Source: Thermoflexales bacterium | GTDB lineage: Bacteria > Chloroflexota > Anaerolineae > J036 > Brachytrichaceae | Reading direction: 5' to 3' | DNA: 46,273 bases | Assembly (NCBI GenBank): GCA_025056965.1 | Contig: JANWVF010000125.1 | Location: forward strand, 1 to 46,273 | In this document: positions 1 to 46,273 of the stretch, piece by piece | How the letters are laid out: each line of letters opens with the position of its first letter | How positions within the stretch are numbered: the stretch's first letter is position 1 | Translations under genes and position numbers: made by a program | The notes under the pieces: generated by a model | Databases searched by the model: none | What the model was told of the DNA's origin: nothing | The model's input: the letters and a program-made list of their open reading frames with translations, nothing else

Positions 1-659
1 ACCTAATCGGCATCGTCGGCGGCTACTACAAGAACAACACGCTCACCGATGAAAACGCCGATTTTCGGCTCTCTATCCTTGGCTATGCGCAGGTCAACGA
101 GCCGTTGCATCTGATGAACTATAGCGGGCCGGCTGACCCGAACGCACCGCGTTTCTCGGGCATCTTCGAGCCGAATCGCTTGCCTACTTTCGTTGCCACA
201 TACCGGCGTCACGATTGGAACTGGAACGAGAGCGGACCGCCGCCCTATGGATCACGCGGCGGAGTGAATAACGATTGGCCGGTTTCAGTGCTCGACCTAG
301 CCGCGACTCCCGGCGAGGGCATCTACATTCCGGAGCGCAACGTGGCTAACAACCCGATCGGCACGGTGGCCATGGTGCTGTATGCCGATGAGGACGAGGT
401 GGCGCTGACCTACACCGCGAACGATAGCGTCGTGAGCGGCTACGTCGTGTACTTGATGAACTTCTGCGTAGACCCGAACTTGGTGGCGCTATACCGTGCG
501 CAACTCAACAACGGTCGCCGGGCGACGGGGCAGCTACCGGCCTTGCGCAACAACCAGCGCATCGGCACGGCCCGCTACAACTTCGTGACCGTCGCCGTAC
601 GCGACGGCGGGATGTTCCTGGATCCGCGATCGCGCAAGGACTGGTGGCCTGAGTACTGA
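1..659 (+). CDS. C-terminal part of a secreted-looking protein of unknown function
   Basis: The reading frame is open from base 3 to the stop at 657-659, so the 5' end lies outside the window. About 218 residues are visible. I do not recognise a named family with certainty. The last 100 residues look like a beta-rich domain that ends in a conserved-looking block (VAVRDGGMFLDPRSRKDWW). This tail, preceded by a GTV strand and an RIGTA segment, is reminiscent of the end of M23/LytM peptidase folds, but the histidines and aspartate that bind zinc there are not evident, so any relation would be to a degenerate, non-catalytic version. The asparagine- and tyrosine-rich composition fits an extracytoplasmic protein. 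It converges with proA across an 80-base gap. That gap holds only a short inverted repeat at 692-706 without a T-run. Confidence 0.6.
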   Translation, partial: LIGIVGGYYKNNTLTDENADFRLSILGYAQVNEPLHLMNYSGPADPNAPRFSGIFEPNRLPTFVATYRRHDWNWNESGPPPYGSRGGVNNDWPVSVLDLAATPGEGIYIPERNVANNPIGTVAMVLYADEDEVALTYTANDSVVSGYVVYLMNFCVDPNLVALYRAQLNNGRRATGQLPALRNNQRIGTARYNFVTVAVRDGGMFLDPRSRKDWWPEY

Positions 660-742
660 AGCGCGCTTGGAATTGCGCTCAGCTGCAAACACGGTCGGCC
701 CGACCGCCTCGAATGCCCTACAGACGAGGCAAGGATCGGTGG

Positions 743-2002
<1,260 letters not shown>

Positions 2003-2009
2003 ACGCGCA

Positions 2010-2015
2010 ATTATC
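2010..2015 (-). promoter_or_regulatory. putative -10 box just upstream of proA (leaderless-type)
   Basis: GATAAT on the minus strand, followed by seven bases and the ATG of proA. There is no good Shine-Dalgarno sequence. The spacing would place the transcription start on or next to the start codon. No convincing -35 box is visible. Confidence 0.4.
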
Positions 2016-2054
2016 ACCGCCGAGGCATCGCAAAAGCGCTACGCGGATGGGCGG

Positions 2055-2903
2055 CTATGCGCCTTCCGGCGCGCCTGAGCGGCAACTGAAGCGCGGCGTG
2101 AAGCCGAAGGCCTGCTCCGCGCGCTTCCCGCTGATCAGCGCGTCGTAGCCCTGAATGTCGGCGCGGAGCTCAGCATCGGGGTAGTAGCGCGCAATCAGCT
2201 CGCGCGAGGGTAGGTCCACATGCGTATCGCGCGCGGCGATGAAGGCCACGGTGTGCGAGCCTGCCGGCAGTGGCGCCGTCGCCGCCAAATAGCACGCTCG
2301 CGCACAGTCGTGAATATGCACGTAGTGCGGCAGCGGATAACGCTCGTCGGGCGGGATCGGCTCCGGCAGGCGCGGCCAGCGCTGCACGGTCACGACATCG
2401 GTGAACCGCAAGCTGACCGTGGTCAAGCCGAAATCACGGGCGAAGTGGTCGGCAATCACCTCACCGACGTGCTTGGAGAGGGCGTAGTCGCTTTGCGGAT
2501 CCACCGGGTGATCCTCGTCCAAGGGGAAATAGCGATAGCGCACCGGACGGCGCGGCGGCACGGTGTGATTCACCTGGATGGATGACGCCCATACCACGCG
2601 CGACACGCCGAGATGCGCTGCCGCCAGGAAGACGTTATACGTGATGGCGATGTTGGTCATGAACGTTTGGGCGTTCGGGAACATCATGCTGTCGGGGATG
2701 GCGGCCAGGTTGATCACGGCGTCTGCGCCGTACACGACGTCGTAACAACTGCCCAGGTCGGTCAAGTCGGCGGCGATGTAGCTGCCCAGGCCGTCGCCGC
2801 GCCCGACGTTGTCCACGCCCAACACCTGAGCGCCCTGGCTACGCGCGTATTCGACGACCACGGATCCGATGTTGCCTTTGGCGCCGGTGACGACGATTTT
2901 CAT
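2055..2903 (-). CDS. NAD-dependent epimerase/dehydratase, extended SDR, possibly a uronate dehydrogenase-type enzyme
   Basis: A 282-residue extended short-chain dehydrogenase. The N-terminal Rossmann motif is VTGAKGNIG (residues 5-13), and the active site shows Ser in WASSIQ and the YxxxK pair in YALSKHVGE. The start ATG at 2903 has an AGGA seven bases upstream and lies 15 bases after the stop of the mannonate dehydratase gene, so the two are almost certainly co-transcribed and translationally close. Known relatives oxidise or epimerise nucleotide sugars or free uronates; the neighbour makes a uronate substrate the best guess, but this is inference. It is shorter than typical 310-330 residue nucleotide-sugar epimerases, which also fits the uronate dehydrogenase-like subgroup. 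Confidence 0.8.
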   Translation of the reverse strand: MKIVVTGAKGNIGSVVVEYARSQGAQVLGVDNVGRGDGLGSYIAADLTDLGSCYDVVYGADAVINLAAIPDSMMFPNAQTFMTNIAITYNVFLAAAHLGVSRVVWASSIQVNHTVPPRRPVRYRYFPLDEDHPVDPQSDYALSKHVGEVIADHFARDFGLTTVSLRFTDVVTVQRWPRLPEPIPPDERYPLPHYVHIHDCARACYLAATAPLPAGSHTVAFIAARDTHVDLPSRELIARYYPDAELRADIQGYDALISGKRAEQAFGFTPRFSCRSGAPEGA

Positions 2904-2918
2904 ACCCGTGTCCTGTAG

Positions 2919-3899
2919 TCACTCCTCATGCTTCTGACGATACACGGCTTCGCGCAGCCCGCGGATGTAGCCGATGGCGTAGAGGCGTCCGAAGGCCGAG
3001 TAGCCGGCGTTCTCGTTGCTATCACCCTCCACGGTCGGCACATGATCCGGGCGCAATACCCCCTCGAAGCCGATGTCGCGATAGGCTTCCATGCAGGCCA
3101 GCATGTCGGTCTTGCCGTCGTCGTGCCAGGTCTCTTCAAAGTGACGCACATCGCCTCTCACATCGCGAAAGTGCACGAAGCTGATCTTGCCCTGGCGGCC
3201 GAAGTGACGGATGACGCTCGGTAAGTCGTCGGTCATCAACGTGAAGTTGCCCTGGCATAGCGTGATGGTGTTGTAATCGCTGGGCAGCATGTCCACCAGG
3301 CGCTGGAAGTTCTCCACACTGGTGAGGATGCGCCCCACGCCGCGCAGCGGCGAAAGCGGCGGATCGTCGGGGTGGGCGCTGAGCTTGACGCCGGCGCTTT
3401 CGGCCACCGGCACCATGATGCGGAGGAATTCCTCGAGGTTCTTCCACAGGTCCTCCTCCTTCACCTCAGGCAGCGGCGGTCCCTTCTCGAAGTCACCGAG
3501 GTCAAATGAGGTGACTAACGAGCCGCCGCGCGACGGCGTGCTGGTGCTAGTGCGCGTCCAGTTCATTACCGCCATCCAGGCGTAACACCACACCGGGATC
3601 TCCAGCCTGCCCATGTTCTCGACCAGCTTGATGCACCACTCGATCTCTTGATCTTTGCCCGGCAGGCCACGCATGATCTTGTCCATCGGCGGACGCGCCT
3701 CAATTACGGCCAGCTTAAAGCCGCCGTCTTCATAGCGTTTCTTCATGCGCAGCAGAGGCATGAAGTCATACGGTGTCTCGTTTGGCCCACAGTCGCTAGG
3801 CAGGGGCAACCCGCCCACGGCGTAATTCACGCCAGCTTGTTTGGCCAGCTTCCACAACGGTGAGGGGCTGGGAGGGAGATATTCCGCTATCTTGATCAT
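2919..3899 (-). CDS. uxuA: mannonate dehydratase (UxuA-like)
   Basis: Predicted to dehydrate D-mannonate to 2-keto-3-deoxygluconate in hexuronate breakdown; a cytosolic TIM-barrel enzyme of the xylose-isomerase-like superfamily. The 326-residue product carries segments typical of UxuA: the WCYAWM stretch, the GVKLSAHPDDPP block with metal-ligand histidine, the TLCQGNF strand with cysteine, the FVHFRD motif and GVLRPDHVP near the C-terminus. I choose the ATG at 3899; the GTG at 3911 would add four residues. The gene leads an operon with the epimerase and perhaps proA. A perfect short palindrome with a one-base centre lies about 50 bases upstream (3949-3963). E. coli UxuA is longer (about 394), so this belongs to the shorter bacterial form. 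Confidence 0.87.
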   Translation of the reverse strand: MIKIAEYLPPSPSPLWKLAKQAGVNYAVGGLPLPSDCGPNETPYDFMPLLRMKKRYEDGGFKLAVIEARPPMDKIMRGLPGKDQEIEWCIKLVENMGRLEIPVWCYAWMAVMNWTRTSTSTPSRGGSLVTSFDLGDFEKGPPLPEVKEEDLWKNLEEFLRIMVPVAESAGVKLSAHPDDPPLSPLRGVGRILTSVENFQRLVDMLPSDYNTITLCQGNFTLMTDDLPSVIRHFGRQGKISFVHFRDVRGDVRHFEETWHDDGKTDMLACMEAYRDIGFEGVLRPDHVPTVEGDSNENAGYSAFGRLYAIGYIRGLREAVYRQKHEE

Positions 3900-3948
3900 G
3901 TAACGAAGCACCGTTCCCGAGCGGAGATAGGCATAAACTACAGCATCG

Positions 3949-3963
3949 CTCGCCGTCGGCGAG
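3949..3963. promoter_or_regulatory. 15-base palindrome in the uxuA / RCC1-gene divergent region
   Basis: CTCGCCG, one T, CGGCGAG: a perfect inverted repeat with seven-base arms in the 224-base region between the divergent uxuA-like gene and the RCC1 gene. It could be an operator for the uronate operon; it could also be chance in GC-rich DNA. Nothing else of note was seen in this intergenic region apart from the box at 4109-4114. Confidence 0.25.
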
Positions 3964-4108
3964 GTCGAGAGCTAATCCCGCGCAGGTCTATCGGTCGCAC
4001 GCTGCGATGGTTTGCAGGTTTAACATTCTTCATCTAGCATGGCCGCATGGCCCTGTAGCAATGAATATGCCGCGCCAGGTCAAACAGGGCGGATGCTTAG
4101 CGCGCGAT

Positions 4109-4114
4109 TATAAC
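4109..4114 (+). promoter_or_regulatory. putative -10 box upstream of the RCC1-repeat gene
   Basis: TATAAC nine bases before the chosen ATG at 4124. The bases between them include GGTGAG, which may act as a weak ribosome-binding site, so the transcript would have a very short leader or none. Confidence 0.35.
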
Positions 4115-4123
4115 GGTGAGCCG

Positions 4124-6421
4124 ATGCGAAGTTTCAAAAACCAAGTCCTATCACGGGTGCGACTGACCATAGCTGTCCCTACACTCCTTCTTAGCCTCTA
4201 CATCGTTGAAACGTCGTCTGCGTCCGGCAATTCCCCGCTGATGTCCTCGGCAGGCGAGAAACACACCTGTGCGATCCGCGCAGGTGTCTTGTTTTGCTGG
4301 GGAGACAACATGTTTGGTCAGCTCGGGTTGGGCGATCGCGACGATCGCTTCGCCCCGCAGGCCGTGACCAAGTGGCCGGCCAAGGCACGCGGCGTCGTCA
4401 CTGCGGTATCGGCAGGTCGGAACTACACCTGCGCGGTTCGTGGCGGCGCTCTGTATTGCTGGGGATCGAACGATTACGGCCAGCTCGGGATCGGCAATCT
4501 CGCTTCCGGCGAATCGCCGTTGGGAGCATCGGAGCTTGAGCCCCGCGCGGTGTCCGTCCCCGGCCGTGGCGCCATCACCGCGGTCGCCACGGGATGGCGT
4601 CACACCTGCGCCGTTCGCGGCGACGCACTGTATTGTTGGGGCGACAACGGCAGCGGCCAGCTCGGGCTAGGTGACTCCGCGCAGTCAATGTTCATGCTGC
4701 CGGAGCGCGAACCGCGATTGGTGTCGTTGCCGGGCAGCGGCCCGGTGACCGCGATCGCAGCCGGTCGCGCGCACACTTGTGCCATTCGCGACGGCGCGCT
4801 CTACTGTTGGGGCGAAAACCGTGATGGCCAACTCGGCCTGGCCGACAAAGCCAATCAGAGCGCGCCAAAGGCGATTACTTTGCCCGGCAGTGGCGCCGTG
4901 ACATCCGTCGTCGCCGGAGAATCCCATACCTGTGCAATCCGCGGCGGCACGCTGTACTGCTGGGGCGAGGATGTGTTCGGACAGCTCGGGCCGGGCCGGC
5001 AGCCAGAAGGAAGCGCCTTTAGGACGGTGCAATTGCCCGGCAGCGGCGCGACCACGGCGCTCGCCGCCGGGAGGTCACACACCTGCGCAGTGCGCGATCA
5101 AGCCCTCTATTGCTGGGGCAACAACTTCCACGGCCAGCTTGGACTCGGAGATACCAACTTCCATCAAGCTGTGAGAGCCGTCGCGTTGCCGGGCAGCGGC
5201 CCGGTGACATCCCTTGCAGCCGGCGAATCGCATACCTGCGCGGCGCGTGGCAACACGCTATATTGTTGGGGGCGCAACGACCGCGGCCAGCTTGGCGCCG
5301 AGAGCATCACCAGATACGCCACGCCCCAAGCGATTAGTCTGCCGGGCGAAGGTAAAGTGTCCGCGCTCGCCATCGGAGTAGAAGGACATACTTGCGCCAT
5401 TCGAGGCGGCACACTGTACTGCTGGGGGCTGAACGATTACGGCCAGCTCGGAAGCGGGGACGATGTGACCTACGATCTTCCGCAGGAGATCGGGATGCCC
5501 GGACGCGGGGAGATCAGCATGATCGCGGCGGGGCTGTTGCACACGTGCGCGATCCGCGGCGATGCGCTGTTTTGCTGGGGCAGAAATGATTTTGGCGAAC
5601 TCGGACAGGGGGACACCGCCTTCCACGTCGGCCCTCAGTCGGTCAATCTAGCGGGCAGCGGCAAGCTCAGCGCAGTGTCAACCGGCTGGCTTCACACCTG
5701 CGCGATCCGCGGCAGCGCACTGTTTTGCTGGGGGCGCAACAGCTACGGCCAACTCGGGCTCGGCAATCAGGAGGACTTCACCACGCCCCAACAGGTCAAG
5801 CTGCCTGCCGGTGGGACGTTGAGCGCCGTTTCGGCCGGCGGCATGCACACCTGCGCCATTCGTGACGGCGCGCTGTATTGCTGGGGGCTGAACGACTATG
5901 CCCAGCTCGGGCTTGGAGAGAGCGGCAACAGAGCAATGCCTCAGCTGGTGTCGAGTTGGCCGGATCGCGGCGCCGAGGCAGTGACCGCGGTTTCATCGGG
6001 CTATTACCACACCTGCGCGATTCGCGGCGGTAAGCTGTATTGCTGGGGCGCGAGCATCTATGGGCAGCTTGGCCTAGGACAGACTCTGGAGAGCGCCACG
6101 CCAAAGCAGGTGAACCTGCCGGGCAGCGGGGCCGTGCAGAGCGTCTCGACCATCGCCGATCATACTTGCGCGATTCGCGGCGGCAAGCTGTATTGTTGGG
6201 GCAAGAACGACTACGGCCAACTGGGGTTGGGGAACTTCATCAACCGCAACACGCCGCAAGAGGTGAGGCTGCCGGGCAGCGGTGCAGTGACCATCGTCGC
6301 CGTCGGCAATGGCCACACCTGCGCCGTCCGCGACGGCGCGTTGTACTGTTGGGGGCGCAACGACTTCGGCCAGCTCGGCCTGCAGCGCCCTTTGACGCCG
6401 CAACCGGTTAAGCTGCCTTGA
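4124..6421 (+). CDS. secreted RCC1-repeat protein with 14 cysteine-paired repeats
   Basis: The 765-residue product starts with a signal peptide (positive MRSFKNQVLSRVR, then a hydrophobic core, cleavage near SSASG). The rest is 14 copies of an RCC1-type repeat of about 51 residues, each with the core HTCAxRxxxLxCWGxNxxGQLG and followed by a PGSGxVTxxxxG strand. Every repeat carries two cysteines spaced C-x8-C, which could form an intra-blade disulfide outside the cell. RCC1 repeats fold into seven-bladed propellers, so 14 copies suggest two propellers in tandem. The frame stays open 39 codons further up to 4007, but the ATG at 4124 puts the signal peptide at the N-terminus. No enzymatic domain is present; a binding or surface role is likely but unproven. 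Confidence 0.85.
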   Translation: MRSFKNQVLSRVRLTIAVPTLLLSLYIVETSSASGNSPLMSSAGEKHTCAIRAGVLFCWGDNMFGQLGLGDRDDRFAPQAVTKWPAKARGVVTAVSAGRNYTCAVRGGALYCWGSNDYGQLGIGNLASGESPLGASELEPRAVSVPGRGAITAVATGWRHTCAVRGDALYCWGDNGSGQLGLGDSAQSMFMLPEREPRLVSLPGSGPVTAIAAGRAHTCAIRDGALYCWGENRDGQLGLADKANQSAPKAITLPGSGAVTSVVAGESHTCAIRGGTLYCWGEDVFGQLGPGRQPEGSAFRTVQLPGSGATTALAAGRSHTCAVRDQALYCWGNNFHGQLGLGDTNFHQAVRAVALPGSGPVTSLAAGESHTCAARGNTLYCWGRNDRGQLGAESITRYATPQAISLPGEGKVSALAIGVEGHTCAIRGGTLYCWGLNDYGQLGSGDDVTYDLPQEIGMPGRGEISMIAAGLLHTCAIRGDALFCWGRNDFGELGQGDTAFHVGPQSVNLAGSGKLSAVSTGWLHTCAIRGSALFCWGRNSYGQLGLGNQEDFTTPQQVKLPAGGTLSAVSAGGMHTCAIRDGALYCWGLNDYAQLGLGESGNRAMPQLVSSWPDRGAEAVTAVSSGYYHTCAIRGGKLYCWGASIYGQLGLGQTLESATPKQVNLPGSGAVQSVSTIADHTCAIRGGKLYCWGKNDYGQLGLGNFINRNTPQEVRLPGSGAVTIVAVGNGHTCAVRDGALYCWGRNDFGQLGLQRPLTPQPVKLP
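4235..6421 (+). repeat. 14 tandem degenerate repeats of about 154 bases encoding RCC1 blades
   Basis: The repeats are obvious at the DNA level: variants of CACACCTGCGC, then GCGCTGTATTGCTGGGG, then GGCCAGCTCGG recur about every 154 bases. Copies differ at many third positions, so they are not a recent expansion. Confidence 0.85.
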
Positions 6422-6428
6422 GGCGCGC

Positions 6429-6434
6429 GATAAT
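6429..6434 (+). promoter_or_regulatory. putative -10 box, leaderless-type, for the small gene at 6441
   Basis: GATAAT followed by exactly six bases and the ATG at 6441, with no Shine-Dalgarno sequence. This spacing is what a leaderless transcript requires. It lies just after the stop of the RCC1 gene. Confidence 0.45.
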
Positions 6435-6440
6435 GCGGCC

Positions 6441-6827
6441 ATGCCCGACGACATCCAGTTCTACGACAACCCCGACGGCCGGCCATCCAAGCGTCCGCCG
6501 AGCGACGCGCGCATCACCGACTACCGCATCATGCCTTGGCCGGACGGCACACGGGTGACGGTGGAGATGGGCCTTACGCCGTTCAAGGAGTTCCCCTCGA
6601 TTGATGTAAGCATCCTGACCGAGGATGGGGAGGTGCTGCGCCACACCTCGATGGTAGGAGCGATGGAACGTCGGCCGGCGCCGACGATGTGGCTGCCGCG
6701 CGGCATCGCCAAAGGCACACCGTTGATCGCGCTGATCGAGGTGCTCGGCGATGAAGCGCCGCTCCAAACGGTGCGCGTAGCGTTCACGGTGGCCGGTCCG
6801 ATCGTCAAGCAGTCGGTGACGCCATGA
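6441..6827 (+). CDS. small conserved-looking hypothetical protein
   Basis: A 128-residue product with no signal peptide or membrane segment and no family I recognise. The N-terminus is proline- and aspartate-rich (DNPDGRPSKRPPSDAR). The body alternates hydrophobic and polar residues in a pattern suggesting a beta-sandwich (TRVTVEMGLTPF, SIDVSILTEDGEVL, TPLIALIEVLGD, QTVRVAFTVAG). It begins 19 bases after the RCC1 gene on the same strand, but has its own likely promoter. The ORF uses codons like its neighbours and has no competing frame of similar quality, which supports it as real. It converges on the DUF418 gene. Confidence 0.6.
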   Translation: MPDDIQFYDNPDGRPSKRPPSDARITDYRIMPWPDGTRVTVEMGLTPFKEFPSIDVSILTEDGEVLRHTSMVGAMERRPAPTMWLPRGIAKGTPLIALIEVLGDEAPLQTVRVAFTVAGPIVKQSVTP

Positions 6828-6908
6828 CGCCAGCAGCGATCGGTGTAGCTCACCCAACGGATCGTAGGCTGATGGGTTGTGCGGTCACTCGGCAACCCGG
6901 CAACCGAG

Positions 6909-8165
6909 CTACGGCAGTGCCGGTGACGGTGCGCTTGATCGCAATATCGGCTGTAGCTTGCCATAGGTAAGCGTGCGCCACAGCCATTCCAGTGGCCCGA
7001 AGCGGAAGCGGCTGAGCCAGGCAACGCTGACCGGCAACTGGATCAGCCAGATGGCGACGCTGAGCAGCAAGCCGGCGAACGCGCCTACCTGCCCGAACAG
7101 CCCCAAGCCGTAGCTGTAGAAGATCAGCGTGCAGACGACGGACTGCATGATGTAGTTGCTCAGCGCCATGCGTCCGGCAGCGGCCAGCGGCGCGAACCGC
7201 TTGTGCCAGGCCGCCTGCCGCGCCAGCAACACGAACGCCGAGACGTAGCCAAAGGTGAGCACCGGCCCGAACACCAACAGCAGCACTGCCCATAGGCCAA
7301 ACAGCGGCGAGGCTAGGCCGCGCTCTCCCATGTGTGCGATCCATGCCACGACGAAATTGGCCGGCAAGCCCACACCCAGCCCGACATACAGCCCGCGACG
7401 AAACAAGGTCAGATGCTCATCCAGCTGCTGGAAGATCCGGCGCTTGGCGAAGTACATGCCGATCAGAAAGAGCGCGAGGATTTGTAGCCAGCTGTTGAAG
7501 AGGAAGAACATCGTCATGATGATCCACTCGACGGCGCGCCAGATGAAGATCTCGACCCACGTGCCGCGCGCATAGGTCTGCAGCGCGCGCTGCTCCAGGT
7601 CTCGAAGCGCTTCATCAAACATGCGCATACCTTCGACAGACGCACCGGCGGAGAGCGCACCGAGCGCTACGCTGCCCAAGCCGAACACAAGCGGAATCGC
7701 CACCAGCACGCCGGCCCAGATCAGCAGGTCGCGCGGCTGAACGTTGCGGAACAGGAGGAACACCAGTCCGGTGATCGCATAGATGAACAAGATGTCGCCG
7801 TTCCAGATCAGCAGCGCGTGAATCAGGCCGAAGGCCATCAGCACGAGCAGGCGGCGCACTATGAACTTCACCGGCCCGCCGCCGGCCGTCTGGATGCGCT
7901 CCATCTGCATCGTTAGGCCTAACCCGAACAGGAACGCGAATAGCGGATAGAACTTGCTCGTCGCCAGCCAGGTGATGAGGAATTCCGCGACGCGATCGAG
8001 CATGCCCTCGCCGCGCGGCGTGCCAATGAACTGGGTGATGGGCGGGTAGCTGAAGAGCGCCATGTTCACCGCCAGGATACCCAGCAGCGCGAAGCCGCGC
8101 AGGATGTCCAGCACGTCAATGCGTTCGCTCGCCGTCGTCGGTTGGAAGGGTTGAGAAGTGTTCAT
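6909..8165 (-). CDS. DUF418 multi-pass membrane protein
   Basis: The 418-residue product has about ten hydrophobic helices and the hallmarks of the DUF418 family: an N-terminal RIDVLDILRGFALLGILAVN segment, the FYPLFAFLFGLG stretch after a large loop, and a C-terminal half with GRMALSNYIMQS and a final FGPLEWLWRTLTYG. Family members are inner-membrane proteins of unknown function, distantly related to acyltransferase 3 and heparan-acetyltransferase-like proteins, so a transport or transfer role is possible but not shown. The ATG at 8165 lacks a Shine-Dalgarno sequence; TAACTT lies eight bases upstream (8174-8179). The 160 bases to sppA hold no other gene I can support. Confidence 0.87.
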   Translation of the reverse strand: MNTSQPFQPTTASERIDVLDILRGFALLGILAVNMALFSYPPITQFIGTPRGEGMLDRVAEFLITWLATSKFYPLFAFLFGLGLTMQMERIQTAGGGPVKFIVRRLLVLMAFGLIHALLIWNGDILFIYAITGLVFLLFRNVQPRDLLIWAGVLVAIPLVFGLGSVALGALSAGASVEGMRMFDEALRDLEQRALQTYARGTWVEIFIWRAVEWIIMTMFFLFNSWLQILALFLIGMYFAKRRIFQQLDEHLTLFRRGLYVGLGVGLPANFVVAWIAHMGERGLASPLFGLWAVLLLVFGPVLTFGYVSAFVLLARQAAWHKRFAPLAAAGRMALSNYIMQSVVCTLIFYSYGLGLFGQVGAFAGLLLSVAIWLIQLPVSVAWLSRFRFGPLEWLWRTLTYGKLQPILRSSAPSPALP

Positions 8166-8173
8166 AAAAGATT

Positions 8174-8179
8174 AAGTTA
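8174..8179 (-). promoter_or_regulatory. putative -10 box upstream of the DUF418 gene
   Basis: TAACTT on the minus strand, eight bases before the ATG at 8165, inside an AT-rich patch that stands out in this GC-rich region. No ribosome-binding site is present. Confidence 0.3.
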
Positions 8180-8327
8180 AAGCTTGCGCCCATTTCCGGC
8201 TTGTCTCGGGCATCCAGCTGACTGAATAGAGCGCATGGCAAGCGCTCCCAGATGCCATCCTCAGACCATTCTCGCAGCCGTCGCCAACACGCTCTTCGAT
8301 GCCTGACCTCGGCCCTATGATCCATGA

Positions 8328-9362
8328 CTAGCGGTACTCCAGCGCGCCCGGCGTCGCGTTTAGCCGCTCGACCGGCACGCCCAGGGCGATCAGGAAGGTG
8401 CGCGCCACTGCGATGCCGAACAACTGCGCGAACGGCGTCTGCCGGCGATACTCGATCACGCGCGGCTCGCCGGTGATGCCGCCCCGCGACGCTGCCTCCT
8501 TCACTGCGTCCTCGAAGTAACCGAGCTGATCTACTAGCTTCAGCGCGTAGGCCTGCCGGCCGGTGTAGATGCGGCCATCGGCCAGTCGCTTCACCTCTTC
8601 AACCGTCATGCCGCGGTTATCGGCGATGATCTTGACGAAGTTCTCGTAAGTCTCGTCAATCACCGCCTGCCACAGCTTGCGGTCCTCCTCGGTGAAGGGC
8701 GAGGTAGGGTTGCCGAAGTCCTTGAACTCGCCTGACTTGATGACCGTGCTCTTCAAGCCCAGCTTCTCGTATAGACCCTCGATGTTGGTGAACTCGCTGA
8801 TGACGCCGATGCTGCCAGTGAGCGTGTCGGGGTGCGCGACGATGTGGTCGGCGGCCATGCTGACGTAGTAGCCGCCCGACGCGGCCAGCGCTCCCATGTG
8901 CACTACTACCGGCTTGTTCGCCTGCTTCAGCGCGTGGTAGATCTCGTCGCTGCCGATCACGCTGCCGCCCGGCGAGTCCACGCGGAGCAGAATGGCCTTC
9001 ACCTGCGGGTCGCGCGCCGCGGCTCGAATCAACCGGGCGATGCTGCCCGACGCGGCAACTGCCGTTGGGCCGGTCAGGTCAAACTCCGGCGCTTCGCCGC
9101 TCACGATCGGGCCGTTCACGCCAATGACCGCCACCGCCGGGCCAGTGAGCGGGCCGGAGATATGGCGCGGCGCAATCGTCGTCTCGCCTAGCGTCATTGA
9201 GGCGGTGCCCGCCGTGCCGAACGAGGCGCCGAATCCCACCAACGAGGTCAACACGAGACAAGCGCACATGAAGATCGGCAGCGAGAATCCGACCAGCACG
9301 CCGATGATTGTCCAAGTCGCCGTGCGGTTGCCGTCGCCGGCGAGCGTTTTTCGTTCCGTCAT
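8328..9362 (-). CDS. sppA: signal peptide peptidase SppA, short 36K-type
   Basis: Membrane-anchored serine protease of the S49 family that degrades cleaved signal peptides on the outer face of the membrane. The 344-residue product has one N-terminal membrane helix (about residues 17-45), then the SppA core: LLRVDSPGGSVIGSDEIY, the nucleophile serine in GALAASGGYYVSMAAD, the TLTGSIGVI strand, and the general-base lysine region in STVIKSGEFKDFG. This single-domain length matches the Gram-positive form, not the duplicated E. coli form. The ATG at 9362 has a strong Shine-Dalgarno sequence (GGAGG, seven bases upstream). It is divergent from the GH4 gene. Confidence 0.93.
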   Translation of the reverse strand: MTERKTLAGDGNRTATWTIIGVLVGFSLPIFMCACLVLTSLVGFGASFGTAGTASMTLGETTIAPRHISGPLTGPAVAVIGVNGPIVSGEAPEFDLTGPTAVAASGSIARLIRAAARDPQVKAILLRVDSPGGSVIGSDEIYHALKQANKPVVVHMGALAASGGYYVSMAADHIVAHPDTLTGSIGVISEFTNIEGLYEKLGLKSTVIKSGEFKDFGNPTSPFTEEDRKLWQAVIDETYENFVKIIADNRGMTVEEVKRLADGRIYTGRQAYALKLVDQLGYFEDAVKEAASRGGITGEPRVIEYRRQTPFAQLFGIAVARTFLIALGVPVERLNATPGALEYR

Positions 9363-9442
9363 TCTCTTTCCTCCTTTAAGGTCTTCTTCGACTCTCTTGC
9401 GTCTACTCTCGTGTGCCTAGTGTAATCTTCGCGGACAGGCGT

Positions 9443-9471
9443 TTGACAATTGGGCGAGTGCGGCTTAAATA
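9443..9471 (+). promoter_or_regulatory. sigma-70-type promoter of the GH4/ABC-transporter operon
   Basis: A perfect -35 box TTGACA (9443-9448) is followed after 16-17 bases by TTAAAT/TAAATA (9465-9471). Transcription should begin near 9478, only about five bases before the ATG at 9483. This is the best -35/-10 pair among the short-leader starts in the window. Confidence 0.65.
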
Positions 9472-9482
9472 GAGGTTAAGGT

Positions 9483-10883
9483 ATGCGCTCGCCTCGTGTC
9501 GTCATCGTCGGCGCCGGCGGCTACGTCTTCCCACTGCGGTTGTGCATAGACATCCTCTCGTTTCCTGAGCTGCAGGCGGCCAACTTGGTGCTGTTCGACA
9601 TCAACGCCGCTAACCTGCGGCGCACCTACGATCGCGTGCAGCGCGTCGTCGCCAATCATCAACTGCCGGCCAACGTCGAAATGACGACCAACCGGCGCAG
9701 GGCATTGCGCAAGGCCGACTACGTCATCGTCGCCTTTCAGGTCGGCGGCATCGAGGCGTATCGTTGCGACGTTGAGATTCCTCGCCGTTACGGCCTAGAC
9801 CAGTGCGTTGGCGACACGCTGGGGCCGGGCGGCGTCTTCCGTGGCCTGCGCAGCGTCGCCGCTTTGAAGACAATCGCGCAAGACATGCAGGACCTGTGCC
9901 CGGATGCGCTCCTTATCCAGTATGCCAACCCGATGGCGATCAACTGCTGGGCGACGAGTGAGATGGGCATCAAGACGGTCGGCCTGTGCCACAGCGTACA
10001 AGGCACCAGTGCCATGCTGATCAAGCGGGCCGGTTATCGCTACGAGGATGTATCGTTCAAGTGCGGCGGCATCAACCATCAGGCATGGTTCACGCGCTTT
10101 ACCGACAAGGACGGCAACGACATCTACCCCAAAATCCGCGAGACCATGCTGCGTCAAAATCCTTCGCCTTTCGAGGCCGAGGCAAAGCCTCGCAAGCGGC
10201 GCAACGGCAAATTCCTTCAAACCGGCGCCGAGCATCACGTGGACGACGACGTGTATTACTCCGAGGGCGTGCGCACCGAGATCATGCGCACCTTCGGCTA
10301 CTTCCATACTGAGAGCAGCCACCACGGCAGCGAATACACCCCCTGGTTCCGTAAGAACCCGCAGACCATCGAGGCGTATATCAAGACGCGCTGGGACTAC
10401 TTCTTGATCAGCAGCGGACGCGAGACGCCGGAGCAGCAGCGCCGCTTGGAGGAGATGACGAATGGGCCGTTGCAGTGCAGCGAAGAATACGGCGCGCTGA
10501 TCATCCACAGCATGGAGACCGACCACAAGCGGGTGATCTACGGCAACGTGCCCAACGACGGCCTGCCCGGCAGCAAGGGCGCGCTCTCGATCAGCAACCT
10601 GCCGCCGAACGCCTGCGTAGAGGTCGCCTGCTTGGTGGATCGCAACGGCATTCAGCCGACGCTACATGGGCCGTTGCCGCCGCAGTGCGCGGCCATCAAC
10701 CGCACCAACATCAACGTGCAGGAGCTGGCGGTGATCGGCGCAATGACCGGCGACCGCGACGCCGTACACCAAGCGATCGCTCTTGACCCGCTGACCGGCG
10801 CGCTAATGACGCTGCCGCAGATTCGCGCGATGGTCAACGAGATGTTTGAGGCCGAACGACGCTGGCTGCCCCAATTCAAGTGA
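9483..10883 (+). CDS. glycoside hydrolase family 4, alpha-galactosidase-like
   Basis: GH4 enzymes use NAD+ and a divalent metal to cleave glycosides by an oxidation-elimination mechanism in the cytosol. The 466-residue product has the N-terminal nucleotide-binding motif VVIVGAGGYVFP, the metal-ligand cysteine in GLCHSVQGTSA (about Cys169) and histidine in GGINHQAWF (about His199). CHSVQGT is typical of the alpha-galactosidase/alpha-glucuronidase (MelA-like) branch, not of the 6-phospho-glycosidases; substrate could be an alpha-galactoside or alpha-glucuronide. A purine-rich AGAGGTTAAGG precedes the ATG. It ends six bases before the first transporter ATPase, so it is the lead gene of the transporter operon, implying that the imported compound is a glycoside. 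Confidence 0.88.
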   Translation: MRSPRVVIVGAGGYVFPLRLCIDILSFPELQAANLVLFDINAANLRRTYDRVQRVVANHQLPANVEMTTNRRRALRKADYVIVAFQVGGIEAYRCDVEIPRRYGLDQCVGDTLGPGGVFRGLRSVAALKTIAQDMQDLCPDALLIQYANPMAINCWATSEMGIKTVGLCHSVQGTSAMLIKRAGYRYEDVSFKCGGINHQAWFTRFTDKDGNDIYPKIRETMLRQNPSPFEAEAKPRKRRNGKFLQTGAEHHVDDDVYYSEGVRTEIMRTFGYFHTESSHHGSEYTPWFRKNPQTIEAYIKTRWDYFLISSGRETPEQQRRLEEMTNGPLQCSEEYGALIIHSMETDHKRVIYGNVPNDGLPGSKGALSISNLPPNACVEVACLVDRNGIQPTLHGPLPPQCAAINRTNINVQELAVIGAMTGDRDAVHQAIALDPLTGALMTLPQIRAMVNEMFEAERRWLPQFK

Positions 10884-10889
10884 ATTCCG

Positions 10890-11933
10890 ATGACACAGAC
10901 TGTCTCTGCTCCTGCACCCGCCCCGCCGACGCTCGACCGACCGATCCTCGAGGTCAAGGATCTGCGCACATACTTTTTCTTAGAGAGCGGCGTAGTGCGC
11001 GCCGTGGACGGCGTGACGTTTTCGTTGGCGCGTCGTCAGACTTTGGGTTTGGTCGGCGAAAGCGGCTGCGGCAAAAGCATTACTTCGTTGTCCATCATGC
11101 GCCTAATCCAAAGCCCGCCCGGCCGGATCGTCGGCGGCGAAATCAACCTGCATCTCAAAGAGACCGATGAGGTGGTGGACATCGCCAAGCTCGATCCGAA
11201 GGGCAGCTTGATGCGCCAAATCCGCGGCGCGGAGATCGCCATGATCTTCCAGGAGCCGATGACCTCGCTCAACCCGCTGCGCACGATCGGTAACCAGATC
11301 GCCGAAGCCGTGCAGATTCATCAGCGCGTCTCCAAGAAAGCCGCATTCGAGCGCGCCGAGGAGATGTTGGCCAAGGTGCAGATGAGCGCGCCCAAGCAGC
11401 GCGCACGGCAGTACCCGCATCAACTCAGCGGCGGCATGCGCCAGCGCGCCATGATCGCGCTGGCGCTCTCTTGCAACCCTTCTATCTTGATCGCCGACGA
11501 GCCCACCACGGCGCTGGATGTGACCGTGCAGGCGCAGATCCTCGACTTGATGCGCGAGTTGCAGGCCGACTTCGGCTCTGCGATCATCTTGATCACCCAC
11601 AACCTCGGCGTAGTGTCGCAGATGGCCGACCATGTGGCCGTGATGTACCTCGGCCGGATTGTTGAGTTTGCTGCGACCCGAGAGCTTTTCCATCATCCCC
11701 TGCATCCATATACCGAAGGCCTGCTGAAATCGGTGCCGGTGCTGGGGCGCAAAGGCAAGCAGGTGCTGGTGCCGATCAAGGGGATGGTGCCTTCGCCGAC
11801 CACGGTCATTCGCGGCTGCCCGTTCGCCGAGCGTTGCCCACACGTCAAGGACATCTGCCTTGAGCGCGAGCCTGCCCTAGCCGAGGTTGCCCCAGGCCAT
11901 CTAGCGGCCTGCTGGTTGCACATCAACCCTTGA
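10890..11933 (+). CDS. Opp/Dpp-family ABC transporter ATPase, OppD type
   Basis: The 347-residue product is a nucleotide-binding subunit that powers import through the permeases encoded downstream. Visible motifs: Walker [12 protein letters not shown] (about residues 50-60), Q-loop in MIFQEPMTSLNPL, signature QLSGGMRQRAMIA, Walker B ILIADEPTTALD and the switch histidine in LITHNLG. The C-terminus has the oligopeptide-family extension HPLHPYTEGLL and a cysteine cluster (CPFAERCPHVKDIC and a later Cys), which in some Opp ATPases binds an iron-sulfur cluster. It starts six bases after the GH4 gene. The next gene follows after 125 bases, a gap with a strong ribosome-binding site and no other gene. 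Confidence 0.93.
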   Translation: MTQTVSAPAPAPPTLDRPILEVKDLRTYFFLESGVVRAVDGVTFSLARRQTLGLVGESGCGKSITSLSIMRLIQSPPGRIVGGEINLHLKETDEVVDIAKLDPKGSLMRQIRGAEIAMIFQEPMTSLNPLRTIGNQIAEAVQIHQRVSKKAAFERAEEMLAKVQMSAPKQRARQYPHQLSGGMRQRAMIALALSCNPSILIADEPTTALDVTVQAQILDLMRELQADFGSAIILITHNLGVVSQMADHVAVMYLGRIVEFAATRELFHHPLHPYTEGLLKSVPVLGRKGKQVLVPIKGMVPSPTTVIRGCPFAERCPHVKDICLEREPALAEVAPGHLAACWLHINP

Positions 11934-12058
11934 AGCAGAGGAGGTGAGGGATATTGCTTAGGCGAACCTGAGAGACGAATCCTTGCCGATCGTGTTCTGT
12001 CAAACCTTAAAAACCCACACTCATTGTTAGTCTGTCTTTTTAGAGGAGGTCAGCATCC

Positions 12059-14239
12059 ATGAAGAAGCAAAAACTCACGCGTCGTGAACTGCTGCGCATC
12101 GGGGCGCTTGGAGGCGCTACAGCAGTGATTGCGGCGTGCGCAGCGCCGGCCCCGTCCGCCCCTGCCGAACCGGCTGCCCCAGCCGCACCTGCTGAACCCG
12201 CCGCGCCCGCTGAACCCGCTGCGCCTGCTGCGGGCAAGATCAAGGATCCCATCCCCTATCCCGACCCACCGCCGCTTGAACTCGGCGGAGGTGAGCCTCG
12301 TCGCCAACCCATCAGCGAAATTGTCACTTATAAGGCGCTGCCGGAGTATTCCGAGCCGGAATGGGTCACGAAGCTTGTCAATGAAGGCAAATTGCCACCG
12401 GTGAAGGAGCGCCTGCCCAAGGAACCGCAGGTCGTGCTTACGAGCGGGATGAAGGATGGTCCCGGCGAGTATGGCGACCTGTGGCGCGGCTTCTCAGCCT
12501 GCCCCACCGCCGGCTGGAACCGCATGGCCGGCGTCAGCGCTGGCTGGTTCGGCATCGAGTCATACAGCGTGCAGCATCAATCGCTGTTCAAGGTCGGCCC
12601 ACTCTTCCGCGCTGACCAGGACATCGAGCCCTTCCCCAACTTGGCGAAGAGCTGGTCTTGGTCCGAGGATGGTCGTTCCCTCATCGTTAATCTGATCGAG
12701 GGCGCCAAGTGGTCCGATGGCGTGCCGTTCACGGCCGATGACGTCATCTTCACTTGGGAAGCTTACGTCATGGATCCGAACGTGAACTCGATGCGCACGC
12801 TCGACTCCTTCCGCTATGGTGGCGAGGACGCCAAGCTGGAGAAGATTGACGACTTCACCGTCAAGTTCACCTTTGGCATCCCCAAGCCACTAGGGGTGTA
12901 CTACGATCTAAGCGAGTACGGGTTTGTGATCTCGCCGAAGCACGCGCTGGAAGATTTCCACCCCAAGTTCAGCAAGCGCGATCCGAAGCCGACTTACAAG
13001 GACTTCGAGAACGCCATGCCGCCGGACAAGATTCCCATCCCTACACTGGGGCCGTGGGTGCCGACCGAGTACAAGACCGATGAGCTGCTGATCATGCGCC
13101 GCAATCCCTACTTCTGGAAGGTAGACGAGACCGGCAAGCAGCTGCCTTACTTTGATGAAATTCAGTATCGCAAGGGGCCGAGCGGCATCGGGCGCGACCT
13201 GTGCACCATGGCCGGCGACTGCGATCACACCAACCTGGAGAACCCCAGCTCGTATGTGAATGCGATGACCAAGGCGCAGGAGCCCGACGCCAAGTTCGCC
13301 ATCAACTGGGGGCCGGAGCTGCTTGGCTACGGCGTCGAGTTCAACTTTGCCGAGGAATTCGGCACGCAGGATGACCGCGATCGCGCCGTGCGTCAGCTCA
13401 ACCGTGACCTGCGCTTCCGCAAGGCGCTGAGCTACGCCACCGACCGCGACGGCATCGCCCAAGCCATCATGCGCGGGCCGTTCCTGCGTGGCTACGCCGG
13501 CGGCCTCTATCCGGGATCGCCCTACTTCCGCAAGGAAGACGTGGTGTACTACCCTTACGATCCTGAGTCGGCCAAGATCCTGCTCGACGAGATTGGCCTG
13601 CGCGACACCAACGGCGACGGCATCCGCGAGTGGACGGAAGGCCCAATGAAGGGGCAGCCGGTGGTGCTGCAGTTGCTCTCGTCCGAGGATGCGCAGGAGA
13701 CGCAGAGTGTGGCCGAAGCTTTGGTGAATCAATGGGCTGCTGTCGGCATCAAGATCAACACGCGCGTCGCCAACAGCACCACGCTGAGCGAGTTGGACAC
13801 TACCGGCAACTGGGACCTGCGCGTCTATCGCGGCGGCCAGGCGTTTGCCCTGCCTTCAGCCAACCCAGCTGTGCTCGCGCCGATCACCAAGCGCTTTGGC
13901 ATCCATCAGGAGGGCGACAAGCCGCGCAACCTAATGGACTTCGAGCCGAAGCTGATCGAGTTAATCGAGCAGTTCCGCGTGACGTTCGACAGCGCCGAGC
14001 GACAGAAGATCTTGTCCGAATATCAGCGCATCTTCACCCAGAACGTGTATCACATGGGGGTGTTCAGCGGCCGCTACGGCCTAGGCCTGGCCAAGCGCGT
14101 GAAGAACATCCCCGTAGGCACGCCGACCTTCCTATACACCTGGGTCGAAGACGCCATCATGCTTGAGCAACTGTGGACGCCTAAAGACCAGCAGCTGGCA
14201 CAGAACCGGCCCAACACCATCCCGGTATACAGCGCCTAA
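12059..14239 (+). CDS. ABC transporter substrate-binding lipoprotein, SBP_bac_5 family
   Basis: The 726-residue product begins with a twin-arginine-like leader (TRRELLRIGALGG) that runs into a lipobox ending IAAC (about Cys22), so it is probably exported folded and lipid-anchored. A Pro/Ala/Glu-rich linker (about residues 23-60) joins it to a family 5 solute-binding domain: SWSWSEDGRSLIVNL, the WSDGVPFTADDVIFTW block typical of the family, LRFRKALSYATDR, and a C-terminal WDLRVYRGG region. It is longer than classic OppA/DppA (about 540), like many carbohydrate- or large-ligand-binding relatives. The start has a strong AGGAGGT. The GH4 lead gene points to a sugar ligand; that is inference. Confidence 0.93.
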   Translation: MKKQKLTRRELLRIGALGGATAVIAACAAPAPSAPAEPAAPAAPAEPAAPAEPAAPAAGKIKDPIPYPDPPPLELGGGEPRRQPISEIVTYKALPEYSEPEWVTKLVNEGKLPPVKERLPKEPQVVLTSGMKDGPGEYGDLWRGFSACPTAGWNRMAGVSAGWFGIESYSVQHQSLFKVGPLFRADQDIEPFPNLAKSWSWSEDGRSLIVNLIEGAKWSDGVPFTADDVIFTWEAYVMDPNVNSMRTLDSFRYGGEDAKLEKIDDFTVKFTFGIPKPLGVYYDLSEYGFVISPKHALEDFHPKFSKRDPKPTYKDFENAMPPDKIPIPTLGPWVPTEYKTDELLIMRRNPYFWKVDETGKQLPYFDEIQYRKGPSGIGRDLCTMAGDCDHTNLENPSSYVNAMTKAQEPDAKFAINWGPELLGYGVEFNFAEEFGTQDDRDRAVRQLNRDLRFRKALSYATDRDGIAQAIMRGPFLRGYAGGLYPGSPYFRKEDVVYYPYDPESAKILLDEIGLRDTNGDGIREWTEGPMKGQPVVLQLLSSEDAQETQSVAEALVNQWAAVGIKINTRVANSTTLSELDTTGNWDLRVYRGGQAFALPSANPAVLAPITKRFGIHQEGDKPRNLMDFEPKLIELIEQFRVTFDSAERQKILSEYQRIFTQNVYHMGVFSGRYGLGLAKRVKNIPVGTPTFLYTWVEDAIMLEQLWTPKDQQLAQNRPNTIPVYSA

Positions 14240-14249
14240 GACGCGCGTT

Positions 14250-14291
14250 GCGTATTGCGTGTTGCGCCATCGGGCGCAGCACGCAATACGC
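14250..14291 (+). promoter_or_regulatory. long intercistronic hairpin between binding protein and permease genes
   Basis: Left arm 14250-14268 and right arm 14273-14291 pair over 19 positions (18 Watson-Crick plus one U-G), with the four-base loop ATCG. The arms begin GCGTATTGCGTG and end CACGCAATACGC. No T-run follows, so it is not a classical terminator. Its place, between a highly needed binding protein and its permeases, is where RNA-stabilising or attenuating hairpins (such as REP elements between malE and malF) are known to set unequal expression. Confidence 0.75.
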
Positions 14292-14308
14292 CTCGGTGCG
14301 AACTCGCC

Positions 14309-15307
14309 ATGGCTAATTACATTTTGCGTCGGTTGCTGATCGCCTTCTTCATGCTGATCGGGATCGCCTTCGTCTCGTTCGTGGTGATCCAGTTGCCGCC
14401 TGGCGACGTCGCGACCAACTATAAGAACTTTCTGTTGCAGCAACCCGGCATGACGCTAGAACAGGCTGAAGAACAGGCCAACAACCTGCGCCGGCGATAT
14501 GGACTTGACCAGCCACTGCCGATCCAGTTCGTCAATTGGATCGCGGGCATCGTCACGGAGGGCAAATTCGGCTTCTCATTTGCCTACCGCCGAGATGTGG
14601 GCGAGCTGATCGCCGAACGCTTGCCCAAAACGCTGGCGCTGGCATTAATGTGTCACCTGATCTCGACCGTGGTCGGCATCAGCATCGGCATCTTCGTGGC
14701 GACGCGCAAATATAGTCTGGCCGACAACGCCGCTGCCGTGATGGCTTTCATCTTTACGTCCATTCCACGCTTCGCCATCGCGCTGATCATCCTGTATGTG
14801 TTAGTCTTCACTTTCAAGCAGCCCAGCATCCAGGGATTCTTCTCACCGCAATACGTCATGGCGCCGTGGAGCCTCGAACGCGTGCTGGACATGTTCAAGA
14901 ACATCTGGCCGGTGCTCGTCATCGCCGGGCTGGGCGGCGTAGCCTACAACATGCGCGTGATGCGCGGCAACTTATTGGACGTGCTGGGCGCGCAATATGT
15001 CACTACGGCCCGCTCCAAAGGCCTGAAGGAGCGCCAGGTGATGGTGCGGCATGCTGTGCCTAACGCGATGCATCCCATTGTTGCCTACCAAGGCACTGTG
15101 CTGCCCTACATGATGCAGGGCGAGCTAGAGGCTGCCATCGTGCTCAACCTGCCCACGCTCGGCCCGCTGTTCTATGACTCGCTGGTCGGCCAAGACATTT
15201 ACATCGCCGGCTCGCTGCTGTTGATCTATGGTGTGCTGATCGTCGCCGGCAATCTCATCGCCGACATCGCCCTGGCCATCCTTGACCCACGGATTCGATA
15301 TAGCTGA
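14309..15307 (+). CDS. Opp/Dpp-family ABC transporter permease, OppB type
   Basis: The 332-residue inner-membrane subunit starts [19 protein letters not shown], the usual first helix of OppB/DppB permeases, followed by a large external loop (about residues 35-95) and about five more helices. The [13 protein letters not shown] segment and the cytoplasmic EAA-type loop ([28 protein letters not shown] region, shown here in part as RSKGLKERQ and HAVPNAM) are family hallmarks and dock on the ATPases. I place the start at the ATG at 14309, not the GTG at 14255, because the upstream extension would be translated from the hairpin. The ORF ends in RIRYS, as is typical of the family. Confidence 0.93.
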
Positions 15308-15392
15308 CCGATAGCTGACTGACGACCTATGTGGGGTGCAGGCAACCACAGCCGACAGCCTGTGATGCCGACGCCTCACCTGAGAAAAGCGA

Positions 15393-16565
15393 ATGGCTAC
15401 CGCAACGACAGGTACCCTACCTAGGCAGAAAGTGCCAAACGCACCCACCGGCCCGACACTGGAACAACTGCTCGAAGTGACCGAACGGCACGAGAGCTAT
15501 TTTCAACTGGTATGGCGGCGCTTCCGGCGCAGCCGCATCTCAATCATCGGTGGGCTGATCGTCATCACCCTGATGACGCTGGCTGCGCTGGCGGAGTTTT
15601 TCTCGCCCAACCCGATTGACCGCGATAACTTGAAGGACGCCTTCCTGCCGCCTAACCGCATTCACTTCATTGATGCCGAAGGCAACTTCAGCCTGCGGCC
15701 CTTCGTTTACGGCCGCGTCGCCGAGATGGACCCGCGCACCTTCCGAGTGACTTGGAAGGAAGACACGTCGCAGAAATACTACCTAAGCTTCTTCGTGCAA
15801 ACGTGGCCCTATCGGCTATTCGGCATCTTCCCGACGAACTTGCACCTCATCGGCGTCGAGGAGCCGGGGCGGCTCTACATGCTAGGCACCGATAAGCTCG
15901 GCCGCGATTTATGGGGCAAGGCGTGTCAGGCGGGGAGAATCTCCTTGACGATGAGCGTGTTCGCTGCGCTGATCAGCATCGCCGTCGGCTCACTTATCGG
16001 CATCGTCTCGGGTTACTACGGTGGGCGCGTGGATACTGCGCTGCAGCGCTTCGTCGAATTCGTCAATGCCTTTCCGCAGCTGCCATTGTGGATGGCGCTG
16101 GCGTCGCTTGTGCCCAAGACTGCCGATTCGTTCGTCATCTTTGTGATCATGTCGTGCATCTTCGCGCTGCTATCGTGGACGACGCTGGCGCGCGAGGTGC
16201 GCGGCAAGGTGCTGGCGCTCAGCCAGACCGACTTCATCTTGGCGGCGAAGGAGATGGGCGCATCGGACGCACGCATCATCTTCCGGCATCTCTATCCGAA
16301 TACGCTCAGTCACGTCATCGTCATCCTCACGCTCTCGATCCCCGGCGTCATCCTGGCCGAGTCGTTCCTCAGTTTCCTCGGCATCGGCATCCAAGAGCCG
16401 CTGACGAGCTGGGGTTTGTTGATGCGCAACGCGCAAAACCTTCAGACGCTTAGCTTACAGACGTGGATCTTGATGCCAGCGGCTTTCATCGTCTTGGCCG
16501 TGTTGGGGTTCAACTTCCTAGGCGATGGCCTGCGCGACGCAGCCGACCCATATGCTTCTCGATAA
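15393..16565 (+). CDS. Opp/Dpp-family ABC transporter permease, OppC type
   Basis: The 390-residue product is longer than the usual 290-310 because of an external insertion of about 100 residues between the first membrane helix ([20 protein letters not shown]) and the [12 protein letters not shown] motif that marks OppC/DppC. The rest is standard: helices around [20 protein letters not shown], the EAA-type loop with [20 protein letters not shown], and a final [13 protein letters not shown]. Longer OppC proteins of this sort occur in transporters with large binding proteins. The 85 bases before it contain a short tandem duplication of TAGCTGAC just after the preceding stop and no gene. Confidence 0.92.
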
Positions 16566-16598
16566 GATCCGGACATCCGCCGCAGCGGCGCGAGAACG

Positions 16599-18398
16599 AT
16601 GCGGAGATTCGCGAGTAGGCCGATACGCGCAACCCAGTGGACGCTGATCTGTGGCGTCCTGCTGCCGGCGCTATTGACCGTGCTGGTAGCCTGCGCCGAT
16701 CAAACTGCCCAGGATTCATCCGCTCGCCTACCGGTTACCGTTTCCGGCGTTGTCGTGAATACGAATGGGCCGGTCGCCGGAGCAATTGTGCAAGTGCAGG
16801 GCACACAAAACCGGACTACCACAGACGCGCGCGGCGCGTTCACGCTGCATGGTGAGGGGCTGGGCAAGTCGCACGCCGTAACGGTGACTGCGTGGGCAGA
16901 AGGCCACTACATCGGCTGGACTACCCTCGATCCGCGCCGGCCGATCCATGCAGAGGGCATCTCGATCACGCTGCGCCCGCTGTTCGACGGCGACAACCAC
17001 GAATACACCTGGTTCAGCGAGGAAGGCATACACGGCTCGGCCAGCTGTGGGCTATGCCATCGCGAATACACCGAGTGGGAAGCCGACGCACACGCGCAGG
17101 CAGCCGTCAACCCGCGTTTCATTTCAATGTTCCGAGGCACGGACCTAAGCGGGCGGCGCGGCCAGCCGACGCGCTTCGCCGGCGACGGCAAATCGGTGCT
17201 GCCCCCCGATCCGGCCTTGCCCGACACCGGACCCGGCTTTCGATTAGACCACCCCGACCGCGCCGGCACGTGCGCTACGTGCCACACGCCGATGGCCGCG
17301 CGCATCCCAACGACAAACTCCTGCGCTTGGTCGGGCTGTCACGCAACCGGCACCGCCGACAACGCCGAGGCCGTCGGCGTCCAGCCCTCTATTCGCGGCG
17401 TGACGCCCGTAGGCCTGCATGGTATCGCCCTGGAAGGCATCGGGTGCGAGTTCTGTCACAAGATTCGCGAAGTGATCCTTGACCCAAGCACCGGCCTACC
17501 CTACTCGGACATGCCCGGCATCCTATCGCTTCGGCTGGCCCGGCCGCACGGCGATGCCCAGGTCTTCTTCGGCACGCTCACCGACGTCAGTCGCGAGCGC
17601 GATAGCTATTTGCCGCTGCAGGCGCAGAGTGAATTCTGTGCCGCCTGCCATTTCGGCGTCTTCGGCGGCGTGGTGAGCAACATGAAGATGACCGGCGGCA
17701 CCGTCATTTACAACTCGTACGGCGAGTGGTTGCACAGCCCGTATAGCCGCGCCGGGTCGCCCCTGTATCGCACGTGCCAAGATTGCCACATGCCGATCAA
17801 AGACACACCGTATTCGGTTTTCCCGCATCGCGGCGGCGTGGCGCGCCACTACCCGGTATACAACGATCACACCATGCTCGGCCCGTCGAACGAGGCCTTC
17901 CTGCGCAGCGCGGTGACGATGACCAGCACGGCAACAATCGAAGGAAGCACCGTGCGCGTGGAAGTCGGCTTGACCAACACCGGCGCCGGGCATGCCGTGC
18001 CCACCGATGCACCGATGCGTTCGGTCATGCTGGTGATCGAAGCCGTGGACGCCGACGGGCGCAGCGTGCCGCTGAAAAGCGGGCCGACGTTGCCGGATTG
18101 GACGGGCGACTATGCCGGTCGGCCAGGCAAAGCCTTCGCCCGCCTGCTGCGCGATAACTGGAGCGGCGAGATGCCGGCGACGGCTTTTTGGCGACCGACG
18201 ACTGAAGTCGCCGACACGCGCCTGTTCCCCTTTGTCACCGATTCGACAACCTACGTGTTTGATTGGCCGGCCGGCTTGAGCGGCACGGTCAGGGTGAAGT
18301 TGGTGTATCGGCGCGCCTTTTATAAACTAGCTCAGCAGAAAGGCTGGCATGACCCCGACATCATCATGGCAACGAGCGAAATTCCCATACGCTGGTGA
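16599..18398 (+). CDS. six-heme cytochrome c lipoprotein with an N-terminal carboxypeptidase-regulatory-like domain
   Basis: The 599-residue product has a lipoprotein signal ending LVAC (about Cys32), then a beta-sandwich like the carboxypeptidase regulatory domain (about 45-128: [31 protein letters not shown]). Next come heme-binding sites: CGLCH (150), CATCH (225), CEFCH (283), CAACH (347) and CQDCH (393), plus a CX4CH site CAWSGCH (242). The region after about residue 430 is a second beta-domain without heme motifs ([20 protein letters not shown]). It should sit outside the membrane and carry electrons, with covalent heme attachment. The gene begins 33 bases after the OppC gene and ends eight bases before the OppF-type gene, so it is embedded in the transporter operon. 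Its redox partner is not visible here. Confidence 0.9.
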
Positions 18399-18406
18399 GG
18401 TATTAG

Positions 18407-19432
18407 ATGAAGACGGCGGACAAAGAGAACTTGATCTTGGAAGTGACCGACCTGCGCATGTACTTCCCGATCTATCGCGGCCTTCTGCAGCGCGTCGTCG
18501 GCTATATAAAGGCAGTAGATGGCGTCAGCCTGTTTTTGCGCGAGCGCGAAGTGCTTGGGCTGGTCGGCGAAAGCGGCTGCGGTAAGACAACGGTCGGTCG
18601 CACTATCCTACGCCTATACGATCCTACCGGTGGCGAGATTCGCTTCCGCCGTAAGACCGGCGAATGGGTGGACATCGCGCGCATCAGCCAAAGAGAGATG
18701 AAACCGCTCCGCCAAGAGATGCGCATGATCTTCCAAGATCCGTTCAGCTCGCTCAATCCTCGCCTCACCGTCAAAGACATAATCAGCGAGCCATTGGAGA
18801 TTCATGGCGTGGCGCACGGGAAGGAAGCGGAAGCGCGCGTGGCTGAACTGATGCGCGCCGTCGGATTAGACCCGAACTACATGAATCGCTACCCGCATGA
18901 ATTCTCCGGCGGTCAGCGACAGCGCATCGGCCTGGCGCGCACGCTCTCGCTCAACCCACGCTTGGTGATCGCTGATGAACCGGTGTCGGCGCTGGACGTA
19001 TCGGTGCAGGCACAGGTGCTGAACTTGTTGGAAGAGCTGAAAGACCGGCTTGGGCTGACGCTGATCTTCATCGCTCACGATCTGTCGGTGGTCGAGCATA
19101 TCTCCGACCGCATTGCCGTGATGTATGTAGGCAAGATCGTCGAGATGGCCGACACGGAGGAGCTGCTACACAACCCGCTGCACCCTTACACCGAGGCGCT
19201 GCTATCTGCCGTCCCGCCCGCCGACCCGGACATTCAGCCCAACCGCATCAAGCTCCAAGGCGAGGTACCCAGCCCGGTCAACCCACCGTCCGGCTGCGTC
19301 TTCCACCCGCGCTGTAACTACGCGCGCCCGGAATGCAAGGTGAGCGCGCCGGAGCTGCGGGAGGTGCAGCCGGGGCACTTCGTGAGTTGCCACTTTGCCG
19401 AAGAGCTGCAACTGAAAGGGATTGGAGGGTGA
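18407..19432 (+). CDS. Opp/Dpp-family ABC transporter ATPase, OppF type
   Basis: The 341-residue product is the second ATPase of the transporter. Motifs: Walker [20 protein letters not shown]-loop [13 protein letters not shown], signature [14 protein letters not shown], Walker [13 protein letters not shown], switch histidine in [13 protein letters not shown], and the C-terminal [15 protein letters not shown] with cysteines in [15 protein letters not shown]. The N-terminal [11 protein letters not shown] with an insertion before the strand VDGVSLF is typical of OppF/DppF. GAGGT lies five bases before the ATG. Because the cytochrome gene separates it from the permeases by only short gaps, all are likely one transcript. 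Confidence 0.93.
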
Positions 19433-19438
19433 TGCGCA

Positions 19439-19804
19439 ATGCCGAACGCACCGACTATAGCCACTTCATCGCGCATCGCGGGCGCCTTGGCCTATCTCCC
19501 GATCATCGGCTGGCTAGTTGTGCTGCTGGTCCGACGGCATGATGCGTTCGCCTTGTTCCATCTGAAGCAATCCCTCGGCCTCGTCGTCTTCTTGATCGCG
19601 ACGTTCGTCGGCTGGGTGGCGATCGCTTGGCTGTCCGGCTGGATCCCCTATGCGTTCATCGTCGGCAACGCGCTGTTTGCGTTGGTCATTGCCGCCTATG
19701 TATTCGGATTCTTCGCCTTGATCGCCGGCATCGTAAACGCCGCTCGCGGGCGTGTGGCATTGCTACCGATCTTCGGCCGAGCGGCCAATCGGATTCGGTT
19801 TTAG
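19439..19804 (+). CDS. small DUF4870/Tic20-like membrane protein
   Basis: The 121-residue product has three to four hydrophobic helices. The first follows IAGALAYLPIIGWLVVLLV, then a charged turn RRHDAFALFHLKQSLGL, which matches the family's conserved FH..Q/K..L motif, then two more helices. Members of this family are small inner-membrane proteins of unknown function with a Tic20-like fold. It begins six bases after the OppF-type gene with GGAGG upstream, so it is the last cistron of the operon. A role in the transporter is possible but there is no direct evidence. The gene after it converges 90 bases away, and I see no clear terminator in between. Confidence 0.75.
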   Translation: MPNAPTIATSSRIAGALAYLPIIGWLVVLLVRRHDAFALFHLKQSLGLVVFLIATFVGWVAIAWLSGWIPYAFIVGNALFALVIAAYVFGFFALIAGIVNAARGRVALLPIFGRAANRIRF

Positions 19805-19895
19805 CTGCCGACTTCATTGCTCATGCGTTGAGCTGAATGCACGCGGCCGGTCAAAGATGTGTATCGCGCAATGGGATCGGTGTCGGTCCTCGTCT

Positions 19896-21683
19896 TCATC
19901 GCCGGACGAGCGGCAGATACATCACCCGATCGGTCACCCTCAGCCACTGCGCGGTGACCGGTCCCCAGTTGCCCTCGGCATCTCGCCCGCGCACGAACAC
20001 TAAGTGCCGTCCCACGCTCAGCCCTGTGGTATCTAGCACACCAACCACCGTCTCGGTAGCGCTGCTGAAGGCGCCGTCCTGCGCTGCCAGCGCGATGGGC
20101 GTGCCGCCCGACCACGGCGGCGTGTTCACATATGCTTCGGCTGCAGCGATGGATTGCGCGGCCGGACGGCCAATGCTCTGCGGATGGCTGCCGAGCGCGT
20201 CGTCATCTATTGTCGCCGTGAGCGTGACTAATTGACCTGCCGCGACGATGCCGCTGCTCAACGTCACCGAGAACGTCGTCGGTCCATGAACGAGTGCGTA
20301 AGGCTGACGGGCGACTTTGGCGGCATAGAGCAGCGCCGGGCGGTTGAGCGGCCAGAAGAGGTTGTCTTGGCATGCATAGGATGGCGTGAAGTAGCCGCAC
20401 GCGCCACTGCTCGGGCCGATCTCGTAAGTGAAGCCGGGCACGCCGAGCGCGCCGTATGCCCAGTCATCGGTCGTGCCGCTGGCCGGATAGAGCAACTCTG
20501 ACGCCTGTCCGATCACGTAGCCGTTGAAGTGGCCCATGCGAAAAGCGAAGGCGCGCAAGCCGGCATCGTTGGGCGCGCGCTGCGCAGGCGAGCAAGCCCC
20601 CCAACACTGGCTCCATCCCCACGGCAAGAGGATCAGATCGCCGAAGCTGTGCAGGGTCAACATCACGCCGGTCGTGGTGATCGGCGCAGCATCCGTCAGC
20701 GCCGCGCCGCGCTGGTCGGCGAACAAATTGCGCATCAAATCCTCAAGGGCGGCCTGCTCCGGCTCGGAAGCCGCGCCGGCTCCTCGGTAGGTCTGTTCGC
20801 AGGGGTTCGTGCTGGCTCCGCTGACGCCCCACTGGAATGAGGCGTTGCGGTTGAGGTCCACACCCGGCTGCCAGAAGACGTAGTTCGGGTGATCCGGAAG
20901 CCAGCCGCACGTACCCGCCATGTCATTCGTGTTCTTGCGCTGCAGGTAGGGCGCGCTGCCGCCCTGCTCGACGAGATGTCGCCCGTCCGGGTTGGCGACC
21001 GGGATCACCCATATCTCATGGTGGTCAAGCAACCAAGTCGCTTCCGGGTCATGGCCGTAGCCGTCCACTAGGAAGTCCATCCAGCGCCGGGCGATCTCGC
21101 TAGTACTTAGCTCGCGCGCATGAACCGCAGCGATCAGCAGGAGGCGCGGCTTGTCGGTGTCGGGATCGAGTTGACAATCGTTTGGGCGGCGCTTGGTCAG
21201 GCAGATCGCTTTTAGGTCGTGGCCGTTCGGACGGCCGTTCACCTTGCGCCACGAATCGCCGTAGTCCACTACCAGCGCTAGTTCGGGCCGCGCCGCAGCA
21301 ATCGCATCCATGTGTGCCTCGTGGTCGGCCACGGTGCGGTAGCCCCCAAAGTAGCTCTGAGTGGCGAACGGTGAGCCTTGAGCGGTGAGAGGCACATGAA
21401 TGGATGCCTCAAGGCCCTTGGCGCGTATATCGGCTAGCGTCGCCGGGTCACCAATTAAGAACCGCGCATTCCCGTCGCGTGCCTCGAGCAGGTCATAGCC
21501 GCCCTCGGTGAGCAGAGCGACGTCGGCGGGCGAGCGGACGATGACGCGCAGGATGAAAAGATTGGGCACAGACCGGCGCGGTGTCAATGCGTGGCTTTCA
21601 CCGTCGTCTATGCCCGCAAGTGCCGGAGCGATGAAGAGGTTAGCCGCGACAAGCGCAAGCGTCAGCGCCATCTGCCGCCACAC
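19896..21683 (-). CDS. secreted M14 zinc carboxypeptidase with C-terminal YLPLV tail
   Basis: The product cleaves C-terminal residues from peptides outside the cell. From the GTG at 21683 it has 595 residues with a signal peptide (MWRQMALTLALVAANLFIAP, cut near ALA-G), a propeptide-like region, then the M14 domain: zinc ligands H188 and E191 in AAVHARELSTSE, NPDGRHL, the substrate-binding DLNRNASFQWG, the third ligand in MLTLHSFGD and the catalytic glutamate in GFTYEIGP. After about residue 460 comes an immunoglobulin-like domain (TFSVTLSSGIVAAGQLVTL) and the end VMYLPLVRR. The GTG start is favoured because TACAAT lies six bases upstream (21690-21695); an ATG 14 codons further up would also be in frame. 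It converges with the transporter operon. Confidence 0.88.
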   Translation of the reverse strand: MWRQMALTLALVAANLFIAPALAGIDDGESHALTPRRSVPNLFILRVIVRSPADVALLTEGGYDLLEARDGNARFLIGDPATLADIRAKGLEASIHVPLTAQGSPFATQSYFGGYRTVADHEAHMDAIAAARPELALVVDYGDSWRKVNGRPNGHDLKAICLTKRRPNDCQLDPDTDKPRLLLIAAVHARELSTSEIARRWMDFLVDGYGHDPEATWLLDHHEIWVIPVANPDGRHLVEQGGSAPYLQRKNTNDMAGTCGWLPDHPNYVFWQPGVDLNRNASFQWGVSGASTNPCEQTYRGAGAASEPEQAALEDLMRNLFADQRGAALTDAAPITTTGVMLTLHSFGDLILLPWGWSQCWGACSPAQRAPNDAGLRAFAFRMGHFNGYVIGQASELLYPASGTTDDWAYGALGVPGFTYEIGPSSGACGYFTPSYACQDNLFWPLNRPALLYAAKVARQPYALVHGPTTFSVTLSSGIVAAGQLVTLTATIDDDALGSHPQSIGRPAAQSIAAAEAYVNTPPWSGGTPIALAAQDGAFSSATETVVGVLDTTGLSVGRHLVFVRGRDAEGNWGPVTAQWLRVTDRVMYLPLVRR

Positions 21684-21689
21684 GCAATC

Positions 21690-21695
21690 ATTGTA
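21690..21695 (-). promoter_or_regulatory. putative -10 box, leaderless-type, for the M14 gene
   Basis: TACAAT on the minus strand, six bases before the GTG at 21683, which is directly upstream of the signal peptide. There is no Shine-Dalgarno sequence. The match in spacing to the boxes at 6429 and 26440 decides the start choice here. Confidence 0.4.
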
Positions 21696-21732
21696 TGCGA
21701 CGTGCTGACTGCTCCGGCGCAAGCTGCACTGT

Positions 21733-22230
21733 TCACAGTTCCAGACGTCTGCCTACAAATTCAAGTCCTCGATCTTTCAATGCGCGTATATGGGGATCGC
21801 CTTGAGAGAAGTTGCTCAAACCCGTGGCGATCCAGACAATACGCCGAGGCGTGTAGTTCATAGGCTGCGCTTTCGTCCGCAACCACTCCATCAACCATTC
21901 CAGCTTTCCACGAACTTCTTTCAAGTGGTCGCTTTTTGCTGCAGGATGGACTTCGACCCAGATGATCTGCTCCGCGCCGGCTGTGTCACTATAACCGACC
22001 GCATAGTCCCAGCGCGGCTCATTTGGCAGCGCTGCTTTCAGCGCGTCATCAATACACACGCTGCCCCTGAGTTGCCTTGAGTTTGCGCATGCGATCCTAT
22101 GTTTGTCCGGCTCGCGGAGCGCTTTCAATCCTTTCTGATATGCCGAGGCGATGCTCCTTGTTGCCTGCACGGCTTGGTAGAAGCGAGACTTGGACTTTCC
22201 CGAGGCCGATCTACGAGAGGACTTTGCCAT
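21733..22230 (-). CDS. small partner protein of the AAA ATPase, nuclease-like EVH motif
   Basis: A 165-residue basic protein that I cannot assign to a named family. After a lysine/arginine/serine-rich start it has a conserved-looking block: GSVCIDDAL, PRWDYAVGYSD, then IIWVEVHPA, then a helix KLEWLMEWL, and a final strand RRIVWIATG. An acidic residue at the end of one strand, followed by E-x-H/K on the next, resembles the core of PD-(D/E)xK nucleases, with His where Lys is usual; this is inference from pattern only. Its ATG lies 20 bases inside the end of the ATPase gene in another frame, so the two are translationally coupled. The M14 gene follows 49 bases later with its own probable promoter. 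Confidence 0.7.
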   Translation of the reverse strand: MAKSSRRSASGKSKSRFYQAVQATRSIASAYQKGLKALREPDKHRIACANSRQLRGSVCIDDALKAALPNEPRWDYAVGYSDTAGAEQIIWVEVHPAAKSDHLKEVRGKLEWLMEWLRTKAQPMNYTPRRIVWIATGLSNFSQGDPHIRALKDRGLEFVGRRLEL

Positions 22231-23389
22231 TATTTGCTACCGCCTGAGCGATGAGGTTGCCCACATGGCCGCTGAACTCGGTGAGTCCCCCCCAACCTGA
22301 TTCAGCAGGATTCTCTGAGGCGGGATCAAGTTTGGATATGTCACGCACTTCGCCGGTTTCTCTCTGAAAGTAATAGACCTTTAGCTCTTTCGAGGTATCC
22401 AGCGCTGCCTCGGCCAATCTCCTTGCCTCAGCCGTTGATGGCAAGTAGAAAAGAGATCGCACGAACTTCTCACCAGCTTGGCTTTCGCGAAATCGGTGCA
22501 GCGCCCAGATCACGTCGAGCACGTGTGGTGAATGCGTCGAAAGATATACGCGATACCCGCGCTGCAACAAGTCGAGCACCAGCAACATCGCCGCCGAGAT
22601 AGCTTGCGGATGCAACCCCATCTCGATTTCCTCGATCACGGCCAGCTCTAACAGCTCACGGCGCGGCGTCTTAGAGGGAGGGAGCAACTGGTAAGCGCCG
22701 AGCAACAACGGCACGAATTCGCGCTGGCCGGCCGACCACACGGTAAAAGGGAGAGAGTCACCTTCCTCCCCTTGCAACACCAGCCTTCGCTGGCCCATCT
22801 GGGCTTCCGTTCGCAAGCTAAAGTTGCCAAAGATCGCCTTTAGCAATGCCTCACGAATGACTTTCTTCAAGCGCTTCTTTTGGGGAAAGACAACTCCGCC
22901 ATCCCTCAGGAGCTCCTGTTCGGCCAGCCGGCGCACCTTCTCGCCGAAGTCACGCACGACGAATGGGTCGCCCGCACGATAGTCATAAAAGCCCCTGAAC
23001 CAGCCGCTCTGCGGATTAATGGCCAGCACGCGCTGGGCAGGGATGTAGAACACGCGCTCGGTCAGGTTGCGCTTGCCGCGACGGGCGAGGGACTGCAAAT
23101 CAACCCGATCACCGTCGCTCTCGATCGTCGTGTCCTGTCTCCAGATCCGCTGCATGCCCTCACCGAACACCGCTTTGACGAACGTGGAGGGATCACCGCT
23201 TTCCCACTCGGCGCCATACTGCTTCAGCGTGTTGTGGATCGCGCCAGTATCGGCCAGCAGCTTCACAAGCTGCAACGTCAGGCTTTTGCCGGTGGCCTGT
23301 GGGCCGACGAAAACGGTCAACGCGCCAAAGGAGATGTCAGCAGACTTGATAGGCCCGAAGTTTCGCAACCGGAGGCAGCCGGGAATCAC
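22211..23389 (-). CDS. AAA/SMC-like ATPase of the OLD/AbiL type (AAA_21-like)
   Basis: A 392-residue ATPase related to overcoming-lysogenization-defect and AbiL-like proteins. Motifs: Walker A VFVGPQATGKS (residues 27-36), a long insertion (about 60-210) with RVFYIPAQRVLA, signature-like VWSAGQREFVPLLL (about 218), Walker B LAVIEEIEMGLHPQ (about 250) and the D/H-loop YLSTHSPHVLD (about 284). There is no TOPRIM nuclease domain at the C-terminus, so a nuclease would have to come from a partner, perhaps the overlapping 165-residue protein. The GTG start at 23389 lies six bases after the glnS stop with AGGGG upstream, so it is expressed with glnS. Such ATPases are frequent in phage-defence systems, but a housekeeping role cannot be excluded. 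Confidence 0.82.
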   Translation of the reverse strand: MIPGCLRLRNFGPIKSADISFGALTVFVGPQATGKSLTLQLVKLLADTGAIHNTLKQYGAEWESGDPSTFVKAVFGEGMQRIWRQDTTIESDGDRVDLQSLARRGKRNLTERVFYIPAQRVLAINPQSGWFRGFYDYRAGDPFVVRDFGEKVRRLAEQELLRDGGVVFPQKKRLKKVIREALLKAIFGNFSLRTEAQMGQRRLVLQGEEGDSLPFTVWSAGQREFVPLLLGAYQLLPPSKTPRRELLELAVIEEIEMGLHPQAISAAMLLVLDLLQRGYRVYLSTHSPHVLDVIWALHRFRESQAGEKFVRSLFYLPSTAEARRLAEAALDTSKELKVYYFQRETGEVRDISKLDPASENPAESGWGGLTEFSGHVGNLIAQAVANNGKVLS

Positions 23390-23395
23390 GTGCTC

Positions 23396-25078
23396 TCACC
23401 CCTGCGCAGACGCCTTCGCCCACCCATCCTTCAAGCCGACAGCGCGGTTGAAGACCAGTTGTTCCGGCGTCGTGTCGGGGTCAACGACGAAGTAGCCCAG
23501 CCGCTCGAATTGGTAGTGCTTGCCGACGGGCGAACCGGCCACGCTCGGCTCGGCGAAGCCTTGCACTACCTCTAATGACTTCGGGTTGAGATAGTCCAGG
23601 AAGCTCTCGCCCTCAGCCACGTTGTCCGGGTCGGGGCGGGTGAACAGATGGTCGTAGAGCCGCGCTTCGATCGGCAAGGCGTGTGCTGCGCTGACCCAGT
23701 GGATGGTGGCCTTGACCTTGCGCCCGTCCGGCGCGCTGCCGCCGCGCGTCGCAGGATCATAGGTACAGCGCAGCTCAACCACGTTGCCGGCAGCGTCTTT
23801 GACCACTCCTACGCACTTGATGAAGTAGCCGTAGCGCAGGCGCACTTCGCGGCCGGGCGCAAGCCGATAGAACTTGGGCGGCGGATTCTCCATGAAGTCG
23901 TCTTGCTCGATGTACAGCACGCGACCGAAGGGCACGTGTCGCACACCGGCCGCAGGGTCTTCAGGGTTGTTAATGGCTTCCAGGAGCTCGGTCTGTTCGG
24001 CGGGGTAGTTCTCGATCACCACGCGCAGTGGGCGCAACACCGCCATCACACGCGGCGCACTTTTGTTCAGCTCGTCGCGCAAGCTGTGCTCGAGCATGGC
24101 GATGTCCACCACGCTGTCGGCTTTGGCCACACCGATGCGGGCGCAAAAATCGCGGATGGCCGAGGGCGTGTAGCCGCGCCGGCGCAGGCCACGCAGGGTG
24201 GGCATGCGCGGGTCGTCCCAGCCGCGCACGTGGCCTTCCTTCACCAGCTGCAGCAGCTTGCGCTTGCTCAACACGGTGTAGCTCAGGTTCAACCGAGCGA
24301 ACTCGATCTGCCGCGGCGCGAAGATCTCCAGCTCGCGCAGGAACCACTCATAGAGCGGGCGATGGTCCTCATATTCCAACGAGCAGAGCGAATGGGTGAT
24401 GCCCTCGATGCTATCGCTTTGGCCATGCGCGAAGTCATACGTCGGGTAGATGCACCACTTGGTGCCCGTGCGGTGATGGCTGGCGTAAATGATGCGATAC
24501 ATCACCGGATCGCGCATGTTGATGTTGCCGGACGCCATATCAATCTTGGCGCGCAGCGTGCGGCTGCCCTCGGGAAATTCACCGGCGCGCATGCGGGCGA
24601 ACAGGTCGAGGTTTTCCTCCACGCTGCGGTTGCGCCAGGGGCTCTCGCGCCCGGGCTGGGTGAGCGTGCCGCGATATTCGCGAATCTCCTCCGGCGAGAG
24701 GTCGCACACATACGCCTTGCCCTTCTTGATCAGCTTAACGGCATACTCGTAGAGTTGCTCGAAGTAGTCACTGGCAAAGCGCAGCTCATGCCAGCGATAA
24801 CCCAGCCAGCGCACGTCCTCGATGATCGCGTCCACGTACTCCTGCTCTTCTTTGGTGGGGTTGGTATCGTCAAAGCGCAGGTTGCACGTGCCGCCGAACT
24901 CGCGGGCGATCTCGAAGTCCACGGCCATCGCCTTGGCATGGCCGATGTGCAGATAGCCGTTGGGCTCCGGCGGGAAGCGCGTGCGGACGTAGGTGAAACG
25001 CCCGGAGGCAAGATCCTCGCGCACGGCGGTGCGGATAAAGTCAGACGTCGTTTTGGCGATAGTCGGCTCAACGCTCAT
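23396..25078 (-). CDS. glnS: glutaminyl-tRNA synthetase
   Basis: Attaches glutamine to tRNA-Gln in the cytosol. The 560-residue product has the class I HIGH motif in [17 protein letters not shown] (about residues 32-48), the KMSKS-equivalent [11 protein letters not shown], the GlnRS/GluRS-specific [15 protein letters not shown] block, and a C-terminal anticodon-binding beta-barrel region ending in [19 protein letters not shown]. Length matches bacterial GlnRS (about 550). I place the start at the ATG at 25078; the frame continues to 25126 but the true N-terminus is [22 protein letters not shown] lies 12 bases upstream. It heads an apparent operon with the ATPase pair. Having GlnRS means this organism need not rely on the amidotransferase route for tRNA-Gln. 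Confidence 0.96.
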
Positions 25079-25090
25079 ACGTGAAGAGAA

Positions 25091-25096
25091 AGTATA
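25091..25096 (-). promoter_or_regulatory. putative -10 box of glnS
   Basis: TATACT on the minus strand, 12 bases before the ATG at 25078, so the leader would be about five bases. No Shine-Dalgarno sequence is present. Confidence 0.4.
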
Positions 25097-25172
25097 GCCC
25101 GCGTGCCGGCGCATCCGTATGGCCACCGCTTCGGCGCGCAGTTAGGCGAGCGGAGGGCTGGGTCGTGCTCGC

Positions 25173-26432
25173 TCATGGAGCTTGTGATCGGGCAGCGCCG
25201 CCTTGGCCTTGCGCGCTGCCGCCCTCAGCATCCGTCACCTCGATCTGCACCGTCGTGGGAATTACACTTTGCACGGCGACGCCCTCCGGTGCGATGACCT
25301 TCGGCGTGAGTTGGTGCACGCCGACGCCCAGGCCGGTCGCATCTACCTCTACTCGCACCGAGTCCTGGGTTAGTCTTTTGAGCGTGGGCTGTGGCCCGGC
25401 CAGCACGATATCCACTACCAAAGGCGACACCTTGACCTTCAAGGTTTCAGTGATGCCGATCACGATTGGCCGGCGCGAGACGGTCAATGCACCCTGCTGG
25501 GGTTCAATTCGCACGCGCACGAGCACGGTCATATTCTCGGCAATCGGCGAGACGTTCGGCGGCACGTTCAACCCTACGCGCTGTTCCACGTCCTGCGTTG
25601 CGCCAGCAACCGATACCTCTAGCGTGTCAATGAAGCCGGGCAGCTGTTGGATCGCATTGCGTGGCCCGAAGACGGTCACCACTTGGGGCGAGGCCGAAAT
25701 ACTGGTGATGGCATAGCCCTCCGCCGGCTGGCCGGTCGGCCGGACGCGCACCGCGAGGTCTTTGAAGTTGCTGAGTTGCTCCATCGGCACCCGCACGACG
25801 ACGGCGCTCGGGGTGATGCTCACGTTGGAGACGGGGTTGTTGTCTCGATCGCGTGCAACCAACCGCACGGTCTGCTCGACGGCGGAGCGCGCGCCTTCCA
25901 CGCTGATCACGGCGACGGCGCTGGTGATGCGCGAAACGATCTGTTTGGTGCCGATGACGGTCACCTGGGTAGGCTCAACGCTGTATGGCTGCGCCTGATA
26001 ACCGATGGCCGGTGTGCCCTCGACGACGACACGAACGGGGACGCGCGCCTCGGTGATCTGCTCGATGGTGACGCTGGCGGTCAGCGGACGAGACGACAGC
26101 AACAGCGCAGGGGAGGCACGAATCACCGGTTCGAGTTTGACGACGTGTTGGCCAACGCCCAATTTTGAGAGGTCTAAAGGCACCTGCACGCCGTCGGCGC
26201 CGAGCGATTCAAAGGTGCTTTGGGGTGCGCGTATGCGCACGGTCACGGTAGATGGCAGCGTGCTGGTAGAGATGACCTGGTCAGCCGCTGGCGGAGTGGC
26301 AATGATGACCGGTGCGGAGACGGTGTTTTCTACGATCGGATCTTGTTGCAATGACCCGACCCCCCATACAAAGAAGGCCAGCAGCACCGCCAAGACCATC
26401 AGACTGACGTTGTTCGTCAACCACCGCACCAT
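25173..26432 (-). CDS. YbbR-repeat membrane protein (CdaR-like)
   Basis: The 419-residue product has a single N-terminal membrane helix (NNVSLMVLAVLLAFFVWGVG), then about four extracytoplasmic YbbR repeats of 80-90 residues, each with a strand pattern such as VPVRVVVEGTPAIGYQ, VTVIGTKQIVSRI and LTVSRRPIVIGI. The end is low-complexity (GSAQGQGGAARSQAP). In Firmicutes the relative CdaR regulates the diadenylate cyclase CdaA encoded beside it. No cyclase gene is found in this window, so the partner must be elsewhere if it exists. I use the ATG at 26432, right before the membrane helix, with TATAAT seven bases upstream; the frame is open further up to 26534. Confidence 0.83.
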   Translation of the reverse strand: MVRWLTNNVSLMVLAVLLAFFVWGVGSLQQDPIVENTVSAPVIIATPPAADQVISTSTLPSTVTVRIRAPQSTFESLGADGVQVPLDLSKLGVGQHVVKLEPVIRASPALLLSSRPLTASVTIEQITEARVPVRVVVEGTPAIGYQAQPYSVEPTQVTVIGTKQIVSRITSAVAVISVEGARSAVEQTVRLVARDRDNNPVSNVSITPSAVVVRVPMEQLSNFKDLAVRVRPTGQPAEGYAITSISASPQVVTVFGPRNAIQQLPGFIDTLEVSVAGATQDVEQRVGLNVPPNVSPIAENMTVLVRVRIEPQQGALTVSRRPIVIGITETLKVKVSPLVVDIVLAGPQPTLKRLTQDSVRVEVDATGLGVGVHQLTPKVIAPEGVAVQSVIPTTVQIEVTDAEGGSAQGQGGAARSQAP

Positions 26433-26439
26433 CAAGGGG

Positions 26440-26445
26440 ATTATA
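26440..26445 (-). promoter_or_regulatory. putative -10 box, leaderless-type, for the YbbR gene
   Basis: A consensus TATAAT on the minus strand, seven bases before the ATG at 26432, with no ribosome-binding site. It lies in the 192-base divergent region shared with the aminotransferase gene. Confidence 0.5.
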
Positions 26446-26606
26446 GGCAGGGCAGACGCTAGGACGATGCAACCTAAGGCTGCGCGCGGTCGGCTGCGCT
26501 TCAAGCACAAGAGGATTGCGCTTGCTTCGCTCACCGGTGAACCTGTGAGTGGAGCTGGATAGAATCTATGTTCTAGGGCAGCGGTCGCCGACTGCTGCGA
26601 GACTTT

Positions 26607-26612
26607 TATACA
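26607..26612 (+). promoter_or_regulatory. putative -10 box of the aminotransferase gene
   Basis: TATACA (overlapped by TACACT at 26609-26614) lies 10-12 bases before the ATG at 26625. No Shine-Dalgarno sequence is present. Confidence 0.35.
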
Positions 26613-26624
26613 CTAGCGATCATC

Positions 26625-27938
26625 ATGGCTAAAGAAAACCTCTCTCCCGTGTGGGCGCGCGCCTTCGACCTCCACATTGACCGTGGCGAGGGCATCTACT
26701 TATATGACAAGAGCGGCCGCCGCTACATGGACTTTACCTGCGGCATCGGCGTGACGAACACCGGCCATGCGCACCCGCGCATCGTCCGGGCAATCCAGGA
26801 GCAGGCCGCGAAGATCTTGCACGGCCAGATCGGCATCGGCATCGGTGACAAGCTGCTTGAACTGACCGACGAGTTAGCGAGCATCTGCCCACCGCCGATA
26901 GACACCTTCTTCTTCAGCAACAGCGGCGCCGAGGCCGTCGAGGCAGCAGTCAAGCTGGCCAAACAGGCGACCGGGCGAACGAACGTCATCGTCTTCGAAG
27001 GCTCCTTCCATGGTCGCACGCACCTGACAATGGCGATGACGATGAGCAAGACCAGCTATCGCCTGAGGTATCAGCCGCTGCCGGCCGGCGTTTTCGCCGC
27101 GCCCTACGCACATTGCTACCACTGCCCGGTGGCCAAGCGGGCGATGAGCGAAGCAGACCGCGCAGCCCTGAGCGCGCGCTGCCCACAAGACGGCGCTTGT
27201 TGCGGCTACGCGCCCGATGCCGTGCGCTTTTTGCTCAAGACGCAGACGGCGCCTCAAGAAACCGCCGCGATCGTCGTTGAGCCGGTGCTGGGCGAGGGTG
27301 GCTATGTGGTGCCGCCAGCGTCCTTCTTGCGCGCGCTGCGCCAAATCTGCGATGAACACGGCATCTTGCTCATCTTCGACGAGGTGCAAACCGGCTTTGG
27401 GCGCACCGGCAAATTCTTCGCTTTGGAACATTTCGGCGTCGTCCCGGATATCTTGGTGATGGCCAAAGGGTTGGCGTCCGGCATGCCGCTGAGTTGCGTT
27501 GCTGCGCGGCGCGAGATCATGGCCAAGTGGGCGCCCGGCTCGCACGGCGGCACCTACGGACCGAACCTAGTATCGGCTGCCGCCGCCGTCGAAACGATCC
27601 GCGTGATGAAGGATGAGAAGCTGCCGGAGAACAGCCTGGCGCGCGGCGATCAGCTAATGCGCGGCCTGCGCGCGCTGCAACGCGACTTCCCCATCATCGG
27701 CGATGTGCGCGGCCTTGGATGCATGGTCGCCACCGAATTCGTGGATGCGCATACCCGCGAGCCCAGCAAGCCACTCACTCAGCAGATTGTGCAGTACTGC
27801 GCCGACCACAACCTGCTGCTCCTGACCTGCGGCTCGTATGAGAACGTCATTCGTTGGATCCCGCCGCTGGTCGTGAACGCCCAACAGATCGAGGAAGCAC
27901 TGCAGATCTTCGCCGCTGCCCTCGACCACGTCACGTAA
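26625..27938 (+). CDS. class III PLP-dependent aminotransferase (4-aminobutyrate/ornithine type)
   Basis: Transfers an omega-amino group, probably from 4-aminobutyrate, ornithine or a related amine, to a 2-oxo acid. The 437-residue product shows FFSNSGAEAVEAAVKLA, the FHGRT motif, the cofactor aspartate in LLIFDEVQTGFGRTG, and the Schiff-base lysine in ILVMAKGLASGMPLS. A cysteine-rich stretch (HCYHCP, then CPQDGACCGY) interrupts the middle; similar CYxCP stretches occur in the archaeal and Chloroflexota-type members. The substrate cannot be fixed from sequence. It is followed 69 bases later by recN on the same strand. The nearby proA would make a GABA or ornithine link plausible but they are far apart. 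Confidence 0.88.
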   Translation: MAKENLSPVWARAFDLHIDRGEGIYLYDKSGRRYMDFTCGIGVTNTGHAHPRIVRAIQEQAAKILHGQIGIGIGDKLLELTDELASICPPPIDTFFFSNSGAEAVEAAVKLAKQATGRTNVIVFEGSFHGRTHLTMAMTMSKTSYRLRYQPLPAGVFAAPYAHCYHCPVAKRAMSEADRAALSARCPQDGACCGYAPDAVRFLLKTQTAPQETAAIVVEPVLGEGGYVVPPASFLRALRQICDEHGILLIFDEVQTGFGRTGKFFALEHFGVVPDILVMAKGLASGMPLSCVAARREIMAKWAPGSHGGTYGPNLVSAAAAVETIRVMKDEKLPENSLARGDQLMRGLRALQRDFPIIGDVRGLGCMVATEFVDAHTREPSKPLTQQIVQYCADHNLLLLTCGSYENVIRWIPPLVVNAQQIEEALQIFAAALDHVT

Positions 27939-28007
27939 ACACACGCCGACGTGACGATGCAGCACCTTGCTGATGCGCCCTCTTGCCCTCACTGAGTGGA
28001 CGGCCCG

Positions 28008-29702
28008 ATGTTGACGGAACTGCGCGTGCGTGACTTCGCGATCATTGAGGCGCTCGACATCGAGTTCGCGCCGGGGCTGAATGTGCTCACCGGAGAGACC
28101 GGCGCCGGCAAGTCCATCATCGTGGACTGCATCGCCTTGCTGTTAGGCGACCGGGCCGAGGCCGACATGGTGCGCGCCGGCGCGTCGGCGGCCTTGATCG
28201 AGGGGGTCTTCTCATACGGCGGCACGCTGCGCACACAAGTGGAAGCTGCGCTGGCCGCACACGGCATCGAGTGCGACGAACCCGGCCAGTTAACGCTGGC
28301 GCGCGAAATTCGCGCCAGTGGCCGTTCGATCGCCCGCGTGAACGGGCGCGCCGTGAGCCAGCATGCGCTGCGCGAACTGGGCGAGTTATTGCTGGACGTG
28401 CACGGCCAGAGCGAGCATCTCTCGCTGCTGCGCGTGAAGGAACACATCAACTTACTTGACCGCTACGCCGGCTTGTGGGATCTGCGCCAGCGCGTCGCGG
28501 CCAAGGTTGGCGAGCTGCGCGCGGTGCGCCGTCGGCTCGACGAGCTACAGCATAACGAGCGCGAACGCGCGCGCCGCGTGGACATGCTCAAGTTCCAACT
28601 CGAAGAAATCCGTGCCGCCCGCCTCAAACCCGGCGAGGAAGCAGCGCTGCAAGAGGAGCATGCCCGTCTGGCCAACGCCGAGTCACTGGCTGCGTATGCC
28701 GATGAGGCGCATGCCGCGCTCTATGAATCTACCCGCGATGCGCCGGCCGCGCTCGATTTGATCGCTCAAGCAATGCGCGCCATCGCGAACCTCATGCGCT
28801 TCGACAAGCAATTCGAGGACTACTACAAGTCGCTGGAGGAAGCGAACGCGATCGTCGCCGAAGTCGCGCGCACGCTGCGCGACTACCGCGACTCAATCGA
28901 GTTCAACCCGCAGCGCCTGCAAAAGGTCGAAGACCGACTCGAGCTGATCAAGAAGCTAAAGCGCAAATACGGCGAGACGGTCGAGGCCATCATCGCCTTC
29001 GGCGAGCAGGCCGAGGCCGAACTCCGGCAAATCGAGCACAGCGCCGAGCATATCGAGTCGCTGCAACAGCAAGCCCAACAACTCGCCCGGGAAATCGCGG
29101 AGCTCGCCGGCGAGCTCTCGCAGAAACGGCAAGCAGCGGCTCGACAACTCGCTCAGGGCATCGAGGCAGAACTGCAAGACTTGCGCATGGGCGGCGCGCG
29201 CTTCGAGGTGCAGATCACGCCGCAGGAGCCCGACGCTACCGGCGCCGACCATGTCGAGTTCATGATTGCGCCCAACGCCGGTGAAGGTCTAAAGCCGCTG
29301 GCGAAGATCGCCTCGGGCGGCGAAACGGCGCGCCTGATGTTGGCGCTCAAGGCGACCCTTTCGCTGGCAGATAGCACACCGACCTTGATCTTTGACGAGA
29401 TTGATCAAGGCATCGGTGGGCGCGTTGGCACAATCGTCGGGCAGAAGCTGTGGCGGCTGGCGCGCGCGCACCAGGTCATGTGCATCACGCACCTGCCGCA
29501 GCTCGCCAGCTTCGGCGACGCGCACTTCAAAGTGGAGAAAGCTCAACGCGACGGGCGAACGATGACGATCGTTCGTCGGCTGGATCGCCAGGCGCGCCTA
29601 GAGGAGTTGGCACAGATGCTCGGCACGACTGGCCAGGCCGGCGCACAGGGAGCCGAGCAACTGCTCGGCGAAGCAGAGCGCTACAAGGCATCGTGGCGCT
29701 GA
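28008..29702 (+). CDS. recN: DNA repair protein RecN
   Basis: SMC-like ATPase that acts in double-strand-break repair. The 564-residue product has Walker A in VLTGETGAGKSIIVD (about residues 27-36), Q-loop region VHGQSEHLSLL, two coiled-coil arms (about 150-220 and 290-390, rich in E, L, R, Q), then the signature ASGGETARLMLALK, Walker B LIFDEIDQGIGGRVG and the switch histidine in MCITHLPQLAS. Length fits the family (about 550-570). I take the ATG at 28008 (MLTELRVRDFAI), which matches family N-termini; a GTG at 27996 is in frame. It ends at the palindromic terminator. Confidence 0.96.
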   Translation: MLTELRVRDFAIIEALDIEFAPGLNVLTGETGAGKSIIVDCIALLLGDRAEADMVRAGASAALIEGVFSYGGTLRTQVEAALAAHGIECDEPGQLTLAREIRASGRSIARVNGRAVSQHALRELGELLLDVHGQSEHLSLLRVKEHINLLDRYAGLWDLRQRVAAKVGELRAVRRRLDELQHNERERARRVDMLKFQLEEIRAARLKPGEEAALQEEHARLANAESLAAYADEAHAALYESTRDAPAALDLIAQAMRAIANLMRFDKQFEDYYKSLEEANAIVAEVARTLRDYRDSIEFNPQRLQKVEDRLELIKKLKRKYGETVEAIIAFGEQAEAELRQIEHSAEHIESLQQQAQQLAREIAELAGELSQKRQAAARQLAQGIEAELQDLRMGGARFEVQITPQEPDATGADHVEFMIAPNAGEGLKPLAKIASGGETARLMLALKATLSLADSTPTLIFDEIDQGIGGRVGTIVGQKLWRLARAHQVMCITHLPQLASFGDAHFKVEKAQRDGRTMTIVRRLDRQARLEELAQMLGTTGQAGAQGAEQLLGEAERYKASWR

Positions 29703-29719
29703 GCACTGCGCCGCCGCGA

Positions 29720-29753
29720 AAAAGAGCACCCCTGCGCGCAGGGGTGCTCTTTT
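29720..29753. terminator. bidirectional Rho-independent terminator between recN and the sugar ATPase gene
   Basis: A perfect 34-base palindrome: 17-base arms, AAAAGAGCACCCC plus TGCG and its complement, with A-run on the left and T-run on the right. It therefore reads as a stem followed by U's on both strands. It lies 18 bases after the recN stop and 33 bases after the stop of the convergent ATPase gene. Confidence 0.93.
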
Positions 29754-29786
29754 GTTCAACACCGCAGACCGAGCGACAAGCGGCGC

Positions 29787-30890
<1,104 letters not shown>

Positions 30891-30934
30891 GCAGCGATCC
30901 TCCTAGGATCCAAATTCCAAATAAGGTGCAATGG

Positions 30935-30963
30935 ATTGTATACACGCCTTGGGCATGAGTCAA
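30935..30963 (-). promoter_or_regulatory. consensus promoter of the ugpC-type gene, overlapping the thrB stop
   Basis: On the minus strand TTGACT (30958-30963) and TACAAT (30935-30940) are separated by 17 bases, with TG before the -10 region (TGTATACAAT). The -35 box overlaps the thrB stop codon. Transcription should start near 30928, giving a leader of about 38 bases that carries AGGAGG. Confidence 0.75.
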
Positions 30964-31892
30964 ACAAAGATTTGTGCGCCGGACGATGCGACGTCGAGCA
31001 CCCAATAGCGCGCCGACACCCCGCCGGCCGACGCGAACGCCGACTGCATCGCCTGGCCGATGGCATCGTGATTCTCCTGCGCAAAGGCTAAGATGCCCGG
31101 CCCGGCGCCGCTCAGGGCGACGGCTAGCGCGCCACAGGCCAAAGCCGCGCGCTTAGCTTCAATCGCACCGGGGATCGCCGGCAAGCGATACGGTTCGTGA
31201 ATCCGGTCGTCCATCGCGCGAGCCAGCAACGCGCCGTCTCCGTTACGTAAAGCTTCGACGACCAACATCGCCCGCCCGACGTTGAACACGGCATCGCTGC
31301 GCGAGTAATGCAGCGGCAGCACCGAGCGCGCGTGTGAGGTCATAAAATGGTAGCGAGGCACACAAACTACCACGCGAGTCGGCGGCGGCACGATGCGATG
31401 CGTGATCACCTCGCCATCGTGGCCGACGACGATGACCAGTCCGCCGAGCAACGCCGGCGCAACGTTGTCGCCATGCCCCTCGATCTCGAAGGCGCGCTTG
31501 AGCGTGCGCGATAGGCCGGCCGCGCTGCGAAAGCCGTGTGGATCGAGTATTGCCCCGGCGAAGAGCAACCCGGCCAGCACGGCGGTCGAGCTAGACCCCA
31601 GCCCACTCCCGCACGGCACCGCGTTTCGGCAGACGATGTGGTAGGACTGATGGCGCGGATCGAACGGCATGGAATTGGTCAGCTCCTCGATCATTGTGCG
31701 CACCACCAGGTGGCTTTTGTCATTTGGCAGCACATCTTCGCCCTCGCCATGTGATTCGACCGTGATGCCGGCGCCGTTGCCTTGATGTAACTCGAACGTG
31801 TTCCATAAATCGAGGGCGAGGCCCATGCAATCGAACCCTGGGCCGAGGTTGGCGCTGGTGGCGGGGATGCGGACGGTCAGCAGCTTCGTCAT
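30960..31892 (-). CDS. thrB: homoserine kinase
   Basis: GHMP-family kinase that phosphorylates homoserine in threonine synthesis. The 310-residue product starts MTKLLTVRIPATSANLGPGFDCMGLALD, in pieces IPATSANLGPGFD as is typical, and has the ATP-binding motif CGSGLGSSSTAVLAG (about residues 88-102) and the C-terminal GHMP motif LSGAGPGILAF. The ATG at 31892 with GGGAG seven bases upstream is chosen; the frame is open much further up, but only over the end of thrC. It lies 20 bases after thrC, so the two form an operon. Homoserine dehydrogenase and aspartokinase genes are not in the window. Confidence 0.95.
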   Translation of the reverse strand: MTKLLTVRIPATSANLGPGFDCMGLALDLWNTFELHQGNGAGITVESHGEGEDVLPNDKSHLVVRTMIEELTNSMPFDPRHQSYHIVCRNAVPCGSGLGSSSTAVLAGLLFAGAILDPHGFRSAAGLSRTLKRAFEIEGHGDNVAPALLGGLVIVVGHDGEVITHRIVPPPTRVVVCVPRYHFMTSHARSVLPLHYSRSDAVFNVGRAMLVVEALRNGDGALLARAMDDRIHEPYRLPAIPGAIEAKRAALACGALAVALSGAGPGILAFAQENHDAIGQAMQSAFASAGGVSARYWVLDVASSGAQIFV

Positions 31893-31912
31893 CGAGGCGC
31901 TCCCAGTCTGAT

Positions 31913-33004
31913 TCAAGCGATCGCTTCGAGCAGTGCCTCGATCTGTGGTTCGATCATCAGCGGCGCAGGGCTGCCCTTGATCGCAGTGTCGGGATCCTTT
32001 AGGCCGTGGCCAGTCAACACGCACACGACCTGCCGACCGCGCAAGTCCAACCAGCCCTCGCGCAGCCCCTTGGCCAATCCGGCCAGTCCGGCTGCCGATG
32101 AGGGCTCGCAAAACACGCCTTCCGTCCTTGCGACGAGGCGATAGGCTTCCAAAATCTCGTCGTCGCCCACGGCAGTAATTCGACCGTCCGATTCCTCGAG
32201 GGCCGCAACGGCCTCGCGCCAGCGAGCGGGGTTGCCGATGCGGATTGCCGTCGCGATCGTCTCCGGACGTTCTACGGCCCTGCCCAACACGATGGGAGCA
32301 GCGCCGGCAGCCTGTGCGCCCAACAGGCGCGGGCGCCGCGAAGTCAGCCCGTCGCGGAAGTACTCATCGAAGCCCATCCAGTAGGACGTGATGTTGCCGG
32401 CGTTGCCGACGGGCAGGCATAACCAGTCAGGCGCGTCGCCAAGGACGTCGCACACCTCAAAGGCGGCCGTCTTTTGGCCTTGCAGGCGGGTCGGGTTGAT
32501 CGAGTTCACCAAGGCGATCGGTGCGCGCTGAGTTGCCTCGCGCACCATGCGCAGCCCATCGTCGAAGTTGCCGTTGATGGCGATCACCTGAGCGCCGTAG
32601 CTCAAGGCGCCGGCTAGTTTGCCGGCGGCGATCTTGCCATCGGGCACAAGCACGACGCACTTCAAGCCGGCGCGCGCAGCGTAGGCAGCGGCGCTGGCAG
32701 CGGTGTTGCCGGTGCTGGCGCAGATGACGGCCTGTGCCCCCTCAGCAACCGCCTGTGTGATCGCAGCCGTCATGCCGCGATCCTTGAACGAGCCGGTGGG
32801 GTTAGCCGCCTCGTACTTGAGATAGAGCTCGAAACCGCCGCCCAGCTTCGCTGCCAACCGCGGCGCGGGGATCAGCGGGGTGTTACCTTCGAGCAGGGTG
32901 ATGGGGGCAATCTCCTGCGTGATGTTCAGCCGAGCGCGATAGTGCGCAATGACGCCGGGCCATGCGGCCGATGGGCGCACGCCCGCAGGCGACGACAAGG
33001 GCAT
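31913..33004 (-). CDS. thrC: threonine synthase
   Basis: PLP enzyme that converts O-phosphohomoserine to threonine. The 363-residue product belongs to the short form of the family (about 350). It carries the cofactor lysine in [11 protein letters not shown] (Lys74), the phosphate-binding [36 protein letters not shown] and [13 protein letters not shown]. The ATG at 33004 has no Shine-Dalgarno sequence but TAGAAT lies nine bases upstream. The gene is first in the thrC-thrB operon. The 120 bases to the next upstream gene hold nothing else I can support. Confidence 0.96.
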
Positions 33005-33013
33005 ACGGCGCCG

Positions 33014-33019
33014 ATTCTA
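33014..33019 (-). promoter_or_regulatory. putative -10 box of thrC-thrB
   Basis: TAGAAT on the minus strand, nine bases before the thrC ATG, with no ribosome-binding site. The same box at the same distance precedes the DUF2085 gene at 43452-43457. Confidence 0.45.
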
Positions 33020-33124
33020 GCATTCGGGAGATGCTGAAAGGCCCATTCGGGTAATCGGCGGCAAGCACGAGACCATCACCGCCGGCCGCCTGTCACCCTC
33101 AGCACTCCACGCAGCAGCACAAGG

Positions 33125-35125
33125 TCACGCCTCGAGGTTTAACCATTTCACCTCATCGGGGGTGAGCGCCACATCCAGGGCCGGCAACGACGTGCGCAGC
33201 TCATAGAGCGTGCGCGGGCCGATCAGCGGGAAGGTGGGGAAGGGTTGATGCAGCACGTAGGCCAGCGCGATGTTGATCGGCAGCACGCCGTATTTCTTCG
33301 CCAGCTCGCGCGCCCGGCGCAGCCGCTCGAAGTTGTCGTCACTGAACCAGCAGCGCACGCGCTCCGGGTCGGCCTTGAAGTCCGGCGTGGTGTTGTCCAA
33401 GAAGAAGCCGCGCGCCTGCGACGACCAAGCAAACAGCGGCATCTGCGTGCGCGTCAGCCAGTCGCGGAATTCCGGCGCGCTCGCGCTTAGGCAGCCTTCC
33501 CAAGGCGGCTCGATCATGCGCGCCAGGCTGAAGTTATTACTGATCGCGCTGAAACCCTGCAGGCCATGCGCGGCAGCATACGCATTGGCCGCCTCGATGC
33601 GCTCGATCGTCCAGTTTGATCCGCCGAAGGCGCGCATCCGACCGGCGCGGTAGTGCTCGTTCAGCACCTCTACGAATTCCCCAACCGGCACCTGGGGGTT
33701 ATCGCGGTGCAGCATGTAGATGTCCACATAGTCGGTTTGCAGGCGCTCTAGACTAATGGCGAATTGGCGGTTGAGGTCCTCCGGCGTGCAGAACGGTGTG
33801 TGTGCGCCTTTGTCCAGGATCACCACCTCTTCTCGGATGCCTCGATTGCGAATCCACTGGCCGAGTAAGGTCTCGTGCTTGCCGTTGCCGTAGATGAAGG
33901 CCGTGTCAAACGCGTTGCCGCCTCGCTCAAAGAACGCATCGAGCATGACCGAGGCGTAAGCGATGTTCTCCTGGTTATCCACACCCAACACCAACCGCGA
34001 GATCGGTTTGTCCACGCCGGCGATTCGGCCGTAAGGCATGCGATGGTCGCTGCGCCGAGCGAGTGGCCGGCGGCTGACCGTGGTCTTCATCTCCGGCGCG
34101 TCCGGCTTCTCTTGCTCGTAGGTCAGGCCGATGGCCTGCCGCCACTGGTCGAGGGTGCGCATGTTGCCTAGGCTGTCGTCCCAGCTCATGGCCGGGGAGG
34201 GCGCCTGGCGACGCGCGATGTTGTGCGCCACCGTGTCGGCCTCGATGGCATAGAGCCATTCGTCGCACTCGATCTCGATGATCTGCTTCGGCTCGCCGCG
34301 GCGCTGCACGATGATGTCGGTCACGCCGCCATGGCGCGCCGGCACCCAAGGCGAGGTGAGCAGGAGATCCCCTTCGCTGCCGAAGATCTGGACGACGTTG
34401 CGCATGTTCAGCATGACGCCGGTCGCTACCTGTGCGACGATGCCGCCCTCGAATTCGAGCGTGCCTACGGCATACTCGTCCACGCCGGTCGTCGGGTTCA
34501 GCTTGCCCGCGCCAAAGACTTTGAGGGGATCAGCGAAGTCGCGCCCAAGCGCAAGGCCGGCCACCAAGCGCGCCATTGAGACTGGGTAACACCCTACGTC
34601 GAGGATGGCGCCGCCGCCCAGCGCGTTGCTGAGCAGGCGATGCTCCGGACCGACGTGCGCATGGAAGCCGAAGGCTGCTTGGATCATGCGCACCTCGCCG
34701 ATGACGCCTTGCCGGATCAGCTCGACCAGCCTGGCAGTTTGCGGGTGGCAGCGATACATGAACGCTTCCATTAGGAAGACATCGTGTTCGCGCGCTGCCT
34801 CGACTACGGCCTGCGCCTGCGGATAGTTCAGCGCGAGTGGCTTCTCGCACAGGATGTGCTTGCCGGCCTCCGCAGCCTTGATGGCCCATTCGGCGTGCAG
34901 CGGATGCGGCGTGGCGATGTACACGGCGTCCACATCCGGATCGGCCAGCAGCGCCTCGTAGCTACCGTAGCGCTTTGGGATGTCGAATTCATCGCCGAAC
35001 TGATCGGCGGATGCCTGTGACCGACTGGCCACGGCGACCAAGATGCCGGTGGTCGAGCGCCGCACGCCGGCGGCGAAGGTCTTGGCGATGTTACCGGTAG
35101 AAAGAATGCCCCAGCGGAGTGTCAT
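33125..35125 (-). CDS. fusion of a Gfo/Idh/MocA oxidoreductase and an aldo/keto reductase
   Basis: One 666-residue chain with two redox domains. Residues 1 to about 370 form a Gfo/Idh/MocA dehydrogenase: WGILSTGNIAKTFAAG nucleotide-binding start, DAVYIATPHPLHAEW, the conserved lysine in ILCEKPLALN, and a C-terminal beta-sheet half. After a linker (about 370-390) comes an aldo/keto reductase barrel with the catalytic tetrad visible: Asp in NAFDTAF, Tyr in FIYGNG, Lys in ILDKGAH and His in YMLHRDN, then FGGSNW. The two are usually separate genes acting on sugars or inositols; the substrate is unknown. I use the ATG at 35125 (MTLRWGILS). No ribosome-binding site is clear; a 13-base tandem duplication (35135-35160) lies just upstream. 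Confidence 0.88.
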   Translation of the reverse strand: MTLRWGILSTGNIAKTFAAGVRRSTTGILVAVASRSQASADQFGDEFDIPKRYGSYEALLADPDVDAVYIATPHPLHAEWAIKAAEAGKHILCEKPLALNYPQAQAVVEAAREHDVFLMEAFMYRCHPQTARLVELIRQGVIGEVRMIQAAFGFHAHVGPEHRLLSNALGGGAILDVGCYPVSMARLVAGLALGRDFADPLKVFGAGKLNPTTGVDEYAVGTLEFEGGIVAQVATGVMLNMRNVVQIFGSEGDLLLTSPWVPARHGGVTDIIVQRRGEPKQIIEIECDEWLYAIEADTVAHNIARRQAPSPAMSWDDSLGNMRTLDQWRQAIGLTYEQEKPDAPEMKTTVSRRPLARRSDHRMPYGRIAGVDKPISRLVLGVDNQENIAYASVMLDAFFERGGNAFDTAFIYGNGKHETLLGQWIRNRGIREEVVILDKGAHTPFCTPEDLNRQFAISLERLQTDYVDIYMLHRDNPQVPVGEFVEVLNEHYRAGRMRAFGGSNWTIERIEAANAYAAAHGLQGFSAISNNFSLARMIEPPWEGCLSASAPEFRDWLTRTQMPLFAWSSQARGFFLDNTTPDFKADPERVRCWFSDDNFERLRRARELAKKYGVLPINIALAYVLHQPFPTFPLIGPRTLYELRTSLPALDVALTPDEVKWLNLEA

Positions 35126-35260
35126 AGTCTTGATTCCGAATCGCAAGTCCGAATCGCAAGATTGATGTTTAACACCTCTGTTTCGCGTCCCTCTGGCAAC
35201 CCACCAACTCGCCGGATTCTCGCCCCCTGCGTCCCTGCGCGCCTGAAACGTGGCCAATGG

Positions 35261-35842
35261 TTAGCGGTACTCCTGCTTCACCGTGCCGATGAAAGGCAGG
35301 TTGCGGAAGTACTCGTCCAAGTCGAGGCCGTAGCCGAACACGAATTCATCGGGGATCTCAAAGCCGAGGTAGTTGATCGGCACGTAGACCTCGCGGCGAG
35401 ACGGTTTGTTGAGCAGCGCGCACACGCGCAGGCTGGCCGGTTCGCGGGTGTGCAACAAGCGCAGCACGTGGTCAATCGTGTGGCCGCTGTCAATGATGTC
35501 TTCGACGAGCAGAACGTGCCGCCCGCGCACGTCGGTGTTCAGGTCGAGGGTGATGCGCGGCTGGCCGCGCGTGGCGCGCGCCCCAACGCCGTAGGACGAG
35601 ACGGCCATGAAGTCCACGTGATGCGGCGCGCTGATGTGCTTCATCAAGTCGGTGAGGAACATCACGCCGCCGCGCAGGATGCACACCAGCAACGGCGTCT
35701 TGCCGGCATAGTCCAGCGAGATTTGCGCACCGAGCTCGGCGACGCGCCGCTCGAGCTGCTCTTGGGTGATCAGCACGCGATCGAGCAGCGCCTGGTAGCC
35801 GCCGCGCGCGATCACATCTTCCAGGCGAGAGAGGTGAGCCAT
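35261..35842 (-). CDS. hpt: hypoxanthine phosphoribosyltransferase
   Basis: Purine salvage enzyme that makes IMP (and usually GMP) from the base and PRPP. The 193-residue product has the PRPP-binding motif VLLVEDIIDSGHTIDHVL, the N-terminal LVCILRGGVMFLTDL loop, the flexible-loop SSYG segment, and C-terminal NYLGFEIPDEFVFGYGLDLDEYFRNLP in pieces such as IPDEFVFGYGLD, all as in Hpt. Length fits (about 180-190). ATG at 35842; TACAAT lies 18 bases upstream (35861-35866), implying a leader of about 11 bases. The fusion gene follows after 135 bases. Confidence 0.95.
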   Translation of the reverse strand: MAHLSRLEDVIARGGYQALLDRVLITQEQLERRVAELGAQISLDYAGKTPLLVCILRGGVMFLTDLMKHISAPHHVDFMAVSSYGVGARATRGQPRITLDLNTDVRGRHVLLVEDIIDSGHTIDHVLRLLHTREPASLRVCALLNKPSRREVYVPINYLGFEIPDEFVFGYGLDLDEYFRNLPFIGTVKQEYR

Positions 35843-36223
35843 AGGACGCTACGCCATCGAATTGTAGCCGCGCTCGACACCCGGCCGTGCGGCATTCGCG
35901 GTCACGCATAATGACCTCTGGTCATCCTTCTCATGATGCGAATCTCGGCGCAACGCATGATCGTCGCCGCATGGCTTGCTTGGTCGGCAGGCTTATCTCC
36001 CCACTCACACGGTTTCCCCGGGCGCCGCTCCTCCGGCGAGACCATGGCACTATCCTTTGGCAGTGATCTGGCCGTTGGTCTGCGCCGCTCCGGTTGCGCT
36101 CGGCATCACCTGGCTCAAGTCGTGGCGACCGTGAGGAAAGTCAGGTAGCGTCCGCGCGGAACGTCCGTGACGTCTGAGCGTGAGTGTGAGACGATTCGCT
36201 GTGGCGTTCAAGGATGGTGAACC
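35843..36223. other. 381-base intergenic region between hpt and the DoxX-like gene, with an inverted repeat
   Basis: This divergent region holds the probable hpt promoter (TACAAT, 35861-35866) and a perfect inverted repeat at 35911-35925 (ATGACC, TCT, GGTCAT) that could be an operator. A 71-codon frame at 35933-36148 has no ribosome-binding site and no family features, so I do not call it. GAGGAAAGTC at 36133-36142 is not part of an RNase P RNA. I see nothing else in it. Confidence 0.4.
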
Positions 36224-36730
36224 ATGTTCATGGACAAAAGGGCAGCATTGCTCCAACGAAACTTCGACTACGTAGACCTGCGCATCACGCGCTGGATGGC
36301 GCGACATGGGATTACCCTGCTGCGAATCGGCCTAGGCATCGTATTCTTCTGGTTCGGCGCCATCAAGCTGATCCCCGGCCTTAGCCCCGCCCAAGACCTG
36401 GCCGCGCGCACCATCAACATGCTCACCTTCGGGCTGGTGCCGCCGGCAATCAGCGTGCCGGGGCTGGCAATCTGGGAATGCGCGATCGGCTTAGGGCTAA
36501 TCAGCGGCAAATTCATGCGCGTCACGATCCTTCTGCTGCTGGTGCAAATGTTGGGCACCCTGACACCACTGGCGCTCTTCCCCGGCGAGACATGGCGCAT
36601 CTTTCCGATAGCGCCGACGTTGGAAGGCCAGTACATCATTAAGAACATCGTGTTGGTCAGCGCAGCGCTGGTAATCGGCGCGACCGTGCGCGGCGGCTAC
36701 GTGCTGGCCGAGCCGAGCGACTGCCGATGA
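36224..36730 (+). CDS. DoxX-like inner-membrane protein
   Basis: The 168-residue product has four hydrophobic helices: ITLLRIGLGIVFFWFGAIKL, SVPGLAIWECAIGLGLI, VTILLLLVQMLGTLTPLALF and NIVLVSAALVIGA. The first helix with its GxxFFWFGxxKL pattern and the short acidic position in the second (WECAIGLGL) resemble DoxX/SURF4-like proteins, whose roles are mostly unknown. The ATG at 36224 has AGGATGGTGA just upstream. The gene stands alone, divergent from hpt and convergent with the epimerase gene 26 bases later. Confidence 0.78.
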   Translation: MFMDKRAALLQRNFDYVDLRITRWMARHGITLLRIGLGIVFFWFGAIKLIPGLSPAQDLAARTINMLTFGLVPPAISVPGLAIWECAIGLGLISGKFMRVTILLLLVQMLGTLTPLALFPGETWRIFPIAPTLEGQYIIKNIVLVSAALVIGATVRGGYVLAEPSDCR

Positions 36731-36756
36731 GCGTCGCAGGTTCACCCTAGATCGGC

Positions 36757-37683
36757 TTACCTGCAATCGGCGCCAAACGCCTTGCGCAGCCCCTCGCGCA
36801 GCCCGACCGGGCGGAAGCCGAACGCCTCGACGCAACCTGTGCCGCTGCGGCATGACTGGTCGAACTGTGTCGCGAAGACCACGGCGTCGCGCGAGAGCGG
36901 CGGCGTCGGCAGGCGCTCGCCGATCCAACCGGCGAGGAACAGCAGGGCAGCCGGGATATGCAGCGGTATGCGGCGCCTGGCGGCGCCCGTCTGTGCAACG
37001 GCCAGGATCAGCTCCTTCCAGGTCACCTCGTCAGGGCCGCAGACGTTGATCACGCCGTGGATCGCCGTATGTTCGACGGCGTGCGCGATCGCATGCGCGA
37101 CGTCGTCCACATGCACCGGCGCGCAGCGCGAAGCCCCTGAGCCGGGGATCGGCACAAACGGCGACCACCGCGCAGCGCGCGCCAACCTGGGGAAGTATTT
37201 GTCGTCGGCGGCATAGACCACGTTGACCCGGAGCGCCACGGCAGAGATGCCGCCCACAAAGACGGCGCGTTCGGCGGCCAGTTTTGCCCGTATGCCGGGG
37301 TGAGGCGGATTGGGGTTGCTGAGGGCGATGCCGCTGATGTAGACCAAGCGTTGCAGGCCGGCCGATTGCGCGGCTGCGACGCAGTGCTCGGTGCCGGCGC
37401 GATCCACGGCGTCGAACGTCTCGTTGCGCTTGGGATTCTCGACCGGGAAGTTCTGGAACTGATGCGAGAGCACCGCGGCATCGCATCCGTTGAACGCAGG
37501 CCTCAGCGAGGCCGGTTCGCGCACGTCGCCCTGCACATATTCGATCGGCAACCCGCGCAGCAAGGGCACATCTGGCGCGCTGCGCCGTGAGAGGATGCGC
37601 ACCGCGTGGCCACGTTCGCACAACAGCTTGGCGGCGTGACGGCCGATCAGCCCTGTGCCACCGGTGATGAGGATCTTGCTCAC
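36757..37683 (-). CDS. NAD(P)-binding SDR protein, NDUFA9-like nucleoside-diphosphate-sugar epimerase family
   Basis: The 308-residue product is an atypical extended short-chain dehydrogenase. It starts MSKILITGGTGLIGRHAAKL with the GxxGxxG motif (residues 8-14), has an arginine-rich strand end RILSRRS that suggests NADP binding, and DVREPASLRPAFNGCDAAVL typical of NAD(P)H-binding proteins of the NDUFA9/YwnB type. The YxxxK motif is not present in canonical form (ISGIALSNPNP region), so catalysis is uncertain. The GTG start at 37683 lies 13 bases after the metallopeptidase stop, so it ends a four-gene run that begins with the methyltransferase. Confidence 0.82.
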   Translation of the reverse strand: MSKILITGGTGLIGRHAAKLLCERGHAVRILSRRSAPDVPLLRGLPIEYVQGDVREPASLRPAFNGCDAAVLSHQFQNFPVENPKRNETFDAVDRAGTEHCVAAAQSAGLQRLVYISGIALSNPNPPHPGIRAKLAAERAVFVGGISAVALRVNVVYAADDKYFPRLARAARWSPFVPIPGSGASRCAPVHVDDVAHAIAHAVEHTAIHGVINVCGPDEVTWKELILAVAQTGAARRRIPLHIPAALLFLAGWIGERLPTPPLSRDAVVFATQFDQSCRSGTGCVEAFGFRPVGLREGLRKAFGADCR

Positions 37684-37696
37684 CGTGAGTCGTTCG

Positions 37697-38764
37697 CTAG
37701 GTCAGGTATTGGCCGGTATGCTTATAGTTAGTGCACAGCGTAGTGACGTAACTGGTCAGCTCGACCAGCTTTTTCTCCTCCTGAGCTTTCTCGACCCATA
37801 AGTTAAGCGCCTTGGCGCGCGTTACCAGCTTGTCAAGCAAATCGAAGACGACCGTCGAGTCCACGCCGACCCAGTGGGAGGTGCGCGAGATCAGCTGTTG
37901 TTTGTGGGCTTTGATGAACGCCTCGGCGCGCATGAATCGGCTGAACAATTCGCGGCGCGTCAGGCGCTGCGGCTGCGCACGGAACATCTCTTTCAGGCTG
38001 GGATCTACGTAGCCGGTCGCCCGGCGGTAGTAGCGACTAGGTTTGGCTTTCATAAATTGGGCGACGGTCAGCTTTACCTCCTGATAAGGCTCAATCATCC
38101 AGCTCTCATCCAGCGTGACCAGCGGCGGGCAACCGCCCAACTCCCTCACGATCCGTTCGGTGAAGCGCAACTTGTTCAAGGCAACTGGGTAATGGCGATA
38201 CACCCGTCGCCAGTTCGAGCGGGGCGTGAGCCATACGGTGAATGTCTCGGCGAAGTCCTCGTCGGGGTGCTTCTGTGCGTAGTGGTCACCGTTCGGGTTA
38301 ACGTAGTCGCGGCTCCAGGGATTGTAGTGATATTCGTCTTTGTCCGGGTAGGTATTAAAGAAGTGCCCGCGCACGTCAAATAGCTCACGAAAGTCTCTGC
38401 GCCGGTAGAGCTTGTAGGCATAGCAAAAGGCGTGACCGCACTCATGGCGCAGCAGGTCAAAGATGTCGGCGTCGCTGTAGCGCCAGCCGCGAAACTCCTC
38501 GTTCAGGTCTTTGAGCAGCGGATCAAAGTCGTAGAAGCCAAGTGAGATGATCGGCTGGCCGGCAATGCACCCGTAGCCGGTTGAGATGTAGAAGACCGGC
38601 TTCAGCTTGCGGATGCCGGCGCGCCGCAGCTCCTCCCTGACTACCGGGATCGCCTGGGCGAAAATTGTGCCCTCGAACTTCAGGTCGAGCTGATTGATGG
38701 GCGTGTTGAGCAGCTCGAGCTTGAGCGTGTCGGTTTGGAACAGCAACTCGCGCGTGCGTCGCAT
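37697..38764 (-). CDS. putative zinc metallopeptidase with HECGH motif
   Basis: The 355-residue product has a zinc-site helix DIFDLLRHECGHAFCYAYKL (HExxH form HECGH, about residues 110-129) and, about 60 residues later, HPDEDFAETFTVWL, where a glutamate could be the third zinc ligand, as in gluzincins. The N-terminus MRRTRELLFQTDTLKLELLN has no signal peptide, so it may act in the cytosol. I do not recognise a characterised relative; it fits the uncharacterised group described as putative zinc-binding metallopeptidases. The ATG at 38764 has AAGGGAG upstream; the longer frame up to 39067 lacks support. It lies 124 bases downstream of the Lgt-like gene on the same strand. Confidence 0.78.
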   Translation of the reverse strand: MRRTRELLFQTDTLKLELLNTPINQLDLKFEGTIFAQAIPVVREELRRAGIRKLKPVFYISTGYGCIAGQPIISLGFYDFDPLLKDLNEEFRGWRYSDADIFDLLRHECGHAFCYAYKLYRRRDFRELFDVRGHFFNTYPDKDEYHYNPWSRDYVNPNGDHYAQKHPDEDFAETFTVWLTPRSNWRRVYRHYPVALNKLRFTERIVRELGGCPPLVTLDESWMIEPYQEVKLTVAQFMKAKPSRYYRRATGYVDPSLKEMFRAQPQRLTRRELFSRFMRAEAFIKAHKQQLISRTSHWVGVDSTVVFDLLDKLVTRAKALNLWVEKAQEEKKLVELTSYVTTLCTNYKHTGQYLT

Positions 38765-38888
38765 CGCAGCACTCCCTTCACCGAGGCGGTTGCCGCAGGA
38801 CGGTTGCGGGCACGGCATAGGCCCAACTGCGGCGTCCAAGAGCAGCAGCGCGAGTTTACCCGAATCGGTCTGGACATAACTTGAAGGC

Positions 38889-39677
38889 CTAACATGCCGA
38901 CCGGTTGCCTCGCCGATCCCGGTAGGCGCGCGCAGCGATGACGAGGAGCATCGCCGTGCACCATGCGACCGATAGTAGGTCGAGCCATTGATAGAGCCGC
39001 AAACCGGCCAACATCGGCGCCGGATCGCCGCGCAGGAATTGGATGAGAAAGTCGCCCAGCGAGGCACAGCCCAGCAAACCCAAAAGGTGAGGGAAGCATG
39101 AGCCGGAGCGATGGCGAGCCTCTAAGATTAGATGGACGACGCCGATTGCGGCTAACCAGAGTGCCATGAGTGCCTGCGTCGGCCAGCGCGGATTTTGGAT
39201 CGTGTAGGCGTCCGGCCAGTCGGCGCGCAGCAGCCATGCGAGCGAGTGTTCGCCGTCCGTCTGCCAGAAGACCTCTCGGCCGTAGGCGCAGCCGTTCGGA
39301 ATGCAGCCGATGGATGCAGCGATGCCGACGAGGATGAATTGCGCGGTGAGCAGTGAGTGCCGCATGCCGGAAAGGCAAGGCACGGCGCGCAAGCTCCTAG
39401 CGGCGATCAATCCACCTATGACGGCCGCATGTTCCGATAGGCCGGCGAGCGCAAGGATTTCACCGCTGTGATCGCGAAAGTAGTCCCAGTGTAAAGCGAC
39501 GTAGCCGGCGCGACCAAAGGCGAGCGCACCAAAGGCGACGACCGACGTGGCGAGGGCGATGCGCCCATCGCGCGTCCGAAACCATGCCCATACCGGCGGC
39601 GCCAGCGTCGCCAGCACGATCAGCAGGGTATAAAGGTTAAGCGTGAATGGTCCTAGCGAGACAAACTGGGGTGGCAT
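38889..39677 (-). CDS. Lgt-like multi-pass membrane protein with altered active site
   Basis: The 262-residue product has about seven hydrophobic helices and the outline of prolipoprotein diacylglyceryl transferase: N-terminal FVSLGPFTLNLYTLLIVLA, an EHAAVIGGLIA segment where Lgt has its HGG motif, ASIGCIPNGCAYGREV aligning with the Lgt signature GRxxNFxNGExxGR, and a C-terminal RLYQWLDLLSV. The key arginine, asparagine and glutamate of the signature are Ser, Cys and Cys here, as in a divergent subgroup with GCxxxGCxYG. It is therefore unlikely to be the canonical enzyme. The ATG at 39677 is preferred because the family N-terminus begins there; a TTG at 39695 overlapping the methyltransferase stop is the alternative. 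Confidence 0.72.
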   Translation of the reverse strand: MPPQFVSLGPFTLNLYTLLIVLATLAPPVWAWFRTRDGRIALATSVVAFGALAFGRAGYVALHWDYFRDHSGEILALAGLSEHAAVIGGLIAARSLRAVPCLSGMRHSLLTAQFILVGIAASIGCIPNGCAYGREVFWQTDGEHSLAWLLRADWPDAYTIQNPRWPTQALMALWLAAIGVVHLILEARHRSGSCFPHLLGLLGCASLGDFLIQFLRGDPAPMLAGLRLYQWLDLLSVAWCTAMLLVIAARAYRDRRGNRSAC

Positions 39678-39691
39678 GCTCCCGACCGGTA

Positions 39692-40402
39692 TCAACCTTT
39701 GGCGAAGTCGCCGACGATGTGAACCGCGCGCTCGGCGGGGACGAAACGCTCGACGAATGCGCTCAGGCGAAACGGGAGTTCGCCGAAGGCAAGATAGGTA
39801 GGGTCATGCACGGTCTCCAGGGCACAGATATAGAGTCCAGCCGCGGTGGCCATCTTGCGCAACATGGGAAGCGTGTTTGCCCGGTAGACCACGGGGAAGG
39901 TATCTTCGCGCTTTCGCCCGTAGAGCGCGCGCACGAGCGGCGCCTGCGCTGCCTTTGGCGCCAGCCGGTTGAGCATGGTGATGTAGTGCGCAGCGTTCGG
40001 GGTCAGGAAGACGAAGTGACCGCCCGGTTTCAGCACTCGGCTGACCTCGCCGAACAGGCGATCGGGGTAGGCGACATGCTCAATCACCCACGAGCACACG
40101 ACCAGATCAAACGACGCTGCATGAAAGGGGAGCGCATTCACATCACCGAGGATGCGCTGCATGATGCGGATGCGATTGCCAAGCAGCGACGGCAGATGGC
40201 GGTCTACACCAACTACCATCCGCACCTGCGCGCCCAGCAGCTCCATCACGCCGCCGGCGCCGCAGCCCAGATCGAGCACGGCTGCATCGCCGGTCGCATA
40301 GCGGCGGACGAATGACTCGAAGACCTCGCCACTGGTGCGCCAGCCGGGGCGAAGGGCGCGATAGCGCTCGCGGTAGCGATTCTGCTTATCCAGCGAAAGC
40401 AT
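39692..40402 (-). CDS. class I SAM-dependent methyltransferase
   Basis: The 236-residue product has motif I VLDLGCGAGGVMELLG (about residues 42-57), the acidic end of strand 2 (VVGVDRH), motif IV-like FDLVVCSWVIEHV and post-motif VLKPGGHFVFLTPN. These are typical of methyltransferase 11/23-type enzymes. Substrate unknown; the order with an Lgt-like membrane protein suggests a lipid or quinone-like target, but this is weak inference. The ATG at 40402 is divergent from the Nudix gene with only 44 bases between; the shared gap contains the box at 40432-40437. It is first in the run methyltransferase, Lgt-like, metallopeptidase, epimerase. Confidence 0.85.
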   Translation of the reverse strand: MLSLDKQNRYRERYRALRPGWRTSGEVFESFVRRYATGDAAVLDLGCGAGGVMELLGAQVRMVVGVDRHLPSLLGNRIRIMQRILGDVNALPFHAASFDLVVCSWVIEHVAYPDRLFGEVSRVLKPGGHFVFLTPNAAHYITMLNRLAPKAAQAPLVRALYGRKREDTFPVVYRANTLPMLRKMATAAGLYICALETVHDPTYLAFGELPFRLSAFVERFVPAERAVHIVGDFAKG

Positions 40403-40431
40403 CAACTTCAGCGTAACACACCCCGGGCGCG

Positions 40432-40437
40432 TATCAT
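40432..40437 (+). promoter_or_regulatory. putative -10 box of the Nudix gene
   Basis: TATCAT nine bases before the ATG at 40447, in the 44-base gap between divergent genes. The intervening AGGTG may serve as a weak ribosome-binding site. Confidence 0.35.
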
Positions 40438-40446
40438 AGGTGCGCC

Positions 40447-40935
40447 ATGAAACAACCCGCAGGGATCTTCTACGACTGGACCGGCGCGCCGGTCGAACGG
40501 CTTCCCGACCGCATCCAGACGAGCGCCTCGGCCTTCATCTTAGACGGCCAGGGGCGCGTGTTGCTCCACTTGCGCCGGGACAACCATCACTGGGCGCTGC
40601 CGGGTGGGCGGCAAGACGTCGGTGAGAGCATTACCCAGACGTGCATACGCGAAGTGTGGGAGGAGACCGGCCTGCATGTGAGGGTCAAACGCTTGATCGG
40701 CGTCTATACCGACCCCGCGCAATTCCTTGTCGCGTCGTATCCCGGCGGCGAGCTTGTGCAAATCTGCAACCTTTGTTTCGAGTGCGAGATCATCGGCGGG
40801 CAGATCGCCGTCTCGTCGGAGAGCATAGACATCGGCTTCTATCCGCCGCACGCACTGCCGCAGCCGGTACTGTTGGCACACAAGATTCGGATTCAAGATG
40901 CGCTGGCACACGCGCCACAGCCCTTCGTGCGCTGA
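40447..40935 (+). CDS. Nudix hydrolase
   Basis: A 162-residue pyrophosphohydrolase acting on a nucleoside diphosphate linked to another moiety; the exact substrate is not predictable. The Nudix box GX5EX7REUXEEXGU is complete in two pieces, GGRQDVGESITQTCIREVW and EETGL (about residues 55-78), preceded by HHWALPG. The strand RVLLHLRRDN before the box is typical of the MutT-like core. The gene ends two bases before a GC-rich hairpin, with the arginine deiminase-family gene next. Confidence 0.9.
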   Translation: MKQPAGIFYDWTGAPVERLPDRIQTSASAFILDGQGRVLLHLRRDNHHWALPGGRQDVGESITQTCIREVWEETGLHVRVKRLIGVYTDPAQFLVASYPGGELVQICNLCFECEIIGGQIAVSSESIDIGFYPPHALPQPVLLAHKIRIQDALAHAPQPFVR

Positions 40936-40937
40936 AC

Positions 40938-40956
40938 GGGGCAGCGGGGCTGCCCC
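40938..40956 (+). terminator. GC-rich hairpin after the Nudix gene
   Basis: GGGGCAGC, loop GGG, GCTGCCCC: a perfect eight-base stem two bases after the Nudix stop. No T-run follows, so it may be a weak terminator or an RNA-stabilising element before the next gene. Confidence 0.4.
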
Positions 40957-40983
40957 TCGCCTTAGCGGTCGCTTATTCGTATC

Positions 40984-42177
40984 ATGACTCACCGGATTGA
41001 CGCTGCGTTCACGCCGTCACAGGCAGCCGAATGGCTGCCGGCGCGGGTAGTGCTGATGTGCGAGCCGGGCATCGAGACGCTGTTCTCGATCCTACAACCC
41101 GGCGCAGCTAACTTCTTATTCCCGTTCTCCCTGGCGCAGGGCCGAGAGGAGCATCGCGCCTACCGCCGTGTTCTGGAATCGCACGGCGCGCGCGTGATTG
41201 ACTATCGCGAAGCGTTGGCACAGGCAGAGCGCAGCCGGCTGATGCAGTGGGCACGCGCGGCGGTGACGCTGGAATGCGATGCGGCGCTCGCGGAAGATGA
41301 GCGCGACGCAGCGGCTGACCAGCTCGACGCAGCGCTGCACGCGCTAGATGTTGGCAGCCTGGTGGACTTAATCCTGCTGCGACCGACGATTCAGGTCGCG
41401 CGGAACAGCGCCCGCCTCGACCCGACTACAGGCTTCACTGCGCAGTTTAGGCTCGCCCCGGTCAGCCCGTACTACACGCGCGATCCGCTGATTACGACGC
41501 GCGAAGGGGTGGTCGTCACGCGCCTGGCGCTGGGCAACCGCGCGCCGGAGAACGACATCGCCGACCACGTGCTTGAATCGCTCGGTATCGCGCCGTTGTA
41601 TCGCGTTCAGCCGCCCGGCACGCTCGAAGGCGGCGACTTCATCCCCTGCGGCGATTTCGTTCTGCAGGGTCAAGGCCTGCTCACCAACGAAGACGGCGTG
41701 CGACAATGCCTGGAGCGGCGCGTGTACGGATACGTCGAAGTGGCCGTCGTCGAGGATCCACGCCAAGACATGGACGAGATGCACCTGGACACTTACTTCG
41801 CCATGCTCGATCGAGATCTGGCCATATGCCTCGAATCGCGGCTGACCGGGGATGAGGAACCGGCGGTGAAAGTCTACCTGCCGGAGGGCACACCGGACGG
41901 CTACACGTATGTGCTGACGCGGACGACGTTGTTCTCGCGCTATCTGCGCGAGAAGGGCATTCACGTCATCCCCATCAGCAAGGACGAGCAGCTGTCTTTC
42001 GCCGCGAATGGGTTGCTCGTCGGTCCGCGGCGCTTGATCGGGGTGGCGCAGGCCGGCGAGTCGTTCGCGCAGCGGTTGCGCGCGGCCGGCATAGACGTGC
42101 AGACGGTTGACTTTGACGCGCTGCGAGGCGGATATGGTGGTCCGCACTGTTCAACACAAGTGCTGGTGCGCGGCTAG
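40984..42177 (+). CDS. arginine deiminase-family amidinotransferase/hydrolase
   Basis: The 397-residue product belongs to the guanidino-group-modifying superfamily and resembles arginine deiminase (arginine to citrulline and ammonia) in length and motif order. Catalytic residues visible: Asp in YYTRDPL, Glu215 in GTLEGGDF, His267 in DEMHLDTYF and the nucleophile Cys389 in GGPHCSTQ near the C-terminus. The usual arginine deiminase partners (carbamate kinase, ornithine transcarbamylase, arginine/ornithine antiporter) are not nearby, so the enzyme may instead serve another guanidino substrate or nitrogen recovery. It converges with the TlpA gene across 12 bases. Confidence 0.88.
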   Translation: MTHRIDAAFTPSQAAEWLPARVVLMCEPGIETLFSILQPGAANFLFPFSLAQGREEHRAYRRVLESHGARVIDYREALAQAERSRLMQWARAAVTLECDAALAEDERDAAADQLDAALHALDVGSLVDLILLRPTIQVARNSARLDPTTGFTAQFRLAPVSPYYTRDPLITTREGVVVTRLALGNRAPENDIADHVLESLGIAPLYRVQPPGTLEGGDFIPCGDFVLQGQGLLTNEDGVRQCLERRVYGYVEVAVVEDPRQDMDEMHLDTYFAMLDRDLAICLESRLTGDEEPAVKVYLPEGTPDGYTYVLTRTTLFSRYLREKGIHVIPISKDEQLSFAANGLLVGPRRLIGVAQAGESFAQRLRAAGIDVQTVDFDALRGGYGGPHCSTQVLVRG

Positions 42178-42189
42178 GGCAACGGCCTG

Positions 42190-42777
42190 CTAGCCGCCGA
42201 TCGCGCGCATGATCTGAATGACCTGCTCTTTTCTGATCGCGCCGTTCCAGATGCGTCGCACGATGCCTCGCTCATCTACGAAGACGGTCGTCGGCATGCC
42301 GAGCACACCGTAGGCATCGCTCACCTTGCCATCCGGGTCTTCGACGATGATATAAGGGATGCGGTTGTTTTCGGCGAACCGCTTGAGGTTGGCTGAGTCG
42401 TCGTTGGTGCCGATGCCGATGAACTCGATGTTGGGGTTTGCCTGTTTGAGTTCCTCGTAAGCGGCAATTAGCGCCGGCGTTTCCTCCAAGCACGGCGGGC
42501 ACCACGAAGCCCAAAAATTGATGAGCGTAGTTTTGCCGCGCAAGTCGGCGAGCGCCACGGGGCGCCCGTCGAGGGTCTTCAGCGTGAATTCGGGCGCAGG
42601 CGCGCCCTCGCGCAATAGGCTACGGCTGGAGGACGAGGACGAAACCAAAACGGGCAGTCCGGCCTGCTGTGCCGCGCTGCTGCTTAGGATCAACACCGCC
42701 AATCCGATGCCGACTAGGGCAGCCACCGCGCTCAGCACAATCAGACTAATCGGGAAGGGCCGCTTGTTTGAGTCCAT
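42190..42777 (-). CDS. TlpA/ResA-type membrane-anchored thioredoxin
   Basis: The 195-residue product has an N-terminal membrane anchor (ISLIVLSAVAALVGIGLAVLIL), a serine-rich linker, and an AhpC/TSA-type thioredoxin domain with the redox motif FWASWCPPCLEETP (about residues 82-95) and the cis-proline segment GVLGMPTTVFVDE. The extra GxxAPxFxLxxLDG start (GAPAPEFTLKTLDG) marks the TlpA/ResA group, which reduce disulfides outside the membrane, often during cytochrome c maturation. The ATG at 42777 lies five bases after the stop of the DUF2085 gene with AAGGG upstream, so the two are coupled. The multi-heme protein encoded in this window would need such a system. Confidence 0.9.
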   Translation of the reverse strand: MDSNKRPFPISLIVLSAVAALVGIGLAVLILSSSAAQQAGLPVLVSSSSSSRSLLREGAPAPEFTLKTLDGRPVALADLRGKTTLINFWASWCPPCLEETPALIAAYEELKQANPNIEFIGIGTNDDSANLKRFAENNRIPYIIVEDPDGKVSDAYGVLGMPTTVFVDERGIVRRIWNGAIRKEQVIQIMRAIGG

Positions 42778-42782
42778 CAGCT

Positions 42783-43442
42783 TCAACCCTTGCCGGCCCT
42801 CCCGGCGGCTGCGCGCACTTCGGCCGGCAACGGCCTGAACGCTCCCTCGATGAGGGGAAAGATCAACCAGGCGAGGCTCCACCCGAAAAGCGCGCCCGTG
42901 GCCAGACGCAGCTCCCAGGTGCTTTCACGATATGGAAACAGGTTGAAGGGGGGCTGGCTGAGCAGCTGAGAGAAACCATCTATTCCGATTGGGGCGACGC
43001 CGAGCAGCACAAACATCAGCCAGGGCAGCGGCCGGGCGCGACGGCGCACCAGCGCATACGCGATGCCGTTGATGCCCATCACCAGGTAGATAGCCACATC
43101 GCGCTGGCATAAGGCGACCTTATAGCCCATGCGCGGGTTACCCTGGAAGTCGCGAGCTTGCAACAGGCCGAGAAATGAGCCGGTGTCTATGCCCGACGCT
43201 CGTTCAAATTCAGGGCGGCTGTAGACCAGTCGTTCACCGAACAAAAAGAACGATCGGAAGCCGTAGGTGTGACACATGAGCTTATAGGGCTGATAGATCA
43301 GTTGTGCGGCCTGATCGAGGCCAAGCTTCTTCAAGATCGGTGCGCCGAACGGCAACAGCGAATATGTCAGCAGGATGCCGATCAGGATGGCCAGCCAGTG
43401 ACGCTCGAAACCTGCAGCGAGGCGGTTGAGTCGTTCAACCAT
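42783..43442 (-). CDS. DUF2085 membrane protein
   Basis: The 219-residue product has about four to five hydrophobic helices and the DUF2085 marks: LMCHTYGFRSFFLFGE, then KVALCQRDVAIYLVM with its C-Q-R-D motif, then GIDGFSQLL. The paired CH and CQRD cysteines could bind a metal or be redox active; function is unknown. In Chloroflexota these genes are often next to thioredoxin-like genes, as here. The ATG at 43442 lacks a Shine-Dalgarno sequence, but TAGAAT lies nine bases upstream (43452-43457). It leads the two-gene operon with the TlpA-type gene. Confidence 0.85.
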   Translation of the reverse strand: MVERLNRLAAGFERHWLAILIGILLTYSLLPFGAPILKKLGLDQAAQLIYQPYKLMCHTYGFRSFFLFGERLVYSRPEFERASGIDTGSFLGLLQARDFQGNPRMGYKVALCQRDVAIYLVMGINGIAYALVRRRARPLPWLMFVLLGVAPIGIDGFSQLLSQPPFNLFPYRESTWELRLATGALFGWSLAWLIFPLIEGAFRPLPAEVRAAAGRAGKG

Positions 43443-43451
43443 CGCCAGCGC

Positions 43452-43457
43452 ATTCTA
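43452..43457 (-). promoter_or_regulatory. putative -10 box of the DUF2085-TlpA operon
   Basis: TAGAAT on the minus strand, nine bases before the ATG at 43442, the same box and distance as upstream of thrC. Confidence 0.4.
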
Positions 43458-43611
43458 ACGGATGGAGTGCACGCCTTAATGAGGGACGAGGCTGCACGTG
43501 TATGAGCGCAGCCACGATTTGGAGTGCGCCCAGAAGGTGAATCCAAGCCGAGAGCTGTGGCATGATAAACGAGCAGCGGCCACCTGCCGCGGCACAGTCG
43601 AGCGCCAAGCC

Positions 43612-45732
43612 ATGAAACCCATCATCCCAGAGAGTTTGTATGACATCGTCCTACTCGACGACGTGCGCGTTTCGCCCGACGGCAGCCACGCGGTCTTCGT
43701 GCGCACCAGCGTGGATCGCAGCGGCAACAAGTACAACCGCACGATTTGGATAAAAGACTTGACCGACCGGCGCGCACCGGCACGGCCGCTCACCTCCAGC
43801 ACTAAGGATGGATCGCCGCGCTGGTCGCCGGACGGACGCTACTTGGGCTTCATCTCCACGCGCGACGAGAAGCCGCAGGTGTTCATCCTGCCCATGCGCT
43901 TCCCGGGCGAGGCACAGAGCGCCACCGCACACCCTAATGGTGTCGAAGCGTTCGAGTGGTCGCCAGACGGTCGGCGCATCGCTTTCACCGCGCGCATGCG
44001 CGCCGACGAGTGCGCGAAGGAAGACGAGGCCGCCGCCAAGCGCGAGGCAGCTGAGGAGAGAGGTGACGCTGCAACGATGCCCAAAGACGCCTGGGAGCTG
44101 AAACGCGAGAAGGAACAGAAGCAACACGAGGAAGAAATGCGGCTCGATCCGCGCGTCATCTCCCGCGTTCCATATCGCACCGGCACGACGTTCATCGAGG
44201 ATCGCTACAGCCACATCTACGTAGTGGACGCACCGGCATCTCCGGCCGCGCAAAAGCGGGCGAACGCTTTTCGACTGACGCCGAACGACAGCGTTGCCAA
44301 CTTTGCCCCGCCTGCATGGTCGGCAGATGGTAAGACGATCTACAGCGCCTACACGCGCGACCCGGATTCGGGCGACATGTTTCGCTACGCTGATCTGGTT
44401 CGCTTCGACGCTGCGAATAACGATCCGAACGCGCGGGGCTTCGTGCGCCTGCCGTTGGCACAGCACACATGCTATACGCCGACGCCGTCGCCGGATGGTC
44501 GCTGGTTAGCCTTCGATCGCTCGTTTGAAGATCCGGCGGCCTACCAGCCTGCCACGCTGGTCATCGCCCCGCTGCGACCGGATGGCACGGCCGATATGGA
44601 TCACCTGATTGACCTAACCGACGTGCTTGACCGCAGCTTAGTCGCATTCGCCTGGAGCCCGGACAGTCGCTTCATCTACTTCACGCTCAACAAAGACGGC
44701 GCGATCAACCTTTGGCGGGCGCGCGTCCCGCGCAACCCAGGCGCTCGACGTGTCGAGATCCAGCAGGTTACGGACGTCATCCAGGAAGTCAACAGCTTTG
44801 GCGTGCTGACCGATGGCCGCGTGATCTTCATCGCCAGCACGCCGAGCGATCCCAGCGCGCTCTACGAGCTCGATGCACAAGGGCGCATCCGGCCGCTGTA
44901 TCGGCCCAACGCCGAATTTCTGGCCGAACACGACGTTGGGCGCACAACCGCCGTGCGCTATCGCTCCGACGGCCGCATGATCCAAGGGTGGGTGATTACG
45001 CCACCGGACTTTGCCCCAGATAAGAAGTATCCGCTCATCGTGCAGATGCACGGTGGGCCTCATATTATGTGGGGTGCAGCGACACGCAGCATCTGGCATG
45101 AGTGTCAAGCGATGGCCGCATCCGGCTACGTGGTGTTCTACTGCAATCCGCGCGGCTCAGACGGCTACGGCAGAGACTTCTGGCATGCCAATCGCGGCGA
45201 CTGGGGCGACGGCCCGATGCGCGATGTGCTGCGCGGCGTGGACTTGGTAGTCGGCCGGGGCTACATTGATACGGCGCGCATGTGCCTAACGGGTGGGAGC
45301 TATGCGGGTTACTTGACCGCCTGGATCATCGGCCGCGACCACCGTTTTGCTGCTGCATGCGCCCAGCGCGGGGTATACAACCTGGTCTCCATGCGCAACA
45401 CGACCGACATCCCGTTCTTTAACGACCGTGAGATGGGTGGGATCACGCCGTGGGATGACGTGCGAGCGCTGTGGGAGCGATCCCCAATCTCTCTAGTGCC
45501 GCATATGCGGACGCCGCTGTTGATCGAGCATAGCGAGCAGGACTATCGGGTGCCGATCGAACAAGCCGAACAACTCTTTCAGGCCATGCGCCTGCAGAAG
45601 AAGACGGTTGAGCTTGTGCGCTGGCCGCGCGAAGGGCACGAGCTTTCGCGCAACGGCGAACCCAAACATCGCGTCGAGCGCATCCAACGCATGATTCAGT
45701 GGTTTAATAAGTACGCACGCCGTGAGCAGTGA
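43612..45732 (+). CDS. S9 family prolyl oligopeptidase (acylaminoacyl-peptidase-like)
   Basis: A cytosolic serine peptidase that trims small peptides. The 706-residue product has an N-terminal beta-propeller with WD-like repeats (VRVSPDGSHAVFV, PRWSPDGRYLGFIS, FEWSPDGRRIAFT, FAWSPDSRFIYFT), interrupted by a charged coiled stretch (about residues 125-165, EDEAAAKREAAEERGDA), and a C-terminal alpha/beta hydrolase domain with catalytic Ser563 in GGSYAGY, Asp644 in EHSEQDYRVP and His676 in REGHELS. No signal peptide is present. The ATG at 43612 begins MKPIIPESLYDIVLLDDVRV, as in relatives; the frame is open to 43498. It overlaps or abuts the GtrA gene. Confidence 0.93.
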   Translation: MKPIIPESLYDIVLLDDVRVSPDGSHAVFVRTSVDRSGNKYNRTIWIKDLTDRRAPARPLTSSTKDGSPRWSPDGRYLGFISTRDEKPQVFILPMRFPGEAQSATAHPNGVEAFEWSPDGRRIAFTARMRADECAKEDEAAAKREAAEERGDAATMPKDAWELKREKEQKQHEEEMRLDPRVISRVPYRTGTTFIEDRYSHIYVVDAPASPAAQKRANAFRLTPNDSVANFAPPAWSADGKTIYSAYTRDPDSGDMFRYADLVRFDAANNDPNARGFVRLPLAQHTCYTPTPSPDGRWLAFDRSFEDPAAYQPATLVIAPLRPDGTADMDHLIDLTDVLDRSLVAFAWSPDSRFIYFTLNKDGAINLWRARVPRNPGARRVEIQQVTDVIQEVNSFGVLTDGRVIFIASTPSDPSALYELDAQGRIRPLYRPNAEFLAEHDVGRTTAVRYRSDGRMIQGWVITPPDFAPDKKYPLIVQMHGGPHIMWGAATRSIWHECQAMAASGYVVFYCNPRGSDGYGRDFWHANRGDWGDGPMRDVLRGVDLVVGRGYIDTARMCLTGGSYAGYLTAWIIGRDHRFAAACAQRGVYNLVSMRNTTDIPFFNDREMGGITPWDDVRALWERSPISLVPHMRTPLLIEHSEQDYRVPIEQAEQLFQAMRLQKKTVELVRWPREGHELSRNGEPKHRVERIQRMIQWFNKYARREQ

Positions 45733-46273
45733 TAAGCACTCCCTGTCCGTCAGCCGGTTCGTGCCTGTGGCCGTGAGAGGCACGCGCGTCTACGGGCTGG
45801 CGCGCCGCAACAAGCCGGAGATCAAGCGGTTTGTCAAGTTTGCCATCGTGGGTGGCGTTGGGTTAGTGATTGACATCGCCTTGCTGAACATTTTTGAGCG
45901 CGGCCTAGGCATGCCCGTGCCGATCGCCGTCGCGCTGGCGTTCATCATCGCCGCCACACACAATTTCATCGGCAACCGGCTGTGGGTGTATCCCGAATCA
46001 CGCGCCCAGAAAAAGCGCCGGCAGATGCCGGTTTTCCTCGCCGTCAACGCCGCCGGCTTGCTGATCAACGAGCTGATTTTCCTCTTCTTCCAAGCGCCCA
46101 TCACAGAACTCGTCCGCCTCATCCCTGTGCCCGCCTTTCAAACGCACTATCGCGGCATCGGCCTGAATGCCACCAAGCTCATCGCCGCGGTGGTCGTGAT
46201 GTTGTGGAATTTCTTCGTCAACCGCTTCGTGACCTTCCGCAGCGTCGCCTGGCAGCAGAGTCTCTCGACCGAG
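45722..46273 (+). CDS. GtrA-family membrane protein, 3' end outside window
   Basis: The visible 184 residues show the GtrA layout: a basic N-terminus, KRFVKFAIVGGVGLVIDIAL (first helix), IAVALAFIIAATHNFIGNRLWVY (second), a charged loop, FLAVNAAGLLINELIFLFF (third), and AAVVVMLWNFFVNRFVTFR (fourth). GtrA proteins are thought to move or shield undecaprenyl-linked sugars for surface glycans. The start is unsure: the GTG at 45722 overlaps the S9 stop by 11 bases, and GTG codons at 45761, 45767 and 45773 are also in frame. The frame is still open at the end of the window. Confidence 0.82.
   Translation, partial: MSSDKHSLSVSRFVPVAVRGTRVYGLARRNKPEIKRFVKFAIVGGVGLVIDIALLNIFERGLGMPVPIAVALAFIIAATHNFIGNRLWVYPESRAQKKRRQMPVFLAVNAAGLLINELIFLFFQAPITELVRLIPVPAFQTHYRGIGLNATKLIAAVVVMLWNFFVNRFVTFRSVAWQQSLSTE

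Follow-up and report, generated by a model that had tools for sequence, protein, structure and literature searches.

The window analyzed here is a 46,273-nucleotide stretch of a Thermoflexales genome in which a cassette of transporter genes, annotated with Pfam and NCBIfam, lies entirely on the plus strand. Its first gene (9483..10883) encodes a MelA-like GH4 alpha-galactosidase (PF02056/PF11975) that scores 526.7 bits against the NCBIfam alpha-galactosidase model NF011657 (cut-off 486) and whose orthologues carry a GLCHSVQ motif. There follow an OppD-type ATPase (10890..11933; PF00005 and oligo_HPY), a family-5 solute-binding protein (SBP, 12059..14239; PF00496, SBP_bac_5) predicted to bind alpha-galactosides, an OppB-type permease (14309..15307; PF00528), for which we adopted the ATG at 14309 as start in place of the TTG at 14255 of the listed reading frame, and an OppC-type permease (15393..16565; PF00528 and OppC_N). 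The next gene encodes a hexaheme cytochrome of 599 amino acids (CYT, 16599..18398), and the cassette closes with an OppF-type ATPase (18407..19432; PF00005 and oligo_HPY) and a small hydrophobic protein ("DUF", 19439..19804) without Pfam match, which usually follows oppF in a conserved order. The original prediction had placed the cytochrome gene 33 bases after a permease gene and eight bases before an ATPase gene. Both gaps proved exact on re-reading: 33 bases separate the oppC stop codon (TAA, 16563-16565) from the ATG of CYT, and 8 bases separate the TGA of CYT from the ATG of oppF. This second junction reads CTGGTGAGGTATTAGATG, with a GAGG element overlapping the CYT stop codon. No terminator-like sites were found in either CYT junction (oppC-CYT, CYT-oppF), and the region of the operon has no excess of promoter- or terminator-like sites. 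LacI-type regulator genes adjoin the cassette in four cytochrome-positive genomes (G057, G116, G140 and G343), which fits control of the cassette by sugar.

Elsewhere in the window, inspection by eye revealed a secreted-looking, RCC1-like repeat protein with CWG motifs (4007-6421) and a single frame that joins Gfo/Idh-type oxidoreductase-like and aldo/keto reductase-like parts (33125-35257). A UxuA-type mannonate dehydratase gene on the minus strand (2055-3911) adjoins a gene of the NAD-dependent epimerase family.

The best match of the SBP in the PDB is 6epy, "Periplasmic alpha-galactoside-binding protein" (E 9.5e-159, 533 bits, residues 68-712), which we take to come from Agrobacterium; the second-best match reaches 175 bits. 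Since the SBP matches 6epy and the first gene of the cassette encodes a GH4 alpha-galactosidase, we predict that the transporter is an alpha-galactoside importer of the Agp/Mel type. Alpha-galactosides are sugars of plant type, and such loci serve raffinose-family sugars and galactinol. Peptide or nickel transport was considered and rejected: binding proteins of these kinds do occur among the PDB matches, but the alpha-galactoside binder leads by hundreds of bits. The "peptide/sugar" transporter first proposed for this locus can be narrowed to one for alpha-galactosides. The same type of SBP is encoded in 248 records of a plasmid collection, and one rhizobial locus that we read also contains GH4, permease and ATPase genes. 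No relatives of CYT were found among these 248 records; the whole collection holds a single CYT match, in an Aeromonas record, with 45% coverage.

The six heme sites of CYT lie on the plus strand at 17046..17060 (site 1, CGLCH, residue 150), 17271..17285 (site 2, CATCH, residue 225), 17322..17342 (site 3, CAWSGCH, residue 242), 17445..17459 (site 4, CEFCH, residue 283), 17637..17651 (site 5, CAACH, residue 347) and 17775..17789 (site 6, CQDCH, residue 393). The five CXXCH motifs and one CX4CH motif of the original prediction are therefore all present in the 599-residue frame. In 20,000 shuffles of the CYT sequence CXXCH occurred 0.011 times on average and never more than twice (five reached in 0/20,000), so chance does not account for the five. 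The protein contains 14 cysteines, of which 12 belong to the heme motifs; the others are Cys18 in the signal stretch and Cys32 in the lipobox LVAC that ends the signal region (residues 1-32). A lipid anchor had been assigned to this protein, and its lipobox agrees with that, but the anchor is not a trait of the family: a lipobox-like match is present in 10 and absent in 16 of the 26 CX4CH proteins whose N-terminus is aligned, and is limited to the Roseilinea family and to G057 and G139. The window genome encodes CcmE and Cytochrom_C_asm proteins, so heme attachment to CYT is possible. All six heme motifs are invariant in the 28 aligned members of the CX4CH clade. Only three histidines outside the motifs (H165, H424 and H465) and, besides the methionine of the CHM motif, one methionine (M426) are invariant in this clade. 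With so few spare ligands conserved, not every heme has an obvious second ligand, and some hemes may be open, which would be more in line with catalysis.

Pfam matches, structure prediction and fold matches divide CYT into a TTR-like domain (residues ~44-129), the heme region (~135-436) and a C-terminal Ig-like domain (~437-599). The AlphaFold2 model of the complete protein has a mean pLDDT of 81.7 and shows a strand pair (353-360 and 363-371) before the last heme; the heme region modelled alone gave a poor model (mean pLDDT 60.4). The best fold match is the pentaheme cytochrome 5ze8 (Foldseek E 6.9e-17; VIA Z 22.8, 336 residues, 2.8 Å), which is also the best sequence match in the PDB (E 2.3e-12). 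For the N-terminal domain the nearest folds are the SusC extension 9hfj (dextran SusC) and carboxypeptidase domains. The ExtKL model NF040886 is matched by 43 of 44 family members, although the window protein scores 45.8 bits against this equivalog, under its curated cut-off of 250. Against Pfam Cytochrom_C552 it scores 16.3 bits, again under the cut-off (24.1), and matches to Cytochrom_C552/NrfA and MccA are weak. AvECN, NrfA and MccA are not among the fold matches listed for CYT, which does not count against them. Based on the 5ze8 fold match and the 43 of 44 members that match the ExtKL model, we assign CYT to the pentaheme c552/ExtKL (PHC) superfamily, in which it stands out by an additional TTR-like domain and by the insert that bears the sixth site. 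An excerpt of PMC11976967 describes ExtKL and the pentaheme cytochromes of cable bacteria as one structural family to which c552 is structurally homologous, and relates the c552/PHC fold to the archaeal cytochrome nanowire AvECN.

Across the 44 family sequences of our alignment (A3) the five CXXCH sites (1, 2, 4, 5 and 6) line up, with H, M or K at site 1 in relatives outside the operon. The insert with the sixth site, C-x-W-x-G-C-H, occurs in 28/28 operon-type proteins and in 0/16 other relatives; in the surrounding stretch (17292..17420 on the plus strand, residues 232-274) the motif columns are filled in the former and gapped in the latter. A3 omits L050, L021, L016, L022 and L128 on grounds of length or distance, and also L119, a partial sequence. 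In a CYT tree computed with window residues 232-274 left out, the 28 CX4CH proteins fall on one side of a branch with an SH-aLRT of 100, and the sixth site therefore marks an operon-linked clade. Within the clade the proximal residue of heme 1 is H in all 28 proteins; in the 16 relatives elsewhere it is H or M in seven each and K in two (examples are L012, L013, L014, L015 and L019). To judge from these sequences, one and the same family seems to alternate among H, M and K as the proximal ligand of heme 1. The relatives outside the operon offer further observations. Two five-site proteins (L148 8495-10057 and L149 8054-9616, in G237/G336; the first site of the G336 copy is CXXCM) adjoin genes that by eye resemble those for Rieske proteins, cytochrome b and four-heme cytochromes. 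G089 encodes a 1007-residue protein with ten CXXCH motifs, apparently two cytochrome copies in one chain (L050 4160-7183), and in three genomes a similar secreted-looking protein of ~1000 residues is encoded directly before the non-operon relative (L041 6649-9597, L044 6732-9791, L125 9425-12301).

To follow the gene pair, we searched 99 relatives, the window genome included, for the SBP (E ≤ 1e-60) and full-length CYT. Both were found in the same 11 genomes and neither in the other 88, four of which belong to the window's own genus. Among 396 Anaerolineae, 54 genomes contain the SBP at E ≤ 1e-100, 35 with and 19 without a CX4CH cytochrome. Two more genomes (G223 and G353) have CYT in the operon with no SBP match on a stretch that ends at or within a kilobase of the contig end. 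We found 39 CX4CH copies, 37 of them among Opp genes. The remaining two, the G110 copy and a second copy in G023, begin at the ends of broken contigs without an Opp gene, the G023 copy having 2-oxoacid dehydrogenase subunit-like genes downstream; no CX4CH copy with intact flanks was found outside an Opp operon among the 396 genomes. The genes oppC and oppF flank CYT in 34 of the 37 loci; in two (G083 and G133) CYT lies behind oppF and the small gene, and in one (G116) after oppC at the contig end; some genomes, such as G333, have parts of the cassette on different contigs. The cytochrome-bearing operon spans 16 genera and six families, with CYT copies at ~40-60% protein identity to that of the window. 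In a sample of 400 genomes from the phylum, CYT matched six times at E ≤ 1e-90: two of the matches (those of the window and of G015) are of the CX4CH operon type, and the other four, including one (G474) outside the set of loci read, begin no earlier than residue 267. The comparison of gene order put forward with the original prediction was thus borne out by the same slot in 34 of 37 loci and by the all-or-none pattern in the 99 relatives. The counter-case named there, transporters without and cytochromes away from the operon in close relatives, applies only at a distance: cytochrome-free transporters appear in the 19 genomes with more distant binding proteins, and cytochromes located elsewhere form a group of their own that lacks the CX4CH insert. 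These results support a conserved gene set of cytochrome and transporter.

The 19 cytochrome-free Anaerolineae encode more distant binding proteins (~45-54% identity). In 16 of them oppC is directly followed by oppF; the other three (G358, G370 and G375) have no readable oppC-oppF junction on the stretch. A GH4 gene is present on the stretch in 30/37 cytochrome-positive and 14/19 cytochrome-free genomes. Since importers without cytochrome exist in these 19 genomes and on rhizobial plasmids, CYT is a conserved accessory of one importer branch and not an essential part. The GH4 of cytochrome-free f19 cassettes (L130, L135 and L137) reads GLCHGVQ in place of the GLCHSVQ of cytochrome-positive ones, perhaps a sign of another sugar specificity. 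Some cassettes of genus g129 have extra reading frames between oppB and oppC (L121 8459-10434, L122 8765-11486, L123 8633-11513, L154 12698-18714).

On a tree of concatenated importer proteins from 34 genomes (G353, G358, G223, ten g129 and nine cytochrome-free genomes were left out), the cytochrome label needs two changes. The root was set at the midpoint (76% support) and, as this does not settle its position, a gain followed by a loss is not separable from two events. The CYT tree has the same main groups as the importer tree. Pairwise distances in 23 genomes correlate for CYT and OppC (r 0.91) and for CYT and OppB (0.90) as they do for OppB and OppC (0.92). Any neighbours that are inherited vertically should give an r of ~0.9; the correlations show joint inheritance and do not by themselves show function.

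We also compared genome-wide traits between the 37 cytochrome-positive and 19 cytochrome-free genomes. CcmE is encoded in 37/37 and 17/19, and heme-copper oxidase subunit I (COX1) in 35/37 and 15/19, with G083 and G133 as the two cytochrome-positive genomes without COX1. Most cytochrome-positive genomes therefore have a route to oxygen, and an aerobic as opposed to fermentative life was rejected as the basis of the CYT distribution, as neither gene gives a clean split. Phototrophy does not explain the distribution either (Photo_RC in 6/37 and 0/19). A sugar dehydrogenase of the Gluconate_2-dh3 type was dismissed as partner, because its distribution (6/37 and 7/19, not found in the window genome) does not follow the cytochrome. 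These four tests singled out no acceptor. Within the cassette we recognised no gene for an electron donor, an acceptor, a conduit or a sugar dehydrogenase.

We are almost certain that an exported protein of the c552/ExtKL superfamily with six heme motifs was recruited into an Agp/Mel operon in Anaerolineae and has remained in it, mostly in one slot, while the operon diversified: CYT combines a signal sequence for export, six heme motifs and an electron-transfer fold with a tight and old linkage to the importer. As for its role, we lean tentatively towards an electron outlet that is expressed along with the genes for sugar uptake, a reading to which we give somewhat less than an even chance. 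CYT would be produced along with the rest of the importer (binding protein, permeases, ATPases) in the presence of alpha-galactosides, presumably by co-transcription. Probably loaded with heme, it would reside outside the cytoplasmic membrane beside the SBP, lipid-anchored in the Roseilinea family, and would take electrons from oxidation of the imported sugar by way of the quinone pool or another membrane donor. Passing these presumably outward, to an acceptor outside the membrane, it would provide a capacity for electron disposal that is expressed along with the sugar that delivers the electrons. The shared presence in 11 of 99 relatives, the recurring slot, the single CX4CH clade, the divergence of CYT in step with OppC and OppB (as OppB and OppC diverge together), the fold of a solved pentaheme cytochrome, the family-wide ExtKL matches, CcmE in every cytochrome-positive genome and the LacI-type genes beside four cassettes all speak for the outlet. 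So do published accounts: ExtKL belongs to a Geobacter cluster of electron-conduit genes that includes the outer membrane protein ExtI (excerpt of PMC6148476), its cable-bacterium relatives are proposed conductors (excerpt of PMC11976967), and Anaerolineales genomes are said to abound in multiheme cytochromes, extracellular electron transfer being regarded as a possibility (excerpt of PMC7399161). Against it stand the cassette's want of a recognisable donor, acceptor or conduit gene, the COX1 of 35/37 genomes, the cytochrome-free importers of the same family in 19 Anaerolineae and 248 plasmid records, the co-divergence expected of any neighbours, and the shortage of obvious second ligands, since open hemes would suit catalysis better. 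That the genome-wide tests singled out no acceptor is why we hold the outlet no higher.

The original prediction had suggested, as one possibility, that the compound handled by the operon is itself oxidised or reduced at the surface. In such a scheme a sugar oxidoreductase outside the cytoplasm, such as a C3 dehydrogenase, would feed electrons to the hexaheme protein before or during import. GH4 enzymes use C3-oxidation chemistry, which makes a pre-oxidised substrate thinkable; CYT is exported and tied to a sugar importer, and its N-terminal domain resembles that of a dextran SusC. Nevertheless we regard this scheme as unlikely and see no direct support for it: the predicted substrate is an alpha-galactoside cleaved by GH4, which accompanies the importer with or without the cytochrome; cytochrome-free cassettes have the same importer genes; and neither a dehydrogenase in the cassette nor a Gluconate_2-dh3 pattern that follows CYT came to light. 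A closer union, in which CYT would bind the SBP or a permease on the outer side of the membrane and link the capture of alpha-galactosides to a flow of electrons, by substrate oxidation or redox gating of uptake, is improbable in our estimate; if true, a multiheme cytochrome would here be reserved for a single ABC sugar importer. CYT may instead be a gene that entered the operon once, persisted through linkage or co-regulation and has no functional connection with uptake. The importers that do without it, the passive inheritance of gene order and the r of 0.9 expected of neighbours would all be accounted for in this way, but CYT has been kept in six families despite its divergence, stays in the operon even where it lies behind the DUF gene, and has no intact-flanked CX4CH copy elsewhere, so that we consider a mere passenger distinctly unlikely. 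CYT could also act as an enzyme that reduces nitrite, sulfite or some other small molecule at a single open heme. CXXCK marks the active heme of NrfA, and the H, M or K at heme 1 of the outside relatives, invariant spare ligands fewer than the hemes and the weak Cytochrom_C552/NrfA and MccA matches point in this direction; the CXXCH at heme 1 of the whole CX4CH clade, the c552 and ExtKL proteins as nearest fold and family and the missing link of such a reaction to alpha-galactosides make it quite improbable. Least of all do we expect CYT to be a structural accessory of the binding protein or permease with hemes of secondary importance: TTR-like and Ig-like domains do flank the heme region, but all six heme motifs are invariant, and the rest of the importer is complete without CYT.

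Neither the cytochrome fold nor the importer is of a new kind. A search of the open-licence literature turned up neither a hexaheme form that has this insert and a TTR-like domain nor its constant position in an operon for alpha-galactosides. The usual places to look for multiheme cytochromes are gene clusters for respiration or metal reduction; here gene order binds a distinct hexaheme form to one nutrient importer. The two have remained together in many genera, which suggests that sugar uptake and electron transfer at the surface of the cell are linked in a way still unexplained. The operon comes with a predicted class of sugar, a known set of genes and, as natural controls, importers that lack the cytochrome, so the question whether disposal of electrons outside the membrane is expressed per substrate can be tested directly in Anaerolineae. 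Compared with the Agp/Mel-type importers (6epy and the rhizobial plasmid loci), the operon has both the 6epy-type binding protein and the linked GH4 alpha-galactosidase; SBP, permease, ATPase and GH4 are common to both systems, but the one rhizobial plasmid locus read lists no cytochrome gene. The CXXCK of the active heme in NrfA nitrite reductase is not found at any of the six CYT sites. Geobacter ExtKL and the PHC family likewise combine a pentaheme region with an Ig-like domain (excerpt of PMC11976967), whereas the neighbours of CYT are oppC and oppF in place of porin or ext genes (ExtI, ExtH). With the pentaheme c552 of Thermochromatium tepidum (5ze8), finally, CYT shares the fold over heme region and Ig-like domain (model residues 135-597), and it differs from that protein in its six sites, the inserted CX4CH, the N-terminal TTR-like domain and its location in an ABC importer operon.

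Follow-up and report, generated by a model that had tools for sequence, protein, structure and literature searches.

The experimentally studied design closest to the gene pair described here is WonAB, the likeness noted here being one of design. WonAB combines an OLD-ABC ATPase with a variant PD-(D/E)xK nuclease and was proven to stop phages in Vibrio (PMC12137116). Neither of its genes and neither of its activities can be dispensed with, WonB is toxic only together with WonA, and the outcome is abortive infection, in which translation stops while the genomic DNA stays intact (PMC12137116). Systems of this kind have been grouped under the heading "OLD-ABC ATPase + Novel REase" (PMC12137116; Krishnan et al. 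2020). Three other systems share parts of this design: Septu, which pairs the ATPase PtuA with the HNH nuclease PtuB and cuts tRNA-Tyr (PMC13096335); Gabija, in which the OLD-type ATPase GajA carries a TOPRIM domain and is followed by the UvrD-like helicase GajB; and PARIS, in which the ABC ATPase AriA and the TOPRIM-type nuclease AriB are separate genes. Beside these stand the catalogued PDC candidates. PMC12988326 traces the PDC systems to screening by guilt-by-embedding, for which it cites a preprint (Payne et al. 2024), and describes most of them as still lacking an experimental test.

The pair studied here lies in a contig of 46,273 nucleotides from a Thermoflexales bacterium, referred to in full as the window. 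Gene A (22211..23389, minus strand) encodes an ATPase of 392 residues and starts with GTG 6 nt past the stop codon of glnS (23396..25126, minus strand), the housekeeping gene directly upstream. Gene B (21733..22230, minus strand) encodes a protein of 165 residues with a pI of 10.05 and starts with ATG inside gene A, so that the two reading frames overlap by 20 nt (22211..22230). The position and the basic character of the small protein were thus correctly given in the earlier note on this DNA. Downstream follows a gene for an M14 zinc carboxypeptidase (19896..21722, minus strand; Pfam PF00246, 3.6e-45), which like glnS is placed outside the module. In a comparison with the copy of a genus-mate (G001) A has a dN/dS of 0.07 and B one of 0.24, which indicates that both genes are under purifying selection; together with the deep homologues this rules out chance open reading frames. 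The overlap suggests that translation of the two genes is coupled, and since A starts so close behind glnS the two genes are probably transcribed together with it.

Both genes match, nearly end to end, the two models of the phage-defence candidate PDC-M56 in PADLOC-DB 2.0.0. The match of A to PDC-M56A has E=4e-138 (residues 6-386, model positions 4-380 of 382) and that of B to PDC-M56B has E=2.3e-40 (residues 13-163, model positions 4-148 of 151). After PDC-M56A the best-scoring PADLOC model for A is AriA of PARIS (2e-16). PDC-M56B is the sole match of B, and the same model is also matched by all 22 aligned homologues of B. The two genes stand next to each other on one strand and in the same order as in the catalogued system, from which no difference was seen. 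Judged by these model matches the pair is a member of PDC-M56. The earlier note had read the locus as an undescribed module in which an OLD-type ATPase is coupled to a small variant nuclease. The coupling, the ATPase, the predicted nuclease and a likely role in defence stand, but the novelty does not, because the pairing is already catalogued and its architecture has been published, with WonAB as a tested example (PMC12137116). Our literature search found no paper naming PDC-M56 and no experiment or published function for it.

The two genes are tightly linked. Homologues of B were collected from Pseudomonadota, Bacteroidota, Cyanobacteriota, a plasmid of the Verrucomicrobiota and the phylum of the window itself, and in 24 of the 25 loci A lies directly upstream of B on the same strand, in most cases with a short overlap or near-contact. 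B homologues that mostly occur on their own, which would have spoken against a module, were thus not what we found. In the exception (L066, 9713-10066) B stands alone, is truncated at its N-terminus and lies in DNA that is degraded and rich in repeats. In another locus (L067:776-2403) an intact A is next to a B whose reading frame is broken by a frameshift or by a sequencing error. Of 199 related genomes, the A model picked out 7 and the B model these same 7, and the distance matrices of the two proteins are correlated (Mantel r 0.79, with none of 5000 permutations as high), a value for which shared descent of the loci suffices and which therefore shows co-inheritance and not contact.

Protein A is an OLD/Septu-type ABC ATPase without a TOPRIM match. 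In Pfam it matches only the ATPase families AAA_21, AAA_15 and AAA_23 (AAA_21 5.6e-14), among which no TOPRIM domain is found, and in NCBIfam its matches stay below threshold. The motifs that had been proposed from the sequence are present, namely a Walker A motif (G29xQxxGKS), a signature-like motif (W218SAGQ222) and an H-loop (STH286), and there is a Walker B stretch (E253/E254/E256). Their key residues are invariant among 24 homologues (G29, Q31, G34, K35 and S36; W218, S219, G221 and Q222; E253, E254 and E256; S284, T285 and H286), as are W366, G367 and G368 near the C-terminus. The AlphaFold2 model (pLDDT 90.8) has PtuA of Septu and retrons and Rad50 as its best Foldseek matches, and the group of OLD, PtuA, GajA and Rad50 is indicated by its sequence profile as well as by its fold.

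The second gene separates the pair from the described systems. PtuA, of Septu and type I-A retrons, is the nearest fold in the PDB to A, and in both cases the ATPase is accompanied by a small separate nuclease. B, however, matches no HNH or PtuB model in Pfam or PADLOC and its predicted fold differs from that of PtuB, which excludes membership of Septu. Gabija has the OLD-type ATPase in common with the pair, but A consists of ATPase domains only, B is not a helicase and the window holds no helicase; membership of Gabija was rejected as well. The earlier note had set the pair apart from both of these systems on the strength of its second gene, as we do. With PARIS the pair shares the separate genes for ATPase and nuclease, whereas AriB is of the TOPRIM type and B, which has its single PADLOC match in PDC-M56B, is predicted to have a fold of the PD-(D/E)xK type, so that PARIS was excluded too.

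B itself has no match in Pfam, a Pfam search over all its homologues gave no convincing family, and a sequence-profile search against the PDB returned chance matches only (e.g. C-reactive protein). The AlphaFold2 model, built with 22 sequences, has a pLDDT of 92.4 and a pTM of 0.86. Its core runs strand-helix-strand-strand-helix-strand (strands at residues 54-59, 76-81, 87-95 and 129-135, helices at 60-65 and 100-119), and the predicted arrangement agrees with the core fold of the PD-(D/E)xK superfamily (a helix, a three-strand meander, a helix and a strand). The top Foldseek matches in the PDB are EndoMS (the best, at 7e-4), Card1, BamHI, EcoO109I and BspD6I. With VIA-align the Z-scores are 7.8/7.3 for Card1, 6.9 for Can2, 6.8 for XisH, 5.4 for the small subunit of BspD6I and 5.3 for EndoMS, all of them below the value of 8 under which, as the tool itself notes, a match may reflect merely a common arrangement. 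Among the best structural matches, members of the PD-(D/E)xK superfamily are in the majority. Since the scores are of moderate size and some Rab GTPases turn up further down the list, the nuclease assignment rests on fold and conservation combined.

The conservation is found where the predicted fold would place an active site. No other blocks of the family are as conserved as RWDY and VEVHPA, which the earlier note had singled out as a possible variant nuclease core. Among 23 sequences W74, D75, E93, H95, K109, L113 and W133 are invariant and S57, D61 and R73 nearly so. In the model D75 opens the second strand and E93-x-H95 ends the third, which are the places of the D and the (D/E)xK of the superfamily, and both acids are invariant in the 22-23 sequences compared. 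The spacing between the two acids is 13-19 in the B family, and 14 in EndoMS (D165, E179, K181; PMC7680126). The position of the motif lysine is occupied by a histidine in every aligned homologue, and thus E93-x-H95 has an invariant histidine where a lysine would be usual. In other families of the superfamily the lysine is documented to have moved to the following helix (PMC1913061), and K109, invariant and located in the next helix, could be such a migrated lysine; H95, for its part, might be unable to support catalysis. Card1, Can2 and EndoMS, which provide the closest solved folds, carry extra domains, whereas B is a lone core, and EndoMS has E-x-K where B has E-x-H. On the evidence of model and conservation the D...E-x-H pattern marks the region predicted to form the active site in a PD-(D/E)xK-like fold, and B is probably a nuclease of this fold with an E-x-H site; the predicted structure is nuclease-like and not clearly of another kind.

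Set against the published description (PMC12137116), the pair has the design of WonAB, i.e. a two-gene operon in which an OLD-type ABC ATPase comes first and is followed by a small (16-19 kDa) protein of a variant PD-(D/E)xK type, in our case by prediction. The Walker A lysine is found at nearly the same place (K34 in WonA, K35 in A) and the spacing from the Walker B glutamate to the H-loop histidine is nearly equal (33 and 32 residues). The differences are that WonA has about 47 residues more between Walker A and Walker B, and that WonB needs its lysine K71, whereas every PDC-M56B protein examined has a histidine at the E-x-K position.

We consider it likely that the pair, as a PDC-M56 module, is a two-gene, ATP-dependent system against phages or other mobile elements, with an ATPase as sensor and a nuclease as effector, and that it probably acts by abortive infection. 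Most likely A would dimerise on ATP, hold B and sense a signal related to infection. Metal would be bound in B by D75 and E93, with H95 and/or K109 standing in for the usual lysine. Once activated by A, B would cut nucleic acid and halt the cell, as suggested by the analogy with WonAB and Septu, and by the same analogy the target may be an RNA, perhaps tRNA or rRNA.

A second reading, somewhat improbable in our view although it has structural arguments on its side, is that A and B recognise foreign DNA (ends, unmodified DNA or replication forks) and that B cuts it directly, like a restriction enzyme, without killing the host. The DNA endonucleases EndoMS, BamHI, EcoO109I and BspD6I among the structural neighbours of B agree with it, as does the resemblance of A to Rad50 as well as to PtuA. 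So does the observation that in two loci from genomes of the Bacteroidota phylum (L063:7582-10097 and L064:2307-4824) a gene for a UvrD-like helicase of 686 residues follows 8-10 nt downstream of B, which suggests DNA processing. No cognate methylase, however, lies beside the pair in the window, and WonAB, the tested system of like design, leaves the chromosomal DNA undegraded and stops translation instead. The helicases of the two loci are GajB-like (1e-26 and about 1e-23), and to judge from the gene order these loci may represent a three-gene form with ATPase, nuclease and helicase. The more far-reaching proposal is that B is an active nuclease in which the lysine has been replaced by the invariant histidine (D...E-x-H plus the helix lysine), with a distinct chemistry or substrate such as tRNA, that it is switched on by an OLD-type ATPase and that in some Bacteroidota the helicase-linked pair is a split analogue of Gabija; we regard this as rather improbable.

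The small basic effector that overlaps its partner gene, the strict linkage of A and B, and the faster evolution of B (the dN/dS values given above) would also fit a toxin-antitoxin pair, in which A would do no more than hold a toxic nuclease, B, as its antitoxin, the pair being kept for the stability of the region and not for defence. We regard this as unlikely: a large, conserved ATPase would be an uncommon choice for a plain antitoxin, the two families are catalogued as defence candidates, and the ATPase of WonAB is required for toxicity and not for protection against it. Frequent loss and decay in genus-mates, described below, fits an addiction module poorly.

The distribution of the pair is patchy. 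It is intact in only two of nine genomes of the genus, in both cases after glnS, and it can therefore not be a set of universally conserved core genes beside glnS, an outcome that would have counted against the defence proposal. Three genus-mates without an intact pair (G002, G004 and G008) have decayed, short fragments of A 13-24 nt after glnS (L029:8063-8210, L030:6653-6820 and L031:5500-5658), and in a further one (G005) the site is cleanly empty, with the M14 gene directly after glnS. A recent insertion at glnS as the sole history was consequently revised: decayed copies of A at the same spot in three genomes suggest that the pair has long been present at the glnS site and was lost time and again, a pattern that suits an accessory defence gene. 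In three other phyla the pair was found in 4/398, 6/395 and 4/292 genomes, respectively. Among 400 genomes sampled evenly from the window's own phylum the only strong match came from the genome of the window, next to a weak one in G1434 (E 0.006).

In the tree of A, loci L005 and L006 (Pseudomonadota) and L067 (from the phylum that was sampled starting from a genome of the Bacteroidota) group within the class of the window, with modest support, which is in line with transfer. One copy of the pair is located on a mobilizable plasmid of 99.8 kb in Opitutaceae bacterium TAV5 (L038:6810-8492), where B is unannotated in the gene table given. No B was found in phage records or in IMG/VR with queries that reach close relatives only.

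In the window and in most of the loci the neighbours are ordinary genes and there is no defence island. One of the helicase-bearing loci (L063) adjoins a type III methyltransferase and HEC-07 genes, and the flanks of other loci have scattered matches to type IIG enzymes, PtuA and PDC-S01, for which no enrichment is claimed. In a class-mate (L035:5056-9731) the start of A falls at the stop codon of metH, so that, as with glnS in the window, the pair comes after a housekeeping gene in the direction of reading. In L060 and L033 the pair neighbours a chemoreceptor gene and a gene for an NADH dehydrogenase subunit, respectively. In Halochromatium glycolicum (L055:7342-8316) a YhgA-like (Transposase_31) protein is encoded immediately upstream of A.

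The position of A within 6 nt of glnS, and EndoMS and Rad50 among the structural matches, could also be taken as signs of a housekeeping or repair role, tied to glnS or exerted by a complex resembling MRN and EndoMS, without a function against phages. This is very improbable, since the pair is not intact in seven of the nine genus genomes, is rare and scattered over phyla, and has different neighbours elsewhere (metH, the chemoreceptor and the NADH dehydrogenase subunit).

As far as we checked, the new points are the assignment of B to a fold, the invariant E-x-H site in this protein, the occupied, decayed and empty states of the glnS site and the helicase-linked variant. With them the catalogued candidate PDC-M56 gains a predicted mechanism, in which an ATPase would act as sensor and a protein of the PD-(D/E)xK type, with an unusual, invariant E-x-H, as effector. 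It would thereby join a growing group in which OLD-ABC ATPases are combined with interchangeable nucleases, of the HNH type in Septu, the TOPRIM type in PARIS and the PD-(D/E)xK type in WonAB, and it may help in asking whether many effectors are driven by a sensor of one design.
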